Of a DNA stretch of 64,000 nucleotides, positions 1 through 64,000 are shown piece by piece (the first letter of the stretch is position 1; the number at the start of each line of letters is the position of its first letter). Source of the DNA: Acidobacteriota bacterium (GTDB lineage Bacteria; Acidobacteriota; Terriglobia; UBA7540). The notes below the pieces were generated by a model, which was not told where the DNA came from, ran no database searches, and saw only the letters and a program-made list of their open reading frames with translations. The stretch is from positions 144,001 through 208,000 of the forward strand of contig JAKCCV010000003.1 in assembly GCA_021838785.1 (NCBI GenBank), written 5' to 3'. The translations under genes and the position numbers were made by a program.

Positions 1-421
1 TGCCGTGCGGACAAGGTCCCGTTGCGCCCAACTTCTCGATGAGTCGTCGTTCAACGTCGGCGGAAATGGAATGCTCCAACCGCTCGGCTTCGTCGTGGAC
101 CTTATACCATTCGACTCCCAACATTTCATGGAGCATGCGCTCGATGAGGTGATGGCGAAGCCGCAACCGATCTGAAACCTGTTTCCCTGCCGACGTCAAG
201 GAGATGCGACCCTTACGGTCCACTTTGGCCAGCTTGTCCCGGCGCAAGCGCTGTAGAGCCAACGCCACGGCGGGCGGAGTCACACGGAGCCAGCGGGCAA
301 TTGTGGCCGCGATGACCGTTCCCTCTTCCGACTCCGCCTCCGCAATGGCCTTCAGGTAATCTTCCTTGGAAACGGTTAGCTTCAATGCGATCCGCCTCCA
401 TCTTCTGGCAGCTTTACTCAT
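1..421 (-). CDS. DtxR/MntR-family metal-dependent regulator (C-terminus beyond window)
   Basis: About 140 codons of the N-terminal part are present and the frame runs off the left edge. Residues 15-75 look like the winged helix of the DtxR family (SKEDYLKAI, then a helix-turn-helix region with TPPAVALALQRLRR). Residues 85-140 match the metal-binding/dimerisation domain: RHHLIERMLHE, VHDEAERLEH, and the closing signature GATGPCPHG. Known members bind Fe(II) or Mn(II) and repress metal-uptake genes. In the VHDEAxRxEH motif the position that is Cys102 in DtxR is Glu here, as in MntR (Glu99), so I infer manganese-type rather than iron-type sensing. Start is ATG at 421; a second in-frame ATG lies at 427. 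The gene it controls is not visible. Family assignment is secure, metal specificity is not. Confidence 0.88.
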   Translation of the reverse strand, partial: MSKAARRWRRIALKLTVSKEDYLKAIAEAESEEGTVIAATIARWLRVTPPAVALALQRLRRDKLAKVDRKGRISLTSAGKQVSDRLRLRHHLIERMLHEMLGVEWYKVHDEAERLEHSISADVERRLIEKLGATGPCPHG

Positions 422-715
422 TTCCATAATGCCAGCAATTCGGATGCGGCACAACGCGAGTTGCGCAAAGTGCAGCGCGACTCACAGAAGAGTCGGCTCA
501 ATGGTCCACATCTTGGGAGATAATCGAAGGCATCAAAGCCGGGCTGCATTTTATACGAACATCTCGCAAGCCTACGCGAACTCCGGCCCACCACCAGCAG
601 AAGCATCCACTTGCAACACGCCGCCTCTGCGACGGTTAACAGGGTATGTTGCGAGAACCGACTCAGGCTCTGACTCTATTTTATGGCCAGCGCGACACTT
701 ACGAAGCAACGTCAC
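422..715. other. spacer upstream of the metal regulator
   Basis: This 294-base gap lies between the 5' end of the metal regulator and the 3' end of the DUF2911 gene. It should hold the regulator's promoter. I see short open frames on both strands but none has a ribosome-binding site or a recognisable protein, and I could not identify a convincing palindromic operator. Confidence 0.4.
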
Positions 716-1258
716 CTAAATGACTTTGAATGGTGTGGTGAGCATCAGGTCGCCCCATTGAATTGAGAGCTCCCCTCCCGAACCGTGATGACGCAGGCTA
801 ATCGTAACCCTCTGGGCGGAATCCTTCGCCTTGGTTTCGCGCAGGGGCACCTCCGCCACGTCGAGCTTGGGATTAAGGTTAGCCAGCCCTTGCTTATTGA
901 TACCCCACTGGCCGTGTTGTTTGTTGAAGACGAGCGTCCATCGGTTGCTGGCCACTCGGTGCGCAAACAGGCTGTAAACGCCCTTGGGCACAACGGCCTT
1001 TCCAAAGCGGAGATTGGCGGTGGTGGTGAAGGTGGTGGACTTGTCCGCTCCGAGCCGCCAGAATTGCCCGACGGGAAGCCTTGCAAGCTCCTGGTGAACG
1101 GTCTTGCCGTTGAGAGCCGGACGCCCGTACTCAACCGAGACGGTCGCACCTTTGATCTTGACAGTAGTGGTTCCTCTTGGATTCGCCGCCTGAGCGCTGA
1201 GGCTGAGCGCGGCAAATGCGGTGGCCGTAAAAAGAAGGGTCTTTGCACTGTGCATCAT
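716..1258 (-). CDS. secreted DUF2911 protein
   Basis: A 180-aa protein that begins at the ATG 4-5 nt after a clean GGAGGAG; the longer upstream frame is rejected for that reason. Residues 1-24 form a signal peptide (MMHSAKTLLF...LSAQA), so the product is exported. The rest matches the DUF2911 family: YGRPALNGKTV near residue 43, WRLGADKSTTF, PKGVYSLFA and WTLVFNKQHGQWG, followed by a C-terminal beta-rich stretch ending IQWGDLMLTTPFKV. DUF2911 proteins are common in Acidobacteriota and Bacteroidota; no activity is established that I know of. It is a single gene with no obvious operon partner. Function unknown; family call fairly sure. Confidence 0.85.
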   Translation of the reverse strand: MMHSAKTLLFTATAFAALSLSAQAANPRGTTTVKIKGATVSVEYGRPALNGKTVHQELARLPVGQFWRLGADKSTTFTTTANLRFGKAVVPKGVYSLFAHRVASNRWTLVFNKQHGQWGINKQGLANLNPKLDVAEVPLRETKAKDSAQRVTISLRHHGSGGELSIQWGDLMLTTPFKVI

Positions 1259-1640
1259 AGGTTTCTCCTCCGCATGGTCGTTCAGATGGCTGTTCCGTGG
1301 CAAGGCTTGATTCTATCCCAATGGCAGCCTGGAGACAACCGAGCGAACTGGACATTTTGTGTCGCGCAGCCCACTAGCCGAGGGATGAGCGCCACATCGG
1401 CTCCTTTCCTTCTTTGGGACGAGGATTGGCCGAGCTGCTCAGCCGGGCAGTAGGCCATTCAACTCGGCGACGCGGAGCAGGTAGCCGCGACACTGCTTTG
1501 TGTGTCGCGGGCTCTTCCGCAACGTTCCCCGACGAACCCGCGACGGAAACAACACCGCCGCGGCTACCGGCCACCCTTGCGTTATTATCCCCAAAGGAGC
1601 CGCAGAGTGGGTACCGCAGAGCAAAAACGCAAGCCTTGGG
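1259..1640. other. intergenic region holding palindromic repeat copy 1
   Basis: This 382-base gap lies between the DUF2911 start and the end of the transporter gene. Several short frames cross it, but none has a ribosome-binding site or protein-like composition. Its recognisable content is the 89-nt palindrome at 1480-1568 and the 40-50 bases after it, which also resemble the sequence following copy 2. No promoter was recognised with confidence. Confidence 0.5.
1480..1568. repeat. 89-nt palindromic repeat, copy 1
   Basis: The outer arms GGTAGCCGCG (1480-1489) and CGCGGCTACC (1559-1568) are exact reverse complements. An inner pair, GTCGCGGG (1504-1511) and CCCGCGAC (1537-1544), forms a second stem. 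A second copy of the same length lies at 3276-3364, with the same inner stem and a compensated change in the outer stem. Similarity continues for about 40 bases beyond the right arm (AAAGGA..CCGCAGAGT). No transposase is nearby, so it looks like a REP- or MITE-type element. Confidence 0.75.
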
Positions 1641-2981
1641 CTACCCCTCCGATTGCTCTTGCAAAACAGCTTGGCCTGTCTCAGGGGCCTGAGCCGCGGA
1701 TAACTGCGCAGCGTCCATGCGGTCCACGATAAAGCCGGGAAGCACGAACACGAACGGCACGGCCACCAGGGAAACGAGGCCGTTGGCGATCGCCATGGTG
1801 CTCAGGTGCAGATGATAAATGTCCATAATCTTGGCGCCTACCCAATCGCTGCCAAAAAGGGAAAGGTTGCGGACGCTCATCATCAGCGAGAAACCGAGGG
1901 CCTCGCTCCCTGCCGGGGTCGCCCGCATGGCCAGATCCATAATGCTCATGTCCGCCGCGGTCCAACCCAGACCGTAAAAGCTGTCAATGAACCAGGCGCG
2001 ATGGAAGGTGGTGTAAAACGCGTAACCGAATTGCGATAGCGCGCCCACCGCGATGCACACGGCGAGCAGCCAGCGCAGTTTGAAATGGCGGCAGAAGTAC
2101 GTTCCGTAAAGCGTCGCCGCAATCACGGCGAAGACACCTTGCAGGAGCATCAGCACGCCCTGACCTTCCGTGTTGAGGTGCATCACGTTTTGTTGTTGGT
2201 AGAACTCCGCGGTCATGATGCCCGGCGCCCAATAGAAGAGCGCGCTGAAGGCCGCCGCGGTCCACATGGTTTTCGCGTTGGCGATCTTCTTGAGCTGCGC
2301 TCCGGCCTCACTCAGGAGTTTCTTGGAGTCCACCCTCCGGCGGCGCTCGTGAAGAAGCAGGAGCGTGGTCGGAACAACCAGAAACATGGCCGCGCCGCCC
2401 GCCGCCGCCGTCCAACCGAAAGCAATCGCACCCAAGAAACCGCCGAGCGGCCCCGCCACAATGTAAGTGCCTTGGCTCACGAAATTGAAGACGCTTGCAA
2501 GCCGCCCCGTTGCGCCAAAGGCCTGACCCGTCTCCACCATCAAGCCACCGACGGCAGTGCTGGTAAGAACCATGAAAACATTGATCGCAATGCAGATTGT
2601 CAGCAGCCGGTTGTAGGTATGCGGCGTAAAGATGAGCATGACGAAGGCCGCCATGGTGAGCACGGCCCCAATCAGCATGTAGCTCTTGCGGCGCGTGCCC
2701 AGAAATGGAAACGCGTCGGTGATGATTCCGAAAAACGGCTTGAAATACCAAGCGAACTGAACCCAGAAAAAGAACGCAGCCGTGGAGGCCAGATTTTCGT
2801 GAAGGGAGTTCTTTAGCAGGTTTTTCAGTGGGATCAGGCCGAGAACCTGAAATTGGGGAAGGGTCACACCAAACACGCCCACGGCCACCACGATCGCGGC
2901 CACCACCATTCGTTTCTTTTGATTGGCTGAGTTGAGCTCGGCGCTCGATCCTGCTACGGAATGGGCCGTTTCTGTGGCCAA
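1641..2981 (-). CDS. BT1/folate-biopterin-type major facilitator transporter
   Basis: A 446-aa polytopic membrane protein with about 12 hydrophobic segments. The segment WYFKPFFGIITDAFPFLG followed by RRKSYMLIG is close to the KPxxGxxxDxxPxxGxRR(R/K)xY signature of the BT1 (folate-biopterin transporter) branch of the major facilitator superfamily. Known members move folates, pterins or other small molecules, but bacterial substrates are mostly undetermined. The frame begins at a TTG at 2981 with no strong ribosome-binding site; ATG at 2909, just before the first membrane helix, is the alternative. The gene stands alone between the two copies of the palindromic repeat. The family call is good; I make no substrate call. 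Confidence 0.78.
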   Translation of the reverse strand: MATETAHSVAGSSAELNSANQKKRMVVAAIVVAVGVFGVTLPQFQVLGLIPLKNLLKNSLHENLASTAAFFFWVQFAWYFKPFFGIITDAFPFLGTRRKSYMLIGAVLTMAAFVMLIFTPHTYNRLLTICIAINVFMVLTSTAVGGLMVETGQAFGATGRLASVFNFVSQGTYIVAGPLGGFLGAIAFGWTAAAGGAAMFLVVPTTLLLLHERRRRVDSKKLLSEAGAQLKKIANAKTMWTAAAFSALFYWAPGIMTAEFYQQQNVMHLNTEGQGVLMLLQGVFAVIAATLYGTYFCRHFKLRWLLAVCIAVGALSQFGYAFYTTFHRAWFIDSFYGLGWTAADMSIMDLAMRATPAGSEALGFSLMMSVRNLSLFGSDWVGAKIMDIYHLHLSTMAIANGLVSLVAVPFVFVLPGFIVDRMDAAQLSAAQAPETGQAVLQEQSEG

Positions 2982-3591
2982 AGGTTCTCGCTACCCGCGA
3001 CCGCGCTCCCCTGGGTTCAGGACCAGCTCAGGGGTGCGGCTTGCCAACACCTACACCGACATCATACGCAATTCGACGAACCTCCGCCACACGTTCCTGA
3101 ATCGTGCCTGTTTTCCGGCGTGGACATTTCTTCGTAAGCGGAAAGCGGGGGATTTCGCAAACTCAGCCGTTTCTACGAAGTCGGCCAGCAACCGCCACCG
3201 CTCGCAAGACGGCACGACAGTGGCGCCGCGCGGTCAAAGGGATATTGCGTGGCAAAGCCAATCGGCCAAAAAGCGGGTAGCTGCGACCCTGGTTTGCGTG
3301 TCGCGGGCTCTTCCGCAGCGCTTCCGGACGAACCCGCGACGGAAACCGCACCGTCGCAGCTACCTGCTATCCTTTCTTAATTATCCTGAAAGGAACCGCA
3401 GAGTTGGAAACCCCCAACCTCTCTGCTGCGTTGCTGGAGCGAAAGTTGACCAACCCGCCGTAATTCCGATTCCCGCCGAGATTGTGGCACGGCCATCCTG
3501 GCCGTGTTCAGGCACGGGCGAGGCTCCCGGGCCGCGTCGCGGCATGGTCAAGAAGCGTTAGGCGCACAACATCACGGTGGGTTTAGTTCGG
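2982..3591. other. intergenic region holding palindromic repeat copy 2
   Basis: This 610-base gap lies between the transporter start and the end of lysA. Frames that cross it show no protein-like composition or ribosome-binding site. It contains repeat copy 2 (3276-3364) and a perfect 8-bp hairpin at 3488-3506 (CACGGCCA-TCC-TGGCCGTG) with no T-run, which may be a separate REP-like unit or a weak transcription stop for lysA. The transporter promoter is presumably in the left part; I could not identify it. Confidence 0.45.
3276..3364. repeat. 89-nt palindromic repeat, copy 2
   Basis: The outer arms GGTAGCTGCGAC (3276-3287) and GTCGCAGCTACC (3353-3364) are exact reverse complements. The inner stem is GTCGCGGG (3300-3307) with CCCGCGAC (3333-3340). 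Length and spacing equal copy 1 at 1480. The sixth outer-stem base is T here and C in copy 1, and its partner changes in step (A for G), so base pairing is kept. Confidence 0.75.
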
Positions 3592-4833
3592 CTAAGGGGT
3601 TTCGCCGGTCATGAGGTCGTCAAGGCGTTCCCGAGCGCGGATCAACTGCGCTTGGAAGCCGCTGACGAGGATTTCGGCGGGGCGTGGGCGGGAATTGTAA
3701 TTGGAGGAGAGGACAAAGCCGTAGGCGCCGGCGGTCAAGACGGCGAGGAGGTCGCCGGGTTCAGGTGGCGGAAGCCGGCGGTCACGAGCCAAAAAATCGC
3801 CGGTTTCGCAGAGCGGACCGACAACGTCCGCCGGCTCGGCGGGGTGGGAACGCGGCGCCACGGGCCAAACCTGATGCTCGGAGCCGTAGAGGGCGGGTCG
3901 CAGCAAATCATTCATGCCGGCATCCACGATGATGAAGTTCTTTTGGCGGGTGCGCTTAAGGTAGAGCACGCGCGTCAGCAAGAGTCCCGCGTCGCCGACG
4001 ATGGTGCGGCCCGGTTCCACAATCAAACGGTAGGGCGAGTGGGCCAGTTGATGGTGGATGCGGCTCGTCAGGCCATCCCAATCGAGCGGCGCTTCGGCCT
4101 GATAACGAATGCCGTAACCGCCGCCCAAATCCAGCCACTCGAGGCCAATACCCTCGGCGCGAAGGCGGGTGGCAATTTCCAAAATCTCCTCGAGCGCCTT
4201 CAGAAACGGCTCAGCCTGGAGAATCTGCGACCCGATGTGGCAGGCGATGCCGCGCACGCGAAGATGGGGGGAGGCGACGGCGCGGCGATAGAGCGCCAGG
4301 GCCGAGTCCTTGGGCACGCCGAATTTGTGGATGAAGCGGCCGGTGGAGATGTAAGGGTGCGTTTCCGCTTCCACGTCGGGGTTGATGCGCAGGGCGATGG
4401 GTGCCGTGCGGCCGAGGGCGGCGGCGCGCTGCTCGATGACGTGCAACTCGCCGTCGGATTCAACATTGAACATCAACAGGCCGGCGGCCAGCGCGGCGTC
4501 AATCTCCTCGACGGTCTTGCCCACGCCGGAAAAGACGACGCGGTCCATCGCGGCTCCCACGCGACCCACGCGAGCCAACTCGCCGCCGGAAACAATGTCA
4601 AAACCCGCGCCCGCTTCGCGCAAGAGGCTAAGGATCTTGAGATTGGAATTCGCTTTGACGGAATAGCAAATGAGATGCGGCGTGCCGGCCAGGCCGCGCG
4701 CGATGCGGGCGTAGTTTTCCAAAATGGCGGCGCGACTATAGACGTAGGCGGGCGTGCCGTAACGCTCGGCGAGCGTGCGAAGCGGCACGTCCTCGGCGCA
4801 AAGCTGATTCTCACGGTAAGTGAAAGCTTCCAT
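3592..4833 (-). CDS. lysA: diaminopimelate decarboxylase
   Basis: LysA removes CO2 from meso-diaminopimelate to give L-lysine, the last step of lysine synthesis, using pyridoxal phosphate. The 413-aa protein from ATG 4833 (MEAFTYRENQLCAEDVPL) has the usual family length. The PLP-lysine motif CYSVKANSN is near residue 60, followed by ACHIGSQI, the glycine-rich phosphate-binding LDLGGGYGIRY, EPGRTIVGDAG and the C-terminal GAYGFVLSSNYNSRPRP. A longer frame to 4932 exists, but its extra 33 residues do not look conserved. It lies 111 nt downstream of the GAF-phosphatase gene on the same strand and may be cotranscribed with it. No lysine riboswitch was seen. Confidence 0.95.
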   Translation of the reverse strand: MEAFTYRENQLCAEDVPLRTLAERYGTPAYVYSRAAILENYARIARGLAGTPHLICYSVKANSNLKILSLLREAGAGFDIVSGGELARVGRVGAAMDRVVFSGVGKTVEEIDAALAAGLLMFNVESDGELHVIEQRAAALGRTAPIALRINPDVEAETHPYISTGRFIHKFGVPKDSALALYRRAVASPHLRVRGIACHIGSQILQAEPFLKALEEILEIATRLRAEGIGLEWLDLGGGYGIRYQAEAPLDWDGLTSRIHHQLAHSPYRLIVEPGRTIVGDAGLLLTRVLYLKRTRQKNFIIVDAGMNDLLRPALYGSEHQVWPVAPRSHPAEPADVVGPLCETGDFLARDRRLPPPEPGDLLAVLTAGAYGFVLSSNYNSRPRPAEILVSGFQAQLIRARERLDDLMTGETP

Positions 4834-4944
4834 GATGCGTGGCGCGATATCGGCTTCAACCGGCCTCTGCGAGTTTAGCACGGGCCGCAAGCGGTGAATC
4901 GTCCACGGCAGAGGCGGGCTGAGGAGCGACAAGCTCGGCGGGCG

Positions 4945-6702
4945 CTATCGGACGCGAGCGACGAGGAGCGTCTGATCATCGCGGCGCGGGCGGCCCCGCT
5001 CGTACTTGGCGATTTCAGCCAGCACGGCGTTGGCAATTTCTTCAACCGAACGACGCGCATTTTGTCGCAGCACATTTTCCAGGCGGCGCATGCCGAACTC
5101 CTCGTAGGACGGGGACATCGCCTCGACGAGGCCGTCTGAAAACAGAGCCAGCACGTCACCCGGCTGAAGTTCGACGACGGTTTCTTGGTAATCGGCTTGC
5201 TCGAGCAGACCGAGCGGCACACCCTCGGCGTGGATGGGCCGACAACCTCCGCGACGCACCAGGATGGGCAGCGGCATGCCGGAATTGGCAAGGCGCAAAC
5301 GGCGGCTCTTAGGCTCCCAAACCGCGTAGGCGAGGGTGATGAAGTGGCCCTCGATTTTCCGCTCCAACAGCCGGGCGTTGAGGGCGCGAAACAGATCGCG
5401 GGGCGCCGGGCGCTGCGAGGCGTAGCTGCGAAGAATGCCGCTGGCCAGCGCGCCGTAAAGGGCGGCGGGCGTGCCCTTGCCGCTCACGTCGCCGATGGCG
5501 AGAACAAAACGATCGGGGCCGTAAGTGAGGAAATCGTAAAGGTCACCGCCCAACTCGCGGGCCGGCTCAAAGCGGACGGCGATCTCCAGGCGGGGCAGGT
5601 TGGGAGCCACGCCGGGCATCAGCAGCATTTGAATCTCCCGTGCCCGGTCGAGGTCGCGCTCCAAGCGCGCTTCGCTTTTGAGCACGCGCTCATAGAGGCG
5701 GGCATTTTCGATGGCGATAGCGATTTGCGGTGCCAGGGTCGAGTAGATGCGCACGTGCTGCTCGGTGAAATAGTTAAGTTGAGGGCTTTCAAGGTCAATG
5801 ACGCCGATGACGCGGTCTCGGTAAATGAGCGGTACCGCCATTTCCGAACGGGTTTCGGGATTGGTCATCAGGTAGCGGCTGTCGCGGCGAACGTCGGGCA
5901 CCACCACGGTCTGGCGAAGATCGGCGGCGGCGCCAATAATGCCCTGTCCAAACTTGACCGAGGTGTTGTCGGGCAAACGCTCATCTTGCCGAATGGTCAT
6001 CACGGCGTTGAAGGTTTGGGTGGCAGGATCGGCCAGCATGATGCTAAAGCGATGATAATCCACCAGGCGCTTGCTCAGGGTGCCGATGCGCCGCAACAGA
6101 TCATTGAGCACCAGCACGGAACTCAACTCGCGGCTGATTTCGTTGAGTAACTGAAGGGTGCGGGCCTGGCGCAACGTGCGGTTGTAGAGCCGGGCATTTT
6201 CGATCGCCATGGCGATGCGCGAGGCCAACATCTCCAGCAGATTGACGTGCTGGTCGGTGAAGTAATCCGGCGCATCGGCTTCCAGGTCCATCACGCCAAT
6301 GACGCGATTCTTCAAAATGAGCGGCACCGCCAGCTCCGACTTCACGGCGGGAACCGATTCGATATACGAGGGGTCGCGGCGAACATCGTTCACCAGGATG
6401 GAGCGCTTTTCGAGCGCGGCTCGGCCCACAATACCTTCGCCAACCTTAATGCGGAGATTTTTAACCACGTCTTCCGGATGGCCCGCGCTCGATCGGACGC
6501 TGAGCTCCTGCGTTTTCTCGTTCAGCAGGAGAATGGCGAAGATCTGATAATCAATGACGCGGCCCACCAACTCGGCGATGCGCTTCATCAGTTCATCGAG
6601 ATCGAGCGTGGAGGTGACCTGCTCGCCGACCTCGATGAGCAAACCGAGTAGTTCGGTGGGGCCGAGCGGCCGGGGCGGAGATTTTGTCGTGGGTTCCGTC
6701 AT
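4945..6702 (-). CDS. tandem-GAF PP2C/SpoIIE-type serine phosphatase
   Basis: A 585-aa soluble signalling protein with two GAF sensor domains (about residues 20-175 and 185-335), a short linker helix (LKSEARLERDLDRAREIQMLL) and a SpoIIE/PP2C phosphatase domain (about 350-585). Both GAF domains end in the AIENARLY signature. Metal-binding acidic residues are visible in GGDLYDF, AIGDVSGKG, FSDGLVEA and RRDDQTLL. Such proteins usually dephosphorylate an anti-sigma-factor antagonist in partner-switching pathways; no STAS or HATPase partner is nearby, so the target is unknown. ATG 6702 (MTEPTTKSPP) is chosen because the upstream extension would overlap deoC and is unlike the family. Confidence 0.9.
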   Translation of the reverse strand: MTEPTTKSPPRPLGPTELLGLLIEVGEQVTSTLDLDELMKRIAELVGRVIDYQIFAILLLNEKTQELSVRSSAGHPEDVVKNLRIKVGEGIVGRAALEKRSILVNDVRRDPSYIESVPAVKSELAVPLILKNRVIGVMDLEADAPDYFTDQHVNLLEMLASRIAMAIENARLYNRTLRQARTLQLLNEISRELSSVLVLNDLLRRIGTLSKRLVDYHRFSIMLADPATQTFNAVMTIRQDERLPDNTSVKFGQGIIGAAADLRQTVVVPDVRRDSRYLMTNPETRSEMAVPLIYRDRVIGVIDLESPQLNYFTEQHVRIYSTLAPQIAIAIENARLYERVLKSEARLERDLDRAREIQMLLMPGVAPNLPRLEIAVRFEPARELGGDLYDFLTYGPDRFVLAIGDVSGKGTPAALYGALASGILRSYASQRPAPRDLFRALNARLLERKIEGHFITLAYAVWEPKSRRLRLANSGMPLPILVRRGGCRPIHAEGVPLGLLEQADYQETVVELQPGDVLALFSDGLVEAMSPSYEEFGMRRLENVLRQNARRSVEEIANAVLAEIAKYERGRPRRDDQTLLVARVR

Positions 6703-6802
6703 AATAACCTGTAGGCGCTGCAAGAGGACCGCAAGCTTCGCGGCGGTCGGCGCCTGCCGCCAGCCGGGCGCACGAGCTCCGTCGTTCTCGGGCGGGCAGC
6801 GG

Positions 6803-7663
6803 CTAGCCGGCCGATGAAGCCAGCCATTGAGCCGCCTCCGCAAGAATGGCGACCGAGGCGCTGGTGCCCAGCCGGGTGGCGCCCGCTTGAAGCATGGCCA
6901 ACGCGTCGTGGAGGGTGCGAATGCCTCCCGCGGCTTTAACGCCGACGCTCGGACTGACCGCCCCCCGCATCAAGCGCACATCGGCAACCGTCGCGCCCGC
7001 AGGGCCGAACCCCGTGGAGGTTTTTACGTCATCGGCGCCGGCTTGCTCGGCCAGCCGGCAGGCGGTGATTTTCTGCTCATCCGTCAAGTAAGCAGTTTCC
7101 AGGATGACCTTAAGCCGCGCGCCAGCGGCGTGACATATCTCCGCCACGCCGCCCATGTCACTCTGCACGGCCGCGAGTTCGCCGGAGCGCAAGGCACCAA
7201 TGTTCATCACCATGTCAATCTCCTGAGCGCCGGCAAGAAGCGCGGCCTCGGCTTCGGCGCGCTTAACAGAGGGCAAGGTGGCGCCGAAAGGAAAACCAAC
7301 CACCGTCGCCACGCGCACGGGCGAACCGCGCAACCGCTCAGCCACGAGCGGCGTCCAGTAAGGATTGACAGAGGCGGCCGCGAAGGCGAACTGAACGGCT
7401 TCTTCCGCCAGACGCTCGACCTGGCCGCGGGTGGCATCCGGCTTGAGCAGCGAGTGGTCTATCAGACGCGCTAAACGGGAAAGCTCGGGGCGGGAGCGAA
7501 CGACGGCGGGATCGAGCGAACTCGAGGCCGACGTTGCCGGGCGCGGTCCCACGCCGGACGGCGCCGCGCGACCCTGTGAGGTGGACGGCTGCCGAGCCAG
7601 TTCGCGCGCCAAGGTCGCCACCAGGCTCTCCAGCTCCAATCGGGTTAAAACAAGTTCTTCCAT
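6803..7663 (-). CDS. deoC: deoxyribose-phosphate aldolase
   Basis: DeoC splits 2-deoxyribose-5-phosphate into glyceraldehyde-3-phosphate and acetaldehyde during deoxynucleoside breakdown. The aldolase core begins near residue 65 (LARLIDHSLLKPDAT) and shows ATVVGFPFG, EIDMVMNIGALRSG, LKVILETAYLTDEQK, DDVKTSTGFGP and GVKAAGGIRT, which carries the Schiff-base lysine. The protein from ATG 7663 is 286 aa, with about 65 residues of low-complexity N-terminal extension compared with the usual ~220 aa. An AGCGAGG directly before ATG 7663 supports this start. It is divergent from tsaB and precedes the phosphatase gene by 100 nt. Confidence 0.93.
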   Translation of the reverse strand: MEELVLTRLELESLVATLARELARQPSTSQGRAAPSGVGPRPATSASSSLDPAVVRSRPELSRLARLIDHSLLKPDATRGQVERLAEEAVQFAFAAASVNPYWTPLVAERLRGSPVRVATVVGFPFGATLPSVKRAEAEAALLAGAQEIDMVMNIGALRSGELAAVQSDMGGVAEICHAAGARLKVILETAYLTDEQKITACRLAEQAGADDVKTSTGFGPAGATVADVRLMRGAVSPSVGVKAAGGIRTLHDALAMLQAGATRLGTSASVAILAEAAQWLASSAG

Positions 7664-7839
7664 CCTCGCTTCGATACACCCTGCCCTGCGCATTTCCATC
7701 TTCAAAATTGACGGTCGAGCGCCGCGCCCAGGCGTGAAGCTCAACTATTTTAACATAGCCCGCGGCACGAACCGCAGCCAGCCCTGCCGTGGGCGGCAGA
7801 AGCAGCGGAAAAGAGGCGAGGACCCAACGGAAGCGCTCG

Positions 7840-7845
7840 TATAAT
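7840..7845 (+). promoter_or_regulatory. -10 box upstream of tsaB
   Basis: TATAAT lies only 9 nt before the tsaB start codon, so the transcript would have little or no leader. No good -35 box is visible at 16-18 nt. TATAAT is rare in this GC-rich sequence and recurs before several genes (9347, 9816, 10342, 17427), which supports its use as a -10 element. Confidence 0.45.
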
Positions 7846-7854
7846 AAAAAGCGA

Positions 7855-8571
7855 ATGCTGATTCTGGCGATTGACACAACTGGGGCGGAAGGCGGTGTGG
7901 CCATTTATCGGGATGAGGCGCGGTTGGCGCTCATCCCCAACACGCGGCCCGCCAATATCTATTCGGTGAGCCTGTTTGAGATGGTGGAGGCGGCGCTGGC
8001 TGAAACGAAACTTCGCCTGAACGACATGGATCTTTTTGCCGCCGCCAGTGGTCCGGGCTCGTTCACCGGCATCCGAGTCGGGCTAGCGGCAATTCAAGGA
8101 TGGAGCCGCGCGTGCTCCAAACCGGCGCGGGGCGTCTCGGCGCTTGAGGCGCTGGTTGAAATCTGCCAACCGCGCACGCAGGTGGCGATTCCGCTGATGG
8201 ACGCGCGGCGCGGCGAATTTTACCTCAATCTTTTTCGACGAACGGCGAGCCTCGCCTCCGACGGAAGCCGGTTCGAGGCTGCGAGCGAAGGATGGACGCT
8301 ACCGGCAAACGCGATGCGTAGCTGGGTTGAGAAAATCGCCTTAGCAGATATTGAAAACCTCACTTGGATCGCGCGCGAGAGCGACAAGGCGGCGCAAACT
8401 CTGCGGCAGACGCTTTCCTTGCCGGGAGAATGGCAAAGGACAGCGGAACCGCTGCTCGGCGCGATTGCTCGCATTGCTGGCCGCAATCTGAAACAGGACC
8501 CGAACCCCGAGCGGCCTCTCGACGCCCTGTACATTCGCCGCTCCGACGCGGAGTTGAATTGGAAAGGCTAA
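7855..8571 (+). CDS. tsaB: tRNA threonylcarbamoyladenosine synthesis protein TsaB
   Basis: TsaB (YeaZ) is the non-catalytic partner of TsaD and helps place the t6A modification at position 37 of ANN-decoding tRNAs. The 238-aa protein starts MLILAIDTTGAEGGVA, an ASKHA-fold phosphate-loop-like strand, and contains AAASGPGSFTGIRVGLAAIQGW and a PLMDARRGEFYLNLF segment typical of TsaB. Length fits the family. The rimI-like acetyltransferase follows on the same strand, the common tsaB-rimI order. The start at ATG 7855 follows a TATAAT closely. Confidence 0.93.
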   Translation: MLILAIDTTGAEGGVAIYRDEARLALIPNTRPANIYSVSLFEMVEAALAETKLRLNDMDLFAAASGPGSFTGIRVGLAAIQGWSRACSKPARGVSALEALVEICQPRTQVAIPLMDARRGEFYLNLFRRTASLASDGSRFEAASEGWTLPANAMRSWVEKIALADIENLTWIARESDKAAQTLRQTLSLPGEWQRTAEPLLGAIARIAGRNLKQDPNPERPLDALYIRRSDAELNWKG

Positions 8572-8683
8572 GGAACGGTTGCGCAGCGGTGAACCATCAA
8601 GAACGTACAGGGCGAACCATTCTGCCGGTGAAACTCAGAAAGACGAGGTGCGGCAAGGCGCAACCGCCGGGCTCGCATCGCGT

Positions 8684-9157
8684 TTGAACGCCGTGACGAT
8701 TCGAGATTTTACCCCCCACGATCTTTCGGCCATCCTCAAGATTCAAGATGAGAATCCCGCGGCGGCGCGCTGGGCGGCGGACGATTTCGCGCGCCTGATG
8801 GGCGGCGGCCGGGGATTCATTTTGGTGGCGGAAAGCCAAGGCGACCCGCCGTCGAGCGTCACGGGGTTTGCGGCTTATCACTCGATGGCCGAAGATGCGG
8901 AACTGCTCAACCTGGCAGTGGCGGTGGAATATCAGCGGCGCGGGGTGGGAGGAATGTTGGTCCGCGAGGGCGTGCAAAGACTTCGAGAGCAAGGCGCACG
9001 GCGACTGTGGTTGGAGGTGCGGGAGTCGAACGCGACGGCGCGGAAGTTTTACATCGGGTTGGGATTTGTCGAGCGCGGCAGGCGACGAAACTATTATTCC
9101 AATCCGCAGGAAGATGCTCTGGTTTTGGAGCTCAAACTTGAGGGCGAGAATGAATAG
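8684..9157 (+). CDS. rimI: RimI-like GNAT N-acetyltransferase
   Basis: GNAT-fold enzyme that transfers acetyl from acetyl-CoA, most likely to the N-terminal alanine of ribosomal protein S18 by analogy with RimI. The core reads VTIRDFTPHDLSAILKIQ, then LLNLAVAVEYQRRGVGGMLVREGVQRL with the acetyl-CoA pyrophosphate-binding Q/RxxGxG/A loop, LWLEVRESNATARKFYIGLGF and a tyrosine-rich YYSNPQEDALVLEL end, all RimI-like. Start choice is uncertain: TTG at 8684 is used here (157 aa), GTG at 8693 is as good, and a TTG at 8579 would add about 35 unconserved residues. It follows tsaB, which supports the RimI assignment. Confidence 0.85.
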   Translation: MNAVTIRDFTPHDLSAILKIQDENPAAARWAADDFARLMGGGRGFILVAESQGDPPSSVTGFAAYHSMAEDAELLNLAVAVEYQRRGVGGMLVREGVQRLREQGARRLWLEVRESNATARKFYIGLGFVERGRRRNYYSNPQEDALVLELKLEGENE

Positions 9158-9346
9158 AACAGCGCTACGTCTCCCGCCGGGCGCAGGCTTTAATGGCTTT
9201 GGGAATACGGGACCTTCGCCGGAAGATGGCCGATGCTCCATTCCGTGTATTTTGCACACGGAATGGTGTATTCGGTGAGGTCAACCCCACTCGTGGCCAA
9301 CACACGGCTTGAGCCGAAAGCATCTAAGCAACTGAATCCACACAGG

Positions 9347-9437
9347 TTATAATATACCTTTGAAGCGCATCTAGCTTGGCAAGCTGGATGCACATAAGTA
9401 GGTGGAAGTAAATCTGAAGGAGGTTCCACAAACCCTT
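9347..9437 (+). promoter_or_regulatory. promoter and 5' leader hairpin, lysine-rich gene 1
   Basis: TATAAT lies at 9347-9352. The leader holds a stem-loop at about 9366-9390 (GCATCTAGCTT paired with AAGCTGGATGC, one G-U, loop GGC) and then the block GTAAATCTNAAGGAGGT shared with the next two genes. The spacing from AAGGAGG to the chosen ATG (14 nt) is longer than in the other two copies. Confidence 0.55.
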
Positions 9438-9608
9438 ATGGTGAAGAAACTAACGACGCTGTTTGCCACACTGGCGATTGCTTTCACGCTTTCGGCGCCT
9501 GTGTTCGCAAAGAAGCATCACAAAATGAAGAAGAAGGAAGCGAAAAAGGCTCACGTGCTTCACGCCAAGAAAAAGGGCAAGGCCAAGGGCAAGAAGAAGG
9601 GCCAGTAG
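9438..9608 (+). CDS. secreted lysine-rich peptide, paralog 1
   Basis: A 56-aa preprotein with a 24-residue signal peptide (MVKKLTTLFATLAIAFTLSAPVFA). The mature part of about 32 residues is mostly Lys with several His (KKHHKMKKKEAKKAHVLHAK, ending KGKAKGKKKGQ). I do not recognise a named family. The signal peptide and the KGKKKGQ end are shared with two neighbouring genes, so this is a tandem paralog family. ATG 9438 is chosen by alignment of the signal peptides; a GTG at 9402 would read through the ribosome-binding site. The gene has its own -10 box and a terminator-like hairpin, so it is probably monocistronic. Predicted charge is strongly positive; a role in binding nucleic acid, polyphosphate or cell-surface anions is possible but unproven. 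Confidence 0.75.
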   Translation: MVKKLTTLFATLAIAFTLSAPVFAKKHHKMKKKEAKKAHVLHAKKKGKAKGKKKGQ

Positions 9609-9630
9609 TCACTGGAGTTTTGTTCAAACG

Positions 9631-9722
9631 GGAGCCGCCAGGATAACAGGCGAAGCCAGCCGTCAAGGGCAAGAACCCGAGGCGGCGAGGAGTTCTGTGG
9701 GCCGGCGGCTCCGATTTTTTTG
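9631..9722 (+). terminator. terminator-like hairpin after lysine-rich gene 1
   Basis: GGAGCCGCC (9631-9639) pairs perfectly with GGCGGCTCC (9704-9712), followed by GA and seven T. The 64-nt loop is long for a simple intrinsic terminator, but the same arrangement follows gene 2. Confidence 0.55.
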
Positions 9723-9815
9723 CCAGGTTCCCTGCGCGGCGCTGTTCTTGGCAGCAAGAACGCGCGCCGAAGATCGCGTCAGGTACGTCGGCTCATCGAG
9801 AGACCGAGAAGACGG

Positions 9816-9886
9816 TATAATGGCGCGCCGAGAAGTGCCCAGTTTGGTAACCTGGGCACGTTGCAGTAAATCTTAAGGAGGTCCTA
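9816..9886 (+). promoter_or_regulatory. promoter and 5' leader hairpin, lysine-rich gene 2
   Basis: TATAAT lies at 9816-9821. The leader contains an 8-bp perfect stem GTGCCCAG (9835-9842) / CTGGGCAC (9852-9859) around the loop TTTGGTAAC. It is followed by GCAGTAAATCTTAAGGAGG and the start codon. About 100 bases upstream of the -10 box are nearly identical to those upstream of gene 3, so the whole control region was duplicated with the gene. Confidence 0.6.
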
Positions 9887-10126
9887 ATGACAAAGAAAGT
9901 GACGACACTGTTGGCAGCGCTGGCGATTGCGATAACGCTTTCGGCGCCCGCGTTCGCAAAGAAGCGTGGCGCGAAGACTACGGAGCACGGGAAAGCCCAA
10001 GTGCTTCACGCCAAGAAAAAGGCCTTTTGTCCGCCCGTTGCTTTGGGCTATGATCGGCCCGGGAAGGCTCACGTGCTTCAGGCCAAGAAAAAGGGGACAA
10101 TGAAAGGCAAGAAGAAGGGTCAGTAG
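9887..10126 (+). CDS. secreted lysine-rich peptide, paralog 2
   Basis: A 79-aa preprotein with signal peptide MTKKVTTLLAALAIAITLSA/PAFA, almost identical to that of paralog 3. The mature part is basic and holds an internal duplication: KAQVLHAKKK and KAHVLQAKKK, separated by the only cysteine (AFCPPVALGYDRP). It ends KGKKKGQ like its paralogs. TAAGGAGG with 5-nt spacing fixes the ATG. Relative to paralog 1 it looks like the same peptide with one extra unit inserted. No recognised domain; function unknown. Confidence 0.75.
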   Translation: MTKKVTTLLAALAIAITLSAPAFAKKRGAKTTEHGKAQVLHAKKKAFCPPVALGYDRPGKAHVLQAKKKGTMKGKKKGQ

Positions 10127-10147
10127 TCGCTGGAGTTTTGTTCGATC

Positions 10148-10248
10148 GGGGCCGCCTGGCCAACAGGCGAAAGCGGCCGCGAAAGGCAGAAACCTGAGGC
10201 GGCGCGGCGAAGAGATCTGCGGGCGGGCGGGCGGCTCCGATTCTTTTG
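10148..10248 (+). terminator. terminator-like hairpin after lysine-rich gene 2
   Basis: GGGGCCGCC (10148-10156) pairs with GGCGGCTCC (10230-10238) with one G-U, followed by GATTCTTTT. It is the counterpart of the hairpin at 9631. Confidence 0.5.
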
Positions 10249-10341
10249 CCAGGTTCCCTGCGCGGCGGTGTTCTTGGCAGCAAGAACGCGCGCCGAAGAT
10301 CGCACCAGGCATGTCGGCTCATCGAGAGACCGAGAAGACGG

Positions 10342-10411
10342 TATAATAAGGCGCTGAAAAGCGCCCGGTTTGGTAACTGGGTACGTTGCAGTAAATCTCA
10401 AGGAGGTCCCT
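10342..10411 (+). promoter_or_regulatory. promoter and 5' leader hairpin, lysine-rich gene 3
   Basis: TATAAT lies at 10342-10347. The leader stem (CCCGG / CTGGG) surrounds the loop TTTGGTAA, which is kept from gene 2 although the stem bases differ. GCAGTAAATCTCAAGGAGG follows. Changed stem bases with a fixed loop suggest the structure, not just the sequence, is retained. Confidence 0.55.
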
Positions 10412-10693
10412 ATGACGAAGAAGCTGACGACGCTGTTGGCAGCGCTGGCGATTGGGATGACGCTTTCGGCGCCCGCCTTTGCGAGGAAGCCTCACCCCAA
10501 GAACACGGTCGTAAGCACTTCATGGAATAAACACAAGAAGGGCCAGATGCGCGGCAAGAAAAAGGGGGCTATGCAGGGGAAGAAAAAGGGTCAGCAGGCT
10601 TTTTACTATCAATACGGCCGGGCCAAGAAAAAGGGGGCTGCGCAGGGAAGGAGAAATATCAATTCAAGTCGGGGCAAGAAGAAGGGCCAGTAA
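10412..10693 (+). CDS. secreted lysine-rich peptide, paralog 3
   Basis: A 93-aa preprotein with signal peptide MTKKLTTLLAALAIGMTLSA/PAFA. The mature region begins RKPHPKNTVVSTSWNKHKK and carries repeated GKKKG-type units (MRGKKKGAMQGKKKGQ, GRAKKKGAAQG, SRGKKKGQ) with an aromatic insert AFYYQYG. It is the longest of the three and ends with the shared GKKKGQ. CAAGGAGG fixes the ATG. Growth of the repeat region relative to paralogs 1 and 2 looks like unit duplication. No named family recognised; function unknown. Confidence 0.75.
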   Translation: MTKKLTTLLAALAIGMTLSAPAFARKPHPKNTVVSTSWNKHKKGQMRGKKKGAMQGKKKGQQAFYYQYGRAKKKGAAQGRRNINSSRGKKKGQ

Positions 10694-10720
10694 TAAGCCG
10701 GCTTGAAGTTTTTGTTTTGT

Positions 10721-10834
10721 CCGGAGTCGCTGAACGAACCGCGAGCGAAGTTCCGGCCAAGGGCTGTCAAAACGAGACAGTCAAGGGCTGAGATGCTTGA
10801 GATAGGTTCGTTGGCAGCTCCGGATTGTTTTTTT
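10721..10834 (+). terminator. terminator-like hairpin after lysine-rich gene 3
   Basis: CCGGAG...AACGAACC (10721-10740) pairs with GGTTCGTT...CTCCGG (10805-10823), and seven T follow at 10828-10834. A smaller CTGTC/GACAG hairpin lies inside. Its sequence is unrelated to the terminators of genes 1 and 2. Confidence 0.5.
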
Positions 10835-10958
10835 GGGCGGCGACCAGCGATCCCGCGAACGGCAGAAAACATATTTTCGCGCCTAGGCGCAAGGTGCGCG
10901 AGGAAGGAGATGCCCTGCGGCAGTTCAGGTTCTTCGCTCCCTTTCGCCACCGGTTAGT

Positions 10959-12101
10959 TTAGGCTGAGGGATAGACACGGTCACCCTTGAAGAAAACCGC
11001 CTCAATACGCAATGCCTCTTGCTGAGGACGGAAAATCACGAAATTGGCCGGCTGGCCTGGCGCCAGTTCGGTTGCTAGGTCACCGCGCCCAATGAGCCGG
11101 GCTGGATTTAGAGAGGCGGCCCGCAGCGCTTCTGAGAGCGTCGCTCGGGCGAACCTTTGGAAGACCACAACGGCACGGTTCATAGTTAGGGCCGAGCCGG
11201 CCATGGACTCGCGATCTTCGGTGACGACCTGGCCGGAGGGCAACAGTTCAATTCCCTTCCCCACCAGGGTGTAGTGGCCGGCCGCCAGGCCGGCTACGTG
11301 AACGGCATCAGTAATCAAAATGCAGCGCTCGACCCCCTTGAGCCGAAACACGACGCGAACCAGGTCGGGGGGAAGATGAAAGCCGTCGCAAATCAAGCTG
11401 GCCGCCAGGCGATCCTCGGCCAATTGCGCCCACAGAGGATTTTGGTGACGGTGAATCAAATTGGGCAAGCCGTTGCCAAGATGCGTGCTGAGCCGGGCGC
11501 CGGCTTCGACGGCGGAGTGAATCTGTTCCGGCTCTGCGGCGGTGTGACCGACCGCAACAACGACGCCCGAGGCAGACGCTTGCCGGATGAAATCGAGCGC
11601 GCCGGGAAGCTCCGGCGCGATCGTTACGATGCCGATGTTGCCGTTGGCCGCACGCTGCAAGGCCGAAAACTCTTTCCAGTTGGGCGGTCGCATCAGGCTC
11701 GGATCGTGAGCGCCGCGCGCGCCGCCGGTAGAGAGATACGGACCTTCGAGATGATAACAAGGAACCGCGTCGGCAAACCGGCGATCCATGCGCCGCGCAG
11801 CCTCCAGGGTTTGGAAATTCTGGCGGAGTTGCTCCACCGAATTGGTAATTAGGGTGGGACAAAAATGGGTGACGCCAGTTCGCCAGAGTTGGGGCAAAAG
11901 GCCAAGGAGAGCGGAGGGCTCAAGCTCCGAGCCGGAAAAATTCACGCCCACGAAGCCGTTTATTTGGATATCAATCAAGCCGAGACTCGCAAAGGGCTCG
12001 GCGGGCTCGAGCGGCCCGAGGCGGCGCACAGCGGCTAGCTTCGAGCCGCGAATCTCAATTTGAGCCAAACCGAAATCAGCGAGATTAGCGAGAATTTCCA
12101 T
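10959..12101 (-). CDS. nagA: N-acetylglucosamine-6-phosphate deacetylase
   Basis: NagA removes the acetyl group from GlcNAc-6-phosphate in amino-sugar recycling and catabolism. The 380-aa metal-dependent amidohydrolase shows GLIDIQINGFVGVNFSG near residue 42, YHLEGPYLS, the metal-site VAVGHTAAEP, STHLGNGLPN, ICDGFHLPPDL, the catalytic aspartate in CILITDAVHVAG, and MAGSALTMNRAVV. NagA proteins usually have HLFNAM where this has HLGNGL, a small deviation. Start ATG 12101 is preceded in frame by a TTG; no strong ribosome-binding site is seen. glmS lies elsewhere in the window, so both synthesis and breakdown of glucosamine-6-phosphate are represented. Confidence 0.88.
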   Translation of the reverse strand: MEILANLADFGLAQIEIRGSKLAAVRRLGPLEPAEPFASLGLIDIQINGFVGVNFSGSELEPSALLGLLPQLWRTGVTHFCPTLITNSVEQLRQNFQTLEAARRMDRRFADAVPCYHLEGPYLSTGGARGAHDPSLMRPPNWKEFSALQRAANGNIGIVTIAPELPGALDFIRQASASGVVVAVGHTAAEPEQIHSAVEAGARLSTHLGNGLPNLIHRHQNPLWAQLAEDRLAASLICDGFHLPPDLVRVVFRLKGVERCILITDAVHVAGLAAGHYTLVGKGIELLPSGQVVTEDRESMAGSALTMNRAVVVFQRFARATLSEALRAASLNPARLIGRGDLATELAPGQPANFVIFRPQQEALRIEAVFFKGDRVYPSA

Positions 12102-12226
12102 CAACGTGTACCCATCCCATCCGCCCTAACACGCCGAGCAGAGGTGGCGCGGACCGGCTGAAGCCGCCGTTGCATGCCTCGCATAGCATACCGCGAATGA
12201 CCAGCCGGCCGCGAGAACCGTTGCGC

Positions 12227-13930
12227 TCACGTTGCTTGGTAAACCATCTTTCCGCCGACCATCGTCATGGTGACACGGACATCTTTAATTTTTTCGGGAG
12301 GCAACGCGAAAAGATCGGCAGAGAGCACGACGATATCGGCTAACTTACCAGGCGACAGGGTTCCCTTTTCGTTTTCCTGAAATTCCGCGAAAGCGGCGCC
12401 GGAGGTGTACGCGCCAAGCGCCTGACGAAGAGAGATTTTTTGTTCGGGAATCCATCCTCCCGGGTGCTTTCCATCGAGGGTGACGCGAGTTAGGGCGGCA
12501 TAAATGCCGAGCAGCGGAGCGAGCGGGGCGACGGGCCAATCGGAACCAAAAGCAAGTTTCGCCCCGGCATCGAGCACGGCGCGCCACGCATAGCTCCACC
12601 GGGCGCGTGCCGATCCGAGACAGCTCTCAGCCCAGCAGCCATCGGCGATGGCGTGATAAGGCTGCATGGAGGCTATAACGCCCAGCCGCGCCAAACGGGC
12701 AAAGTCCTCTGGACGCATGTGCTGGGCGTGCTCAAGACGAAAGCGGCGGGTCAAGGGCTCGGCGCCGGCGACGGCTTCAAAAGTCGTCAAGATCTCGTGT
12801 ACAGCCCGCGTGCCGATGGCGTGAACCGCCAATTGCGCTTGAGCACGGTCCGCGTCGCAGACCAGTGATTGCAGCCGTCCGGGAACCATGAGCCAGGGCA
12901 TGGGCAGGCCAAAGTTGGAGGGAGCGTCGGTATAGGCTTCCTCCATCCACGCGGTGCGCGAACCGAGCGAGCCGTCGGCAAAGGCTTTCCAACCACCCAC
13001 ACGGAGCAGCGCGTCCTGCTGCACGCGTTCCCTCAACTCGTTGAAGGCCTCGGGTCCCAACTCCGCCGGGACGAATTCGTAAAAGCGACACGTGAGCCAA
13101 CCCTCGGCGCGGGCGCGGAGCAGCGGCTCGAGCGCGGACGGGCGCGGGCTTTGCGAACTGCGGCCCAGGTCCATGTTGTGGACCGACGTGACGCCGCAGC
13201 GACTCGCCTCGGCAAGAGCCAGCCTCAAAGCCGACAAGATCGCGGATTCTGTCGGAGGGGGAATTTGACCAGCCACCAAGTCCTGGGCCCGGTCTTTCAA
13301 CACGCCGGTCGGTTCGCCCGACGCGGGGTCGCGGACAATTTCACCGCCCGGCGGCGATGCCGTGGCGCGCGTGAGGCCGGCGCGGCGAAGAGCTAGTGAA
13401 TTGGCCAAGGCGGCATGGCCGTCGGCACGGCGAAGAAAAACCGGATGATGCGGCGTGACAGAATCAATCAGCCACCGGGTGGGGAGTTGGCGAAGCGGCC
13501 AGGCGTTCTCATCCCAACCGCCGCCCAAAATCCATTGGCCCGGCGGCACCGAGGCCGCATGGCCGGCCAGGCGCGCGACAAAATCAGCTTGGCTCTTCGC
13601 GCGGCTAAGATTGAGTTGCTGAAGCTGAAAGCCGCCCTCCAGGAAATGAACGTGGCTATCAATGAAACCGGGAAGCGCCAGTTGGCCGTGCAAGTCGAGC
13701 AGGACGGTTTGCGAGACAAGATAGGGTTGAAGGTCCTGCAGGGAGCCGAGGGCAAGAATGCGCTCGCCCGCGACGGCGACGGCCTCCACAAACTCTCGCG
13801 CCGGGCGGCGACAATCCTTCAGTGTGAGCGGCGCTCCGGTCCAAATCTTTCCGTTACACAGGACCCAATCGGCTCGCGGCGGAGACGTTGCCGGCAACGC
13901 ATCGGGATTCGGCGGCTTGGAGACGGGCAT
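12227..13930 (-). CDS. YtcJ-like metal-dependent amidohydrolase
   Basis: A 567-aa enzyme of the amidohydrolase-3 (YtcJ/exoenzyme-regulatory-like) family. The N-terminal beta-sandwich half (DWVLCNGKIWTG, ILALGSLQDL, LLDLHGQLALPG) leads into the metal-binding FIDSHVHFLEGG. Further family features are GQWILGGGWDENAW, GVTSVHNMDLG, KAFADGSLGSRTAWM, LAVHAIGTRAVHEIL, RLEHAQHMRPEDF and FGSDWPVAPL, then the C-terminal sandwich (GTLSPGKLADIVVLSADLF). No signal peptide is present. Substrates of this family are largely unknown and I do not assign one. It is followed on the same strand by nagA after about 125 nt. Confidence 0.88.
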   Translation of the reverse strand: MPVSKPPNPDALPATSPPRADWVLCNGKIWTGAPLTLKDCRRPAREFVEAVAVAGERILALGSLQDLQPYLVSQTVLLDLHGQLALPGFIDSHVHFLEGGFQLQQLNLSRAKSQADFVARLAGHAASVPPGQWILGGGWDENAWPLRQLPTRWLIDSVTPHHPVFLRRADGHAALANSLALRRAGLTRATASPPGGEIVRDPASGEPTGVLKDRAQDLVAGQIPPPTESAILSALRLALAEASRCGVTSVHNMDLGRSSQSPRPSALEPLLRARAEGWLTCRFYEFVPAELGPEAFNELRERVQQDALLRVGGWKAFADGSLGSRTAWMEEAYTDAPSNFGLPMPWLMVPGRLQSLVCDADRAQAQLAVHAIGTRAVHEILTTFEAVAGAEPLTRRFRLEHAQHMRPEDFARLARLGVIASMQPYHAIADGCWAESCLGSARARWSYAWRAVLDAGAKLAFGSDWPVAPLAPLLGIYAALTRVTLDGKHPGGWIPEQKISLRQALGAYTSGAAFAEFQENEKGTLSPGKLADIVVLSADLFALPPEKIKDVRVTMTMVGGKMVYQAT

Positions 13931-14128
13931 CAGCTTTCGACTCCCTGCGCGGCCAGCCGTCGCACGAGAGCTGTCACGGCCGCGTTGCCGAAAAGTCTGA
14001 AGTGGTCATGCTGAGCCGAGCGTCGGCGTAGCAACCCGAACATCAAACCCGAGATCCTTCGCTTCGCGCAAGATGGCGACAGAGGATTCAGGATGACAGG
14101 CGTCAGTCTGCTGCCAGGCCGAGGCATG

Positions 14129-15235
14129 CTACGGGGGACGAAACTTGGGGGATTTTAGCAGCTTGACGGTTTCAGCGGCTACCAGGTCACCCATGCGGGA
14201 GGTCGTGACGGGGCGCGAACGGCCCGGGAGATCGGGAGTGCGCACGCCGCGCTTCAAAACCTTTTCGATGGCCGTCTCAACCGCCAACGCGACGCGCTCC
14301 ATGCGAAAAGAGAAACGCAACATCAAGGCGGCGGAAGCGATGGCGGCCAGAGGATTGGCGCGCTTGCGCCCCGCAATATCAGGAGCCGAACCGTGAACCG
14401 GCTCATAAAGAGCCGAGTGCTCGCCGAGGCTAGCGGAGGGCAACAGGCCAATCGAGCCGGTCAGCATGGCCGCTTCGTCGCTCAAAATGTCGCCAAACAT
14501 GTTGCTGGTCAGCACCACATCGAAGCTCGTAGGACGGTCAATCAGTTGCATGGCGCAATTGTCCACGTAAAGATGGTCGAGTTCGATGTGCGGATAGGAA
14601 CGACTGACCCGCGTGACCACTTCGCGCCACAAGCGCGAGGTTTCAAGAACATTGGCTTTATCCACGGAGGTCACTTTGCGGCGACGAGCTTGGGCCAATT
14701 GAAAAGCGCGATGCGCGACACGCTCAATTTCGTGCTCACGGTAGATTTCCGTGTTGACACCGTAACGTTCTCCATCCTTGGAGAAAATGCCGCGCGGGTT
14801 GCCAAAGTAAATCCCGCCCGTCAACTCGCGCACAATCATCAGGTTGGTCCCGCGCACTCGGTCGGGTTTGAGAGCGGAAAGCGAAACCAGCGTCTCCATC
14901 ACTTTGGCGGGACGCAGATTGACGTAAAGGCCGAGGCGCTGGCGGATTTGAAGCAAGCCTTGCTCCGGACGCAACTCCGGGCGCTTGGAATCCCACTGCG
15001 GACCACCCACCGCGCCCAGCAGCACGGCGTGAGCTTGATTGCAAATGGATATGGTTTCAGGAGGTAGCGGAACCGCGGTGGCATCGAGGGCGCAACCGCC
15101 AATCAGACCTGTCTGAAATCGGAAGGTCGGCCCCAAAACCTCTTCTGCGGCCTTTAGCACCTTAACTGCCTCCGAGGTCACCTCGGGGCCAATTCCATCA
15201 CCCGGCAGGACGGCTATTCGGTAGAATCCATGCAT
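14129..15235 (-). CDS. leuB: 3-isopropylmalate dehydrogenase
   Basis: LeuB oxidises and decarboxylates 3-isopropylmalate to 2-oxoisocaproate with NAD+ in leucine synthesis. The 368-aa protein begins YRIAVLPGDGIGPEV and carries VLLGAVGGPQWD, LRPEQGLLQIRQRLGLYVNLRP (the leucine-pathway substrate loop), VRELTGGIYFG, KVTSVDKANVLETSRLWREV, FDVVLTSNMFGDILSDEAAM and YEPVHGSAPDIAGRKRANP. Length and motifs fit LeuB rather than isocitrate dehydrogenase. leuA lies 203 nt upstream on the same strand; leuC and leuD are not in the window. The AT-rich leuA-leuB gap could hold a separate promoter. Confidence 0.95.
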   Translation of the reverse strand: MHGFYRIAVLPGDGIGPEVTSEAVKVLKAAEEVLGPTFRFQTGLIGGCALDATAVPLPPETISICNQAHAVLLGAVGGPQWDSKRPELRPEQGLLQIRQRLGLYVNLRPAKVMETLVSLSALKPDRVRGTNLMIVRELTGGIYFGNPRGIFSKDGERYGVNTEIYREHEIERVAHRAFQLAQARRRKVTSVDKANVLETSRLWREVVTRVSRSYPHIELDHLYVDNCAMQLIDRPTSFDVVLTSNMFGDILSDEAAMLTGSIGLLPSASLGEHSALYEPVHGSAPDIAGRKRANPLAAIASAALMLRFSFRMERVALAVETAIEKVLKRGVRTPDLPGRSRPVTTSRMGDLVAAETVKLLKSPKFRPP

Positions 15236-15438
15236 ATGATTTGAATTATCTATACCTTAGCCGATTAACATACAGAAAGACAAGATATATTTGTAACAGG
15301 CGCGTACGCCGCAGGAAATTACAGCCCGCGCAAGGCTCTATGAAGGAGCGCCCTAACAAGGCTATCTTATTGATTGTAGGTTGGTTATTTCAACCTTTGA
15401 TTTGGCAGTACCGCCACTCAGGAAAGCCTCTCCAATTT

Positions 15439-17031
15439 TCAATAGCCTCCTGGGAAGTAACGGTCCACCAGCGCGTTTTCGTGGGTGGGATGAGGCGCTT
15501 TGGCGGTCTGGTCGGCGGCGCGTCTTAATTCATAGACTGCCTTATTGGCCGCTTGCAAATAAGCTCGAGCTGCCGCTTCAATCACGTTGTGACTGGTGAA
15601 TTTGCCGGTAAACTCCATCCCTTGAAAGCGGACGCGGATGGAAACCTCCGCCACGCCATCCACGCCGGGGCCAATGGTGTGCACGGAAAAATCAGCGATG
15701 TTGCCGGGGGTTTGGGTGATTCGGTCAATAGCGCGGAAAGCGGCGTCGCACGGCCCCTCGGCCGTGGCGGAATCGTGGAAAACATGGCCGTCTTTTTCCA
15801 GCTCGACGGTCGCCGTGGACCGGCCGTCACTGGAGGCCACACTCTGGAACAGACGGAGCGTAAACATCTCCGGGATGTGATCGAAACCTTCCTCGACCAA
15901 CGCGATTAAATCCTCGTCATAAACATTCTTTTTGCGGTCGGCGAGATCGGTGAAGAGGGTGTAAGCGCGCTCGAGTTCAGGCTTAGTCAGGTGATATCCC
16001 AGCTCTTCATAACGCTTGGCCAAGGCATGACGGCCGGAATGCTTCCCCAGCACAATCTGGTTGGAGGTCATGCCGACGGTCTGAGGGGAAATAATTTCGT
16101 AGGTGAGAGCGTTTTTGAGCACACCGTCCTGATGGATGCCCGCTTCGTGGGCAAAGGCATTGCGGCCCACAATGGCCTTATTGCGCTGAACAGCCACGCC
16201 GGTGAGACGAGTCAAAAGCTGGCTGGACGGATACAGCTCCTCCGTCCGAATGCCGGTGGTCACGCCCAGCGCGCTTCCTCGAAGGTGGATGGTCATGACT
16301 ACCTCTTCGAGCGCGGCGTTGCCGGCGCGTTCCCCAATGCCGTTGATGGTGCACTCGACTTGGCGCGCCCCACCCCGAATTCCTGCCAGCGTGTTGGCGG
16401 CGGCCAATCCCAAATCATCGTGCGTGTGGGTGCTCAGAACCACACGGTCCATGCCAGGAACCCGCGCTTTCACCTCGGCGAACATCTGCTCGTATTCAGT
16501 CTCCAGGCAATAGCCGACCGTATCCGGAAGATTGAGAGTGGTAGCGCCGGCTTCCACCGCAGCGTGGCAGCACTCAATGAGGTAATTTCGGTCGGTGCGG
16601 CCCGCGTCTTCGGGCGAAAATTCAACATCGGGACAAAGCGACCTGGCGTAACCGACCGCGTCGGCAATCATCTTGAGCACTTCGTCGCGGGATTTGCGCA
16701 GCTTGTACTTGAGATGAATGTCGGAAGTGGCCAAAAAGGTGTGAACGCGGGGCCGAGCCGCCTGGCGCAGCGCGCTCCAGGCTCGGTCAATGTCGAGATG
16801 GTTGGCCCGAGCCAGGGCCGCAATGATAGGGCGTCGGATCTCTTCAGCAATGGCGCGGACGGCATCATGGTCGCCTTCGGAAGCAATGGGAAAGCCCGCC
16901 TCCAGGATGTCCACGCCCAAGCGGTCAAGCTGGCGCGCCATCTCCAGCTTTTCATCCAGATTCATGCTGCAACCCGGAGATTGCTCTCCGTCCCGAAGCG
17001 TCGTGTCAAAAATCAACACCTTTTCAGGCAT
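15439..17031 (-). CDS. leuA: 2-isopropylmalate synthase
   Basis: LeuA condenses acetyl-CoA with 2-oxoisovalerate, the first committed step of leucine synthesis. The 530-aa protein opens with LIFDTTLRDGEQSPG, then VDILEAGFPIASEGD, the metal-binding LSTHTHDDLGLAAANTLAG, CTINGIGERAGNAALEEVVM and NAFAHEAGIHQDGVL. The C-terminal 150 residues form the LeuA regulatory dimer domain (ATVELEKDGHVFHDSATAEG, GVDGVAEVSIRVRF), so leucine feedback is expected. AAGGGAGG 8 nt before the ATG fixes the start. Length and domain order match LeuA type 1 rather than citramalate synthase. It probably forms a leuA-leuB unit. Confidence 0.94.
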   Translation of the reverse strand: MPEKVLIFDTTLRDGEQSPGCSMNLDEKLEMARQLDRLGVDILEAGFPIASEGDHDAVRAIAEEIRRPIIAALARANHLDIDRAWSALRQAARPRVHTFLATSDIHLKYKLRKSRDEVLKMIADAVGYARSLCPDVEFSPEDAGRTDRNYLIECCHAAVEAGATTLNLPDTVGYCLETEYEQMFAEVKARVPGMDRVVLSTHTHDDLGLAAANTLAGIRGGARQVECTINGIGERAGNAALEEVVMTIHLRGSALGVTTGIRTEELYPSSQLLTRLTGVAVQRNKAIVGRNAFAHEAGIHQDGVLKNALTYEIISPQTVGMTSNQIVLGKHSGRHALAKRYEELGYHLTKPELERAYTLFTDLADRKKNVYDEDLIALVEEGFDHIPEMFTLRLFQSVASSDGRSTATVELEKDGHVFHDSATAEGPCDAAFRAIDRITQTPGNIADFSVHTIGPGVDGVAEVSIRVRFQGMEFTGKFTSHNVIEAAARAYLQAANKAVYELRRAADQTAKAPHPTHENALVDRYFPGGY

Positions 17032-17464
17032 AACCAGCCTCCCTTGCCTGCTCTGACTTTTGGTATTGGCCTCCCATTCGGGTCAAACGGCTCGGCAGAA
17101 TCATTTTCCAACCGGTCGGTAGGCGAAGTCAAACTGAAACTTCCCTTTCGGCCGATGGCAATCGCCCGGGAAGGTGAAAACGCTCGGCCAGTGTAAATCC
17201 ATCCTTGCGAGCCGGCAGACATAGTGGGGCGTTGTTGCCAGGAGATTCGTCCCCAAAACGCTCATCGTGCTCCTCGGTCCGCCGATTTTCGTTTTGGGCA
17301 AAATAGAGAGCCGGAGCTTTTTCAAGCCCCAGCATAGGGCAGCGGCTCGGCAGGCTGCAATGGAAAAACGAAGCGGCGCGGCGGCTCCCGAAGCTAACGA
17401 ACGGGCGAGACTGGCTCGATTTGGACTATAATGCGGGAAACGTTGAAGGCGCTGAGGCGAAACC
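17032..17464. other. divergent promoter region between leuA and the cyclase-kinase gene
   Basis: These 433 bases separate two divergently transcribed genes. On the right a TATAAT at 17427-17432 lies 32 nt before the kinase start. On the left is the leuA ribosome-binding site. I looked for a T-box or a leucine-rich leader peptide upstream of leuA and saw neither. The short frames here do not look like genes. Confidence 0.45.
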
Positions 17465-20005
17465 GTGGATTCGGAAGACCAAAAAGTTGATGAACTCCTC
17501 AAGGCTCGCGCCGCGCTCGACGAGGAATTGCGGCGATACAAGGCGACCGTCACGGTGATGTTTACCGACGTGGTGGGCTCGACGTCTTACTTTGAGCGTT
17601 ACGGCGACACAGCAGGGTTGGCAATGCTGGGCCGCCACGCTCAGGCCGTGACGGAAGGGGTGATGAATCACCGTGGCCGCGTCATCAAGAACATCGGCGA
17701 TTCCGTCATGGCGGAGTTCCCGGATCCGTTATCGGCCGCAGAAGCCGGGGTTGAGATTCAGCGCCACCTGCTCCAACTAAATGCCAGCCTGCCCGAACGC
17801 GAGCGCATCCAGGTGAGGATCGGCATTAACTCCGGTCCCGGCTTTCGCCGGGGCAATGATCTGTTTGGTGATGTCGTCAATGTGGCGGCGCGCATTACCA
17901 AGCACTGCAGCCCGGCGCAGATTTTGGTTTCTCATTCGATTTTTCAGGCGCTAAACAGACAAAGCCCCCTGCGCTTTAAGTCCTTGGGTTCGCAGGCGTT
18001 CCACGGCAAAGAGGAAAAAGAAGAAATCTTTGAGATGCTGTGGACCGACACGCAAACCTACACGGCGCTGCGACAAAAAGTAGATGAAGCCGTGGCGCAA
18101 GGCTACTTGACTTATTCTTCAAAGCCGCTGGACACCATGGTGGGCGCAGCGTCGCCTCAAACCCCGCCACCCGTTTCCGTCTCCGCACCCGGCCCGACCA
18201 CCCCTCTACCCGCTTCGCTAGCTTCGCGCTACGCGATTTTGGGCGAGGCCGGACGCGGCGGCATGGGGGTGGTTTACAAAGCGCACGATCTCGAAACGGG
18301 GGAAGTGGTGGCGCTGAAGGTTCTGAAGCCGGAAATCGCCTCCAACCCCGCCGTGCTGGAGCGGTTCAAAAATGAGGTGCGACTGGCGCGAAAGATCACG
18401 CATCGGAACGTCTGCCGCACCTACGAATTTGGGCGCGCCGACGCGGTCGCCTACATCTCGATGGAATACGTGGACGGAGAGAGTTTGCGCGCCGTGCTCA
18501 ACCGCTTTGGGGGGTTGCCGCCGGCGAAGACCTTCGCGGTGGCCCGTGAAATCTGCGCCGGACTCGCCGAGGCCCATCAACAGGGCGTCATTCACCGCGA
18601 CCTGAAGCCGGAAAACGTGATGCTGGACCGCAACGGCCACGTGAAGCTGATGGACTTCGGCATCGCTCGCTCGCTCGAAATCTCCAGTGGGACCACCGGC
18701 TCCATCATCGGCACGCCGGAGTACATGGCGCCCGAACAGGCGCAGGGCCAGGCCGTGGATGCGCGGACGGATGTTTATGCGCTGGGGCTGATTCTTTACG
18801 AGTGCTTGACCGGCTCGCCCGCTTTTAGCGGAGAAACACCTATTGCAGTGGCGCTCAAGCAGGTGCGCGAGCCGCCTCCTCGGCCGAGCGCCACCACTCC
18901 GACCATTCCGCCGGCTACCGAGCAGATGATTCTGCGGTGCCTTGAAAAAGACCCGGCTCGGCGCTTCCAATCGGTCGCAGAATTGGACGCCGCGCTCGGC
19001 CAAGCGATGCCCGCCAAGACCACAGCCGTGCCCCCTGGCGCGGTGGCGGCGGCAGCCGTGCAGAGTGCCACCTTCCCCCAGCCCCGAAGCCGAATAAAAG
19101 TGTGGCTGGTTGCGGGAGTGATTCCGCTGGTGATTCAAGGAGGGTTTCTATGGGCCGTGTGGCAGGCCGCGCGCTTGGCGCACGCGCGGCTCGCCTCGCC
19201 GCCAGTGAGCAGCGCCATGCCATTGAGCATTCCCACGCCTTCCAACGCGATACCCGCTCCGGCTGCGTTGAAAGTGATGACCCAGAAGCCGACTCAGAAC
19301 CCCCTCAAAGCCGTCACGAAACCGGCCGCGGCTCCCTCCGCCGCGAGATCAGGACAAACGGCCGCAACCCAACCTGCCGTGGCCACGACTAACGTATCCC
19401 CGGTTGCTTCACCTCAACCTGAACTACGGGTATCCCACTCCGCTGTGGCGACAGCGCCGTCGGCCCAGCAAAACTTCATTCCCAACTTTCAAGCCCCCAT
19501 GGCGCCGCCCGCGAATGCCCGGCCACAGGTTATCTACTTGGTCGCGGGCAGATATTCCCGGCCCTTCGGCGCGAATCTTGCCATGCAGCGGCTTTGGCGA
19601 CTGGGCGTGGCGAGTGTGCGCATTCAACCTCTGCGGCAACCCTTGAAGTACATGGTGTTTGTCGGACCCTTTGGCGATTTCCAGCAGGCTCAAGGAACTG
19701 CCGCTCGGCTGAGGAAATTAGGGATGGCCCAAGTCGGCATCATTCGGCAAAACACGGGCTTCGGCATGCCGCCGAGCCTACTGGTCTCGGCCGGACAATA
19801 CCCCGGGCCATATCTGGCTCGGTCAGCGGCCCAACGGCTCTGGCGCAGCGGGGTGAGGAACATCCACATTCGCCCGCTGGGCAGCCGAGTGACAGGGTAC
19901 GCTGTGTTGGTGGGACCGTTCCACAACCCCGGTCAAGCTAATGCGATGCAAGCGCGGCTGCGCAACGAAGGCTTCCCGGATATCGCCCGCTTCGGCAAGC
20001 ACTAA
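17465..20005 (+). CDS. class III nucleotide cyclase / Ser-Thr kinase / SPOR fusion protein
   Basis: An 846-aa protein that joins three modules. Residues about 25-195 are a class III adenylate/guanylate cyclase: the metal-binding aspartates are in MFTDVVGST and NIGDSVMAEF, and GDVVNVAARI carries the catalytic Asn and Arg, so it looks active. Residues about 255-515 are a Hanks-type kinase: GEAGRGGMGVVYKA, the ATP lysine in VALKVLKPE, VIHRDLKPENVML, LMDFGIARS and GTPEYMAPEQ. One membrane helix (VWLVAGVIPLVIQGGFLWAV) follows near 545. After an Ala/Pro/Thr-rich linker come two SPOR-like repeats (YLVAGRYSRPFGANLAMQRL..., LLVSAGQYPGPYLARSAAQRL...), presumably in the periplasm, where SPOR domains bind denuded peptidoglycan glycans. 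GTG start follows a TATAAT by 32 nt. This is a plausible wall-sensing receptor with two cytoplasmic outputs. Confidence 0.88.
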   Translation: MDSEDQKVDELLKARAALDEELRRYKATVTVMFTDVVGSTSYFERYGDTAGLAMLGRHAQAVTEGVMNHRGRVIKNIGDSVMAEFPDPLSAAEAGVEIQRHLLQLNASLPERERIQVRIGINSGPGFRRGNDLFGDVVNVAARITKHCSPAQILVSHSIFQALNRQSPLRFKSLGSQAFHGKEEKEEIFEMLWTDTQTYTALRQKVDEAVAQGYLTYSSKPLDTMVGAASPQTPPPVSVSAPGPTTPLPASLASRYAILGEAGRGGMGVVYKAHDLETGEVVALKVLKPEIASNPAVLERFKNEVRLARKITHRNVCRTYEFGRADAVAYISMEYVDGESLRAVLNRFGGLPPAKTFAVAREICAGLAEAHQQGVIHRDLKPENVMLDRNGHVKLMDFGIARSLEISSGTTGSIIGTPEYMAPEQAQGQAVDARTDVYALGLILYECLTGSPAFSGETPIAVALKQVREPPPRPSATTPTIPPATEQMILRCLEKDPARRFQSVAELDAALGQAMPAKTTAVPPGAVAAAAVQSATFPQPRSRIKVWLVAGVIPLVIQGGFLWAVWQAARLAHARLASPPVSSAMPLSIPTPSNAIPAPAALKVMTQKPTQNPLKAVTKPAAAPSAARSGQTAATQPAVATTNVSPVASPQPELRVSHSAVATAPSAQQNFIPNFQAPMAPPANARPQVIYLVAGRYSRPFGANLAMQRLWRLGVASVRIQPLRQPLKYMVFVGPFGDFQQAQGTAARLRKLGMAQVGIIRQNTGFGMPPSLLVSAGQYPGPYLARSAAQRLWRSGVRNIHIRPLGSRVTGYAVLVGPFHNPGQANAMQARLRNEGFPDIARFGKH

Positions 20006-20023
20006 CCCCCGACGCGGCGGACG

Positions 20024-20392
20024 CTAAACGAGGTCGAGGGGAGCAAGCAGCTCCTCGACGTTTGTTTCATCTACCACCAGGTCCAACCACTTCTCGCATA
20101 AAGAAAGCTCTTCGTCGAAGCCGCGGAGCAGGCGCAATTTGGCCGCCGCATATTGTTCGCTTGAGCTGAGCCATGAGCCATGAGCATGACGCCAGGCTTC
20201 GCCGGCCCGGTCGGATAAAAAGACGCGCAGGAGAAACGGCAGGCCTTGATCAGCAGCCACAACAAAAACGAAATCGGAGCCCGGGCCTTGACCGTGAGGA
20301 CGAACGGTGCGGCGCTCAAAGGCAAAAAAATAGTTGTAGGAGATACCTGTCTCCGCTTGAAAGGTCTTATAGCGACGCCGTGAAATTGTCAT
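20024..20392 (-). CDS. conserved-looking hypothetical protein
   Basis: A 122-aa protein with no signal peptide or membrane helix. The first half is beta-like (ISYNYFFAFERRTVRP, SDFVFVVAADQGLPFLLRVFL) and the second is helical and acidic (RLLRGFDEELSLCEKWLDLV). Composition is protein-like and the frame fills the gap between the convergent kinase gene and the antiporter gene. I do not recognise the family. It lies 38 nt downstream of the antiporter gene on the same strand and may be cotranscribed with it. Confidence 0.55.
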   Translation of the reverse strand: MTISRRRYKTFQAETGISYNYFFAFERRTVRPHGQGPGSDFVFVVAADQGLPFLLRVFLSDRAGEAWRHAHGSWLSSSEQYAAAKLRLLRGFDEELSLCEKWLDLVVDETNVEELLAPLDLV

Positions 20393-20430
20393 GATAGACC
20401 ACGTGAGCCGGCCGCGCGGACGTCCAGCTC

Positions 20431-21657
20431 CTACTCCGCGCCAGGGTGGGACGAAGACGGCAGGGGCTGAGATGTTTCCGTGCCGCTCGAGAGGCTCTCA
20501 GGCCGCGGCAACACCCACCGCAAGAGCGGCGGCGCGACGATGGTGGTGACAATGCTCATCGTTAGCACGACGGCGTACAAATTCTGAGAGATTGTGTGCA
20601 GCGTCAAGCCGACGCCGGCCACAATCAACCCCACCTCGCCGCGCGGAATCATGCCGATGCCCACACGGCAAGCCTCTTTGAACCCCAAATGCAGCGATCC
20701 CAATCCGCAGCCAATCAGCTTGCCGACGATGGCGAGCAGGCAAATCATGGCGGTCAGAGCCAAGATGCCGCCGCGCGCAAAGCTCTGAAGATGGACCTGC
20801 ACGCCGAGCAGGACAAAGAAGAAGGGAGACAAAAAATCGCTTAAGGGGCGGAAATTCTGTCTCAATTGCCACTTCCCGCTCTGGTCGGCCAGCGCCAGGC
20901 CCGCCATGAAGGCGCCGACAATCGCGGCCATGCCGATCTTCATCGAGGCCAAGGAAAGCCCAAGGCATGCCATCACGCCCAGCGCAAATGCGGAGTCCCG
21001 GGCGCGGAGCTTGGCGATGTGCGGGTCCATCCGTGAGACGACGCGCGAGGCCAAGAAAATCATGACCAAGGTGAAGGCCAGCGCCTCAAGTCCCACCACC
21101 AGCAACTGGCCATAGTGAACTTGGCCGGAGGACATGGAGCTGACGACCGCCAGCACCAGCAATCCCAAGATGTCGTCCATCACGGCCGCCCCCAAAATCA
21201 CGCGGGCGGCACGGGTGGAAAGCGCGTCCAGATCGGCCAGGACCCGAGCCGTAATGCCGACGCTAGTGGCCACCATCGCCGCGCCGACAAAAATGGATTC
21301 CACCCAACTGCGGCCGGCTGCTCGAAGAAAAAGAAAACCTAGCACGAAGGGGAAAATGACGCCCAAGGTCGCCACTTCGGCGGCCGTCCAGCCCACGGCG
21401 CGCAAATCCTGCGGCGTGATTTCCAGGCCAATGGCGAAGAGCAAGAAAATCGCGCCGACCTCCGCCAGGCCAATGGTCCATTCGCTGGGCCTGACAAGCC
21501 CAAGCACTGATGGGCCGAGAATCACGCCGCTCGCTAGCTCACCGAGAACGCCGGGTTGGTGGAGACGCTCCAGAATCTCCGCGCCGAGCTTGCCGCCCGC
21601 GAACATCACGAACATCACAAAAAGCAAATGCCCGGCGTTTTCCACCTTTGACCCCAT
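20431..21657 (-). CDS. Kef/CPA2-type cation:proton antiporter
   Basis: A 408-aa integral membrane protein with about 12 helices and no cytoplasmic nucleotide-binding domain. Features of the CPA2 Na+/H+ exchanger fold include PGVLGELASGVILGPSVLGLV after the first helix, EVGAIFLLFAIGLEI, FVGAAMVATSVGITARVLADL, GAAVMDDILGLLVLAVVSS with the paired aspartates expected at the ion site, and IGMIPRGEVGLIVAGVGL. The lack of TrkA-N and TrkA-C domains separates it from KefB/KefC. It exchanges Na+ or K+ for protons; which ion is not clear. ATG 21657 (MGSKVENAGHLLF) is used because the 49 residues upstream do not resemble the family. Confidence 0.88.
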   Translation of the reverse strand: MGSKVENAGHLLFVMFVMFAGGKLGAEILERLHQPGVLGELASGVILGPSVLGLVRPSEWTIGLAEVGAIFLLFAIGLEITPQDLRAVGWTAAEVATLGVIFPFVLGFLFLRAAGRSWVESIFVGAAMVATSVGITARVLADLDALSTRAARVILGAAVMDDILGLLVLAVVSSMSSGQVHYGQLLVVGLEALAFTLVMIFLASRVVSRMDPHIAKLRARDSAFALGVMACLGLSLASMKIGMAAIVGAFMAGLALADQSGKWQLRQNFRPLSDFLSPFFFVLLGVQVHLQSFARGGILALTAMICLLAIVGKLIGCGLGSLHLGFKEACRVGIGMIPRGEVGLIVAGVGLTLHTISQNLYAVVLTMSIVTTIVAPPLLRWVLPRPESLSSGTETSQPLPSSSHPGAE

Positions 21658-21827
21658 CCGGTTGAATTTTTCATCGGCCCCTGACGCCGGCGGAAATCCT
21701 TCCCCAGGGTAACAAAAGAGGCGATGTCTCGGCCAGGGTAAATGGAGGTGACTGAATAGACGAAGGGGATTTCGCGCATTGGCTCGAAAAACGATTACAC
21801 CCAAGCGCGGCGGCGGAGGCCAAAGGG

Positions 21828-22481
21828 CTACTGAGATGCGGGCGCTCGATAAAAAATCGCTTTACCGTTGGCGAGTTCGAGGCGCGTGACGCCAGGAGGG
21901 AGATTCATGGAATGGTTGAGGTCAATTTTATATTTTGATTCGACGTAAGTCTGAAGGAGCCAGTTCACCAGCCAGTCGTTCAGTTGCGTGTCACCGATCT
22001 GAACGTTCTCAATGGTGAGCCGATACCTGCCGGGGGTGGTGGTGATGCGCCCAAAGGCTCGGACGGGCTGCCAACCCTTGAAGAGCATACCGAGCAGACC
22101 CCCTCCGAGCGGGTTGTTCTGCGCTTGCCCACTGCTCAATTGATCAAAGTTGACCATGGCCACGCCTTGAACACCCCCCGGCTCGATGTGAACAACGGGA
22201 TGATACACTCCCGCGGGAAGGAAGCGCCGGCCGTAAAATTTGAGGTAAGAGTTTGCTTCCCGATCCGTAATTACGACGGGCGGCTGGGGCGCGCCAGAGG
22301 CGGGAGGCTGAGATAAGATTTGGAATTTTTGCAGTAGAGCCCTGGCGGCAGCTTCGGTGAGGTTGCCGTGAATCGCACCGAATATTGTGTTGACTGCGGG
22401 CTTGAAAGTAGTCCCAACCGACGCGATGAATACGATCGCCATGCCAGCGGCAAAAAGGGCAGCCAACCGACGCCAACTCAT
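21828..22481 (-). CDS. envelope protein of unknown function, N-terminally anchored
   Basis: A 217-aa protein that starts with an uncleaved signal or anchor helix (MSWRRLAALFAAGMAIVFIASVG); the remainder should be periplasmic. It contains VVITDREANSYLKFYGRRFLPAGVYHPVVHIEPGG, FGRITTTPGRYRLTIENVQIGD and LNDWLVNWLLQTYVESK, a mixed alpha/beta protein reminiscent of lipid-binding LmeA/DUF2993-type folds, but I cannot assign it firmly. ATG 22481 is chosen because a longer frame would overlap the AsmA-like gene by about 150 nt. It lies 26 nt downstream of that gene on the same strand and probably works with it in the envelope. Confidence 0.65.
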   Translation of the reverse strand: MSWRRLAALFAAGMAIVFIASVGTTFKPAVNTIFGAIHGNLTEAAARALLQKFQILSQPPASGAPQPPVVITDREANSYLKFYGRRFLPAGVYHPVVHIEPGGVQGVAMVNFDQLSSGQAQNNPLGGGLLGMLFKGWQPVRAFGRITTTPGRYRLTIENVQIGDTQLNDWLVNWLLQTYVESKYKIDLNHSMNLPPGVTRLELANGKAIFYRAPASQ

Positions 22482-22507
22482 AGGTGAGAAGCCCCCGTCC
22501 GAAATTT

Positions 22508-25156
22508 TCAGAACGCCTCCCGGCGGTGGGGTGGCGCAGGGCCCAGCCTCGCCGAGAACATCCACCGAGGCGACTGCCTTGGCCCGGCAAAGGTTCCCAC
22601 CAAGTCCAACTTGGCTAAACGCTGGACGGAAAGAGCGGCAATTTTCGGATGGAGCCAATGGCGGCGGACGGAGCGAAAATCGGCTTGGACGCGCAAGCGG
22701 ATGGCGCCGGCAAATGTGTAAGAGCCGGTCAGGGCCAAGGCGACGCCACCGACACGGAGGGGGACGCTGCGCACCAAAACATGGCCATGGTGAACCTCAA
22801 AACGGGCGGTGAGGGACGGAATCGTCCCAGGGGAGGTTTGCGGTTCAAGGCTCCCCAAACCCGACGATTGAGCCACGGCGTTGAGCAGGTCAAAATGGCC
22901 GAGCGTCAGATGCGAGACCCGCAGGGTTCCGGACCCGCGGAAGTTCTCGGCCATTTGCCGCCCGTCGTCGCCCCGGGTCACCCATTGGCCGGCAACGGAA
23001 TAGGTTCCGCGCGCGCCGGCGAGCTTGGGGGAAAGATAGGGTGCAATGGCTTGAACGCGGGCGTGTTGCAAAGCCAGGCGAGCATCCAACCAAGGCGGGC
23101 TGACAGCAGCGTCCAACACCAGTAAGCCACTTCCCTCGCCTCCTCCGGCTCGAAAGTCAAGGTGGGTGATCCGAACCACCTGCTGATGGATGCTTATGTC
23201 GGCGCGAAAGCCGCTCAGCCGGAGATTGCGAACTTGCAGACGGGGCGTGCTAACCGTTCCTTCCGCGTTCAGGCGGCGGAAAAAGTCTGAGGCCGCGGCG
23301 TGGCGCTCGAAAACGGCGCGAAGCCCCGCCCACCGGCCGAGCAGCGCGAACGGCCGAGGTTGGCGAGAGGAAATAAACCATGCGGCGCACTGAGAGAGGT
23401 TCAGGTGATTGGCGTGAATCCAAAAACGCCAAGGCGATGCGGAAGAGCCCTCATGCAGCAAACGCCCTGAAAAAACGCTTCCTCCCATGACGGCCACGAC
23501 GGGCTGCGCCAGGATTCGATGGCCCACGATTTCCAATTCGGCGCGCGGCACGTTGAGAGGCTGGGTGAGCGTGGGCAAGAGAAGGCGCGCCCGTTGGAGT
23601 TCGGCTCGCGCAAAGAGTTGCGGGGCAACGTGAGGCCGGAGGCGGCCCGCCACGGTCACGAAGAAGGAGACCTCGCCGGCGCCTGTCACATGGCCGAAAC
23701 TTTTCCAGCCCATCTCGCGTCCCAGACGAAGTAGATCGGGAAGCGGAATCGAGCGGGCGGAGACTTGGAGCCGGTAGTCGCCTCCGGTTGAAAGCAGTCT
23801 TTTCGCCGGGCGACCGAGGGTCGGAAAACGGAAGGCTCCAACACCCACGGCTGCCACGCGCGGAGCAAGCCAGATGCGAAACGGCGCGAGTTGAGCTTGA
23901 CCCCGGTCAATCCTTAAGGCCAGCGGCGATAGAGGAAAGTTTGCGCCGTTCGTCGTCAGGCGGCCACCGCGGACGCTGAGGAACCCTCCCCATTGCAGAT
24001 GGCGCCATAAGCCGTGAACCGCGATCATCCCATTGATGCGGCCGGATAGGCCCCAACTTGCGCGCTGACCGCTCGCGCAACGAATCAGCCCAAGAATGTC
24101 CTGAAGATGCGATCGCTCAACCGCCGCCACCATGTCCAGATGGGGATCTGATAGAGGTCCGAGCAATGCGCCCGAGAGGTGCAGACGAGAACGAGCCAAC
24201 GCAACGTCGAGGCTGCTGAGATTAAGTTGCCGGCGGCGCCGGTCAAAATCGCCTCGCCAATGAATTGCGATCGGCACCGCTTGAGCGGACGGAAGCGCGG
24301 CTGAGCGATGCAACTGCGTCAGGCTTGCCGAACCCTGAAATCGAACATGGTCGAGCGAGCCGCTCAACAACACGTTGCTGTCGATCACGCCGTAAAGCCC
24401 GAGGCTGTGGCCTGCCACCAATGAAACCCAGTCGTCCAGCAGCGCGCCGCGAGTTTGCAGGCGGGCGTCCAGCTTGCCGCCAGGTGAGGCGGAAGGCTCC
24501 CATGCGCCGTCCAGCTCGAGCGGGCCCGGCGTGGGAATTGAAAGGTCGGTGCGAATGGGATCGCCCCGCAAGCGAAAGGTGACTCGGCCGGTGCGCGGGT
24601 CGAGGTTCAGTTGGGCGTCGAGGTTGGCCACAGCGAGGGGTTTGGTATTAGAGCCGATTTTGAAGTTCAATCGGGCGTGGCGAGCAACAATATCGAGGCG
24701 GCCATGCCCAAGGCGCGGAGGGTGGTGCCCGGGGGATGGCAGCCGGCGTTGACGCCGCGCCAGAAGCCCGCCGAGATTCCACTGTCCGGCTGTGTTCCGC
24801 ACCAGGTTCAGGCTGGCGCCCGCCAAAACCAATCTGGAGACGTCGAGGCGACGGGTCCACAAACTGCGCCAACGCAACTCGCAGTCAATTTGTCGCGCCT
24901 GAATAAAAGGCTCGGCGCCAAAGGGAGGAAGCTCGGCCACAGCCGCGTTCGAGATTGTGAAGCCCGGGCCTGGGAGAATGTGGAACGACACCTGGCCGAA
25001 GGTTACTGGTCGTCCCAAGGCTTTCTCTAACGCAGCCTGGAGACGCTCGTGATAATGCGCCGCACTAAAAAAGGTCGGGACAACCCACGCGGCCAAGACG
25101 ACCAGCGCCAGGACCAACGCCAGGCGGGCGACGGGTTTTCGTGGAAGCCCGAACAT
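22508..25156 (-). CDS. AsmA-family inner-membrane-anchored envelope protein
   Basis: An 882-aa protein with one N-terminal membrane helix (LALVLALVVLAAWVVPTFF) and a very long periplasmic part. The N-terminal section LGRPVTFGQVSFHILPGPG...ISNAAVAELPPFGAEPFI, then ELRWRSLWTRRLDVSRLVLAGASLNLVRN is the AsmA domain signature. The C-terminal part (SGTLRVSHLTLGHFDLLNAV, GGVALALTGSYTFAGAIRL) fits the AsmA-like C-terminal domain. AsmA/TamB/YhdP relatives form beta-groove bridges that move lipids to the outer membrane. The ATG at 25156 overlaps the lepB stop (TGATG), which implies translational coupling and sets the start. Confidence 0.85.
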   Translation of the reverse strand: MFGLPRKPVARLALVLALVVLAAWVVPTFFSAAHYHERLQAALEKALGRPVTFGQVSFHILPGPGFTISNAAVAELPPFGAEPFIQARQIDCELRWRSLWTRRLDVSRLVLAGASLNLVRNTAGQWNLGGLLARRQRRLPSPGHHPPRLGHGRLDIVARHARLNFKIGSNTKPLAVANLDAQLNLDPRTGRVTFRLRGDPIRTDLSIPTPGPLELDGAWEPSASPGGKLDARLQTRGALLDDWVSLVAGHSLGLYGVIDSNVLLSGSLDHVRFQGSASLTQLHRSAALPSAQAVPIAIHWRGDFDRRRRQLNLSSLDVALARSRLHLSGALLGPLSDPHLDMVAAVERSHLQDILGLIRCASGQRASWGLSGRINGMIAVHGLWRHLQWGGFLSVRGGRLTTNGANFPLSPLALRIDRGQAQLAPFRIWLAPRVAAVGVGAFRFPTLGRPAKRLLSTGGDYRLQVSARSIPLPDLLRLGREMGWKSFGHVTGAGEVSFFVTVAGRLRPHVAPQLFARAELQRARLLLPTLTQPLNVPRAELEIVGHRILAQPVVAVMGGSVFSGRLLHEGSSASPWRFWIHANHLNLSQCAAWFISSRQPRPFALLGRWAGLRAVFERHAAASDFFRRLNAEGTVSTPRLQVRNLRLSGFRADISIHQQVVRITHLDFRAGGGEGSGLLVLDAAVSPPWLDARLALQHARVQAIAPYLSPKLAGARGTYSVAGQWVTRGDDGRQMAENFRGSGTLRVSHLTLGHFDLLNAVAQSSGLGSLEPQTSPGTIPSLTARFEVHHGHVLVRSVPLRVGGVALALTGSYTFAGAIRLRVQADFRSVRRHWLHPKIAALSVQRLAKLDLVGTFAGPRQSPRWMFSARLGPAPPHRREAF

Positions 25157-25920
25157 CAATGAATCCACATAAAGGTTCTTCGCCAACGGGTCCGCGTGAA
25201 GAAATGGACGATCAAGCTGAGGGTTTGCCGTAGCCGGTCGGCAAAGGAGGTTTGGAGGTATTGACCGTGCGGAGTCTCATACGACCAGTAGATGAACAGA
25301 GGCTGGCCGCTGATCAGTTGTCGCGGAACAAAGCCCCAAAAGCGGCTGTCCCAACTCTCCTCGCGGTTATCACCGAGAACAAAATATTGGCCGGGAGGAA
25401 CCACAAGCTGACCGTGATGAACGTAGTCGGGAAGCTCGGCCGCCCAGACGGAGGTCATGCCGGGAAGTTCCTCGGAATCCGGCGGCGGAAAATCGTCTCC
25501 CGGACGCAACTGCCCCGGATAAGTCTCTCGAACGTAGGGCTCTGCGATCGGTTTTCCATTCACAAACACCTGCCGATCCACAATGCGAATGCGGTCGCCC
25601 GGAACCCCGATCACCCGCTTAACAAAGTGCTCTCCCGGCTCTTGGGCTTCGCTGGCCGGGCCAGGGAACTTGAACACAATCACGTCGCCGCGGCGAATGG
25701 GGCGGTATGGGAGAAGATGCCGCCAAAAACCTCTCGGCTCGGCAAAGACAAATTTGTTCACCAGCAAATGATCGCCCACCAGAAGCGTGTTTTCCATGGA
25801 GCCGGTGGGGATTTTGAAGGCCTGGACAACAAACGTGGTGCCGAAAATCGTCAGGATGACCGTAATGACCAGCGACTCGAACAGATCCCGGGCCGCTGAT
25901 TTTTTGTAGGGTTCAGTCAC
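25156..25920 (-). CDS. lepB: signal peptidase I
   Basis: LepB cleaves signal peptides from exported proteins at the outer face of the inner membrane. The 254-aa protein has an N-terminal membrane segment (LVITVILTIFGTTFVVQAF), the catalytic serine in IPTGSMENTLLVGDHLLVNK, the general-base lysine in HFVKRVIGVPGDRIRI, and box E VVPPGQYFVLGDNREESWDS followed by RFWGFVPR. The C-terminus has a second hydrophobic stretch (LRQTLSLIVHFFT). The start overlaps the end of rnc by 8 nt and its stop overlaps the AsmA-like start, so rnc-lepB-asmA read as one operon. Confidence 0.95.
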   Translation of the reverse strand: MTEPYKKSAARDLFESLVITVILTIFGTTFVVQAFKIPTGSMENTLLVGDHLLVNKFVFAEPRGFWRHLLPYRPIRRGDVIVFKFPGPASEAQEPGEHFVKRVIGVPGDRIRIVDRQVFVNGKPIAEPYVRETYPGQLRPGDDFPPPDSEELPGMTSVWAAELPDYVHHGQLVVPPGQYFVLGDNREESWDSRFWGFVPRQLISGQPLFIYWSYETPHGQYLQTSFADRLRQTLSLIVHFFTRTRWRRTFMWIH

Positions 25921-26626
25921 CGGATCGTTCCCTTTTTCTCAACTCGCCGAGGGCGTGACAGGCCGCCTGCTGCTCGGCGGCTTTTTTGCTGCTGCCTTGG
26001 CCGCGCGCCGTCAGCGTTTCATCCACTCGAACCTCGACCACAAAAATCTTCTGGTGTTCGAGCCCGGATTCCTCCACCACCTTGTATTCCGCTGGGCCAC
26101 GACGACGCGCTTGCAAGTACTCTTGCAAGACCCCTTTGTAATTCGTCGGGGCCAGGTTGGTGACTGCCTGCTCCAAATCCCTTGGGAGGATCCAATTCTC
26201 GACCAAGGCGCGGGCCGAATCGAGACCGCCGTCACAGTAAACGGCGGCAACCAGCGCCTCTACCGCATCCACCAGAATGCCGGATTTCTCCCGCCCACCG
26301 GTTCGCTCCTCGGCCGGTCCAAGGCGTAAATACTGTCCCAAGTTGAGGAGCGTTGCCACTCGCGCCAGGTGGGGCGCGGAAACCAAATTGGCCCTCACCT
26401 GCGAGAGTTCTCCCTCATCAAAGTGAGGAAACGTGCGGACCAGGTGGGTGGTCACCACAAAATTCAGGACCGCGTCGCCCAGAAACTCCATCAACTGGTT
26501 GTCGCGTCCGCCGCGCGCCCGCTCCTGAACGTGGGAAGAATGCGTCAGAGCTTCTTGGAGCAACTCCGGATTTCGAAAGCGGTACGCGATCCGATCTTGC
26601 AACTCCGCAAGCGAGGCTTCGGCCAT
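25913..26626 (-). CDS. rnc: ribonuclease III
   Basis: RNase III cuts double-stranded RNA in rRNA and mRNA maturation. The 237-aa protein carries the catalytic domain with NQLMEFLGDAVLNFVV (acidic Mg-binding residues), SQVRANLVSAPHLARVA and GILVDAVEALVAAVYCDGG, whose DxxEA pattern is the second metal cluster. The dsRNA-binding domain occupies about residues 158-228 (NYKGVLQEYLQARRRGPAEY, then FVVEVRVD and GQGSSKKAAEQQAACHAL). Length is typical. It is first in the rnc-lepB-asmA cluster. Confidence 0.95.
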   Translation of the reverse strand: MAEASLAELQDRIAYRFRNPELLQEALTHSSHVQERARGGRDNQLMEFLGDAVLNFVVTTHLVRTFPHFDEGELSQVRANLVSAPHLARVATLLNLGQYLRLGPAEERTGGREKSGILVDAVEALVAAVYCDGGLDSARALVENWILPRDLEQAVTNLAPTNYKGVLQEYLQARRRGPAEYKVVEESGLEHQKIFVVEVRVDETLTARGQGSSKKAAEQQAACHALGELRKRERSGD

Positions 26627-26724
26627 ATCCTCTCGAGCTGGTCCGACTCCAAAGGGCCGCGCCGACCTTCTCCGCGCTCGCCGACCGCAGGTTTTGCGGC
26701 GGCCGCGCGGCAGAGATTAGAAAC

Positions 26725-27801
26725 TTACGGCTTCGTGGAGGGGGCGGGGCTGGCGGGCTTTTGCGCCTTCAGTCGTTGAATTTGCTGTTGCGCCATCGTT
26801 TGGATGGGGCTGCCTTGCGCGGCCTGAGCGGCTTTCGTGAAAGCGTCAATGGCTTGGGGAGTTTTGCCTTCCGCCTCATACACTTCAGCCAGCCGATAGT
26901 AATCCGCAGGATTCGGGGTCGGCTCCGCGTTGACCGCGTTCAGATAATATTTCTCCGCCTTCGCAAGCTCTTGCGGGTCGGGCCCTGTCAGGCCCATTTC
27001 TGCCCTCTGGAAATACACCAATCCCAGCGCCGCATAAACGCCGCTTGCCACCGCCGCCTTGCGATTGGCGTAGGCAGCCGGCGTCTCATTGGGTTCTTGG
27101 GGAAGCTGGCTGATGATTTGCAGAGCTTCCTTGTCATCCTGTTCCGCTTCGTTCAGTCTTTGGACCTTATCCACATCGCTGCCTTGCAACTCCTGCGGTT
27201 GCGGAAGGACGGACCCCACAATCATCAGGCTGAGCAGATTGTTCGGCTTTAATTTGAGGCTCATCTCACCGTATTTCACCGTGTCATCGGCGTCGTTCTT
27301 CTGCTGATAAGCGTTGGCCTCAAATGCATAGACAAAGGTCAGCAGGGGGCTGTTGGGATATTTGGTCGCAAAGGCATTGGCCAACTGAATTTGACGGTCC
27401 GGGTCGAGCTCATGTTCAATCGCCTGGAAGGCTTGAGTTTCTGCAGGAGAGATCGTGGGGCCGGCGGGCTTATTCGTTTTGGCAGCTCGCGCCGTGGGTC
27501 CTAAATTCTGAATGGTCGTGATCAATTCCGGCGTTGCGCCCGCCTTCTTCAGCGCCTTTGCAATCGCGGGGGTTACGTCAAACGCCACGCCCCGCGCATT
27601 TAACTCCGACGTGATTCTGTCCAGATGCTTTTTATTATGTTTGACCAGCGCAATCACTTGCTTTTCCGTCAGGGGGGCCTGGGCCAGCGCGGGCGCCGAT
27701 GCGCCTTGCGGCGCCAATGCCAAGGCTGACATCTGACGGGCGCCGACCATGCCGACCGCCAACAGTGCTGTGAGCAAACCCATCCTCAAAGCTTGTTTCA
27801 T
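26725..27801 (-). CDS. secreted tetratricopeptide-repeat protein
   Basis: A 358-aa protein with an N-terminal signal peptide (MKQALRMGLLTALLAVGMVGA...ALA). Residues about 45-95 form a small helical domain (LTEKQVIALVKHNKKHLDRI...AIAKALKKAGATPELITTIQ), a motif often found in acidobacterial exported proteins. From about 120 there are TPR-like helices: RQIQLANAFATKYPNSPLL, YGEMSLKLKPNNLLSLM, AKAEKYYLNAVNAEP and DYYRLAEVYEAEGKTPQAID. The C-terminus is Ala/Pro/Lys-rich. TPR proteins scaffold complexes; no partner is evident. It is separated from rnc by about 100 nt. Confidence 0.8.
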   Translation of the reverse strand: MKQALRMGLLTALLAVGMVGARQMSALALAPQGASAPALAQAPLTEKQVIALVKHNKKHLDRITSELNARGVAFDVTPAIAKALKKAGATPELITTIQNLGPTARAAKTNKPAGPTISPAETQAFQAIEHELDPDRQIQLANAFATKYPNSPLLTFVYAFEANAYQQKNDADDTVKYGEMSLKLKPNNLLSLMIVGSVLPQPQELQGSDVDKVQRLNEAEQDDKEALQIISQLPQEPNETPAAYANRKAAVASGVYAALGLVYFQRAEMGLTGPDPQELAKAEKYYLNAVNAEPTPNPADYYRLAEVYEAEGKTPQAIDAFTKAAQAAQGSPIQTMAQQQIQRLKAQKPASPAPSTKP

Positions 27802-28001
27802 ACGGCTATCTCTCCGCTAAATTGGAATCCGCCTCGATTTGAGCGTACAAGAAAGGTTGGAAGGTGTCAATTGCCACCCTTGGGCCGCCGGCTCTCAAAC
27901 TTTAGAATGGCCTGGCGCATTTCCGTAACTCGCCGTGCCGGATGTTGGGTCCGGAATGGTAGAATGACGCTCTTGATTTGGCGAGTCGCAGAAAGCCGAC
28001 G

Positions 28002-28694
28002 ATGGCAGCGAGCATTCAGGAAAATATCGAGCGGGTGCGCGAACGGATGGCGGCGGCGTGTCGTCGCGCCGGACACGCGCCCGAAAGCGTGCGACTGGTG
28101 GCAGCCAGCAAGACGGTGGCGGCGGAACGGCTGCGCGAGGCTTACCTTGCCGGAATTCGAGACTTCGGCGAGAATCGCGCCCAGGAGGCGGCCTCGAAGC
28201 GCGCGGCGCTGGCGGATCTTCCGATCGTATGGCACATGATCGGGCACGTACAGAGCAATAAAGCGCGTCTAGTGAGCGGGCTGTTCGATTGGGTTCATTC
28301 GCTGGATTCGGAGCGATTGGCCGAAAAGCTGGATCGCACCCGCCGCGGGCCAGCGAAGATGGCGGTGCTCATCGAGGTTCATCTGGCAGAAGAAACCACG
28401 AAATCCGGCGTTCGCCCGGCCGACGTGCCCCGCCTGGCGGAGGCGCTAGCTCGGCGCGAGGGGTTGGCGTTGCGCGGCTTGATGGCTGTTCCTCCGTTGT
28501 TTCAAAACCCCGAGGATGCCCGACCCTATTTTCGCCGCCTGCGCGAACTGGCGCGGCAGGTTGAAGGGATGGGGCTTGCGGGCGTTTCCATGACCGAGCT
28601 TTCGATGGGCATGAGTCACGATTTTGAAATTGCCATCGAGGAAGGCGCGACCATCATCCGAATCGGGACTGCGATTTTTGGCCCCCGCTCATGA
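28002..28694 (+). CDS. yggS: YggS-family PLP homeostasis protein
   Basis: A 230-aa alanine-racemase-fold protein of the YggS/PLPBP family, which binds pyridoxal phosphate and keeps its levels balanced without known catalysis. The PLP lysine is in [14 protein letters not shown], followed by [40 protein letters not shown], and the C-terminal [31 protein letters not shown] with the phosphate-binding SMGMSxD and RxGxxxFG. ATG 28002 is preferred over an upstream TTG at 27978. It begins an operon with yggU and a transporter, joined by 4-nt overlaps. A TAGAAT at 27960 may be its -10 box. Confidence 0.94.
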
Positions 28695-29095
28695 GCCATT
28701 CGTTTCAAGGAAAAAGCCCGACAACATCTTACGCAGAACAGATGCCGGAACCGCGCCCACCCTTCTCCACGGCTAAGCTCCGCCTGAACAACGAAAAGAT
28801 CCGTTTCTGGCTGCGCGTCAAGCCGCGAGCTTCACGGGAAGCGCTGACGGTTGAGCCTTCCGGCGAGCTTTGCCTCAGCCTGCACGCGCCGCCAACCGAG
28901 GGCGCGGCGAACGCCGCGTGCATCGAGTTTTTAGCGCGCTGGCTGCATCTGCCGAAATCGGCCATCGAGATTGAGCGCGGCGCCCATTCGCGCCGAAAGC
29001 TCATTGGCGTGCGCGTGGACGAATCGGCCGCCCGCCAGCTCCGCAGCTTCATCGGCTCTGAAAAACAAATTCCCCCAAATCGGAGCCGGCAATGA
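28691..29095 (+). CDS. DUF167 (YggU) family protein
   Basis: A 134-aa protein. From residue 36 it shows the DUF167/YggU pattern IRFWLRVKPRASREAL, LCLSLHAPPTEGAANAACIEFLARWL and IEIERGAHSRRKLIGV. The first 35 residues are an unconserved extension, so a later start is possible, but the ATGA overlap with yggS supports translation from 28691. yggS-yggU adjacency is seen in many bacteria. Function is unknown. Its stop overlaps the next start (ATGA). Confidence 0.88.
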   Translation: MSHSFQGKSPTTSYAEQMPEPRPPFSTAKLRLNNEKIRFWLRVKPRASREALTVEPSGELCLSLHAPPTEGAANAACIEFLARWLHLPKSAIEIERGAHSRRKLIGVRVDESAARQLRSFIGSEKQIPPNRSRQ

Positions 29096-30375
29096 GCTTC
29101 CGTCAGAGGCTGGCTGAGATTCGCGCGGGATTTCTGCGCTCGTTTTGGATTGCTAACCTCACCGAGCTATTTGAGCGATTGGCGTACTACGCTACGACGG
29201 CAGTGCTGGCCGTCTATCTTACCGAGCGGCTGCATTTCTCCAAAGAATTAACCGGCTGGATGATGGGCATCTTCGGTTTTGTCGTGTGGTTCCTGCCGGT
29301 GCTGGGGGGAACGCTGGCGGACCGCTTCGGTTTCCGGCGGGCGCTGATGTTCGCCTACCTCGTAATGACCGTGGGCTATTTTCTCCTCGGCTCGCTCACC
29401 GCACCGTGGATGGAAGCCCCGCGGAGATGGTTGGGTGACCGTTGGCTGGTGCTGGCGATTCTCATGATTCCGGCGCTCGGCCCGGCGGTGGTTAAACCGT
29501 GCGTCGCCGGAACCACGGCGCGGGCCTCGGCGGAGAACGTTCGATCCATCGGCTACTCCATTTATTACACAGTCGTGAACGTCGGCGGGTTGCTGGGACC
29601 GATGGTGGCCTACTTGGTGCGAAAGCCCCTGGGCTGGGGGATGGCGAGTGTCTTTCGCGTCTCCGCGTTGAGTGTCTTCTTGATGTTCTGCGGGACGTGG
29701 ATCTTCTTTCGCGAGCCCCGTCAGCCGGGTGAGGCGCAAGTTTCGAGCGCCCGCGAGGCTCTTCGCAACATGCTGGTCGTCTTGGCCAACTTCCGCTTTG
29801 TCCTTTTCCTGCTGATTTTCTCGAGCTTTTGGGTTGTTTTTTGGCAAGAGTTTATCTCCGCGCCCTTGTTTCTGCGCAGTTTTGTCAATCCCCACGCCAA
29901 CTTCGATCTGCTGTTGTCCGTGGACCCTTTCATCGTCATATGTTTTCAGATTCTGGTCAGTTTTCTGACGCGGCGCATCCCGACCTTTCCGGCCATGACG
30001 CTGGGATTGCTCATTTCCAGCCTGGCGTGGCTGGTGGTGGCTTTTCATCCGACGACGGCGGGAATGGTTGCCGCCTTCGTGGTGCTGGCGCTCGGCGAAA
30101 TCACCCAGTCACCGCGCTTTTACGAATATGTCTCTCGGCTAGCGCCGTCCGGCCAACAAGGCCTTTATATGGGTTATGCTTTCTTGCCCGTGGCGATTGG
30201 CTATTTCATCGCCGGGCCGCTGGGCGGTTACCTGCTCCACACCTTTGGCGACGTTCTGCATCGCCCGCAACAGATGTGGTGGGTTGTGACAGGCGTGGGC
30301 GTGGTGGGCGCCGGGCTGATGGTGATTTACGACCGGTTCGTGAAGCCGCCGGAGAACTCACCGAGGCCCAGTTGA
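29092..30375 (+). CDS. POT/MFS-type transporter
   Basis: A 427-aa protein with about 12 membrane helices. The first helices read SFWIANLTELFERLAYYATT and AVLAVYLTERL, resembling the ExxERxxYY pattern of proton-dependent oligopeptide transporters (POT/PTR). GGTLADRFGFRRALM is the MFS motif A after helix 2. The substrate may be peptides, but the 427-aa length is short for POT and this is not certain. It is third in the yggS-yggU operon, linked by a 4-nt overlap. Confidence 0.82.
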   Translation: MSFRQRLAEIRAGFLRSFWIANLTELFERLAYYATTAVLAVYLTERLHFSKELTGWMMGIFGFVVWFLPVLGGTLADRFGFRRALMFAYLVMTVGYFLLGSLTAPWMEAPRRWLGDRWLVLAILMIPALGPAVVKPCVAGTTARASAENVRSIGYSIYYTVVNVGGLLGPMVAYLVRKPLGWGMASVFRVSALSVFLMFCGTWIFFREPRQPGEAQVSSAREALRNMLVVLANFRFVLFLLIFSSFWVVFWQEFISAPLFLRSFVNPHANFDLLLSVDPFIVICFQILVSFLTRRIPTFPAMTLGLLISSLAWLVVAFHPTTAGMVAAFVVLALGEITQSPRFYEYVSRLAPSGQQGLYMGYAFLPVAIGYFIAGPLGGYLLHTFGDVLHRPQQMWWVVTGVGVVGAGLMVIYDRFVKPPENSPRPS

Positions 30376-30505
30376 CCGGCGATGAGCGGGGGCGTCAGCC
30401 CTGTCAACCCGGCCTCCGAGCCGTCAGCTGTCCGGCGGCTTGACGCTTCCCCCGGCCATTCGCAAAACCGTCGCCCTTGCCGGCGGTAATGAGGAGAATG
30501 CTCGC

Positions 30506-31699
30506 ATGACCGATAGCTTCGACTGCACGGCTATTCAAAAGACGCTTGCCGAAGCCCAACTGGACGGCTGGCTGTTTTACGATCATCACTTCCGCGATCC
30601 GATTGCCTATCGCGTGCTGAAGGTTCATCCGCCCATCTGCACGCGACGGTGGTATTACCTGATTCCGACGGCCGGTCAGCCGTCGAAGTTGGTGCATCGC
30701 ATCGAGCGCGAGAGTCTGGAGGGCTTGCCCGGCACGCGGCGCCTCTACTCATCCTGGATGGAGCAACGAGACCAATTGAAGCGCATGTTGGAAGGAAAAC
30801 GGCGCGTGGCCATGCAATATTCCCCGCTCAATGACATCCCGTACGTGGGGTTGGTGGACGCTGGCACGGTGGAGTTGGTTCGTTCTCTGGGCGTGGAAGT
30901 TGTTTCCTCGGCGGACTTGGTGCAGTTGTTTGAGGCCCACTGGTCCGCCGAAGCCTTGGCCAGCCATTTGGAAGCCGGCCAAGTAGTTCACGCCGCCGTC
31001 CGCCGCGCCTTTGCAGCGATTCGTGAGGCGGCGCGCGCCGGAAACGAGTTGAGCGAATATGCCGTGCAGCAGGAGATTCTGCAATTTTTCGCCGACCACG
31101 GCGTGATGACCGATGAACCTCCCATCGTGGCCGCGAACGCTCACAGCGCCAACCCGCATTATGTTCCCACCGCCAAGGCCAGCAGCCCCATTCGAGCCAA
31201 GGATTTTGTTCTTTTGGACGTGTGGGGCAAACTTCGAAAGCCCGGCTCCGTCTATTTCGACATCACGTGGACCGGCTATGTGGGGGAAGCGGTGCCGCAA
31301 GTTTACCAGGATATTTTCGATCTGGTGCGCGAGGCGCGCGACGCGGCCATCGCGCGGGTGCAGGAGGCGTTGAGCGCGGGCCGTGAGTTGCGCGGTTATG
31401 AAGTGGATGATGCGGCGCGCCAAGTGATCGCCAAAGCGGGCTACGCCAACTATTTTGTCCATCGCACGGGTCACTCGCTCGGCGAGGAGGTTCACGGCAA
31501 CGGAGCCAACATGGACAATTATGAGTCGCACGACACCCGTCAAGTGCTGCCGGGGACGTGCTTCTCCATCGAGCCGGGCATTTATCTGGAACAGTTTGGC
31601 GTGCGGAGCGAGGTCAATGTTTACGCGGAACCTAACCGGGCGCGCGTCACCGGCGAAATCCAGCAAGCGGTGGTTCCCATTCTTGCCGCTGAATCCTGA
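30506..31699 (+). CDS. M24-family Xaa-Pro-type aminopeptidase
   Basis: A 397-aa metallopeptidase of family M24 with a creatinase-like N-terminal domain (residues 1-160) and a pita-bread catalytic domain. Metal ligands are visible: Asp in DFVLLDVWGK, Asp in FDITWTGYVG, His in HRTGHSLGEEVHGNG, Glu in CFSIEPGIYL and Glu in GVRSEVNVYA. Members cleave the N-terminal residue before proline or act on related dipeptides. GAGGAGA 9 nt before ATG 30506 fixes the start. The neighbouring peptide-type transporter makes a peptide-use role plausible. Confidence 0.9.
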   Translation: MTDSFDCTAIQKTLAEAQLDGWLFYDHHFRDPIAYRVLKVHPPICTRRWYYLIPTAGQPSKLVHRIERESLEGLPGTRRLYSSWMEQRDQLKRMLEGKRRVAMQYSPLNDIPYVGLVDAGTVELVRSLGVEVVSSADLVQLFEAHWSAEALASHLEAGQVVHAAVRRAFAAIREAARAGNELSEYAVQQEILQFFADHGVMTDEPPIVAANAHSANPHYVPTAKASSPIRAKDFVLLDVWGKLRKPGSVYFDITWTGYVGEAVPQVYQDIFDLVREARDAAIARVQEALSAGRELRGYEVDDAARQVIAKAGYANYFVHRTGHSLGEEVHGNGANMDNYESHDTRQVLPGTCFSIEPGIYLEQFGVRSEVNVYAEPNRARVTGEIQQAVVPILAAES

Positions 31700-31777
31700 A
31701 TTATGCTAGCGTCAAGCTTTTGGGAATTCCGGCGGCGCATCGCCTCTCCGCCGACGACCCGAGGCTGATAAGTTCTT

Positions 31778-32200
31778 ATGCCCAAAAAAGAATTGGAAGT
31801 GAAAGCGGCCAGCCCGGCGTCTGCGGCCCACCCGCCGGCGGGAAGATTGATCGGGTTGTGCGTCGCAGCGTGGCTGATTCCGGGGCTTGGACACCTTGTC
31901 CTCGGCCGACGCGGGCGGGCGGCCATCCTTTTTCTGTCCATTCTGACCATGTTCATCCTGGGGTTGGCAATGAAGGGAGAGTTTTTCACATCCGGCGCCG
32001 GGTCACTGCTTTCAACGCTGGGCCACTACGGAGAACTTTCGGTAGGCGTGGCCATGCCCATCGCGCGATTTTTCGGTTATCACGGCAACCCGCTTTTCGT
32101 GAGTTCAGATTATGGAACGGCTTTTTTGGTGACCGCCGGCATGTTGAACATTCTGTGCATCCTTGACGTTTACGACATTGCCATGGGGAGGAAAAAATGA
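31778..32200 (+). CDS. small membrane protein of unknown function
   Basis: A 140-aa protein with three to four hydrophobic segments (LIGLCVAAWLIPGLGHLVLG, AAILFLSILTMFILGLAM, and TAFLVTAGMLNILCILDVYDI). The PGLGHxxxGRRGRA pattern resembles TM2/DUF5683-like and DUF6677-like small membrane proteins; I place it there only loosely. The gene is followed 7 nt later by another small membrane protein, so the two are likely coexpressed. Function unknown. Confidence 0.72.
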   Translation: MPKKELEVKAASPASAAHPPAGRLIGLCVAAWLIPGLGHLVLGRRGRAAILFLSILTMFILGLAMKGEFFTSGAGSLLSTLGHYGELSVGVAMPIARFFGYHGNPLFVSSDYGTAFLVTAGMLNILCILDVYDIAMGRKK

Positions 32201-32207
32201 GGGCTGA

Positions 32208-32435
32208 GTGGCAGCTTGGCTCGCCAACCTCCGCCACGGCGTCCTCAACTCATTAGTTATGGCGATTGCCCACTTCAACGCGCTGCTCCTTTTTGCCTTC
32301 TTCGTGTCGGTGGTGTTTGCGGTGCTGAGCAAGGACACGCCGCGCGAGCGGCTGATCTACGGACTGAAAGTCTTTCTCGCCTTTGTCGGCGTGGCCTTGG
32401 CCTTGGGTTGGCTGATGTACCCTTTTCCGCGGTAG
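32208..32435 (+). CDS. small two-helix membrane protein
   Basis: A 75-aa protein from GTG 32208 with two predicted membrane helices (FNALLLFAFFVSVVFAVL and GLKVFLAFVGVALALGWLMY) joined by a charged loop SKDTPRERLIY. An internal ATG at 32259 would give 58 aa and still include both helices. It follows the 140-aa membrane protein by 7 nt on the same strand. I do not recognise a family. Confidence 0.65.
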   Translation: MAAWLANLRHGVLNSLVMAIAHFNALLLFAFFVSVVFAVLSKDTPRERLIYGLKVFLAFVGVALALGWLMYPFPR

Positions 32436-32569
32436 GCGCTTCCGCGAACCCGTCGAGGCTATAACCCATCGTCGAGAGTCACGCAGCCGCGCCGTGATGC
32501 GAAGGTCCAGGGCGGCGCCGCCCGGCATGGCTGAGCGCCCCAAAGTGCCGGCTGAGGAGTTTTGCGGCT

Positions 32570-34573
32570 ATGGCTGACGGGCTGAACGCAGGGATTGATT
32601 TCGGCCGTGAAATCTGCGGAAACCTTGCCGCCGCGGAATCGCGCGAGTGGCTGGTCACCAATGGCCTGGGCGGGTTTGCCTCGGGCACCGTGGCGGGCTC
32701 GCTCACGCGGCGCTACCACGGCCTGTTGGTGGCGGCGCTTCAACCTCCGGTGGGACGTGCATTGCTGGTGGCCAAGGTGGATGAAACGGCGCGCTACGGG
32801 GAGGAAAACTTTTCTCTCGGAACCAACCGCTGGACGAGCGGCGCCAGCGACCCCCAAGGCTACCGCCTGATCGAAAGCTACGGCCTCGATGGAACCACAC
32901 CCGTTTGGACCTTCGCCTTGCGCCAGGCTCTTCTCGAGAAACGCGTGTGGATGGAGCAGGGCTCAAACACCACTTATCTTCGTTACCATTTGGCGCGAGG
33001 CGCGGAAACCCTCCATCTCGCGGTCAAGGTTCTGGTCAATTACCGGGATTACCACGCCACGACCCACGCGGGAAATTGGCAGATGCGAATTGAAGCCGTC
33101 CCTCACGGGATGCGCGTTACGGCGTTTCCAGGCGCTACGCCATTTTACTTGCTTTCGGCTGAGGCCCCGGCTGAGCCGGCCCACGATTGGTACCGCGACT
33201 TTGAGCTGCCCGCCGAGCAAGCGCGCGGCCTTGACCATGTGGAAGATCACCTCCATGCCGCCACGTTTCATGCCTCTCTCGCGCCCGGTCACTCGGTAAC
33301 TTTGGTGTTGACCACGGATGCGCCAGGGAGTCTCGATGGCCATGAGGCTCTTGCGCGCCAACGTTTGGCCGAGCAGCAGTGGCTTGAGCAATGGACGCAG
33401 GCTCACCCGACGCTGGCCGCTCGTGCTCCGCAATGGATTCGCCAATTGGTGCTGGCCGCTCATCAGTTCATTGTTCGCCGCAGCCTGCCCGAGGACCCCG
33501 ACGCTCGCTCGATAATCGCGGGCTATCATTGGTTCGGGGATTGGGGACGCGACACCATGGTGTCTCTGCCCGGGCTCACGCTCTGGGCGGGGCAGCCGGC
33601 GGTGGCGCGCAAAATTCTCCTTGCCTTCGGCCATTACGTGCAGGACGGCATGCTCCCGAACTGCTTCCCCGAGGGCAGCCAGCCGCCGCTGTACAACACG
33701 GTGGATGCAGCCCTCTGGTTTATTCTGGCGGCGGGAGAATATTTTGACTTCACAAAGGACACGGAATTTCTCCAGCTCCTTTATCCCGTCCTGCTGAACA
33801 TCGTCGCGCGTTACATCGAAGGAACACGTTACAACATTCATGTGGACCCGGCCGATGGGTTGCTTTATGCGGGCGCCGAAGGTGTGCAGCTCACGTGGAT
33901 GGACGCAAAAGTGGGGGATTGGGTAGTCACCCCGCGCATCGGCAAGCCCGTCGAGGTGAATGCGCTCTGGCTGAATGCCCTGGCAAGCATGGCGCGATTG
34001 GCCGCGAGCATCGGCCGGCCAGGAGACCGCTATGACCCGATGCTGGCGCGCGCCCGCCGGGGCTTCGCCCGCTTTTGGAACGAGCGTCTCGGCTGCTGTT
34101 TCGACGTGCTCGATGGGCCGCAGGGTGAAGACGCTTCGGTTCGGCCAAATCAAATTCTGGCGGTCTCGCTCCCGGAAACCGCGCTGACGGCTGAGCAACA
34201 GCGCGCGGTCGTGAAGGCTTGCGGGCGGCATCTGCTCACTTCGTTCGGCCTGCGGAGCCTTGCGGCGTCGAGCCCCGGGTATCGCGGCACTTACGGCGGG
34301 CCGCCGTCTGAGCGCGACGCCGCCTATCATCAGGGAACCGTGTGGGGTTGGCTGTTGGGGCCGTTTGCGGTGGCTTATTGGCGGGTCTATCATGATCGAG
34401 CCGCGGCGCTTTCGTTTCTTGAGCCGATGCGCAATCACCTGAAGGTGGCGGGCTTGGGCACGGCGAGCGAAATCTTCCAGCCCGAGCCGCCTTTTGAGCC
34501 TTGCGGAGCCATTGCCCAGGCCTGGACGGTTGCGGAAACCCTCCGCGCGTGGTCCGTCATTACCGCGGCCTGA
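32570..34573 (+). CDS. amylo-alpha-1,6-glucosidase (glycogen debranching enzyme, GH133 type)
   Basis: A 667-aa cytoplasmic enzyme that hydrolyses alpha-1,6 branches of glycogen. The N-terminal GDE_N domain (about 1-230) begins EWLVTNGLGGFASGTVAG and RRYHGLLVAAL, the family signature. The (alpha/alpha)6 catalytic half has IIAGYHWFGDWGRDTMVSLP, LPNCFPEGSQPPLYNTVDAA, LTWMDAKVGDWVVTPRIGK (with EVNALW after it) and DAAYHQGTVWGWLLGPF. Length fits single-activity bacterial and archaeal enzymes rather than the large eukaryotic bifunctional type. It is followed by the RNase P RNA gene. Confidence 0.93.
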   Translation: MADGLNAGIDFGREICGNLAAAESREWLVTNGLGGFASGTVAGSLTRRYHGLLVAALQPPVGRALLVAKVDETARYGEENFSLGTNRWTSGASDPQGYRLIESYGLDGTTPVWTFALRQALLEKRVWMEQGSNTTYLRYHLARGAETLHLAVKVLVNYRDYHATTHAGNWQMRIEAVPHGMRVTAFPGATPFYLLSAEAPAEPAHDWYRDFELPAEQARGLDHVEDHLHAATFHASLAPGHSVTLVLTTDAPGSLDGHEALARQRLAEQQWLEQWTQAHPTLAARAPQWIRQLVLAAHQFIVRRSLPEDPDARSIIAGYHWFGDWGRDTMVSLPGLTLWAGQPAVARKILLAFGHYVQDGMLPNCFPEGSQPPLYNTVDAALWFILAAGEYFDFTKDTEFLQLLYPVLLNIVARYIEGTRYNIHVDPADGLLYAGAEGVQLTWMDAKVGDWVVTPRIGKPVEVNALWLNALASMARLAASIGRPGDRYDPMLARARRGFARFWNERLGCCFDVLDGPQGEDASVRPNQILAVSLPETALTAEQQRAVVKACGRHLLTSFGLRSLAASSPGYRGTYGGPPSERDAAYHQGTVWGWLLGPFAVAYWRVYHDRAAALSFLEPMRNHLKVAGLGTASEIFQPEPPFEPCGAIAQAWTVAETLRAWSVITAA

Positions 34574-34614
34574 TCTCGAATTTCCCACCCAAGTCAGGCG
34601 TTGCTCCGACCCCT

Positions 34615-34644
34615 TTGACGTTAAGCTGTTGCGACGACTATCAT
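34615..34644 (+). promoter_or_regulatory. sigma70-type promoter of rnpB
   Basis: TTGACG (34615-34620) and TATCAT (34639-34644) are separated by 18 nt. The expected start of transcription, 7 nt downstream, coincides with the first base of the 5' strand of RNase P helix P1 at 34651. Confidence 0.7.
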
Positions 34645-34650
34645 AGTAGA

Positions 34651-35208
34651 GGCGCGAGCCAGCCGGGTGATCGCTGCTCCGCTCATGCGCCTGCCTTGGG
34701 TCCGCAAGGGCATTTGCGCAGGCGAGCTGGGGCGGAGGAGAGGAAAGTCCGAACTCCGAAGGGCAGTGTGCTCGCTAACGACGAGGGTCGGCGGCGGATT
34801 CTCCCAAGGAGACGTACGCTTTCGACACGGAGAGTGCCACAGAAAACATACCGCCTGCTTCCGAAGTGACGCTTAATAAGCGCCGCTTCGGAAAAAGGTA
34901 AGGGTGAAAAGGTGCGGCGGCCCCGGCCGCTTAAAGTAAGAGCGCACCGCGCGACGAGCGATCGTCGCGGCAGGGCAAACCCCACACGGAGCAAGACCAA
35001 ATAGGAGAGGAGGGACGGCCCGTCCCGCAAGGCTCAGTAGCGGCGGTCCGTGGACACCGAACCCTAGGTGGGCGGCCAAGGACCGCCGCTACAAGCCGGC
35101 AACTCTCGGGTAGGTTGCTCGAGCCCGTCAGCAATGCCGGGCCTAGAGGAATGATCACCCTCCCGGCTCACCGGGAGACAGAATTCGGCTTACAGGCTGG
35201 CTCGCGCC
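34651..35208 (+). ncRNA. rnpB: RNase P RNA, bacterial type A, with expanded peripheral helices
   Basis: The catalytic RNA that trims the 5' leader of tRNAs. Helix P1 is a 14-bp perfect pair (34651-34664 with 35195-35208), and P2 is GGGTGATC (34665-34672) with GATCACCC (35153-35160). Universally conserved blocks are present: GAGGAAAGTCCG near 34738, GAGAGTGCCACAGAAA and ACATACCGCC, GGTAAGGGTGAAAAGG, GTAAGAGCGCACC, CCCACACGGAGCAAGACCAA and ATAGGAG, and GCCTAGAGGAATGATCACCC. ACAGAATTCGGCTTA follows near the 3' end. At about 558 nt it is much longer than the usual 350-450 nt. The extra length includes a GCGGC-CCCG-GCCGC hairpin in the P13 loop (about 34916-34930) and a 56-nt hairpin at 35037-35092. 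Confidence 0.95.
35037..35092 (+). repeat. perfect-stem hairpin inserted in the RNase P RNA
   Basis: GTAGCGGCGGTCC (35037-35049) pairs without mismatch with GGACCGCCGCTAC (35080-35092) around a 30-nt loop. It lies in the P16/P17 region, between the CGGCCCGTCCC block and CTCTCGGGTAGGTTGC, where the E. coli RNA has only a short link. Its ends, GTAGCNGCG and CGCNGCTAC, match those of the two 89-nt repeats at 1480 and 3276. Confidence 0.65.
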
Positions 35209-35306
35209 GCTCTTCCCGCCCTCGCGCCGCCATCGAGTTCCTTTGCGGCTGCGAGGTGCCTGCCAAGGGCGACAAGCTCTGAAGCTTCCCCGGCGGCTCA
35301 AAACCC

Positions 35307-37133
35307 TCATTCCACGGTCACGCTCTTGGCCAGATTGCGCGGCTGGTCCACGTCGCAGCCGCGCAGCACGGCGCAATGGTAGGCAAATAATTGCAGCGGC
35401 ACCACGGTCAACAGCGGCGTCAGAACCTCATGGTTACGCGGAATGAAGATCGTGTCGTCCACCATGGGGCGCAGCTTCGAGTTACCCTCGGTCGTGACGG
35501 CCACGATTTTTCCGTCCCGCGCCCGAATCTCCTGAATGTTGGAAACCATCTTTTCGTAGGACGGATCTTCGGGCACGAGGGCCAAAGTTGGAAAGGAAGG
35601 ATCAATCAAAGCAATCGGTCCGTGTTTCATTTCGCCGGCAGCGTAGGCCTCGGCGTGGATATAGGCAATCTCCTTGAGTTTCAGCGCGCCTTCGAGGGCG
35701 ATCGGATATTGGTACTTCCGCCCGATGTAGAGGAAATGTTCGGCCGTCGAATACTTCTCCGCCAGTTGTCGAATGGCCGGGGACTGCTTCAGCACCTCGC
35801 GCATTTGATCAGGTATCTTTTCCAGCCCGCGCAGAATGGCGGCGCCCTCTTCATAAGAGAGGTCGCGCGCCCGTCCCAGCAAAAGCGCCATCAGCGCCAG
35901 CAGCGTGAGTTGCGAGGTGAACGACTTGGTGGAAGCCACGCCAATTTCCATGCCGGCGTGACAATAGATTCCGCCGTGGGTTTCGCGGGCAATCGAACTG
36001 CCCACGACGTTGACCAGGCCGAGGGTCAAGGCGCCTTTCCGCTTGGCCTCCCGCAACGCCGCGAGGGTGTCCGCCGTTTCTCCCGACTGGCTGATGGCCA
36101 GCACCACGGTATTCTGACGGAGGTTCAGCTTGCGGTAACGGAACTCGGAAGCGAGTTCCGTTTCCACGGTCAGGTCGGTGAGTGTTTCAAAAACATAGCG
36201 CGCGTAAAGGCCGGCGTAATAACTGGTTCCGCAACTGACGATGATGAGGTGACGGGCCTGCTCCAGCCGATCCATCACGGCTTCCAAGCCGCCCAACTTG
36301 GCGACCGCCTCGGCGTGGTTCAGCCGGCCGCGCAGCGCGTTCTCCAACGCTTCGGGTTGCTCAAAGATTTCCTTGAGCATAAAGTGCGGGAAGTCGCCGC
36401 GCTCGGCCGCGGCGCGTCCAAAATCAATGGTGGTGGCGCGCCGTGTCACGGCCTGGTTCGCAAGCGTCGTGATGGAGAAGTCTCCCGGGCTGAGCGTTGC
36501 AACCTCGTTATCTTCAAGATAGACCACTTGGTCGGTATGCTGTGCGAGCGCGGCCACATCCGAGGCGGCCAGGGTTTCTCCTTCGCCCACCCCCAGCACA
36601 ATCGGGCTGCCGCGCCGCGCCATGACAATCTGGCGCGGGTGGGCCAAGTGCAGCACCGCAATGCCAAAGGTTCCTTCCACCTCCTGCAAAGCCCTCTGCA
36701 CCGCCGCCGGCAAATCTCCGGCGTAGGCACGCTCGATTAAATGCGCCAGGACTTCGGTATCGGTTTCGGAGCGGAAGGTGTGGCCTTGGGCAATGAGCCT
36801 CCGCTTGAGAGTTTGATAATTTTCGATGATGCCGTTATGAACGACCAATAGACGGCCGGCACAATCGGCGTGCGGGTGAGCGTTGGCCTCGGTGGGCTTG
36901 CCGTGGGTGGCCCAGCGCGTATGGGCGATCCCGGTCCAACCCTCGGGGCGATCGGCGGCCACTTTTTGCTCCAGTGCCGCGACTTTGCCCACCGCCCGTG
37001 CCACGTAGGCCTTGTCACTGTCGAGGACGGCGATGCCGCTCGAGTCGTAACCGCGATACTCCAGCCGCTTTAGGCCGTCCATCAGAATGCTCGGCGCCGA
37101 CCTGCTGCCAACATAGGCGACAATGCCACACAT
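35307..37133 (-). CDS. glmS: glutamine-fructose-6-phosphate aminotransferase (isomerising)
   Basis: GlmS makes glucosamine-6-phosphate from fructose-6-phosphate and glutamine, the entry step to peptidoglycan and lipopolysaccharide amino sugars. The 608-aa protein starts MCGIVAYVGSRSAP, exposing the nucleophilic Cys after Met removal. The glutaminase half carries HTRWATHGKPTEANAHPH and LVVHNGIIENYQTLK. Two SIS isomerase domains follow with SCGTSYYAGLYA, ISQSGETADTLAALREAK and IALEGALKLKEIAYIHAEAY, ending DQPRNLAKSVTVE. GAGAGAGG 6 nt before ATG 37133 supports this start over 37190. No glmS ribozyme core was recognised in the leader. Confidence 0.96.
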   Translation of the reverse strand: MCGIVAYVGSRSAPSILMDGLKRLEYRGYDSSGIAVLDSDKAYVARAVGKVAALEQKVAADRPEGWTGIAHTRWATHGKPTEANAHPHADCAGRLLVVHNGIIENYQTLKRRLIAQGHTFRSETDTEVLAHLIERAYAGDLPAAVQRALQEVEGTFGIAVLHLAHPRQIVMARRGSPIVLGVGEGETLAASDVAALAQHTDQVVYLEDNEVATLSPGDFSITTLANQAVTRRATTIDFGRAAAERGDFPHFMLKEIFEQPEALENALRGRLNHAEAVAKLGGLEAVMDRLEQARHLIIVSCGTSYYAGLYARYVFETLTDLTVETELASEFRYRKLNLRQNTVVLAISQSGETADTLAALREAKRKGALTLGLVNVVGSSIARETHGGIYCHAGMEIGVASTKSFTSQLTLLALMALLLGRARDLSYEEGAAILRGLEKIPDQMREVLKQSPAIRQLAEKYSTAEHFLYIGRKYQYPIALEGALKLKEIAYIHAEAYAAGEMKHGPIALIDPSFPTLALVPEDPSYEKMVSNIQEIRARDGKIVAVTTEGNSKLRPMVDDTIFIPRNHEVLTPLLTVVPLQLFAYHCAVLRGCDVDQPRNLAKSVTVE

Positions 37134-37209
37134 TGAAACCTCTCTCACTTTCAGTCTATCATCAACGCGGCCCTCCAAGACCGTCGCCAAGCCGGAAATC
37201 TTGAATTGC

Positions 37210-37619
37210 CTAGCTCAGACGGATGACCTGATCCGGTTGAAGTTGGAAAACCTCCATCCGAAATCCCGGCCGAAACAACGTCACTCGCTGTTCCCACGGC
37301 TCTGTCCCCACCAACTGAACTGGCACGCCCCGCAGGTCCGTCACCACGCGGGCCCCTCCGCGCAGCGTGAGCAGCGTTTTCCCGGCCAGAATGAGTTCCG
37401 AGGAGGGTTCACGCAATGTGGCCTCCGGCAGATCCCGCGCGGGTCCTGCCGCCGCGCCCGATGCACGAGTCACGAATGAAGGAGACCAGCATCGGTGCGG
37501 AACGAAGGGAACGTCTCGCTTCTGCCGAACCGGCCCGTCGCTCGGCCTTTGGCGCCGCGGCCTCTAGCGGGCAAGGCCGTTATCGCCATGGCTTGTTCAA
37601 AGAATTCGCGCCGTGTCAT
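37210..37619 (-). pseudogene. broken Tat-signal ORF pair between GH31 and glmS genes
   Basis: A 49-codon frame (37619-37470) begins MTRREFFEQAMAITALPA, a twin-arginine-like signal peptide start, then stops. A second frame (37473-37210, 87 codons) overlaps its stop by 3 nt in another register and reads into SSELILAGKTLLTLRGGARV, VTDLRGVPVQLVGTEPW and FRPGFRMEVFQLQPDQVIRLS. One frameshift would join them into an exported protein of about 135 residues; alternatively this is the remnant of a larger deleted gene, or two coupled small genes. I recognise no domain in the second part. It sits on the same strand between a secreted glucosidase gene and glmS. Confidence 0.4.
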
Positions 37620-37693
37620 GCTGTCGTGGCTGCGAGGCTGTCTGGCGTTCTCGCGTTCCCTGGCCCGTCAGACCGCAGGCGAAATCTCCGTGG

Positions 37694-40201
37694 CTATTCG
37701 TTCACCTGAGCCGTGACGGCCACGCCTCGATCAGGAAACCGAATCTGCACAATGCCGGATTCGCGTCCGTAGCTCCAGCCTTCTTTCGCCTTGTTGAAGG
37801 CAGCGCGGGAGGTCTCGCGGGCTAGAGCTTGGCCGTTGAGCGTTACGCTGTGGGGCGCCGTGCGTTGATCAAAGATTTCAAGCACGATGGCTCGGGGCGG
37901 CGGCGTGTACGATCCTTGACGCGCCGAGATTTGAACGATGACGCCGGAAGCGTTCTGAGAAGCGCTGATCTGCTGCAACAAATAGGCCCCGTGTTGGTAA
38001 TCGAAGCTGCGGCCATCGTCCTCGTAATATTGGCGGGTGGAGTTGCCGTCCGGAAAGATGAGGAACTTTAGGGGATTGATGGGGGCTTGGCCAGTGTACT
38101 GAACCAACTGCTGGGTCGGAATAATGGCTCCGCCGCGAGCGAACAGCGGAATTCGGCCGAGGGGCGCGTGCACCATGACCGTCTTCGGTCCTTGGTAGGG
38201 CCGGTGCGACCAAAAATCAAACCACTTGCCTTTCGGCAAATAGACCGGCCATCGGCGCTCGCCATCCTTGATGACCGGCGCCACCAGCAGATCGTTTCCG
38301 AACAGGAATTCATACTGCTGGCTGACGGCCGTCGGATCATCCGGGTAATCGAGCAACAGAGCGCGCATGATGGGCAGCCCCGTCTTCGACGACTGATAAA
38401 ACGCGTTGTAGAGGTAAGGCAGCAGACGATAACGAAGGTCAATGGAGCGGCGGTTGATGGCCTCGCGGCGCAGGCCATAGGACCAGGGGTCCTGCTCGCG
38501 GGTGTGGAGATTGGTATGGGTACGGCAAAACGGATAGAAAACGCCCGCTTCGAGCCAGCGCGTGTAGAGGTCGGCGCTGGGGCTAAGCGCGAAGCCGCCG
38601 ATATCGGCCCCTGCAAACGCCAAACCCGAAAGCCCCATATTGAGAAGCTCGCGGATGCTGATGCCGAGCTGTTGCCAGGTGGACGAGTTGTCTCCCGTCC
38701 AAACCGCCGCGTACCGCTGGCCGCCCGCGTAAGTATCGCGCGTCAACACGAAGGGCCGCCGGTTGGGGTGAAAATGAAGTTCGCCGTCGCGGGTGGCGCG
38801 AGACATCTCCATGCCATAAACGTTGTGAATCTTGGCTTGCGGGCTTTCGAGGCCGTGGTCGTAAAACACGGTGTTGAGGGGCATGGTTCGGGTGGGCACG
38901 TCGAAGATGGAAGGCTCATTCATGTCGTTCCAAAAGCCGGCAACACCATCGGAAATCAGACCCTGAAACAACGAACCCCACCACGCGCGCACGCGGGGCG
39001 AGGTGAAGTCCGGAAAAACGCTCTCGCCCGGCCATACCTTGCCCTCATACACTTTGCCGTTCGGCCAGGTGACGAAGTCGTGCCCCGCCATCCCCTGCTG
39101 ATAGACCCAATAATTCGGGTCCACTTTGATGCCGGGGTCAATAATCGTCACCACGCGGAAACCCTGCCGACGCAACTGAGCAATCATCGCCCGCGGATGC
39201 GGGAAGCGGTGGCGATTCCATGTGAAGACGCGATAGCCGTTCATGTAGTGAATGTCGAGATAAATCACATCGCAGGGAATGTGGCGCAAACGAAAATTCT
39301 CGGCGATAAAACGCACCACCTTGGCCGGGTAATAGCTGTAGCGGCTCTGCTGGTAGCCGAGTACCCACCTTGGCGGCAACGGCGTTCGTCCGACCAACTC
39401 CGTAAACTCCTCCACGACCTTGGCGGGCGAAGGCCCATAGAAAAAGTAATAATTAAGTTCGCCGCCCTCGGCGCCGAACGAATACCGGTTGGGAAACTCC
39501 GTGCCGAAATCGAAGCTGCTTCGGTAGGTGTTGTCGAAGAAAATGCCATAAGCTTTCCCGCGGCGAAGCGCGATAAAGAACGGCACATCCTCGTAAAGCG
39601 GGTCGGTGGTGGCGCCCCAACCGTAGGCGTCCGTGTTCCACATCACGTAACTGTGGCCTCGCTTGTCCAGCCGACCAGATTTTTCACCCAGGCCAAAATA
39701 CTGTTCGTCCGCCGGCATCCACTTCCACACGCGAACGCGAGCTCCATCATGCGCCATGCCGAGATCAGGGTCGTCTTTTGAGATTAGCTTCCCGTCGGAA
39801 TCGTCAAAGCTCAACCGAAAGGGATTCAGTTGGGCGCGAATCTCGAGCCGCGGCGTGCGTAGGGTTTCTATCCCGCGTCGGCCGGTGATGTGGACGGGAA
39901 AGCTCTTCCAGTTTTTCTTAATCACCGCCCAGGAATAATCTGTCGTAGGCGGCGGACCAATTGTCATGCGAACGCGGATGATGGCGGGCGCGAGCGCCGT
40001 CACAGAGACCACAGTGTGATGATGGGTAAAGGTAACTTCATTCGGCCCCACCTTAGAAACGGTCAGTCGCCCCACGCTATGCCAACCAGCATAGGCGGAG
40101 CCGGCGCCGATGAAAAACGCCGCAACGACGCAGAAGTGAGCCAAAGAGAATTTTGGTTTTCTCACGCGAACGTCACCCTTCTGAAGAGAACATTGCCGCA
40201 T
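37694..40201 (-). CDS. secreted GH31 alpha-glucosidase
   Basis: An 835-aa glycoside hydrolase family 31 enzyme with an N-terminal signal peptide (FSLAHFCVVAAFFIGAGSAYA), so it acts in the periplasm or outside. The N-terminal beta-sandwich includes QYFGLGEKSGRLDKRG and YVMWNTDAYGWG. The catalytic barrel has DVIYLDIHYMNGYRVFTWN, the nucleophile Asp in GFWNDMNEPSIF, RPFVLTRDTYAGGQRYAAVW with the acid/base Asp in WTGDNSSTW, and FAGADIGGF. The C-terminal part (VYLPKGKWFDFWSHRPY, GRIPLFARGGAIIP) is also standard. It releases glucose (or xylose) from alpha-glucans or oligosaccharides. A GGGAGA precedes the ATG. Confidence 0.92.
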   Translation of the reverse strand: MRQCSLQKGDVRVRKPKFSLAHFCVVAAFFIGAGSAYAGWHSVGRLTVSKVGPNEVTFTHHHTVVSVTALAPAIIRVRMTIGPPPTTDYSWAVIKKNWKSFPVHITGRRGIETLRTPRLEIRAQLNPFRLSFDDSDGKLISKDDPDLGMAHDGARVRVWKWMPADEQYFGLGEKSGRLDKRGHSYVMWNTDAYGWGATTDPLYEDVPFFIALRRGKAYGIFFDNTYRSSFDFGTEFPNRYSFGAEGGELNYYFFYGPSPAKVVEEFTELVGRTPLPPRWVLGYQQSRYSYYPAKVVRFIAENFRLRHIPCDVIYLDIHYMNGYRVFTWNRHRFPHPRAMIAQLRRQGFRVVTIIDPGIKVDPNYWVYQQGMAGHDFVTWPNGKVYEGKVWPGESVFPDFTSPRVRAWWGSLFQGLISDGVAGFWNDMNEPSIFDVPTRTMPLNTVFYDHGLESPQAKIHNVYGMEMSRATRDGELHFHPNRRPFVLTRDTYAGGQRYAAVWTGDNSSTWQQLGISIRELLNMGLSGLAFAGADIGGFALSPSADLYTRWLEAGVFYPFCRTHTNLHTREQDPWSYGLRREAINRRSIDLRYRLLPYLYNAFYQSSKTGLPIMRALLLDYPDDPTAVSQQYEFLFGNDLLVAPVIKDGERRWPVYLPKGKWFDFWSHRPYQGPKTVMVHAPLGRIPLFARGGAIIPTQQLVQYTGQAPINPLKFLIFPDGNSTRQYYEDDGRSFDYQHGAYLLQQISASQNASGVIVQISARQGSYTPPPRAIVLEIFDQRTAPHSVTLNGQALARETSRAAFNKAKEGWSYGRESGIVQIRFPDRGVAVTAQVNE

Positions 40202-40272
40202 GATCGTCTCCCGCCGGGCTGCCGCCGCAGCCGCCGCAGCGAGGTGAAGCTTCTTCGGTAGCGGGAGTCATT

Positions 40273-41553
40273 TCAAACCTCAAAGAGCAGGCTCGCCGGA
40301 TCCTCGATGAGCTCCTTGATGCGCACCAAAAACTGGACTGCCTCGCGCCCGTCCACCAGGCGATGGTCGTAACTCAAGGCCACGTACATCATGGGGCGCA
40401 CTTGAATTTGCCCGCTCACCACGATGGCGCGCTCCTGAATTTTATGAAGGCCCAAAATGCCTGTTTGCGGCGGATTGAGAATCGGCGTGCTGAGAAGCGA
40501 GCCGAAAACGCCGCCGTTGGTGATGGTAAACGTGCCGCCGCGAAGGTCTTCCAGGGTCAACTCGCCGGCTTCGGATTTGCGCGCGTATTCTTTGATGGCG
40601 CGTTCAATATCCGCAAAGCTCATGGCGTCGGCATCCCGCAGCACGGGGACGACGAGCCCTTCTTCGGCGCCAATCGCCACACCGATGTCGAAGTAATGCT
40701 TCAACACCATCTCCTCGCCTTGAATCTCCGCGTTGAGCCTCGGAAATTCGCGCAGAGCACCCACGGAGGCCTTGACGAAAAAAGAGGAGATGCCCAGCCC
40801 CACACCATGCCGCTCTCGGAACAGCTCCTTCCACCGAGCGCGCAATTGCATCACGGCGGTCATGTCAATCTCATTAAAGGTGGTAAGCATCGCGGCCGTG
40901 TGTTGTGCTTCCACCAAGCGGCGGGCGATGGTCAGTCGTCGGCGTGAGAGTCGCACCCGCTCTTCGCGTCGGTCACTCTTGGTTTCCCGTTGAGTGGCCG
41001 AAGCGGGCGAAGGCGCTGCCATCCGGGCGACCTTGGTCTCAGCGGAGTCGGTGGTTTGGCCGGGCGGCTTCTCCGCAACGGCAGGTTGGGCTTTCTCAAG
41101 GTAAGCCTCGACGTCGCGTTGGCGAATGCGGCCCGCCTCGCGGGCCGGCACCCGGCGGAGGTCCACGCCTTTCTCCTCGGCCATGCGGCGCGCAAGCGGC
41201 GTGACCTTGCGCGGCTCTTTCGTGAGCTCAACCGGTGCCGCGGACTTCGCTTGGGACGGGACGCTCGCTGAAGAACCCGGCGGCTCCAGCTCGGGAGCCT
41301 TTCGTCCAGCGTCGGAGACTTCCTCCAAAATTCCGAGCACGTCGCCGATTTTGACCGTTTCGCCCTCTGGCCGCTCAATCCGTGTCAGGACGCCATCGGT
41401 TTCCGCGGCCACTTCAAGGTCAACCTTATCCGTTTCAAGTGATACCAGCACCTCGCCCGTTCGGACACGATCTCCTTCTTTTTTCTGCCAGCGTCCGACC
41501 GTAGCTTCCAGCACGGATTCTCCGAGTTCGGGAACGACAATCTTCCTGGGCAT
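40273..41553 (-). CDS. sucB: 2-oxoglutarate dehydrogenase E2, dihydrolipoyl succinyltransferase
   Basis: The E2 core of the 2-oxoglutarate dehydrogenase complex, which passes the succinyl group to CoA in the TCA cycle. The 426-aa protein has a lipoyl domain (residues 1-78) with the lipoylated lysine in SLETDKVDLEV, a peripheral subunit-binding domain (TPLARRMAEEKGVDLRRVPA), and the catalytic domain ending in VALSYDHRLVDGREAVQFLV with the active His and Asp. Flexible Ala/Pro/Lys-rich linkers separate them. The pairing with sucA identifies it as SucB rather than pyruvate or branched-chain E2. ATG 41553 is the start; a GTG two codons upstream is less likely. Confidence 0.93.
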   Translation of the reverse strand: MPRKIVVPELGESVLEATVGRWQKKEGDRVRTGEVLVSLETDKVDLEVAAETDGVLTRIERPEGETVKIGDVLGILEEVSDAGRKAPELEPPGSSASVPSQAKSAAPVELTKEPRKVTPLARRMAEEKGVDLRRVPAREAGRIRQRDVEAYLEKAQPAVAEKPPGQTTDSAETKVARMAAPSPASATQRETKSDRREERVRLSRRRLTIARRLVEAQHTAAMLTTFNEIDMTAVMQLRARWKELFRERHGVGLGISSFFVKASVGALREFPRLNAEIQGEEMVLKHYFDIGVAIGAEEGLVVPVLRDADAMSFADIERAIKEYARKSEAGELTLEDLRGGTFTITNGGVFGSLLSTPILNPPQTGILGLHKIQERAIVVSGQIQVRPMMYVALSYDHRLVDGREAVQFLVRIKELIEDPASLLFEV

Positions 41554-41576
41554 CACCACTTCCCTTTCAGCTCTTC

Positions 41577-44381
41577 TTAGTCCGATCTCTTAACCAGCAC
41601 CATATCTTCCATGCCCACGTCAAGTTGTGGGCTAAAAGCCTGTTGAACAATTGCCTGTTGATTGGCGAGATGACGCGCCAGCGAGCCTTCCGCGGGGCTC
41701 GAACTCCGCAAGCGACCAACATACCTCAACCGCCATCGGCCCTCCGTCAAATTGCTGAGAGTGGGCCGCGCGTATTCCCAGGCGCCCATGTTCTCCGGTT
41801 CCTCCTGCACCCACAGCACCTCCTGGAGGTTGGGGTAAGATTCCAAAACAGGCCGCAAATCCACTTCCGGGAAAGGATACAACTGTTCGACGCGGCAGAT
41901 GGCGATGTCGGGCGTGGTGTTCCGTTGCGGGCTGGTGACCAAATCCACGTAAATTTTTCCAGCGCAAAGAATCAGCCGTCGCACCGGCTGCGGCTGAAGA
42001 TCCCTTTCTCCGTCAGGAATCACGCGCTGCCAATGGCCTTCCGCCAACTCGCGCGGAGCGGAAAGCGTCAGGGGATGGCGAAGCAAGCTTTTGGGTGTTA
42101 AAGCGATGAGGGGCAGCGGGTCCACCTTGAGCAGCGCCGCTTGCAGCCGCAATAAGTGGAAATATTGGGCCGCCGTGCTGGGATTGGCGACGCGCAGGTT
42201 AATTTCCGCGGTGAGTTGCAAAAACCGCTCCGCGCGGGCGCTCGAGTGGTCCGGCCCCTGGCCTTCGAAACCGTGAGGCAACAGCATCACCAGCGACGGC
42301 GTCAGACCCCACTTGGCGCGGCCGGAAGCGACGAATTCGTCAATCATGGTTTGCGCGCCGTTGACAAAATCGCCATATTGAGCTTCCCAAATCACCAGCC
42401 GGCTCGGCTCTTGCAAGCTGTAACCAAATTCAAATCCCACCACCGCAGCCTCGGTCAGGGGGCTATTGTGAATTTCAAAGGCGGCGCGCGCTTGGGGCAG
42501 CGCCTGCAACGGACAAGAGCGCTCGCCGGTTTCCGTGTCGTGGAATACCGCGTGACGTTGGCTGAAGGTTCCCCGCTCCACATCTTCGCCGGTCATGCGG
42601 ACGGCCGTGCCATCGGCAAGAATCGAAGCGAGCGCCAACTCTTCCGCCGAGGCCCAATCAATGGTTTTCTCGTCGGGTGAGTCCAAAATGTTACGGCGCC
42701 GCTCGTGGCCCCGCTCCAGCTTTCGATGAAGATGAAATCCCTCCGGAAGGCGCAGCAGACCGTCATTCAGTTCGCGCAATCGCGCCAGAGGAACCGCCGT
42801 TTTAGCGTGCCGCGCCGCGCCGGGAGGCGGCGGCTCTGGCAAGGGTTCAACCATGGAGCTGCCGGCCTCGGGCGACTTTAGTGCTGCCTCTAACTCTCTC
42901 GTTCGATCCTGAACCAGTTTTTCCACCCATTCCTGCTGCACCTCACCGGTTTCGGCAAGGCGGCGCGCCCACAGCTCCCGCACGGTGGGATGCGAGGCAA
43001 TGCGCCGATAAAGCTGCGGCTGGGTGAACGACGGCTCGTCGCCCTCGTTATGGCCGTAGCGCCGATAACCGACCAGGTCAATCACAAAATCCTTGTGGAA
43101 TTTGGCGCGATAAGCAAACGCCAGCCGCGCCACTTCCAGGCAAGCGAGCGGGGCATCGGCATTGACGTGAACGATGGGAATCCGATAGCCACGGGCCAAA
43201 TCGCTGGCGTACGGGGCGCTGCGAAAATCGGACGGATCCGTCGTATAGCCGAGCTGGTTGTTGGCGATGATGTGAAGCGTGCCGCCCGTGGAGTAGCCCG
43301 GCAAACGATAAAAGTTCAGGGTTTCCGCCACGATGCCTTGGCCCGGGAAGGACGCGTCGCCGTGAATGAGGATGGGCAGCGTCAGCACCGGGTCAAATTG
43401 GGGCTCACCGGGTTTGTCCACTCGCGTTCCAGCGGCGCGCGCCATGCCTTCCACCACCGGGTTAACAGCCTCCAGGTGGCTGGGGTTGGGCGGCATCGTA
43501 ATGACCAGCTCGGCGCGTTGGGCTGCTTGAATGGCCCGTTGAGCCCCCAGATGGTATTTCACGTCGCCTGTCCAGCCCAGGTCTTCTCGAAAGTCGTGCG
43601 CGCGAACGGGGTCCTTGAACTCGGCAATAATCTGGCTGTACGGCTTGTTCAAGATGTGGGCCAACACGTTGAGCCTTGCTCGATGCGCCATGCCGATGAG
43701 CACGTTGCGCATGCCGACCTCACCCGCCCCGGCAATCACTTCATCCAGAACCGGAATCAGCATGTCGAGGCCTTCCACGGAAAAACGTGTTTTGCCGGGG
43801 AAAGTGCGGTGCAAAAAGCGCTCGAAGGTTTCGACTTGCGTCAGGCGCTCAAGAAGTGCCGGCCCGTCCACGGGATTGGCAGGAGGCCGAAACCGGCCCG
43901 ATTCCACCGCGTCGTGCAGCCAATACCGCTCATCGGGATCGCGCAGGTGCGCGTAGTCATAGCCAATAGAGGAGCAGTAAATTTTGCGCAGCGCCTGAAT
44001 CACCTCCCAGGCGTTCGATTTCCCTTCTGCAATGGGCCGGACAATCAGCCTGGCGGGCAATTGGCGGAGATCGTCCTCCGTCACCCCGTGGAATTCCGGG
44101 CGGAGGGTCGGGTCACTGGGAGGCGGGCTGCCCAGCGGGTCAATTTGAGCGTCCAGGTGGCCGAACTTGCGGATGGACTCGGCGTAATTCACCGCCCCCA
44201 CAATCTTAGCAATGCGTTCCGAGCCTAAAACCACCTGGCCCTCCGTAGCCGGGGGGGGACCTTGCTGCTCAAACCAAGCCCGGGTCGCCGCATCAACGGA
44301 GTTCGGATCTCGCTGAAAGCGGTCGTAGAGTTCCAGGACGTAGCCTAAGTTGACCCCTTGAAATTCACGCCACGCGCTCAT
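41577..44381 (-). CDS. sucA: 2-oxoglutarate dehydrogenase E1 component
   Basis: The thiamine-diphosphate-dependent decarboxylase that starts the 2-oxoglutarate dehydrogenase reaction. At 934 aa it has the usual length. Visible motifs are RFSVEGLDMLIPVLDEVIAGAG, VLIGMAHRARLNVLAHILNK, HGDASFPGQGIVAETLNFY, DLVGYRRYGHNEGDEPSFTQ, VVGFEFGYSLQEPSRLVIWE and LLPHGFEGQGPDHSSARAER, all E1o hallmarks. The N-terminal stretch (LELYDRFQRDPNSVDAATRAWFEQQ) is the E1o-specific leader that docks E2. sucB starts 23 nt downstream. No lpd (E3) gene is in the window. Confidence 0.95.
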   Translation of the reverse strand: MSAWREFQGVNLGYVLELYDRFQRDPNSVDAATRAWFEQQGPPPATEGQVVLGSERIAKIVGAVNYAESIRKFGHLDAQIDPLGSPPPSDPTLRPEFHGVTEDDLRQLPARLIVRPIAEGKSNAWEVIQALRKIYCSSIGYDYAHLRDPDERYWLHDAVESGRFRPPANPVDGPALLERLTQVETFERFLHRTFPGKTRFSVEGLDMLIPVLDEVIAGAGEVGMRNVLIGMAHRARLNVLAHILNKPYSQIIAEFKDPVRAHDFREDLGWTGDVKYHLGAQRAIQAAQRAELVITMPPNPSHLEAVNPVVEGMARAAGTRVDKPGEPQFDPVLTLPILIHGDASFPGQGIVAETLNFYRLPGYSTGGTLHIIANNQLGYTTDPSDFRSAPYASDLARGYRIPIVHVNADAPLACLEVARLAFAYRAKFHKDFVIDLVGYRRYGHNEGDEPSFTQPQLYRRIASHPTVRELWARRLAETGEVQQEWVEKLVQDRTRELEAALKSPEAGSSMVEPLPEPPPPGAARHAKTAVPLARLRELNDGLLRLPEGFHLHRKLERGHERRRNILDSPDEKTIDWASAEELALASILADGTAVRMTGEDVERGTFSQRHAVFHDTETGERSCPLQALPQARAAFEIHNSPLTEAAVVGFEFGYSLQEPSRLVIWEAQYGDFVNGAQTMIDEFVASGRAKWGLTPSLVMLLPHGFEGQGPDHSSARAERFLQLTAEINLRVANPSTAAQYFHLLRLQAALLKVDPLPLIALTPKSLLRHPLTLSAPRELAEGHWQRVIPDGERDLQPQPVRRLILCAGKIYVDLVTSPQRNTTPDIAICRVEQLYPFPEVDLRPVLESYPNLQEVLWVQEEPENMGAWEYARPTLSNLTEGRWRLRYVGRLRSSSPAEGSLARHLANQQAIVQQAFSPQLDVGMEDMVLVKRSD

Positions 44382-44657
44382 ATTTGTGCGACCGTCGAAT
44401 AGCTCATGGACCCCGTCAACTCGTCATATTCCGTTCGTTTCACCACCTTGAGATTGTCTCCTACTCTGCGCCCGCTCGCAACGCGAGGATAGCGCGAACC
44501 CGCGCTCCAAGGCAACCGCTTGAATGCCAAGCTAGGTTCGGCGCCGTTGACAGGACCACACGGTGGCCGTGCCTTCCTTGACCACGATGAGGCCTCGTCC
44601 CAACACGCTCCAGTTGCGATATGATGGTGAGGGGCGAGCCTGAGGGTGGAGGGCGTG

Positions 44658-45224
44658 ATGAAACGAATTGGATTCGTTGTTTTGGGCATACCCGCGCTCC
44701 TGCTTAGTTTGCCCCTGTCGTGGGGACAAACTGTAGCAGCCCAATCCAACCGGCTGATTACTGGAAAGCTGATCTACGTTGGCCCGATGCCGCACGGATT
44801 GCGCTCCTGGATAATTCAAGATTTCAAAGACTGGGGCAAATATCGTCCGACGCTGGAGAAGGAAGGCGTGGACTTGGTTATGGAAGCGCGCTGGCCTCGC
44901 CGTCGCGTGGAGTTCGAGATGCGGGCCGGCCGACCGGTGCCGAAGCGCGAGAGGCTTCCGAAAAATAAAAGGATCAAGCACCTGTTGGCGACCATGACCA
45001 TTAGGGATTGGGTGACCGGAGCCCGACTGTGGCGCGCGGATCTTCTTGACGAAAAGGCGAAAAAGCAGGCGAGCGATGCATCCCCCGGCCCGGAGACTCG
45101 CATCCGCATCCGCGGCATGTCGAGTGCCCAGATTGCAGAGACCGTGGTTCGCCGACTTCGCGCCTACACGGTCCAACTCGAGCGGCAGAATCCTACGGCA
45201 ACGCCCATCCCTCATCGTCCGTAG
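44658..45224 (+). CDS. secreted protein of unknown function
   Basis: A 188-aa protein with a signal peptide (MKRIGFVVLGIPALLLSLPLSWG). The mature part reads GKLIYVGPMPHGLRSWIIQDFKDWGKYRPT, VEFEMRAGRPVPKRERLPKN and ATMTIRDWVTGARLWRADLLDEK, mixed alpha/beta and rather basic. GGTGGAGGGCGTG precedes ATG 44658. It is divergent from sucA; a TATGAT at 44620 may be its -10 box. The layout recalls acidobacterial exported proteins of unknown function; I recognise no named family. Confidence 0.7.
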   Translation: MKRIGFVVLGIPALLLSLPLSWGQTVAAQSNRLITGKLIYVGPMPHGLRSWIIQDFKDWGKYRPTLEKEGVDLVMEARWPRRRVEFEMRAGRPVPKRERLPKNKRIKHLLATMTIRDWVTGARLWRADLLDEKAKKQASDASPGPETRIRIRGMSSAQIAETVVRRLRAYTVQLERQNPTATPIPHRP

Positions 45225-45341
45225 CTGACGTTACGGGCCGACATCACCCCGGGTGGCAAAGAAGCGGGAACCAATGGTCGGAATCCACCGGCGCCGCGAC
45301 ATCCTAGGACTTACGACACACGACGAAAGAGGTAACCCTTG

Positions 45342-46190
45342 ATGAAAGTGGCCGTGACAGGAGCCAATGGTCTGTTGGGGCAAGCGGTCGTCGAGGCGGC
45401 GCGCAGCGCGCATCAAGTCTATCCCTTAACTCGCGCCGACGCGGATATCACTCAATTCAGCCAAGTTCAGGGTGTGTTGACGAAGTTGCGACCGGAGGTC
45501 ATCATCCATACCGCCGCCATCCGCGACCTTGACCTCTGCGAAACCGATCCCGCCCGCGCCTTTCTGGTGAATTTTCACGGCACCCGGCATGTGGTTGAGG
45601 CCGCACGAGAGATCGGCGCGCAGGTCGCCCACATTTCAACCGACGCGGTGTTTGATGGCAAAAAGTCAAGTCCGTACCCAGAGTCAGACCCCACCAACCC
45701 GCCCACCGTTTATGGCCGCGTGAAGCTGCGAGCCGAGCGCTCAGTCCAAACCCTGAGGCGCCATTGGATTTTTCGCATTTCGATTCTTTTTGGACCCGGG
45801 AAAGTGAATTTGGTTGAAGACGCCCTTCGCAAGGTAGGCGCCGGGCAAGACGTTCTCGCGCCTGCCGACCAGACGGCCAATGCAACCTACGCTCCGGACG
45901 CCGCTCAAAAAATCATCGAAGTCATCGAGTCCGGGCGTCACGGACTTTATCATTTGTCGAATCAGGGAGCGTGCAGCCGATGGGAGTTGGTGCGGCGCGG
46001 AGTCGAACTGGCCGGACTCGACGCCGCCCGCGTCAAGGCCGTGACGCTGGCGGAAATGGGTCGTCCGGCGGTACGGCTGCGTTACGCCGTGATGGAGATG
46101 AAAGCCCTCGCCTCCGCGGGGATTGCCTTGCCGCGCCCGTGGCCCGAAGCCTTGGCCGACTACGTCGAAAAGCTGATGGGGCGGAAATAG
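45342..46190 (+). CDS. RmlD-like sugar-nucleotide reductase (NAD(P)-binding)
   Basis: A 282-aa extended short-chain dehydrogenase of the RmlD/dTDP-4-dehydrorhamnose reductase type. The cofactor loop is KVAVTGANGLLGQAVVEAA, followed by ADITQFSQVQGVL, PEVIIHTAAIRDLDLCETDP and the catalytic pair STDAVFDG...YGRVKLRAE (YxxxK). The C-terminal half carries GLYHLSNQGACSRWELVRRG. It would reduce a keto-sugar nucleotide for rhamnose or a related surface sugar. No rmlABC genes are adjacent, so the substrate is open. AAAGAGG with 9-nt spacing supports ATG 45342. Confidence 0.82.
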   Translation: MKVAVTGANGLLGQAVVEAARSAHQVYPLTRADADITQFSQVQGVLTKLRPEVIIHTAAIRDLDLCETDPARAFLVNFHGTRHVVEAAREIGAQVAHISTDAVFDGKKSSPYPESDPTNPPTVYGRVKLRAERSVQTLRRHWIFRISILFGPGKVNLVEDALRKVGAGQDVLAPADQTANATYAPDAAQKIIEVIESGRHGLYHLSNQGACSRWELVRRGVELAGLDAARVKAVTLAEMGRPAVRLRYAVMEMKALASAGIALPRPWPEALADYVEKLMGRK

Positions 46191-46271
46191 CCGCGCAGTC
46201 CCAAGCCCCTTTCAAAAGCTCGCTTCGCACAATGAAGCGCCACAATAGAAATCGCTGTTCCCCGCCACGGC

Positions 46272-47456
46272 TTACTCCGCCCGCAGGCAGGTAACAGGGT
46301 CCAGGCGCGCGGCGCGTCGAGCCGGATAATAACCGAACGCGACACCCACAAGAGCCGAAACCGCCAGGGCGAAGGCAGCGGACAGCGGAGAGATGGGAAT
46401 CTTCACACCCAAGGTTGCGCCGACAAGAAACGGGATGCCCGCGCCCAGCAGGATTCCAATCAGCCCTCCGAGCAAACTAATCACAATGGACTCGGCGAGG
46501 AAGGCATCCAGAATTTGCCGGGGACGCGCCCCAATCGCTTTGCGAAGGCCAATTTCCGGCTGCCGTTCCCGCACCGTGACCAGCATGATGTTCATAATGC
46601 CTACGCCTCCCACCAGCAGCGAGATCGCGGAAACAACCACCACCACCAAGATCAGGCCCCGCGACACTCGATGGATGACGCTCAGCACGGAATTCAGGTT
46701 CGTGACGCGGTAAATCACGCCGGGGCCGTGGTTGGCGGCCAGAATGTGAATGATCTGACGCGTCGCCAGAGGGACCAAGGCGCGGCTTTTCGCCTGTCCA
46801 TAGATGCGATCCACGCGGCTGGTGCCCTCGATAGCATCGAGCACGGTCAGCGGAATGATGACAGCGTTCTTGGTCAGCTCGGTGGGAATGCCAAAGCTGT
46901 GGGCGTCGCGGAACACGCCAACAACCTCGAAATCCAGACCGTCAATCGGCAGCAGGTTGCCGAGTTGTCGTCCTTGGCCGTAAAGCTTCTGGGCCAACGA
47001 CTCAGAAAGCACGCAGACCTTGCGGCGGTCGCGCACGTCAAAAACATTGATAAACCGCCCCTGCCGCATCAGGATGTTGCGCACGCGGGCGTAATTGCCG
47101 TCGGTGCCCACCAGGGAAACATCATAGGGCTGGCCGCGAATGTCGAGGGTCGCGTAATCGTGGACCACGCGCGAGACAATCGCCAAGGCGGTGGCGCGCG
47201 CGCGGACGTCCCGGAAATCCTGTTCGTTCAAATCGTTGGGCGAAGGCGTGGGGCCGTCGTACAGGGCGTAAACGAGGTTGGAGCCGAGACTCTCAAGTTC
47301 ATTCACCGCGTAAGCCCTTCCCGTCAATCCGACCGAGGTGACTCCCACCACCGCCGCCGAGCCCACCATCAGCCCAAACATGGTCAGGAAGGTGCGGCGA
47401 AGATTGCGCGTCAAGTCGCCGCGGACGATTTCCGCCAGATCGCTCCAATTCCTCAT
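46272..47456 (-). CDS. MacB-type ABC transporter permease
   Basis: A 394-aa membrane protein with the MacB layout: one N-terminal helix (FLTMFGLMVGSAAVVGVTSVG), a periplasmic domain of about 220 residues (MacB_PCD), then three C-terminal helices (LILVVVVVSAISLLVGGVGIMNIM, IVISLLGGLIGILLGAGIPF, AAFALAVSALVGVAFGYYP). The cytoplasmic loop VRERQPEIGLRKAIGARPRQI and the end PARRAARLDPVTCLRAE are diagnostic. Such permeases work with a MacB/LolD-type ATPase in efflux or mechanotransmission; that ATPase is not adjacent here. ATG 47456 (MRNWSDLAEIVRGDL) is chosen over an upstream extension. Confidence 0.88.
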   Translation of the reverse strand: MRNWSDLAEIVRGDLTRNLRRTFLTMFGLMVGSAAVVGVTSVGLTGRAYAVNELESLGSNLVYALYDGPTPSPNDLNEQDFRDVRARATALAIVSRVVHDYATLDIRGQPYDVSLVGTDGNYARVRNILMRQGRFINVFDVRDRRKVCVLSESLAQKLYGQGRQLGNLLPIDGLDFEVVGVFRDAHSFGIPTELTKNAVIIPLTVLDAIEGTSRVDRIYGQAKSRALVPLATRQIIHILAANHGPGVIYRVTNLNSVLSVIHRVSRGLILVVVVVSAISLLVGGVGIMNIMLVTVRERQPEIGLRKAIGARPRQILDAFLAESIVISLLGGLIGILLGAGIPFLVGATLGVKIPISPLSAAFALAVSALVGVAFGYYPARRAARLDPVTCLRAE

Positions 47457-47537
47457 CCTAGCCTTATTCCAACGCCAAGGCCGCCCGCGGGTCAAGCGCC
47501 GTGCTCCAGACCGGGCCGGGGGGACGCGGCGCAAAAA

Positions 47538-47566
47538 TTGGCAGCCAGGCGAAGGCGTGTTATATT
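47538..47566 (+). promoter_or_regulatory. sigma70-type promoter of the tRNA-Ala gene
   Basis: TTGGCA (47538-47543) and TATATT (47561-47566) are separated by exactly 17 nt and end 20 nt before the mature tRNA 5' end. Confidence 0.7.
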
Positions 47567-47586
47567 GAGAATTCGCGAGCGAGGCT

Positions 47587-47662
47587 GGGCGCGTAGCTCA
47601 GTTGGGAGAGCGCGGCGTTCGCAACGCTGAGGTCGAGGGTTCGAATCCCTTCGCGTCCACCA
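47587..47662 (+). tRNA. tRNA-Ala (anticodon CGC)
   Basis: A 76-nt cloverleaf: acceptor GGGCGCG paired with CGCGTCC (one G-U), D stem GCTC/GAGC, anticodon stem CGGCG/CGCTG with loop TTCGCAA (anticodon CGC, reading GCG), T arm GAGGG-TTCGAAT-CCCTT, discriminator A and encoded CCA at 47660-47662. It is a single gene with its own promoter. Confidence 0.96.
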
Positions 47663-47745
47663 TACCCCGCTCCACGCCGCGACGGATTTGATGACACGCC
47701 GGCCAAACCCCGCCCCAGTCCGGCCCAAGGGATGGACCTTGCGTT

Positions 47746-48054
47746 ATGCGCTGCCCTAAATGCCAGCAGGAGAATCCCGACTCTGCGCAGTTCTGCCTCA
47801 AGTGCCACGCACCGGTGCGTATTGTTTGTCCGGCTTGCCGCCACGTGCAGGATCACGGCGGCCGGTGTGACCAATGCGGCGTGGACTTTATGAAGTATGC
47901 TTCGCTGATGATCTTTCAGGGAAAAACTCAGGCTCAGAAAGAACGCGAGCGGATGAAAAACCGAAACTCCCTCATCATGCAAGCCGCTTTGCTGCCGATT
48001 ACGGGCGGGTGGTCGCTCCTCAAGTATCTCTTAAAGCGCGGGCGTGAAGGTTAG
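47746..48054 (+). CDS. double zinc-ribbon protein
   Basis: A 102-aa protein that begins with two zinc-ribbon knuckle pairs: MRCPKCQQENPDSAQFCLKC and VCPACRHVQDHGGRCDQCG, eight cysteines in CxxC pairs. A basic helical stretch follows (GKTQAQKERERMKNRNSLIM) and a short hydrophobic segment (AALLPITGGWSLLKYLL). The first ribbon resembles the zinc-ribbon domains at the N-termini of many acidobacterial signalling and membrane proteins. Function unknown. It lies 83 nt after the tRNA on the same strand and converges with the protease gene. Confidence 0.78.
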   Translation: MRCPKCQQENPDSAQFCLKCHAPVRIVCPACRHVQDHGGRCDQCGVDFMKYASLMIFQGKTQAQKERERMKNRNSLIMQAALLPITGGWSLLKYLLKRGREG

Positions 48055-48110
48055 GGCGCCTTCGGCGAAGCCCCGCCTCTGATGAAGGGGCCGCGCGCGG
48101 GGCGCCGTGT

Positions 48111-49754
48111 TCACTGCGCTCGGGCTTTTTCGGCGTGGCGCTCCATGCTTGCCATGTATTTCTGCGGGTTCTCCATTAGCGCCTGCGCCTGACCCAGGTG
48201 GGCAATGGCGTCTTGCACCAGCGGATCGTTTCCAACCTCAATCCGCTCGGCGACGTTCTGGCCGTAAATCATCCCCACGAGCTGAACCCGAATCTGCTCC
48301 TCAACATAGTTGAGGCCACTGCCGATGGACTGAGGGGTAACCGGAATCTGTTTTCGGGCCAGAAAACGGTAGAAAGATTGCATCACGTCGTTGTTCACCT
48401 GAAAATCTTCGGGAACCGTTTTGTGAATGCCGAGATAGTATTGGGCGAATGCAAAATAAGCGTTCGAGTCCGCCAGCGTCCGTTCGGCGGGCGTCAGCTT
48501 GAAGGGTGCTACCTTTACGTCCGGGGTGATGCCCCCGCCGCCGTAAACCGGCCGCCCTCCATCCGTATAGCGAATCTCGCGATCCTTCCGCGGAATGTGC
48601 TTCGGATAATAATAATAGTCATAGAGGGACATATCATTGTAGGGCCTCTGAATCAGGCGTCCGCTCGGCGTGTAGTAATGCGCCGTCGTGAGGGCTAAGC
48701 CCGTATGATCGCTCAAAGGGAAAACGGTTTGCACCAGCCCTTTGCCGAAGCTCGTCTGCCCCATCACCAAGGCGCGATCATGATCCTGCAACGCGCCCGT
48801 GACGATTTCCGCCGCGCTGGCCGTCATGTGATTGATCAGGACGACGATTGGGTAGCGATTCCCCTTGTCCCCGTGAACCGCGTAGTATCGTTTTTCCCTG
48901 GAAGCACGCCCATAATGATAAACAATCAGTTGCCCTTTTTTGAGAAAGTGATCGGCAACCTCGACGGCTTCCTCCAACAGCCCGCCCGGATTATTGCGCA
49001 GATCTAAGACCAGCCCTTGAAGATGGTCTTCGTCAAGCTTCTTGAGGTCGCGCGCAAGTTCGCGGTTGGTCGTCTCATTGAACTTGTTGATGTGGATGTA
49101 AGCGATGTGCGGCCGGATCAGAAACGCCGCATCCACGCTCTCTTGTGAAATCTCCTCGCGCGTGATGGTGAAATGCAGGGGCTTATTCCACCCTTGGCGA
49201 ATAATCGTGATGTGGACCACCGTGCCTTGGGGCCCCAGCAGCATGTGGGCCACTTGATCCACGCTCATGCCGGAGGTAGATTTTCCATCCACCGCCGCGA
49301 TCATATCGCCGGGTCGAATGCCGGCGCGAAAGGCGGGTGAGCCTGGAATCGGCGCCAGGACGTAGGTTTCAAGCTGTCCCATCTTTCCCGGCTTACCGAT
49401 GATTTGCATTCCCACGCCATAGTAATGTCCCTCTTGATCCTGTTGGAGTTGGGCAAAGGCCTGGGGATTGAAAAACGTCGAGTGCGGGTCGAGCGTGCTC
49501 AACATGCCGGGAATCGCTCCCAGGCGGCCATCGGGGATGGGGCCGTAAATGGCCTGGTTGGGATTCACCGGATCGGCGTAGTGAGCTTCCACGGCGCCGT
49601 AAACGCGCGTGAATTTCTTCAGACTGGCCCGGATTCCCGTGCCACTTTCCGCGCCGGTCGTTGCTTCCACTTGGCGGCCGTAAAGCCCACCGAGCAGCGC
49701 GCACACCAAGATGACTGAAATGACAAACCACGTGGACCGACCCGCCGATTTCAT
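48111..49754 (-). CDS. C-terminal processing protease (S41 family)
   Basis: A 547-aa serine protease with an N-terminal signal/anchor (TWFVISVILVCALLGGLYG). A PDZ domain lies at about 95-175 (GHYYGVGMQIIGKPGKMGQL, SPAFRAGIRPGDMIAAVDGK). The S41 catalytic core shows LVLDLRNNPGGLLEEAVEVA, the serine in INHMTASAAEIVTGAL, and the lysine about 27 residues later in GQTSFGKGLVQTVFPL. It cleaves C-termini of envelope proteins. A Tyr-rich loop (SLYDYYYYPKHIP) and a 100-residue helical tail follow. GGAAGGAG before ATG 49754 sets the start and excludes the long upstream frame. Confidence 0.93.
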   Translation of the reverse strand: MKSAGRSTWFVISVILVCALLGGLYGRQVEATTGAESGTGIRASLKKFTRVYGAVEAHYADPVNPNQAIYGPIPDGRLGAIPGMLSTLDPHSTFFNPQAFAQLQQDQEGHYYGVGMQIIGKPGKMGQLETYVLAPIPGSPAFRAGIRPGDMIAAVDGKSTSGMSVDQVAHMLLGPQGTVVHITIIRQGWNKPLHFTITREEISQESVDAAFLIRPHIAYIHINKFNETTNRELARDLKKLDEDHLQGLVLDLRNNPGGLLEEAVEVADHFLKKGQLIVYHYGRASREKRYYAVHGDKGNRYPIVVLINHMTASAAEIVTGALQDHDRALVMGQTSFGKGLVQTVFPLSDHTGLALTTAHYYTPSGRLIQRPYNDMSLYDYYYYPKHIPRKDREIRYTDGGRPVYGGGGITPDVKVAPFKLTPAERTLADSNAYFAFAQYYLGIHKTVPEDFQVNNDVMQSFYRFLARKQIPVTPQSIGSGLNYVEEQIRVQLVGMIYGQNVAERIEVGNDPLVQDAIAHLGQAQALMENPQKYMASMERHAEKARAQ

Positions 49755-50065
49755 TCTGTTTCGCTCCTTCCGCTCCCGCCTCTCCCTCACTATAGCACGG
49801 GAACCGTTTGACAACACCAGCCTTTCAACAAAATACGATGCCGTTGGCGAACGCGGGGATGCGCCGCGGCCTTCGATCCAACATTCGTCCGGCGCCCAAA
49901 GGCACGACGAATCCGAACGCATGGGCTCGAGCCGTTTCACGGAACCCTTTGCGCGAAGTTGGGGCCGAGGGTGATTACGGTCACAGAGGCACGAAGGGCA
50001 AAATGGCAGAGTAGGGTCTGCCGGACGATACCGCCCGACCCCAGCGCCACCCGACGGAAGCCACA
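49755..50065. other. divergent regulatory region before the P-type ATPase
   Basis: These 311 bases separate the protease and ATPase genes, which point apart. The recognisable content is the protease ribosome-binding site at the left end and a CRP-type palindrome at 49970-49985. I found no convincing small gene. A strong promoter was not identified on either strand. Confidence 0.45.
49970..49985. promoter_or_regulatory. CRP-type operator upstream of the P-type ATPase
   Basis: GGTGA-TTACGG-TCACA matches the CRP consensus TGTGA-N6-TCACA at 9 of 10 positions, 80 nt before the ATPase start. Two more such sites lie at 52156 and 59805. Binding protein not seen in the window. Confidence 0.55.
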
Positions 50066-51931
50066 ATGCCCCTTCGCAAGAAAGATAAAGCTCCCTGGCT
50101 GAAAGAGATGGATATGGTCATCGCGGCTTTTACCGCAGCCGCCATTGTTGTCCACTTGGGACTTCGCCTTATCGTCCATGCGCCGCGCGCAGCGGAGCTC
50201 GCGCCTCTGTGGGCCGCGCTCGCCTTGGGAGGGATTCCCCTCGTGGCGCGCCTGATGCGGAAAATGCTGCGCGGGGAATTTAGTTCCGACCTGCTGGCGG
50301 GCATCTCCATCGTGGCCTCTGTCCTGCTCGGTGATTATCTGGTGGGTTCGATTGTGGTGCTCATGCTCTCCGGCGGCGCGACGCTTGAGCAGATGGCCTC
50401 TCGCCGAGCCTCTTCGGTCCTCGGTGCCCTTGCGCGGCGAATGCCTCAAACGGCGCACCGCCAGGATAATAGCGGCCGCATTACGGATGTTGCCTTGGAC
50501 GAAATTGCCATTGGAGATGTTCTGGTCATTTATCCGCATGAGATTTGCCCGGTGGACGGCACCGTCATTGAAGGCCACGGCGTGATGGATGAGTCTTACC
50601 TGACGGGAGAGCCTTTTGAAATGTCCAAGGCCCCAGGTTCGCAGGTTCTTTCCGGGGCCATCAATCAGGCCAGCGCTCTGACCATCGTAGCCGAAAAACC
50701 GGCGCGCGACTCCCGCTACGCTCGCATTATGCGCGTGATGGAGGAATCCGAGCAAAAGCGGCCGCGCTTGCGGCGCCTGGGAGATCGGCTGGGTGCTTGG
50801 TACACGCCGGCGGCCGTCGCTCTCGCGGCCTCTGCCGGGCTGGCGAGTTCGGACCCGCAGCGCTTTTTGGCGGTCATCGTCATCGCCACGCCGTGCCCGC
50901 TCCTGATTGCCATTCCCGTCGCCATCGTCGGCGCCATCTCGCTTTCCGCCCGTCGAAGCATCCTCATCAAAAACCCCGCTGTGCTGGAGCAGATTGCCAC
51001 CTGTCGCACCTTGATCTTCGACAAAACCGGAACCCTCACGCGCCGCAAACCCACCCTGACCGAAATCATTCCCGCGCCGGGATTCACAGAGGAGGAACTC
51101 CTGCTGCTGGCGGCGAGCCTCGAAAAATACTCAAAGCACCCGCTCGCCGGCGCGGTCGTAGAGGCGGCCCGCACGGCCGGGCTGACTCCTTTAGAAGCTT
51201 CTTTAATTCATGAAAAGCCCGGCGAAGGATTGCGGGGCGAGGTCCACGGCCGGCACGTCGAGTTGACGGGACGCCATCGAGCCCGCCAAGCTGGGATTCC
51301 CCTGCCCGAAGCCGGCTCGGGGCTCGAATGCCTGGTTTATGTGGACGGGCATTATGCGGGTTTGTTCCGCTTCCACGATGCCCCTCGCCGTGAAAGCAAG
51401 AGTTTTCTCGCCCATCTCGCGCCCCGGCATGGGGTCACCAAGGTTTTGCTGGTCTCCGGCGACCGCGAGTCCGAAGTCCGTTATCTGGCCGAGCAGGTGG
51501 GCCTGACGCAAATGCGTTTTAATGCCAGCCCGGAAGAAAAGCTCGCTATCGTGCAAAACGAGACCCGAATCGCAAATACGTTATTCGTCGGGGACGGAAT
51601 CAACGATGCGCCGGCCCTCCAAGCCGCCACGGTTGGAGTGGCTTTTGGTCCCAATAGCGACATTACCTCCGAAGCGGCAGGGGCGGTCATTTTGGCTGCG
51701 AGCCTTGACAAGGTGGACGAACTTCTTCACATCGGGGAACGGCTGCGAACCATCGCCCTTGAGAGTGCTCTGGGGGGCATGGCCTTGAGCCTTCTCGGCA
51801 TGGCGCTGGCGGCACTTGGACATCTGCCGCCGCTCGACGGCGCCATTGCCCAGGAGATTATAGACCTGCTGGCCGTTTTGAACTCTCTCCGCATGGCCCT
51901 GCCTTTCCGCGGACTCACCGACTACGAGTAA
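50066..51931 (+). CDS. P1B-type heavy-metal-translocating ATPase
   Basis: A 621-aa P-type ATPase. Visible: actuator-domain VMDESYLTGEPFEMSK, phosphorylation site TLIFDKTGTLTRRKPT, nucleotide-domain SKHPLAGAVVEA (the HP motif of P1B pumps) and the hinge FVGDGINDAPALQAAT. The metal-site helix reads IVIATPCPLLIAIPVAIVGA: TPC instead of the CPC, CPH or SPC of well-studied Cu, Ag and Zn/Co pumps. There is no N-terminal CxxC metal-binding domain. The TPCPL subgroup is known from genome annotation but its metal is uncertain to me. A CRP-type site 80 nt upstream links it with the cytochrome cluster that follows. ATG 50066 begins MPLRKKDKAPWL. Confidence 0.9.
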   Translation: MPLRKKDKAPWLKEMDMVIAAFTAAAIVVHLGLRLIVHAPRAAELAPLWAALALGGIPLVARLMRKMLRGEFSSDLLAGISIVASVLLGDYLVGSIVVLMLSGGATLEQMASRRASSVLGALARRMPQTAHRQDNSGRITDVALDEIAIGDVLVIYPHEICPVDGTVIEGHGVMDESYLTGEPFEMSKAPGSQVLSGAINQASALTIVAEKPARDSRYARIMRVMEESEQKRPRLRRLGDRLGAWYTPAAVALAASAGLASSDPQRFLAVIVIATPCPLLIAIPVAIVGAISLSARRSILIKNPAVLEQIATCRTLIFDKTGTLTRRKPTLTEIIPAPGFTEEELLLLAASLEKYSKHPLAGAVVEAARTAGLTPLEASLIHEKPGEGLRGEVHGRHVELTGRHRARQAGIPLPEAGSGLECLVYVDGHYAGLFRFHDAPRRESKSFLAHLAPRHGVTKVLLVSGDRESEVRYLAEQVGLTQMRFNASPEEKLAIVQNETRIANTLFVGDGINDAPALQAATVGVAFGPNSDITSEAAGAVILAASLDKVDELLHIGERLRTIALESALGGMALSLLGMALAALGHLPPLDGAIAQEIIDLLAVLNSLRMALPFRGLTDYE

Positions 51932-52123
51932 GCCGGTAGCCGGCTTGCCCACCCCTCTTGATTCTTGTTTAACCCACCTCAAAACCCCACCCCACGGGCC
52001 GCTGACTTGAATTCTGCGCATAAAGCCTCGGACCAAATTCTGAAACTGGGCGACCGCGCAACGGGCGCTCATGCATAGAGGCCAAAGGCAGGCGCGGTTA
52101 TTCTTCCCCTACTGTCGAGCCAC

Positions 52124-52147
52124 TAATTTCAGGAGTGACAGAAATTA
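52124..52147. promoter_or_regulatory. inverted repeat next to the CRP-type site
   Basis: TAATTTC (52124-52130) and GAAATTA (52141-52147) are exact reverse complements 10 nt apart, in an AT-rich patch 9 nt upstream of the CRP-type palindrome. It could be a second operator for the cytochrome operon. No known consensus was recognised. Confidence 0.4.
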
Positions 52148-52155
52148 CTTTGGCC

Positions 52156-52171
52156 CGTGATGGGTATCACA
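52156..52171. promoter_or_regulatory. CRP-type operator upstream of the cytochrome operon
   Basis: CGTGA-TGGGTA-TCACA fits TGTGA-N6-TCACA at 9 of 10 positions; the core GTGAT-N4-ATCAC is a perfect palindrome. It lies 97 nt before the decaheme cytochrome start. It is closer to the CRP pattern than to FNR (TTGAT-N4-ATCAA). Confidence 0.6.
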
Positions 52172-52268
52172 GCCTTCCCCATCGGCCTCTGCCATTCTGT
52201 TCCGCACGGAAGAAGCAAGCATGACTTTACAAGCACAGCGTGAGGGGATTCGACGGTGGAGGTGCTTC

Positions 52269-53336
52269 ATGCGGATTTCGGATGGAAAGCCAAAAAGGAG
52301 ATGGCATCTGCTGGTGGTGACGTTGGCGGTTGCCTGGACGGCGCCAGTGGCGTGGTCGCAGCGACGGCCCGCACCCTCCAAGCCGCCTTCGGTAGCCTGG
52401 AAAAGCGTTCTAACCGGCCAGCCCACCGAATACGTCACGGACGTTCATACGTGTGAGCACTGCCATCGGGCGGAAGTGCTGGAGTTTGAAAAGACGCCCC
52501 ATGCAACCATCAAGCTGCCGGCAGGCCATCCGGTGGCCACGTGCGCCATCTGTCACGGGCCGGACAAGGCTCACGCCATCGCGGAAGAGGCTGCCGGCGC
52601 CAACGAAGCCAAGCAGGAAGCGGCGGCCAAGCTGATTTTCGCTTTCCACGCCAACCCTATGGAAAACGCCGCACGCTGCTTGGCCTGCCACATCACCAGC
52701 AAGCAGCAAGATTTCTTTGCCCATTCGGCGCACATGGCCGCCGGAGTTTCCTGCAACGATTGCCATTCGATGCATTTGGTCAAGGCCATTGAGCACCCCA
52801 ACCGAAAGTTACTCCAGACCGCTCAAGAGCAGTTTTATGAGGTTCCTCGGCTCACCCTCCAGGATCAATGGCTGGAGGATGGGCAGCTTCTGAAGCCCCA
52901 GCCCAACCTCTGTTACACCTGCCACGCCACGATTGAAGCCAAGTTTGCCTTGCCCGAGCACCATCGGGTGCCCGAAGGCTTTATGAAGTGCACGGATTGC
53001 CATAACCCGCACGGCAACATGAATCACTTCCAACTCACGAAGTCGAATTGGGAGACGTGCGTGAAGTGCCATGTGGAAAAGCGCGGACCGTTTGTTTATG
53101 AGCATCCGGTCGTGCGCGTGGAGGGTTGCGTCGCCTGTCACAGTGTCCACGGCAGCGTGAACAATTTCATGCTCAAGCGCCGTCAGACCCGGCTGTTGTG
53201 CCTACAATGCCACACGGGATTCCACGGGCAGGCACAAGTTCCTCACCCCAAGTTCAGTTTTTCGACCGCCGGTGAATGCACTCGCTGCCATGTGGCGGTG
53301 CATGGCTCCAATCTCAGCCCTTATCTGCTCCGATAG
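52269..53336 (+). CDS. DmsE/MtrA-like periplasmic decaheme cytochrome c
   Basis: A 355-aa exported cytochrome with signal peptide RRWHLLVVTLAVAWTAPVAWS and ten CxxCH haem sites: CEHCH, CAICH, CLACH, CNDCH, CYTCH, CTDCH, CVKCH, CVACH, CLQCH and CTRCH. Spacing, length and the neighbouring porin gene match the DmsE/MtrA family, whose members plug into an outer-membrane barrel and pass electrons across it. ATG 52269 after GGAGGTG is favoured over ATG 52221. It is the first gene of the cluster, downstream of a CRP-type site, and the barrel gene starts 16 nt after its stop. Haem maturation (ccm) genes are not in the window. Confidence 0.92.
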   Translation: MRISDGKPKRRWHLLVVTLAVAWTAPVAWSQRRPAPSKPPSVAWKSVLTGQPTEYVTDVHTCEHCHRAEVLEFEKTPHATIKLPAGHPVATCAICHGPDKAHAIAEEAAGANEAKQEAAAKLIFAFHANPMENAARCLACHITSKQQDFFAHSAHMAAGVSCNDCHSMHLVKAIEHPNRKLLQTAQEQFYEVPRLTLQDQWLEDGQLLKPQPNLCYTCHATIEAKFALPEHHRVPEGFMKCTDCHNPHGNMNHFQLTKSNWETCVKCHVEKRGPFVYEHPVVRVEGCVACHSVHGSVNNFMLKRRQTRLLCLQCHTGFHGQAQVPHPKFSFSTAGECTRCHVAVHGSNLSPYLLR

Positions 53337-53352
53337 TGATGGGAGGTGCGAC

Positions 53353-55380
53353 GTGAGAATTAGAGTGACCTTTCTCCTCTTGATGACGGCGGTTTGCCTG
53401 GCCCTCGCGCCGGGGCTCCGTGCCCAGGGCCAAGGCGAGACCCCGCAGCAGTGGGGCAGCTTCGGCGTCCAAGGGTCGGCGAGTTTTGGCTACCGGTTTA
53501 CGGACATCAAGGGGTATCAGCCGATGTACCAGGAGCTGTTCGATCTCGAGAAGGGCCCTCGGCTGATGGATTTTAACTTATTCGGGCATTCGCAACCGGG
53601 AACCAACCCGTTTGCGGATGATTTCTCGTTGAATATGAGCGGCCTGGGCGGCGATCCCTATCCTGGCGCCGAACTCACGGTCTCCAAGCACAACCTCTAC
53701 GACTTGCGAGTGAACTGGCGTCAATCTTATTTCTATTGGGACCAAAATAACGGTGTGCTGTTGCCTCCTTTGAGGATTCCCGGCCTCACCAACCATCACT
53801 CCTGGGCGACGGTGCGGAAGATTGGGTCGGTGGACCTGACGCTGCACGCCACCAACGATTTGCGCTTTCACTTCCAGTACTACCGAACCACTTTCAGCGG
53901 CCCGACCTTCACGACCTTCGTGCCAAATTACTTTGGCGCTCCGTCCTTCGGGCCTCCTTTCGGCGTTTATGAAGGAACCAACCCTTACGACCTCTTTGCG
54001 CCAACCTTCGACAACACGAACCGCTTCACCGGCGGAGTGGATTACACCTGGCGCAATTGGAACTTCCACTATGACATTGGCTACCAGACCTATGACGGCA
54101 CGATGAACTTCAACAATGTTTCCTCGCCCGAGTACAGCTTCAATACCAGCACGGCGGCGACCGCCAAGACGCCGCTCCTCAACGCCTCTTGGACGCAGTT
54201 CGAGCAGCTCAAAACCCCCATTAGCGAGTTCTCTTACAACGGCCAACCGGCTTCTTGGGTGGAAGTTCGCGGCGGTTATACGTTTTATCGCTATAGCGGT
54301 CCCGCGACCTTCGACCAGGCATTTAACGGCATCGTTCAGGCCAACTCGGCGGCGACGGTCTTTGTTCCCTACAACGTGAGCGAAAACGCGCGCGCCACCG
54401 TTTCCGAACCCAACAACATTATTCATCAGGGTTTCACGTTCCATATCAAGTCGTGGTGGGACGCTGATTTGGATTGGCGCTACTCCCGCTTTACCACGGA
54501 CGCGGTGGGGAACTTCCATAGCCTTTTCGACGGCACCACGCCCAACAGCGGCGAGACCACCACCGTGTGGCGCGATGGTTTGAATCAACTCGATTTCTCG
54601 ATGGGTTTCACGCCCACCGCCAATCTGATTGTGCGACCCGGCGTCACCCTGATGCAGTCCAACATTGAGGACCTCGAGAACGGCGTGAGCGACCCTGCCA
54701 ACACGTTGCGAATCAACACGGTCAGTCCCACGCTGAGTGTTTTTTATCGTCCCATTCGGCGCCTCGATTTGCGGGGTGAGTTTTATACCTTTGACAGCGG
54801 GGCTTCCTTCACAGCCATCTCCCCTCACACGGATGTGACGGGGCGGGTGGTCGGGAACCTGCGCATCACCCGCAAGCTGTCCCTGAGCGATGAGATGTAC
54901 ATGGTCAATCAGCGGCTGCTGGCCACGGATTACCACGGCAAGGTTCATTCAAACTCCACCACCCTCGCCTACACGCTCAATGGGAATTATTCCCTCTTCG
55001 CCGGCTTCGCCTACGACGACGAATTCGCCTCCGGCGACATCGTTTACGCTCGCGGGACGCCGCCGCTCGCCGAAGTGCTCCACGATCAGGCGCTCAACCG
55101 CGTGTGGCAAGCCGGCCTGGAGGCGAAGCCCATCAAGAACTTTGGCATTCGCTTCAGCGGAAACTTTGACCGCACGACGGGCGTGGGCGCGGCGGGCAAC
55201 GAAGCCCCGGCCTATGGGCCTTTGACTTTCCCTTATGCAACGGGGACGGTCTTTTACGATTTCCCCAAAGCGGGACGCCTGTCGGTGGATTTGCAGCGAA
55301 CCTATTACATCCAGCAGATCATTACGGGAAACAACTTCAGCGCCAATATGCTGACGATCCGCTGGACCAGGAGCTTTTAA
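53353..55380 (+). CDS. MtrB/PioB-like outer-membrane beta-barrel porin
   Basis: A 675-aa outer-membrane protein with signal peptide FLLLMTAVCLALAPGLRA. The mature part is rich in alternating aromatic/polar strands (GSASFGYRFTDIKGYQPMYQ, VDYTWRNWNFHYDIGYQTYD, TTTVWRDGLNQLDFSMGFTP, YYIQQIITGNNFSANMLTIR) and ends in Phe (WTRSF), the usual barrel-assembly signal. Length and its place after a decaheme cytochrome fit the MtrB/PioB family, which sheathes MtrA/DmsE in the outer membrane. The mature protein has no cysteine, so the N-terminal CxxC of Shewanella MtrB is absent. GTG 53353 follows GGGAGG and is used as start. Confidence 0.88.
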   Translation: MRIRVTFLLLMTAVCLALAPGLRAQGQGETPQQWGSFGVQGSASFGYRFTDIKGYQPMYQELFDLEKGPRLMDFNLFGHSQPGTNPFADDFSLNMSGLGGDPYPGAELTVSKHNLYDLRVNWRQSYFYWDQNNGVLLPPLRIPGLTNHHSWATVRKIGSVDLTLHATNDLRFHFQYYRTTFSGPTFTTFVPNYFGAPSFGPPFGVYEGTNPYDLFAPTFDNTNRFTGGVDYTWRNWNFHYDIGYQTYDGTMNFNNVSSPEYSFNTSTAATAKTPLLNASWTQFEQLKTPISEFSYNGQPASWVEVRGGYTFYRYSGPATFDQAFNGIVQANSAATVFVPYNVSENARATVSEPNNIIHQGFTFHIKSWWDADLDWRYSRFTTDAVGNFHSLFDGTTPNSGETTTVWRDGLNQLDFSMGFTPTANLIVRPGVTLMQSNIEDLENGVSDPANTLRINTVSPTLSVFYRPIRRLDLRGEFYTFDSGASFTAISPHTDVTGRVVGNLRITRKLSLSDEMYMVNQRLLATDYHGKVHSNSTTLAYTLNGNYSLFAGFAYDDEFASGDIVYARGTPPLAEVLHDQALNRVWQAGLEAKPIKNFGIRFSGNFDRTTGVGAAGNEAPAYGPLTFPYATGTVFYDFPKAGRLSVDLQRTYYIQQIITGNNFSANMLTIRWTRSF

Positions 55381-55437
55381 GGCAACCCTCGCGTGGATCG
55401 AATCGCCCATGCCACGCTGAGGGTAAGGAGGACCATC

Positions 55438-55797
55438 ATGCAACGCACGCTTCAAAGAACATCGGCGTTTGTAAGTCTGGCCGTTGGATTGCTGCTCTTC
55501 ATGTTGACGTTGCGGCTGGCTGGAATGCCGGCGCCAGCCACCGCCGAACAACTCTTCAACCAGAAATGCGCCGCCTGCCACGCGGAGGACGGCAGCGGCA
55601 AAACAGCCATTGGCAAAAATCTTAAACTGCGCGACCTGCGCTCCAAGGCCGTCCAGAAGCAGTCGGACCAGCAGCTCTATGACATCATCGCCAAGGGCAA
55701 AGGTTCGATGCCTGGTTATTCCTCGGAGCTCAGCAAGGCGGACATCGAGCATCTGGTAGGTTATATCCGCGAACTGGCTAAGAAGCAGCGGAAATAG
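55438..55797 (+). CDS. monoheme class I cytochrome c, copy 1
   Basis: A 119-aa protein with a signal sequence (VSLAVGLLLFMLTLRLAGMPAPATA) and one haem site, KCAACHAEDGSG, in an otherwise standard class I cytochrome c: an N-terminal helix, LYDIIAKGKGSMPGYSSELS carrying the probable Met ligand, and the C-terminal helix LSKADIEHLVGYIRELAKK. It should shuttle electrons in the periplasm between the membrane and the porin-bound decaheme protein. AAGGAGG 7-8 nt before the ATG is a strong ribosome-binding site. It precedes a second similar gene by 82 nt. Confidence 0.92.
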   Translation: MQRTLQRTSAFVSLAVGLLLFMLTLRLAGMPAPATAEQLFNQKCAACHAEDGSGKTAIGKNLKLRDLRSKAVQKQSDQQLYDIIAKGKGSMPGYSSELSKADIEHLVGYIRELAKKQRK

Positions 55798-55879
55798 TCT
55801 CGGCGCTCCGTCATCGTCATGGTTCAGAGCGCGAGGGAGGGCCCGCAACCGATTGCAGAAGGAGTTCAGGAGGTCAACC

Positions 55880-56224
55880 ATGAAGTCATCTTTCGTGAAG
55901 TCGTTCAGCTTGGTGGCGTTGGCGGCCACGTTCGTCTTTTTCACTCTAAGCGCCGTGGGTGGGCCGCCGCCCAACAGCACGCAGGAAATGTACAACCGTA
56001 AGTGCGCGCTGTGCCACGGCAAAGACGGAAACGCCAACACGCACGATGGGAAAAAGTACAAGGTTCCGAGTGTGCGCGTGGCCGTCAAAAAGTACTCGGA
56101 GGCGGCCATGATCAAGGTCGTCGAAGAGGGCAAAGGCGCCAACATGGATTCGTACAGTGACGAATTGAGCCCGGCGCAAATTAAAGCGTTGGTTGAATAC
56201 TACCGGGGTCTCGCCAAGAAATAG
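55880..56224 (+). CDS. monoheme class I cytochrome c, copy 2
   Basis: A 114-aa cytochrome with a signal sequence (SLVALAATFVFFTLSAVGG), haem site KCALCHGKDGNA, an apparent axial Met in GANMDSYSDELS and a C-terminal helix (PAQIKALVEYYRGLAKK). It is a diverged relative of the preceding cytochrome, likely by duplication. CAGGAGG before ATG 55880 fixes the start. As a soluble carrier it probably works in the same electron chain; why two are needed is not evident from the sequence. Confidence 0.92.
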   Translation: MKSSFVKSFSLVALAATFVFFTLSAVGGPPPNSTQEMYNRKCALCHGKDGNANTHDGKKYKVPSVRVAVKKYSEAAMIKVVEEGKGANMDSYSDELSPAQIKALVEYYRGLAKK

Positions 56225-56413
56225 GCGGCTCTCGGGGCCGTCCGGCCGATGAGAGCGTCACGGTCGCCGGGACGCAGGGTTGCCAAGCGTTTGCGGCATT
56301 CCGGGCCGAGGCTTCGCGTCACGAGTTGATTGACTGAGGGCGGGGCGCGCCGAAGCAAGGCGGGTCATCCATCGAGCGGCGCAAGAACCGAATTAGGCAA
56401 CCGATCGTGTGCG

Positions 56414-58123
56414 ATGAGATTCATCTTCCAGATTGCGGTGTGCCTCGCCGTAGGGCTTGCCTTCCCTCGGCTCGGCGTGGCGCAGCAGACGGCCGGTCAG
56501 ATCGCTTGCGCCGCTTGTCACAGCGATAAGGCCCAGCAACTCAAGAGTTCTGCGCACGCTTCCCTGGCCTGCACCACCTGTCATGTGGGGATCAAGGGTT
56601 TCCCGCATCCCAAGCACGTCTCGCTTCCCAAGTGCGCGGAATGTCACGCCAAGCAGGAGAGCGAATGGTCCAAAAGCGTCCACGGACAGGCTTGGGCCAA
56701 AGGAAATAAAACGGCTCCAACCTGCCAGACCTGCCACGGCAGCGCGCATACGGTCCCCCGAACCCACACCTGGACCTTCAAAAAATCCATTCCCCCGCTG
56801 TGCGGCAGTTGTCACGCTCAGGTTCTTCAACACTATCAGGAGAGCATTCACGGGCAAGCTCTGGCTCGGGGTGTGGTGGATGTTCCGGTCTGCACCACGT
56901 GCCACCACGCTCATTTGATTCTGGCCCCCGGCAACCCGCATTCGAGCGTTTATCCGACCCACATTCCGGAGACCTGCGGACAGTGCCACGGCAACGTTCG
57001 GCTATCCCGCGAATATGGTTTGCCCACCAATCGCCTGCTGACCTACGATGCGTCGTTCCACGGCATGATGTCCAAAGAAGGCTCTATCACCGTTGCCAAC
57101 TGCGCAAGCTGCCACGGGGTGCACCTGATTCTTCCTTCTTCCGACCCGCGTTCCTCCATCAATCCGAAGAATTTGCCGAAGACCTGCGGCAAGTGCCATC
57201 CCGGCGCCGGAACCACGTTTGCGATTGGCCCCGTCCATGAGATGCCGGGCGCGGGCAAGGGAACCGTGTCCAAAGCCATCGTTTGGGTTCGATGGTTTTA
57301 TCTCATCATCATTCCACTGACGATTGGACTGATGTTCCTTCACAACTTGGGAGATTGGCTACATAAACTGGGCAGAATTCGGCTCCATCCTCCTGAATCC
57401 CCGCGATTGAATCCCGAGGCGGGAAACGAGGGAACGCAAATTCGGATGTACCGCTTTGAGCGCATCGAGCATGGTCTGCTACTCATCTCGTTTCTGGTGC
57501 TGGCGTGGACGGGATTCGCCTTAAAGTATCCGGCGGCTTGGTGGGCTCAACCTTTGCTGATGTGGGAATCATCCGGGCTGCCACTGCGCGGAATCATCCA
57601 CCGGATCGCCGCCGTCGTCTTTATGGCGGTGGCCGGCATGCACGTTGTCTCCTTACTGCGAAGCGAGCGGCTGCGGCGCCATTGGCGCAGTTTGTGGCCG
57701 ACCGTGGACGATCTGCGCCAGGCGTTTCAAGGCTTGGCTTACAACCTGGGATTGCGCGCCGAGCCGCCTTTGCTTCCCGAACACGGCTATGTCGAGAAGA
57801 TTGAATATTGGGCCATGGTTTGGGGAACCGCCATCATGACGCTCACAGGGCTGATGCTCTGGGGACACAACCTGATTCTGAGGTGGCTGCCCAAAGTCTT
57901 CCTCGACTTGGCCTCGACGATCCATTTTTATGAGGCGGTCTTGGCTGCGCTGGCCATTTTAGTGTGGCATTTTTATGGCGTCATCTTCGATCCCGAGGTT
58001 TACCCCATGGATACCGCTTGGTTGACGGGGCGCAGCCCAAGGCGGCGGCATGCCGCGCCCGTTGAACAACCCAAACCCGCCGACCCCACCAACCCGCCGA
58101 AGGAGGAAAAAACCGAACGATGA
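56414..58123 (+). CDS. CbcL-like nonaheme cytochrome c fused to a b-type membrane domain
   Basis: A 569-aa fusion. After a signal peptide (RFIFQIAVCLAVGLAFPRLGVA) the first 270 residues carry nine CxxCH sites: CAACH, CTTCH, CAECH, CQTCH, CGSCH, CTTCH, CGQCH, CASCH and CGKCH. The rest has about five membrane helices (WFYLIIIPLTIGLMFLHNLG, HGLLLISFLVLAWTGFALKY, IIHRIAAVVFMAVAGMHVVS, YWAMVWGTAIMTLTGLMLWG, YEAVLAALAILVWHFYGVIF) with histidines placed as in cytochrome b561/HydB-type domains. The order and the haem count of nine match Geobacter CbcL, an inner-membrane quinol oxidase for extracellular electron transfer. It overlaps the next gene by 4 nt. ATG 56414 is chosen; a longer frame from 56330 lacks a signal peptide. 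Confidence 0.88.
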   Translation: MRFIFQIAVCLAVGLAFPRLGVAQQTAGQIACAACHSDKAQQLKSSAHASLACTTCHVGIKGFPHPKHVSLPKCAECHAKQESEWSKSVHGQAWAKGNKTAPTCQTCHGSAHTVPRTHTWTFKKSIPPLCGSCHAQVLQHYQESIHGQALARGVVDVPVCTTCHHAHLILAPGNPHSSVYPTHIPETCGQCHGNVRLSREYGLPTNRLLTYDASFHGMMSKEGSITVANCASCHGVHLILPSSDPRSSINPKNLPKTCGKCHPGAGTTFAIGPVHEMPGAGKGTVSKAIVWVRWFYLIIIPLTIGLMFLHNLGDWLHKLGRIRLHPPESPRLNPEAGNEGTQIRMYRFERIEHGLLLISFLVLAWTGFALKYPAAWWAQPLLMWESSGLPLRGIIHRIAAVVFMAVAGMHVVSLLRSERLRRHWRSLWPTVDDLRQAFQGLAYNLGLRAEPPLLPEHGYVEKIEYWAMVWGTAIMTLTGLMLWGHNLILRWLPKVFLDLASTIHFYEAVLAALAILVWHFYGVIFDPEVYPMDTAWLTGRSPRRRHAAPVEQPKPADPTNPPKEEKTER

Positions 58124-59586
58124 GCACAAACGGCCGAAGGTGGAGGGATATCCTTTCCCCTTATGTCTATCTTTCTAGCAACTGGGTAAGCCGCATCGGG
58201 GTGGTTCTTGTGACCACGGCTTTTATCCTCTGGCTCTACCTGTTGCCCACCTTTATTCGCGGTGAAGTGACCCACCCCTATGCCGGAATCCTCATCTTCT
58301 TGGTCTTGCCGGCAGCCTTCGTTTTGGGTCTTCTGCTCATTCCCCTCGGAATCCTGCTGCGAACTCGCCGCGAGCGCAAACGCGGGGTTTATCCGACGCA
58401 TTTCGTGCGCCTGGACTTCCAAAATCCTGACTTTCGGCGTCTCCTAATGTTTATTGGCGTGGTAACGATCGTCAACGTTGTCGTGGGCAGCCAACTCGTC
58501 TATAGCGGGATCAATTATATGGACACCGTGACCTTCTGTGGCGAGACGTGCCACACTGTCATGCAGCCGGAATACACCGCTTATCTTCATTCGCCTCACG
58601 CCCGCGTCGCCTGTGTGCAATGCCATATTGGGCCTGGCGCGTCGTGGTTTGTGCGCAGCAAGCTGTCGGGCATCCACCAGGTCTTTGCCGTCCTGTTCAA
58701 TACCTACCCGCGACCCATTCCAAGTCCGGTCACGAGCCTTCGCCCCGCCCGGGCGACGTGCGAGCAATGCCATTGGCCGGCGCGATTTGAAGGAAATCGG
58801 CTGGTGGTCATTCCTCGGTACGCCGAGGATCAAACCAACACGCTGGCGTACACTGTGTTGCTGATGCACATTGGCGGCGGAGACGGCAACGAAGGGATTC
58901 ACGGCGCGCACGTCGGTCCCGGCGTGACCATCCGTTACGGCTCGGACGCCAGTCGCCAGAAAATGTACTGGGTGGAATATCAAAACTCGCGCACCGGCAA
59001 AAAAGCGCTCTTCGTGGCTCCCGGCGTCAATCCCCAAACCGTGAATCCTCAAAAGGGCCGGGTGATGGATTGTATTGATTGTCACAACCGCCCCACGCAC
59101 ATCTTCTACATGCCGGGCCAAGCGATGAATCGGGCGATGGCTGCCGGCAAGATTTCTCCCTCTCTTCCGTTTGTCAAGAAGGAAGGGGTCGAGCTCCTCA
59201 AGCAGAATTACTCCAGCCGAGCGGAAGCTGCCCACCTGATTCCGCAAGAATTCACAGCCTATTATCGGGCCAACTTTCCCACCGTTGCGACCCAAAACGC
59301 CGCGGAAATAGCCGCGGCCGGCAAAGCCTTGGTCTCCATCTATCGGCGGAATGTTTTTCCCAAAATGCGCGTGACCTGGGGGACCTATCCCAACAATCTC
59401 GGGCACAAATATTTTCCGGGCTGCTTCCGTTGCCACGGCCAGCTCCACAACAGCGTGGTGACTTATCAGAAGATTCCTAAACACTGCGGCATGTGCCATG
59501 CAGTTCTGGCTCAGGACGAGGCGCACCCGAAGATTCTTGACGAATTACAACTCGACGATCCTTCTTCGATGCCATCGGGGCAGTAG
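58120..59586 (+). CDS. NapC/NirT-like membrane-anchored multiheme cytochrome c
   Basis: A 488-aa protein with three N-terminal hydrophobic segments (VLVTTAFILWLYLLPTFI, ILIFLVLPAAFVLGLLLIPLG, LMFIGVVTIVNVVVGSQLVY) and a periplasmic haem domain. One site is CGETCH, a CxxxCH spacing, and five are CxxCH: CVQCH, CEQCH, CIDCH, CFRCH and CGMCH, six in all. The segment CVQCHIGPGASWFVRSKLSG is typical of NapC/NirT-type quinol dehydrogenases, which take electrons from menaquinol. Geobacter ImcH is a functional analogue. ATGA overlap with the CbcL-like gene implies coupled translation. Two quinol-oxidising proteins in tandem may serve different redox potentials. Confidence 0.9.
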   Translation: MSTNGRRWRDILSPYVYLSSNWVSRIGVVLVTTAFILWLYLLPTFIRGEVTHPYAGILIFLVLPAAFVLGLLLIPLGILLRTRRERKRGVYPTHFVRLDFQNPDFRRLLMFIGVVTIVNVVVGSQLVYSGINYMDTVTFCGETCHTVMQPEYTAYLHSPHARVACVQCHIGPGASWFVRSKLSGIHQVFAVLFNTYPRPIPSPVTSLRPARATCEQCHWPARFEGNRLVVIPRYAEDQTNTLAYTVLLMHIGGGDGNEGIHGAHVGPGVTIRYGSDASRQKMYWVEYQNSRTGKKALFVAPGVNPQTVNPQKGRVMDCIDCHNRPTHIFYMPGQAMNRAMAAGKISPSLPFVKKEGVELLKQNYSSRAEAAHLIPQEFTAYYRANFPTVATQNAAEIAAAGKALVSIYRRNVFPKMRVTWGTYPNNLGHKYFPGCFRCHGQLHNSVVTYQKIPKHCGMCHAVLAQDEAHPKILDELQLDDPSSMPSGQ

Positions 59587-59804
59587 CCGGGGCGTTCTGT
59601 GGGCCTGATTGACGCGCCGACGGGCCGATGGGTGGGCTGCCTTCGGCGGGCTGGTCACGGCATGAGGCCGCAGCTCCAAGCGCCATCCCATTCATTGCGC
59701 ACACGCATGTGCTTCGGCCCTTTGCATCGCCTTGGCCCTCAGCCGAGTGGCCTCTGGCGCCTCTGCGGGCCGTTCCCTCAACGCCGCCCATAAGGAAAGG
59801 CAGG

Positions 59805-59820
59805 TGTGACATTGGTCACA
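59805..59820. promoter_or_regulatory. perfect CRP-type operator upstream of the radical SAM gene
   Basis: TGTGA-CATTGG-TCACA is an exact match to the CRP consensus arms TGTGA-N6-TCACA, 46 nt before the radical SAM start. It is the best of the three such sites in the window (others at 49970 and 52156). Confidence 0.65.
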
Positions 59821-59866
59821 GTCAAGTCGTCGGCCGTGAGTTGAAATGGGCTTGAGCAGGGAAGTT

Positions 59867-61009
59867 ATGAACCACTTCAGCGACCGGCCGTTCATTGCGA
59901 TTTGGGAAGTGACCCAAGCCTGCGATTTGGTATGCGTCCATTGCCGGGCTTCGGCGCAGACGTGGCGGCATCCGCTCGAACTCAGCACGGCGGAGGGTCA
60001 GCGCCTGATTGATGAGGTCGCTGAGATGCAGATTCCTGTTTTCGTTCTTACGGGCGGCGATCCCCTCCGCCGGCCTGACATCTTTGATTTGGTGGAATAC
60101 GCAGCCGCTCGCGGCGTGCGCATCTCCTTAACGCCCAGTGCGACGCCGCTATTGACCCGGGAGGCCATCGGGCGCCTCAAGGCCCGTGGGCTAGCGCGTT
60201 TGGCGGTGAGCCTCGACGGTTCCCATGCCGCCATCCACGATGAGTTCCGCGGCGTGGCGGGTTCTTACGCGCGCACGCTGGAGGCTATCGGCTGGGCGCA
60301 TGAGGTCGGTCTCCCGGTGCAAATCAACACCACCATCACGCGCCGGAATTTCCATGACTTCGAGGCGCTTGCCGAGAGGATGCGGGCCTTGGACATTGTC
60401 CTCTGGAGCATCTTCTTCCTGGTTCCAACCGGTCGAGGCCGACTAAGCGACCTCATCACGGCGGAGGAATTTGAGCAGCTCTTCGAGAAAATCTATCGCT
60501 TGTCGTCGAACTCACCGTTCGACATCAAAACGACCGAAGCCCAACACTATCGCCGGTATGTTTTGCAGCAAACCGCCCTGGCGCGCCGTCGCCACGGGGT
60601 GCGAAGCGCGGCCCCCTTGACGGCCTCGCCGAGGCGCGAGGATGGAATCGGACGGGCTCCGCGGGGCCTCAATGACGCGAAAGGTTTTGTTTTCATCTCC
60701 CACACCGGGGAGGCCTTTCCGAGCGGCTTTCTTCCTCTCTCCGGAGGGAATATTCGACGTCAGACGTTGGCGGAGATTTATCGCACCTCGCCCTTGTTCA
60801 TCTCCCTGCGAGATTCTTCGCAGTTAAAGGGAAAATGCGGCGAGTGCGAATTTCGAGAAGTGTGCGGAGGGTCGCGGGCCCGGGCTTTTGCTTTGACCGG
60901 AGATCCGCTGGCTGAAGAGCCGTGCTGCGTCTATCAGCCAAAGACCCAACACCCGACGAACCCATCCCGCAGCATTTGCGCCGATGTGGGCGCAGGAGCG
61001 GAAATTTGA
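59867..61009 (+). CDS. radical SAM/SPASM enzyme related to haem-modifying proteins
   Basis: A 380-aa radical SAM protein. The cluster motif is CDLVCVHCRASA (CxxxCxxC) after FIAIWEVTQA, followed by FVLTGGDPLRRPDIF and LAVSLDGSHAAIHDEFRG. The C-terminal SPASM region carries CGECEFREVCGGSRARA and EEPCC for extra Fe-S clusters. The WEVTxACDLxCxHCRA form is shared with AhbC/AhbD/NirJ haem-pathway enzymes and the related BA_1875-type family (TIGR04053). Its place after the cytochrome operon and its CRP-type site suggest a haem- or cytochrome-related job, but peptide maturation cannot be excluded. ATG 59867 follows AGGGAAG; ATG 59846 is the alternative. Confidence 0.82.
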   Translation: MNHFSDRPFIAIWEVTQACDLVCVHCRASAQTWRHPLELSTAEGQRLIDEVAEMQIPVFVLTGGDPLRRPDIFDLVEYAAARGVRISLTPSATPLLTREAIGRLKARGLARLAVSLDGSHAAIHDEFRGVAGSYARTLEAIGWAHEVGLPVQINTTITRRNFHDFEALAERMRALDIVLWSIFFLVPTGRGRLSDLITAEEFEQLFEKIYRLSSNSPFDIKTTEAQHYRRYVLQQTALARRRHGVRSAAPLTASPRREDGIGRAPRGLNDAKGFVFISHTGEAFPSGFLPLSGGNIRRQTLAEIYRTSPLFISLRDSSQLKGKCGECEFREVCGGSRARAFALTGDPLAEEPCCVYQPKTQHPTNPSRSICADVGAGAEI

Positions 61010-61081
61010 AATACCAGGAAGAACCCGACGGCGCGCTCGACGGCAACTTCACCCCGCTCTGCGGCAGCATGCCTGATGCGC

Positions 61082-61666
61082 TCATCCTTGCCGGTCGGCG
61101 GAGGGCGCCGTGTCTGAAATCGAACTCGGTAGGCGCGCGATGATAAACCGCGCCGCCTCGAAAAGATTTGGAAAGACGCCCGCCAGCGCAGGCGAGGCAG
61201 CCTTGCGAAGCGCCGCACCATCTTCTGCAATTAGAAGCGCCGGACAGCCGGCAGCCTCAGCCGCGGCGACGTCAGTCAATGAGTCTCCGATCACGTAAGC
61301 CTCCGTCAAGCTAAACCCAAATTCCCGCTGGGCCTGAAGAATAAGTCCCGGTTTTGGCTTGCGGCACTCGCAGGCGTCTTCAGGGCGGTGCGGGCAATAA
61401 TAAACGCCGCCGATGCGCCCGCCGTGGTCTTCAATCTGTCTGACAAATAACCGAGTAATGTTTTCGAGGGCGGCCGGGGCCAGTATTCCCTTCCCGATGC
61501 ACGCCTGGTTGGAAATTACCAGAGTCTGAATGTGATGGCGCGCCAACAGCGCCAAGCCTTCAAGGACGCCCGGGAGAAATTGAAAATCCTCCCAGGCCGT
61601 GACGTAGCCGCCGACAATCCGACGGTTGATAACCCCATCGCGGTCAACTAGGACGAATCGTTCCAT
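61082..61666 (-). CDS. gmhB: HAD phosphatase, GmhB-like (heptose bisphosphate phosphatase)
   Basis: A 194-aa HAD-superfamily phosphatase. The catalytic DxD is in FVLVDRDGVINRRI, motif II is VISNQACIGKG, the zinc-binding loop YYCPHRPEDACECRKPKPG has the CxH...CxC pattern of GmhB, and motif IV is YVIGDSLTDVAAAE. GmhB removes the 7-phosphate (or 1,7) from heptose bisphosphates on the way to nucleotide-heptose for lipopolysaccharide core or surface glycans; histidinol-phosphate phosphatase is the main alternative. It overlaps the O-antigen ligase gene by 23 nt and lies in a surface-sugar block with a nucleotidyltransferase. Confidence 0.85.
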   Translation of the reverse strand: MERFVLVDRDGVINRRIVGGYVTAWEDFQFLPGVLEGLALLARHHIQTLVISNQACIGKGILAPAALENITRLFVRQIEDHGGRIGGVYYCPHRPEDACECRKPKPGLILQAQREFGFSLTEAYVIGDSLTDVAAAEAAGCPALLIAEDGAALRKAASPALAGVFPNLFEAARFIIARLPSSISDTAPSADRQG

Positions 61667-63089
61667 GAGCCATGCTTTCCGGCGGGGCGGGGCTGACGCT
61701 GGACGCGGCCGGCACCGGGCGCTCCTGCTTTCGGAGACAGACGGCTTTGTAGTTGAGGCCTAAAATCGTGGCCCAAATGAGCGCATTGGCTGGGATCTGC
61801 AGGTTGAAATCAGCCGTGCTGTGGATCAAAAGCGCCAGGGTGCTGCCGATACACCCCAGGGTGATGGCGCGACGATAGGCGCCCATCTCCCCCAAAAAAG
61901 CGCGAACCGAAACCACCCAAAGCCAAAGAATGCTCCCAAACAAAAGCAGGTCGCCGAGCAATCCGATATCACAGGCGAACTCAACAACGTCGCTGTGGGC
62001 GTGGGTCACGTAGGCGTAGGTCAAATGGCGCTGGTAGTGGCGATAGGCTTGGCCAAAGGTCCCCAGGCCCGTGCCGGTCAATGGGTAATCCCGAATCAGC
62101 TTTTTTGCGCCCTCCCAGATATGGAGCCGACCTTCATGCTCAAGATAGCCCGCTTTTCCTAGGTTCTCAAACCGCTGCAATGCCGGTCCAAGCCCTACCC
62201 ATACTCCGTATGCTAGAATCCCAAAAATCACCAAAAGGGACGCGGCCCTCCATACTCGCATCCCTGAACGCGCTTGGCTGAGAAGGAAAATAAAGATCAA
62301 GCTGACCAGCACTCCAAAAATTCCCATGCGGGAGTGGGAACAGATTGCGGCCACGGCCATCACGATGGCCAGAAAAAGGTAGAAGAAGCCGCGGTAGGCG
62401 GCCACGTTGTTTTCCCCCGACGCGGCTCGCCAGCGCTCGCGTCGCCAAACCTGAAACTGATAAAAGCCCACAGCCACCGTCAGGGGAATAATCAGTTCCA
62501 ATAGACCGGCAAAATGATTGCGATTGATGTAGGTGCCCGTAGCGTCCGTTGTGTAGGCGACTTTGGTGTAACCGAAAATCTTCTGGTGGTGGCCCAGATA
62601 TTGGTACAACCCATAGAAAGCCTCAAACGTGCCCAGAACAACAAAGCCCGTGACCACGGACGACTTCCCTCGACGCGGGTCAAAGGCCCACGCGGCCAGA
62701 ACAAAAGCGCCCACGTAGGCCAGCAACTTCATGAAATAGAGAAGGGTGCGATGCGGATCAATGCTCAGCGTCAGCCAGTGGCCTGCGACCCACTGAGGTT
62801 CGAGCGAGGCCATGAGATGGACGCGCAACGGCGAAAGGAATTTGACGACGGCGGCAGGCAACGGAATCAACTCAAATCCCACCCACGCAATTAAAACGAC
62901 CACCGGCCATGGCAACCGCAAGGTCCACTGGCCGCGAAGACCTTCCACGGCCACCACCACAAAAAACATTATCAAGATGGCGCTCTCCATCGAGGAGTAA
63001 GCGAGCGGCACCACACCGCCAAACGCCACCGCGGTCGCAAGAATTGTCAAGGCAAGCAGCCGTTCAATCCAAACCTTCACGCTTTTCAA
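61644..63089 (-). CDS. O-antigen ligase/polymerase family membrane protein
   Basis: A 481-aa protein with about 10-12 membrane helices. The large periplasmic loop (Wzy_C region) contains LTGTGLGTFGQAYRHYQRHL and YVTHAHSDVVEFACDIGLLG, the H-x-(N/S)-D/E-x-x-E pattern of the O-antigen ligase/polymerase (WaaL/Wzy) family. Such proteins join polysaccharide to lipid A core or polymerise repeat units using a lipid-linked donor. The name WaaL or Wzy cannot be settled from sequence alone. It overlaps genes on both sides (26 nt with the nucleotidyltransferase, 23 nt with gmhB), which points to one operon. Confidence 0.82.
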   Translation of the reverse strand: MKSVKVWIERLLALTILATAVAFGGVVPLAYSSMESAILIMFFVVVAVEGLRGQWTLRLPWPVVVLIAWVGFELIPLPAAVVKFLSPLRVHLMASLEPQWVAGHWLTLSIDPHRTLLYFMKLLAYVGAFVLAAWAFDPRRGKSSVVTGFVVLGTFEAFYGLYQYLGHHQKIFGYTKVAYTTDATGTYINRNHFAGLLELIIPLTVAVGFYQFQVWRRERWRAASGENNVAAYRGFFYLFLAIVMAVAAICSHSRMGIFGVLVSLIFIFLLSQARSGMRVWRAASLLVIFGILAYGVWVGLGPALQRFENLGKAGYLEHEGRLHIWEGAKKLIRDYPLTGTGLGTFGQAYRHYQRHLTYAYVTHAHSDVVEFACDIGLLGDLLLFGSILWLWVVSVRAFLGEMGAYRRAITLGCIGSTLALLIHSTADFNLQIPANALIWATILGLNYKAVCLRKQERPVPAASSVSPAPPESMAHGTIRPS

Positions 63090-63975
63090 TCCCCTCTTGT
63101 GTTTTCATAGCGCCCCAACATCGCTCATTCCATACGTCGAAGGAAACCGCCCAGCTTCGATCTTGCTGCGCTTGCTCGTAATTGGCCAGGGTGCCGATAT
63201 CAAGCAATCGGCCTTCGAGTTCATGGCCATACATTCGACCGGCCAGCTTGGGGAAAACGTCCTGACCGAGGTCGGCAAAGCCCTCCGCCGGCAAGTGAGA
63301 AAAAAATTCGCGGCGCGCAATGGCGACGCCGGCGAAGGCGAGGTTGGAAGTTGGCTGTTTGGGTTTCTCCTCAAACCGTCGCACGCGTCCTGCCTCATCG
63401 AGCTCAACAATGCCACACCGTTCCGGATGGGGAGTCCGAAACAAACCAAGGGTTAGAGGCGCGCTGTGGCTTTCGTGGCATGCCAAAAGCGAATCAAAAT
63501 TCACCTGCGCGAGGTTATCGGCGTAGAAAATGTACACGCTCTCAGCCCCGCGAATAAAGTCTCGATTGGCCGCCAGCGTTCCGGCGCTGCCCAGCAAGAC
63601 TTTCTCGTGCGCCAGATGAATCCTGATTGCCGTGCTCTGCCGCTTGGCCCACGCACGCACTTGATCCGCAAGGTGATGCGTGTTGATTAAGACGTGCCTG
63701 ACGCCAAGCGCCTCGCAAATCTCCAACCAATAGTTCAGCAGCGGCTTTCCATGAATAGGCGCAAGACATTTGGGGGTCGTGTCGGTGAGCGGACGAAGCC
63801 GTGTTCCCCGCCCTGCCGCCAACAAAAATGCCTTCGATGCAGCCGCGCGCGGTTTCCTTGCGGTGGTGTGAGCGGCTGGATAATCTCTAGACCCGCCGTC
63901 CCTGTTTCCCTTCACACAAAATCCTTCAAAGAATCTCAGCCCGCCTGCAGTTCCGGGAGAGGGCGAAACACCCAT
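63064..63975 (-). CDS. sugar-1-phosphate nucleotidyltransferase
   Basis: A 303-aa nucleotidyltransferase. The signature AFLLAAGRGTRLRPLTDTTPK (GxGTRLxPxT) is near residue 50, followed by IHGKPLLNYWLEICEALG, SVYIFYADNLAQVN with the metal Asp, and RFEEKPKQPTSNLAFAGVAI. It activates a sugar-1-phosphate to an NDP-sugar; next to a GmhB-like phosphatase a GDP-D-glycero-alpha-D-manno-heptose (HddC) or mannose-1-phosphate guanylyl role is plausible, but the base and sugar are not determinable here. The first 45 residues are unconserved, so a start nearer 63915 is possible. Confidence 0.8.
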   Translation of the reverse strand: MGVSPSPGTAGGLRFFEGFCVKGNRDGGSRDYPAAHTTARKPRAAASKAFLLAAGRGTRLRPLTDTTPKCLAPIHGKPLLNYWLEICEALGVRHVLINTHHLADQVRAWAKRQSTAIRIHLAHEKVLLGSAGTLAANRDFIRGAESVYIFYADNLAQVNFDSLLACHESHSAPLTLGLFRTPHPERCGIVELDEAGRVRRFEEKPKQPTSNLAFAGVAIARREFFSHLPAEGFADLGQDVFPKLAGRMYGHELEGRLLDIGTLANYEQAQQDRSWAVSFDVWNERCWGAMKTQEGIEKREGLD

Positions 63976-64000
63976 TGCAATCCGCCGGTTGAATCGGTAT

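Follow-up and report, generated by a model that had tools for sequence, protein, structure and literature searches.

The gene at positions 17465..20005 of the forward strand of the window, by which we mean the whole stretch of 64,000 nucleotides that was analysed, begins with a GTG and encodes an 846-residue protein in which a class III adenylyl cyclase, a Hanks-type kinase, a single transmembrane helix, a linker and two SPOR domains follow one another. Its domains, catalytic residues, topology, conservation and recurrence are read from sequence, and so is the loss from its SPOR domains of residues that hold denuded glycan in RlpA. We tentatively propose, while considering it somewhat improbable, that Terriglobia-type Acidobacteriota have a family of receptor kinases with SPOR tails, part of them also equipped with an active adenylyl cyclase, whose SPOR fold would have been repurposed from a septal denuded-glycan anchor to a sensor of a different envelope ligand, issuing cAMP and phosphorylation at once.

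Layout of the protein and its catalytic residues

A Pfam scan of the 846-residue protein places Guanylate_cyc (residues 27-185), Pkinase (257-502) and SPOR each above its gathering cut-off, in agreement with the domains assigned in the preliminary description. The cyclase domain (17543..18019; residues 27-185; Guanylate_cyc E=7.6e-17) is followed by a connector that lies between the Pfam domains and is kept in orthologues (18020..18226; residues 186-254), and then by the Hanks-type Ser/Thr kinase domain (18227..18994; residues 255-510; Pkinase E=1.3e-55). The predicted transmembrane helix (19097..19165; residues ~545-567; hydropathy 1.87 over 19 residues) is the only hydrophobic segment between the kinase and the SPOR domains. 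Beyond it come a predicted extracytoplasmic linker rich in Pro, Ala, Ser and Thr (19166..19528; residues 568-688; 58% PAST; low pLDDT), SPOR domain 1 (19529..19753; residues 689-763) and SPOR domain 2 (19772..19993; residues 770-843), all on the forward strand. With this one helix, cyclase and kinase are predicted to lie on one side of the membrane and the two SPOR domains beyond it, as had been described.

Upstream of the GTG the frame stays open for only three further codons. The genome that contains the window (3.42 Mb, 98% complete, 38 contigs) has leuA as the divergent upstream neighbour and, downstream, a convergent gene for 122 residues without an NCBIfam match; both are present in the orthologous contigs too. 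The cyclase-kinase-SPOR gene stands alone, and its context therefore lends no support to any particular function. Orthologues in two other genomes of the same genus (L038 and L039) keep all parts of the protein at 95% and ~70% identity. A gene for a CPA2-type cation:proton antiporter also lies downstream, at 20431-21804, and is apparently absent from the equivalent place in the orthologous contig of G001 (L039).

Among solved structures, the cyclase domain is nearest to the class III adenylyl cyclase Ma1120 from Mycobacterium avium (4wp9; E=2e-27), and in the alignment to it all six catalytic positions are present: the metal-binding D35 and D79, the adenine-binding K75 and D132, and the transition-state residues N139 and R143. 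The two proteins are alike in their Lys/Asp adenine pair, since the ATP residues K101 and D157 of Ma1120 align with K75 and D132, but differ at the transition-state Asn position, which is Ala in Ma1120 and Asn139 in the window protein. With the adenine pair, the metal Asp pair and the transition-state pair all present, cAMP is the predicted product of the window cyclase. The kinase finds its best solved match in Mycobacterium tuberculosis PknB (E=3e-63), and the alignment to PknB gives a complete catalytic set (K285, E304, D379, K381, N384, D397), with a glycine-rich loop GRGGMG from residue 263 and with the VAIK Lys, alpha-C Glu, HRD Asp and DFG Asp in place; D379 and D397 are retained in 90/90 aligned kinases. 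All six positions of the cyclase and all six of the kinase are kept throughout the window genus, the f14 protein and five f6 SPOR proteins. The loss of a catalytic Asp or Lys had been named beforehand as one observation that would refute the idea, and these residues are all present in the alignments.

A further suggestion, that CRP-type sites elsewhere in the window provide a link to cyclic nucleotides, proved weak. The motif TGTGA-N6-TCACA with at most one mismatch has three matches in the window against 0.93 expected, and since 9 of 100 shuffles reach three we do not count these sites as evidence of a cAMP link. The sole perfect palindrome (59805-59820) stops ~25 bases short of a TIGR04053 radical-SAM gene; genes near it lie at 58120-59586 and 59846-61009, and an NrfH-like cytochrome is encoded upstream of it. 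Its position before a radical-SAM gene beside an NrfH-like cytochrome suggests a site of the nitrogen-oxide Crp/Fnr type rather than a cAMP-CRP site.

SPOR fold and glycan-contact positions

That the C-terminal repeats fold as SPOR domains, as had been supposed, is supported by profile and model alike. Pfam PF05036 matches two stretches (E=7.3e-9; 36.3 bits against a gathering score of 21), and an AlphaFold2 model of the C-terminal 170 residues has two beta-alpha-beta-beta-alpha units at an overall pLDDT of 63. A full-length model built from 3 sequences has the two SPOR units again, at pLDDT ~70-80; pLDDT falls to ~25-40 elsewhere and renders the cyclase and kinase parts unusable, which is no evidence against these domains, as they rest on sequence. 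In VIA-align, modelled SPOR1 is closest to the SPOR domain of RlpA (6i05; Z 11.9, rmsd 1.5 Å over 74 residues), ahead of CwlC (Z 9.9), DedD (7.4), FtsN (6.0) and DamX (5.5). Because these hits cover SPOR1 only, the fold of SPOR2 rests on Pfam, whose best stretch there is 810-838, on its own AlphaFold2 model and on the internal repeat: SPOR2 is a tandem copy of SPOR1, with 29/65 residues identical and a score of 124 against a shuffle maximum of 49. In Foldseek the two-domain model matched the RlpA SPOR domain with probability 1.00, below top rows held by I-DmoI, which we rejected as a spurious two-domain match (TM ~0.2).

RlpA holds denuded glycan through Gln270 and a basic patch that includes Arg309, and FtsN and DamX are reported to require the equivalent residues, Q251 and R285 in the former and Q351 in the latter, in order to localise to the septum (PMC6895207). 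In RlpA numbering, SPOR1 has V at Gln270 and M at Arg309, and SPOR2 has S and A. Indeed, an equivalent of Gln270 or Arg309 occurs in 0/34 kinase-linked SPOR domains from 31 proteins, whereas a control sample of ordinary SPOR proteins from this class, those of the window's own genome among them, shows the Gln in 32/32 and the Arg in 27/32, counts that are not independent because the sequences are related and that come from best-scoring Pfam hits with a bias to canonical members, although the weakest of these (38-40 bits) still carry the Gln. In most f6 proteins the Gln position holds Glu/Asp or Trp, the acidic residues being found in most of those with a cyclase or a cyclase remnant. A Tyr preserves the aromatic character of position F274. 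The genome's own three ordinary SPOR proteins (G000:C13:20081, C7:8927 and C9:286237; L149-L151), one RlpA-like and two membrane-anchored with a linker, have the canonical Gln in all cases. Since Gln and Arg are gone from 34/34 kinase-linked domains, canonical septal binding of denuded glycan appears unlikely, though conceivable for the window SPORs, which are strongly basic (net charge +9 for SPOR1 and +7 for SPOR2), and the earlier assumption that they sense denuded glycan is not borne out.

SPOR-tailed kinases in the class

The 520-residue cyclase-kinase part was searched against 399 genomes of the class, the full frames were then read, and SPOR tails were called with a SPOR profile built in this analysis. 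This yielded 31 SPOR-tailed kinases, in which the cyclase is intact (9), decayed (2) or absent (20). The nine intact proteins come from the window genus, with two SPOR domains each, and from a single f14 genome and five genomes of f6, with one each, so that the combination of intact cyclase, kinase and SPOR recurs in three families. It had been called unfamiliar, and this holds insofar as no description of SPOR-tailed kinases, or of SPOR domains with Acidobacteria, was found in the open-licence literature searched, but its recurrence means that it is not a one-off. In a 396-genome sample of the phylum, the kinase-linked SPOR profile found no such long frame outside the class. A transmembrane segment separates kinase and SPOR in 31/31 proteins, and Pfam recognises the SPOR domain above its cut-off in 6/8 relatives scanned, L123 falling just below it and L120 going unrecognised. 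A SPOR protein of f9 (584-587 residues) was ruled out as a kinase by its sequence ends; by eye it is SpoIID-like.

In the kinase tree the SPOR-tailed kinases fall inside one clade (support 100/98), within which the SPOR label appears at four separate places with a minimum of 5 changes, the deep branches being weakly supported; Gln and Arg are lost in the same direction at every placement. One clade of SPOR kinases includes five proteins with an intact cyclase, two with a decayed one and one that has lost it. The decayed cyclases (L157 of G296 and L161 of G344) have Gly or Ser for the metal-binding Asp79 and have lost Arg143, with an intact kinase and a retained SPOR domain, and in their close relative L165 (G344) the cyclase is lost altogether. 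Family f6 also includes a clade of ~20 cyclase-free Hanks kinases (L120-L140), most of which end in a SPOR-like domain, typically with Trp at the Gln position (WIGRF motif).

Sister kinases, with or without a cyclase, end in WD40 (L116) or TPR and PDZ (L114) domains, and others have tails that by eye are FGE-sulfatase-like (L011, L118, L159, L160). The kinase L158 (G319, 2349-4601) belongs to this clade too, and its outer part, again judged by eye, looks like a metallopeptidase of the M16 type whose zinc motif is inverted. Because sister kinases carry WD40, FGE-sulfatase, TPR and PDZ or peptidase-like tails, the SPOR-tailed kinases are assigned by their domain content to a modular receptor family. 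Swappable outer modules on one kinase clade are typical of sensors, and they offer a natural series in which to study the control of a kinase-cyclase pair by its outside domain.

Proposed mechanism and known systems

Our preferred reading, whose truth we regard as evenly balanced, is that the window protein is a membrane receptor which a ligand clusters, that its outputs are cAMP and phosphorylation, and that its envelope ligand is an altered one. A receptor role is indicated by the architecture, by conservation and by the exchange of modules; the ligand, the clustering, the activity and the coupling we infer. The protein would be a single-pass inner-membrane receptor of the modular acidobacterial kinase family, and outside the membrane its tandem pair of basic SPOR-fold domains probably has an envelope polymer or a partner as its ligand. 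As the contact surface of the pair is altered, recognition of denuded glycan in the manner of RlpA or FtsN is improbable. Ligand binding may cause the protein to cluster or dimerise, which would pair the cytoplasmic cyclase domains and, as in PknB, the kinase N-lobes, and this pairing would activate both outputs, cAMP synthesis and phosphorylation on Ser/Thr, at the same time. The active sites of class III cyclases form at the interface of a dimer, the state in which these enzymes work. PASTA kinases are peptidoglycan receptors activated via ligand-induced dimerisation (PMC6213207), and it is because both kinds of enzyme work as dimers that we propose clustering of both through the SPOR pair. 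The genome encodes four cNMP_binding proteins that could receive cAMP, none of which points to the window protein in particular, and two Amidase_3 proteins, a means of making denuded glycan that is likewise not specific to it. Since the cyclase is absent from 20/31 SPOR-tailed kinases and decayed in 2/31, the cAMP output is dispensable for the kinase-SPOR unit.

It is conceivable that at the septum the SPOR domains do bind denuded glycan generated by amidases, and that division or cell-wall state is reported by cAMP and phosphorylation. The fold itself, with RlpA as its best match, fits such a role, as do the two Amidase_3 and three ordinary SPOR proteins of the genome, the Tyr that retains an aromatic residue at F274 and the strongly basic charge of both domains; moreover, the RlpA contacts are mostly backbone-mediated, and non-homologous residues can build the basic patch (PMC6895207). 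However, the absence of Gln270 and Arg309 equivalents from both window SPORs and the other kinase-linked SPOR domains, together with Glu/Asp at Q270 in most f6 proteins with a cyclase or its remnant, makes this unlikely in our estimation.

Another scenario takes the kinase for the true output, with a cyclase at the N-terminus that is regulatory or a relict and SPOR domains that serve only as a localisation tether. Relatives that have lost the cyclase or carry it in decayed form speak for this, both in the clade with intact, decayed and lost cyclases and in the large SPOR-only kinase clade without any, but none of the six cyclase catalytic positions changes within the window genus, down to ~70% overall identity, in f14 or in the five f6 proteins, and we consider this scenario, too, improbable. 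Finally, these genomes are rich in kinases with many shuffled tails, and the protein could in principle be a random product of domain shuffling, or an assembly artefact, with no defined function. We give this hardly any credence, as conservation already contradicts it: two further genomes keep the full length, at 95% and ~70%, beside the same neighbours, and the combination recurs in three families. If the receptor reading is true, a SPOR fold cannot automatically be read as a binder of denuded glycan, and the loss of Gln and Arg throughout the kinase-linked SPORs makes a sharp, testable prediction.

In FtsN, DamX, DedD and RlpA, as in the window protein, a low-complexity linker leads into a SPOR fold at the C-terminus, and the first three also share a transmembrane anchor with it. 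These four proteins have neither kinase nor cyclase, and Q270, present in all four, and R309, present in FtsN and RlpA, are both missing from the window SPORs. Fusions of cyclase and kinase, for their part, are already known. Myxococcus xanthus Pkn2 likewise combines a Hanks kinase, a class III cyclase-like domain and a single transmembrane segment, but in the order kinase-cyclase-membrane, with Glu/Thr rather than Lys/Asp as specificity residues and with an outer part of about 200 residues without a known domain and without SPOR (Krupa & Srinivasan 2005, PMC1262709). The TOMM system kinase/cyclase fusion (TIGR03903) also joins the two enzymes, yet its model places the kinase first, and the window protein, scoring 163 against a cut-off of 705.75 through its kinase part only, is not a member. 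Outer domains of the WD40, TPR or FGE type have been described on kinases as well (PMC11032199). A further comparison is with the PASTA kinases (PknB/PrkC/StkP), which are likewise single-pass Hanks kinases with repeated extracytoplasmic domains of an envelope-binding type. The window protein is not itself a PASTA kinase (NF033483 scores 338 against a cut-off of 450, on the kinase only, and Pfam PASTA is absent): it has SPOR where they have PASTA, and a cyclase is added. If our proposal is true, Gram-negative bacteria would have an equivalent of the PASTA kinases in which SPOR-fold domains read the envelope and two messengers carry the response.
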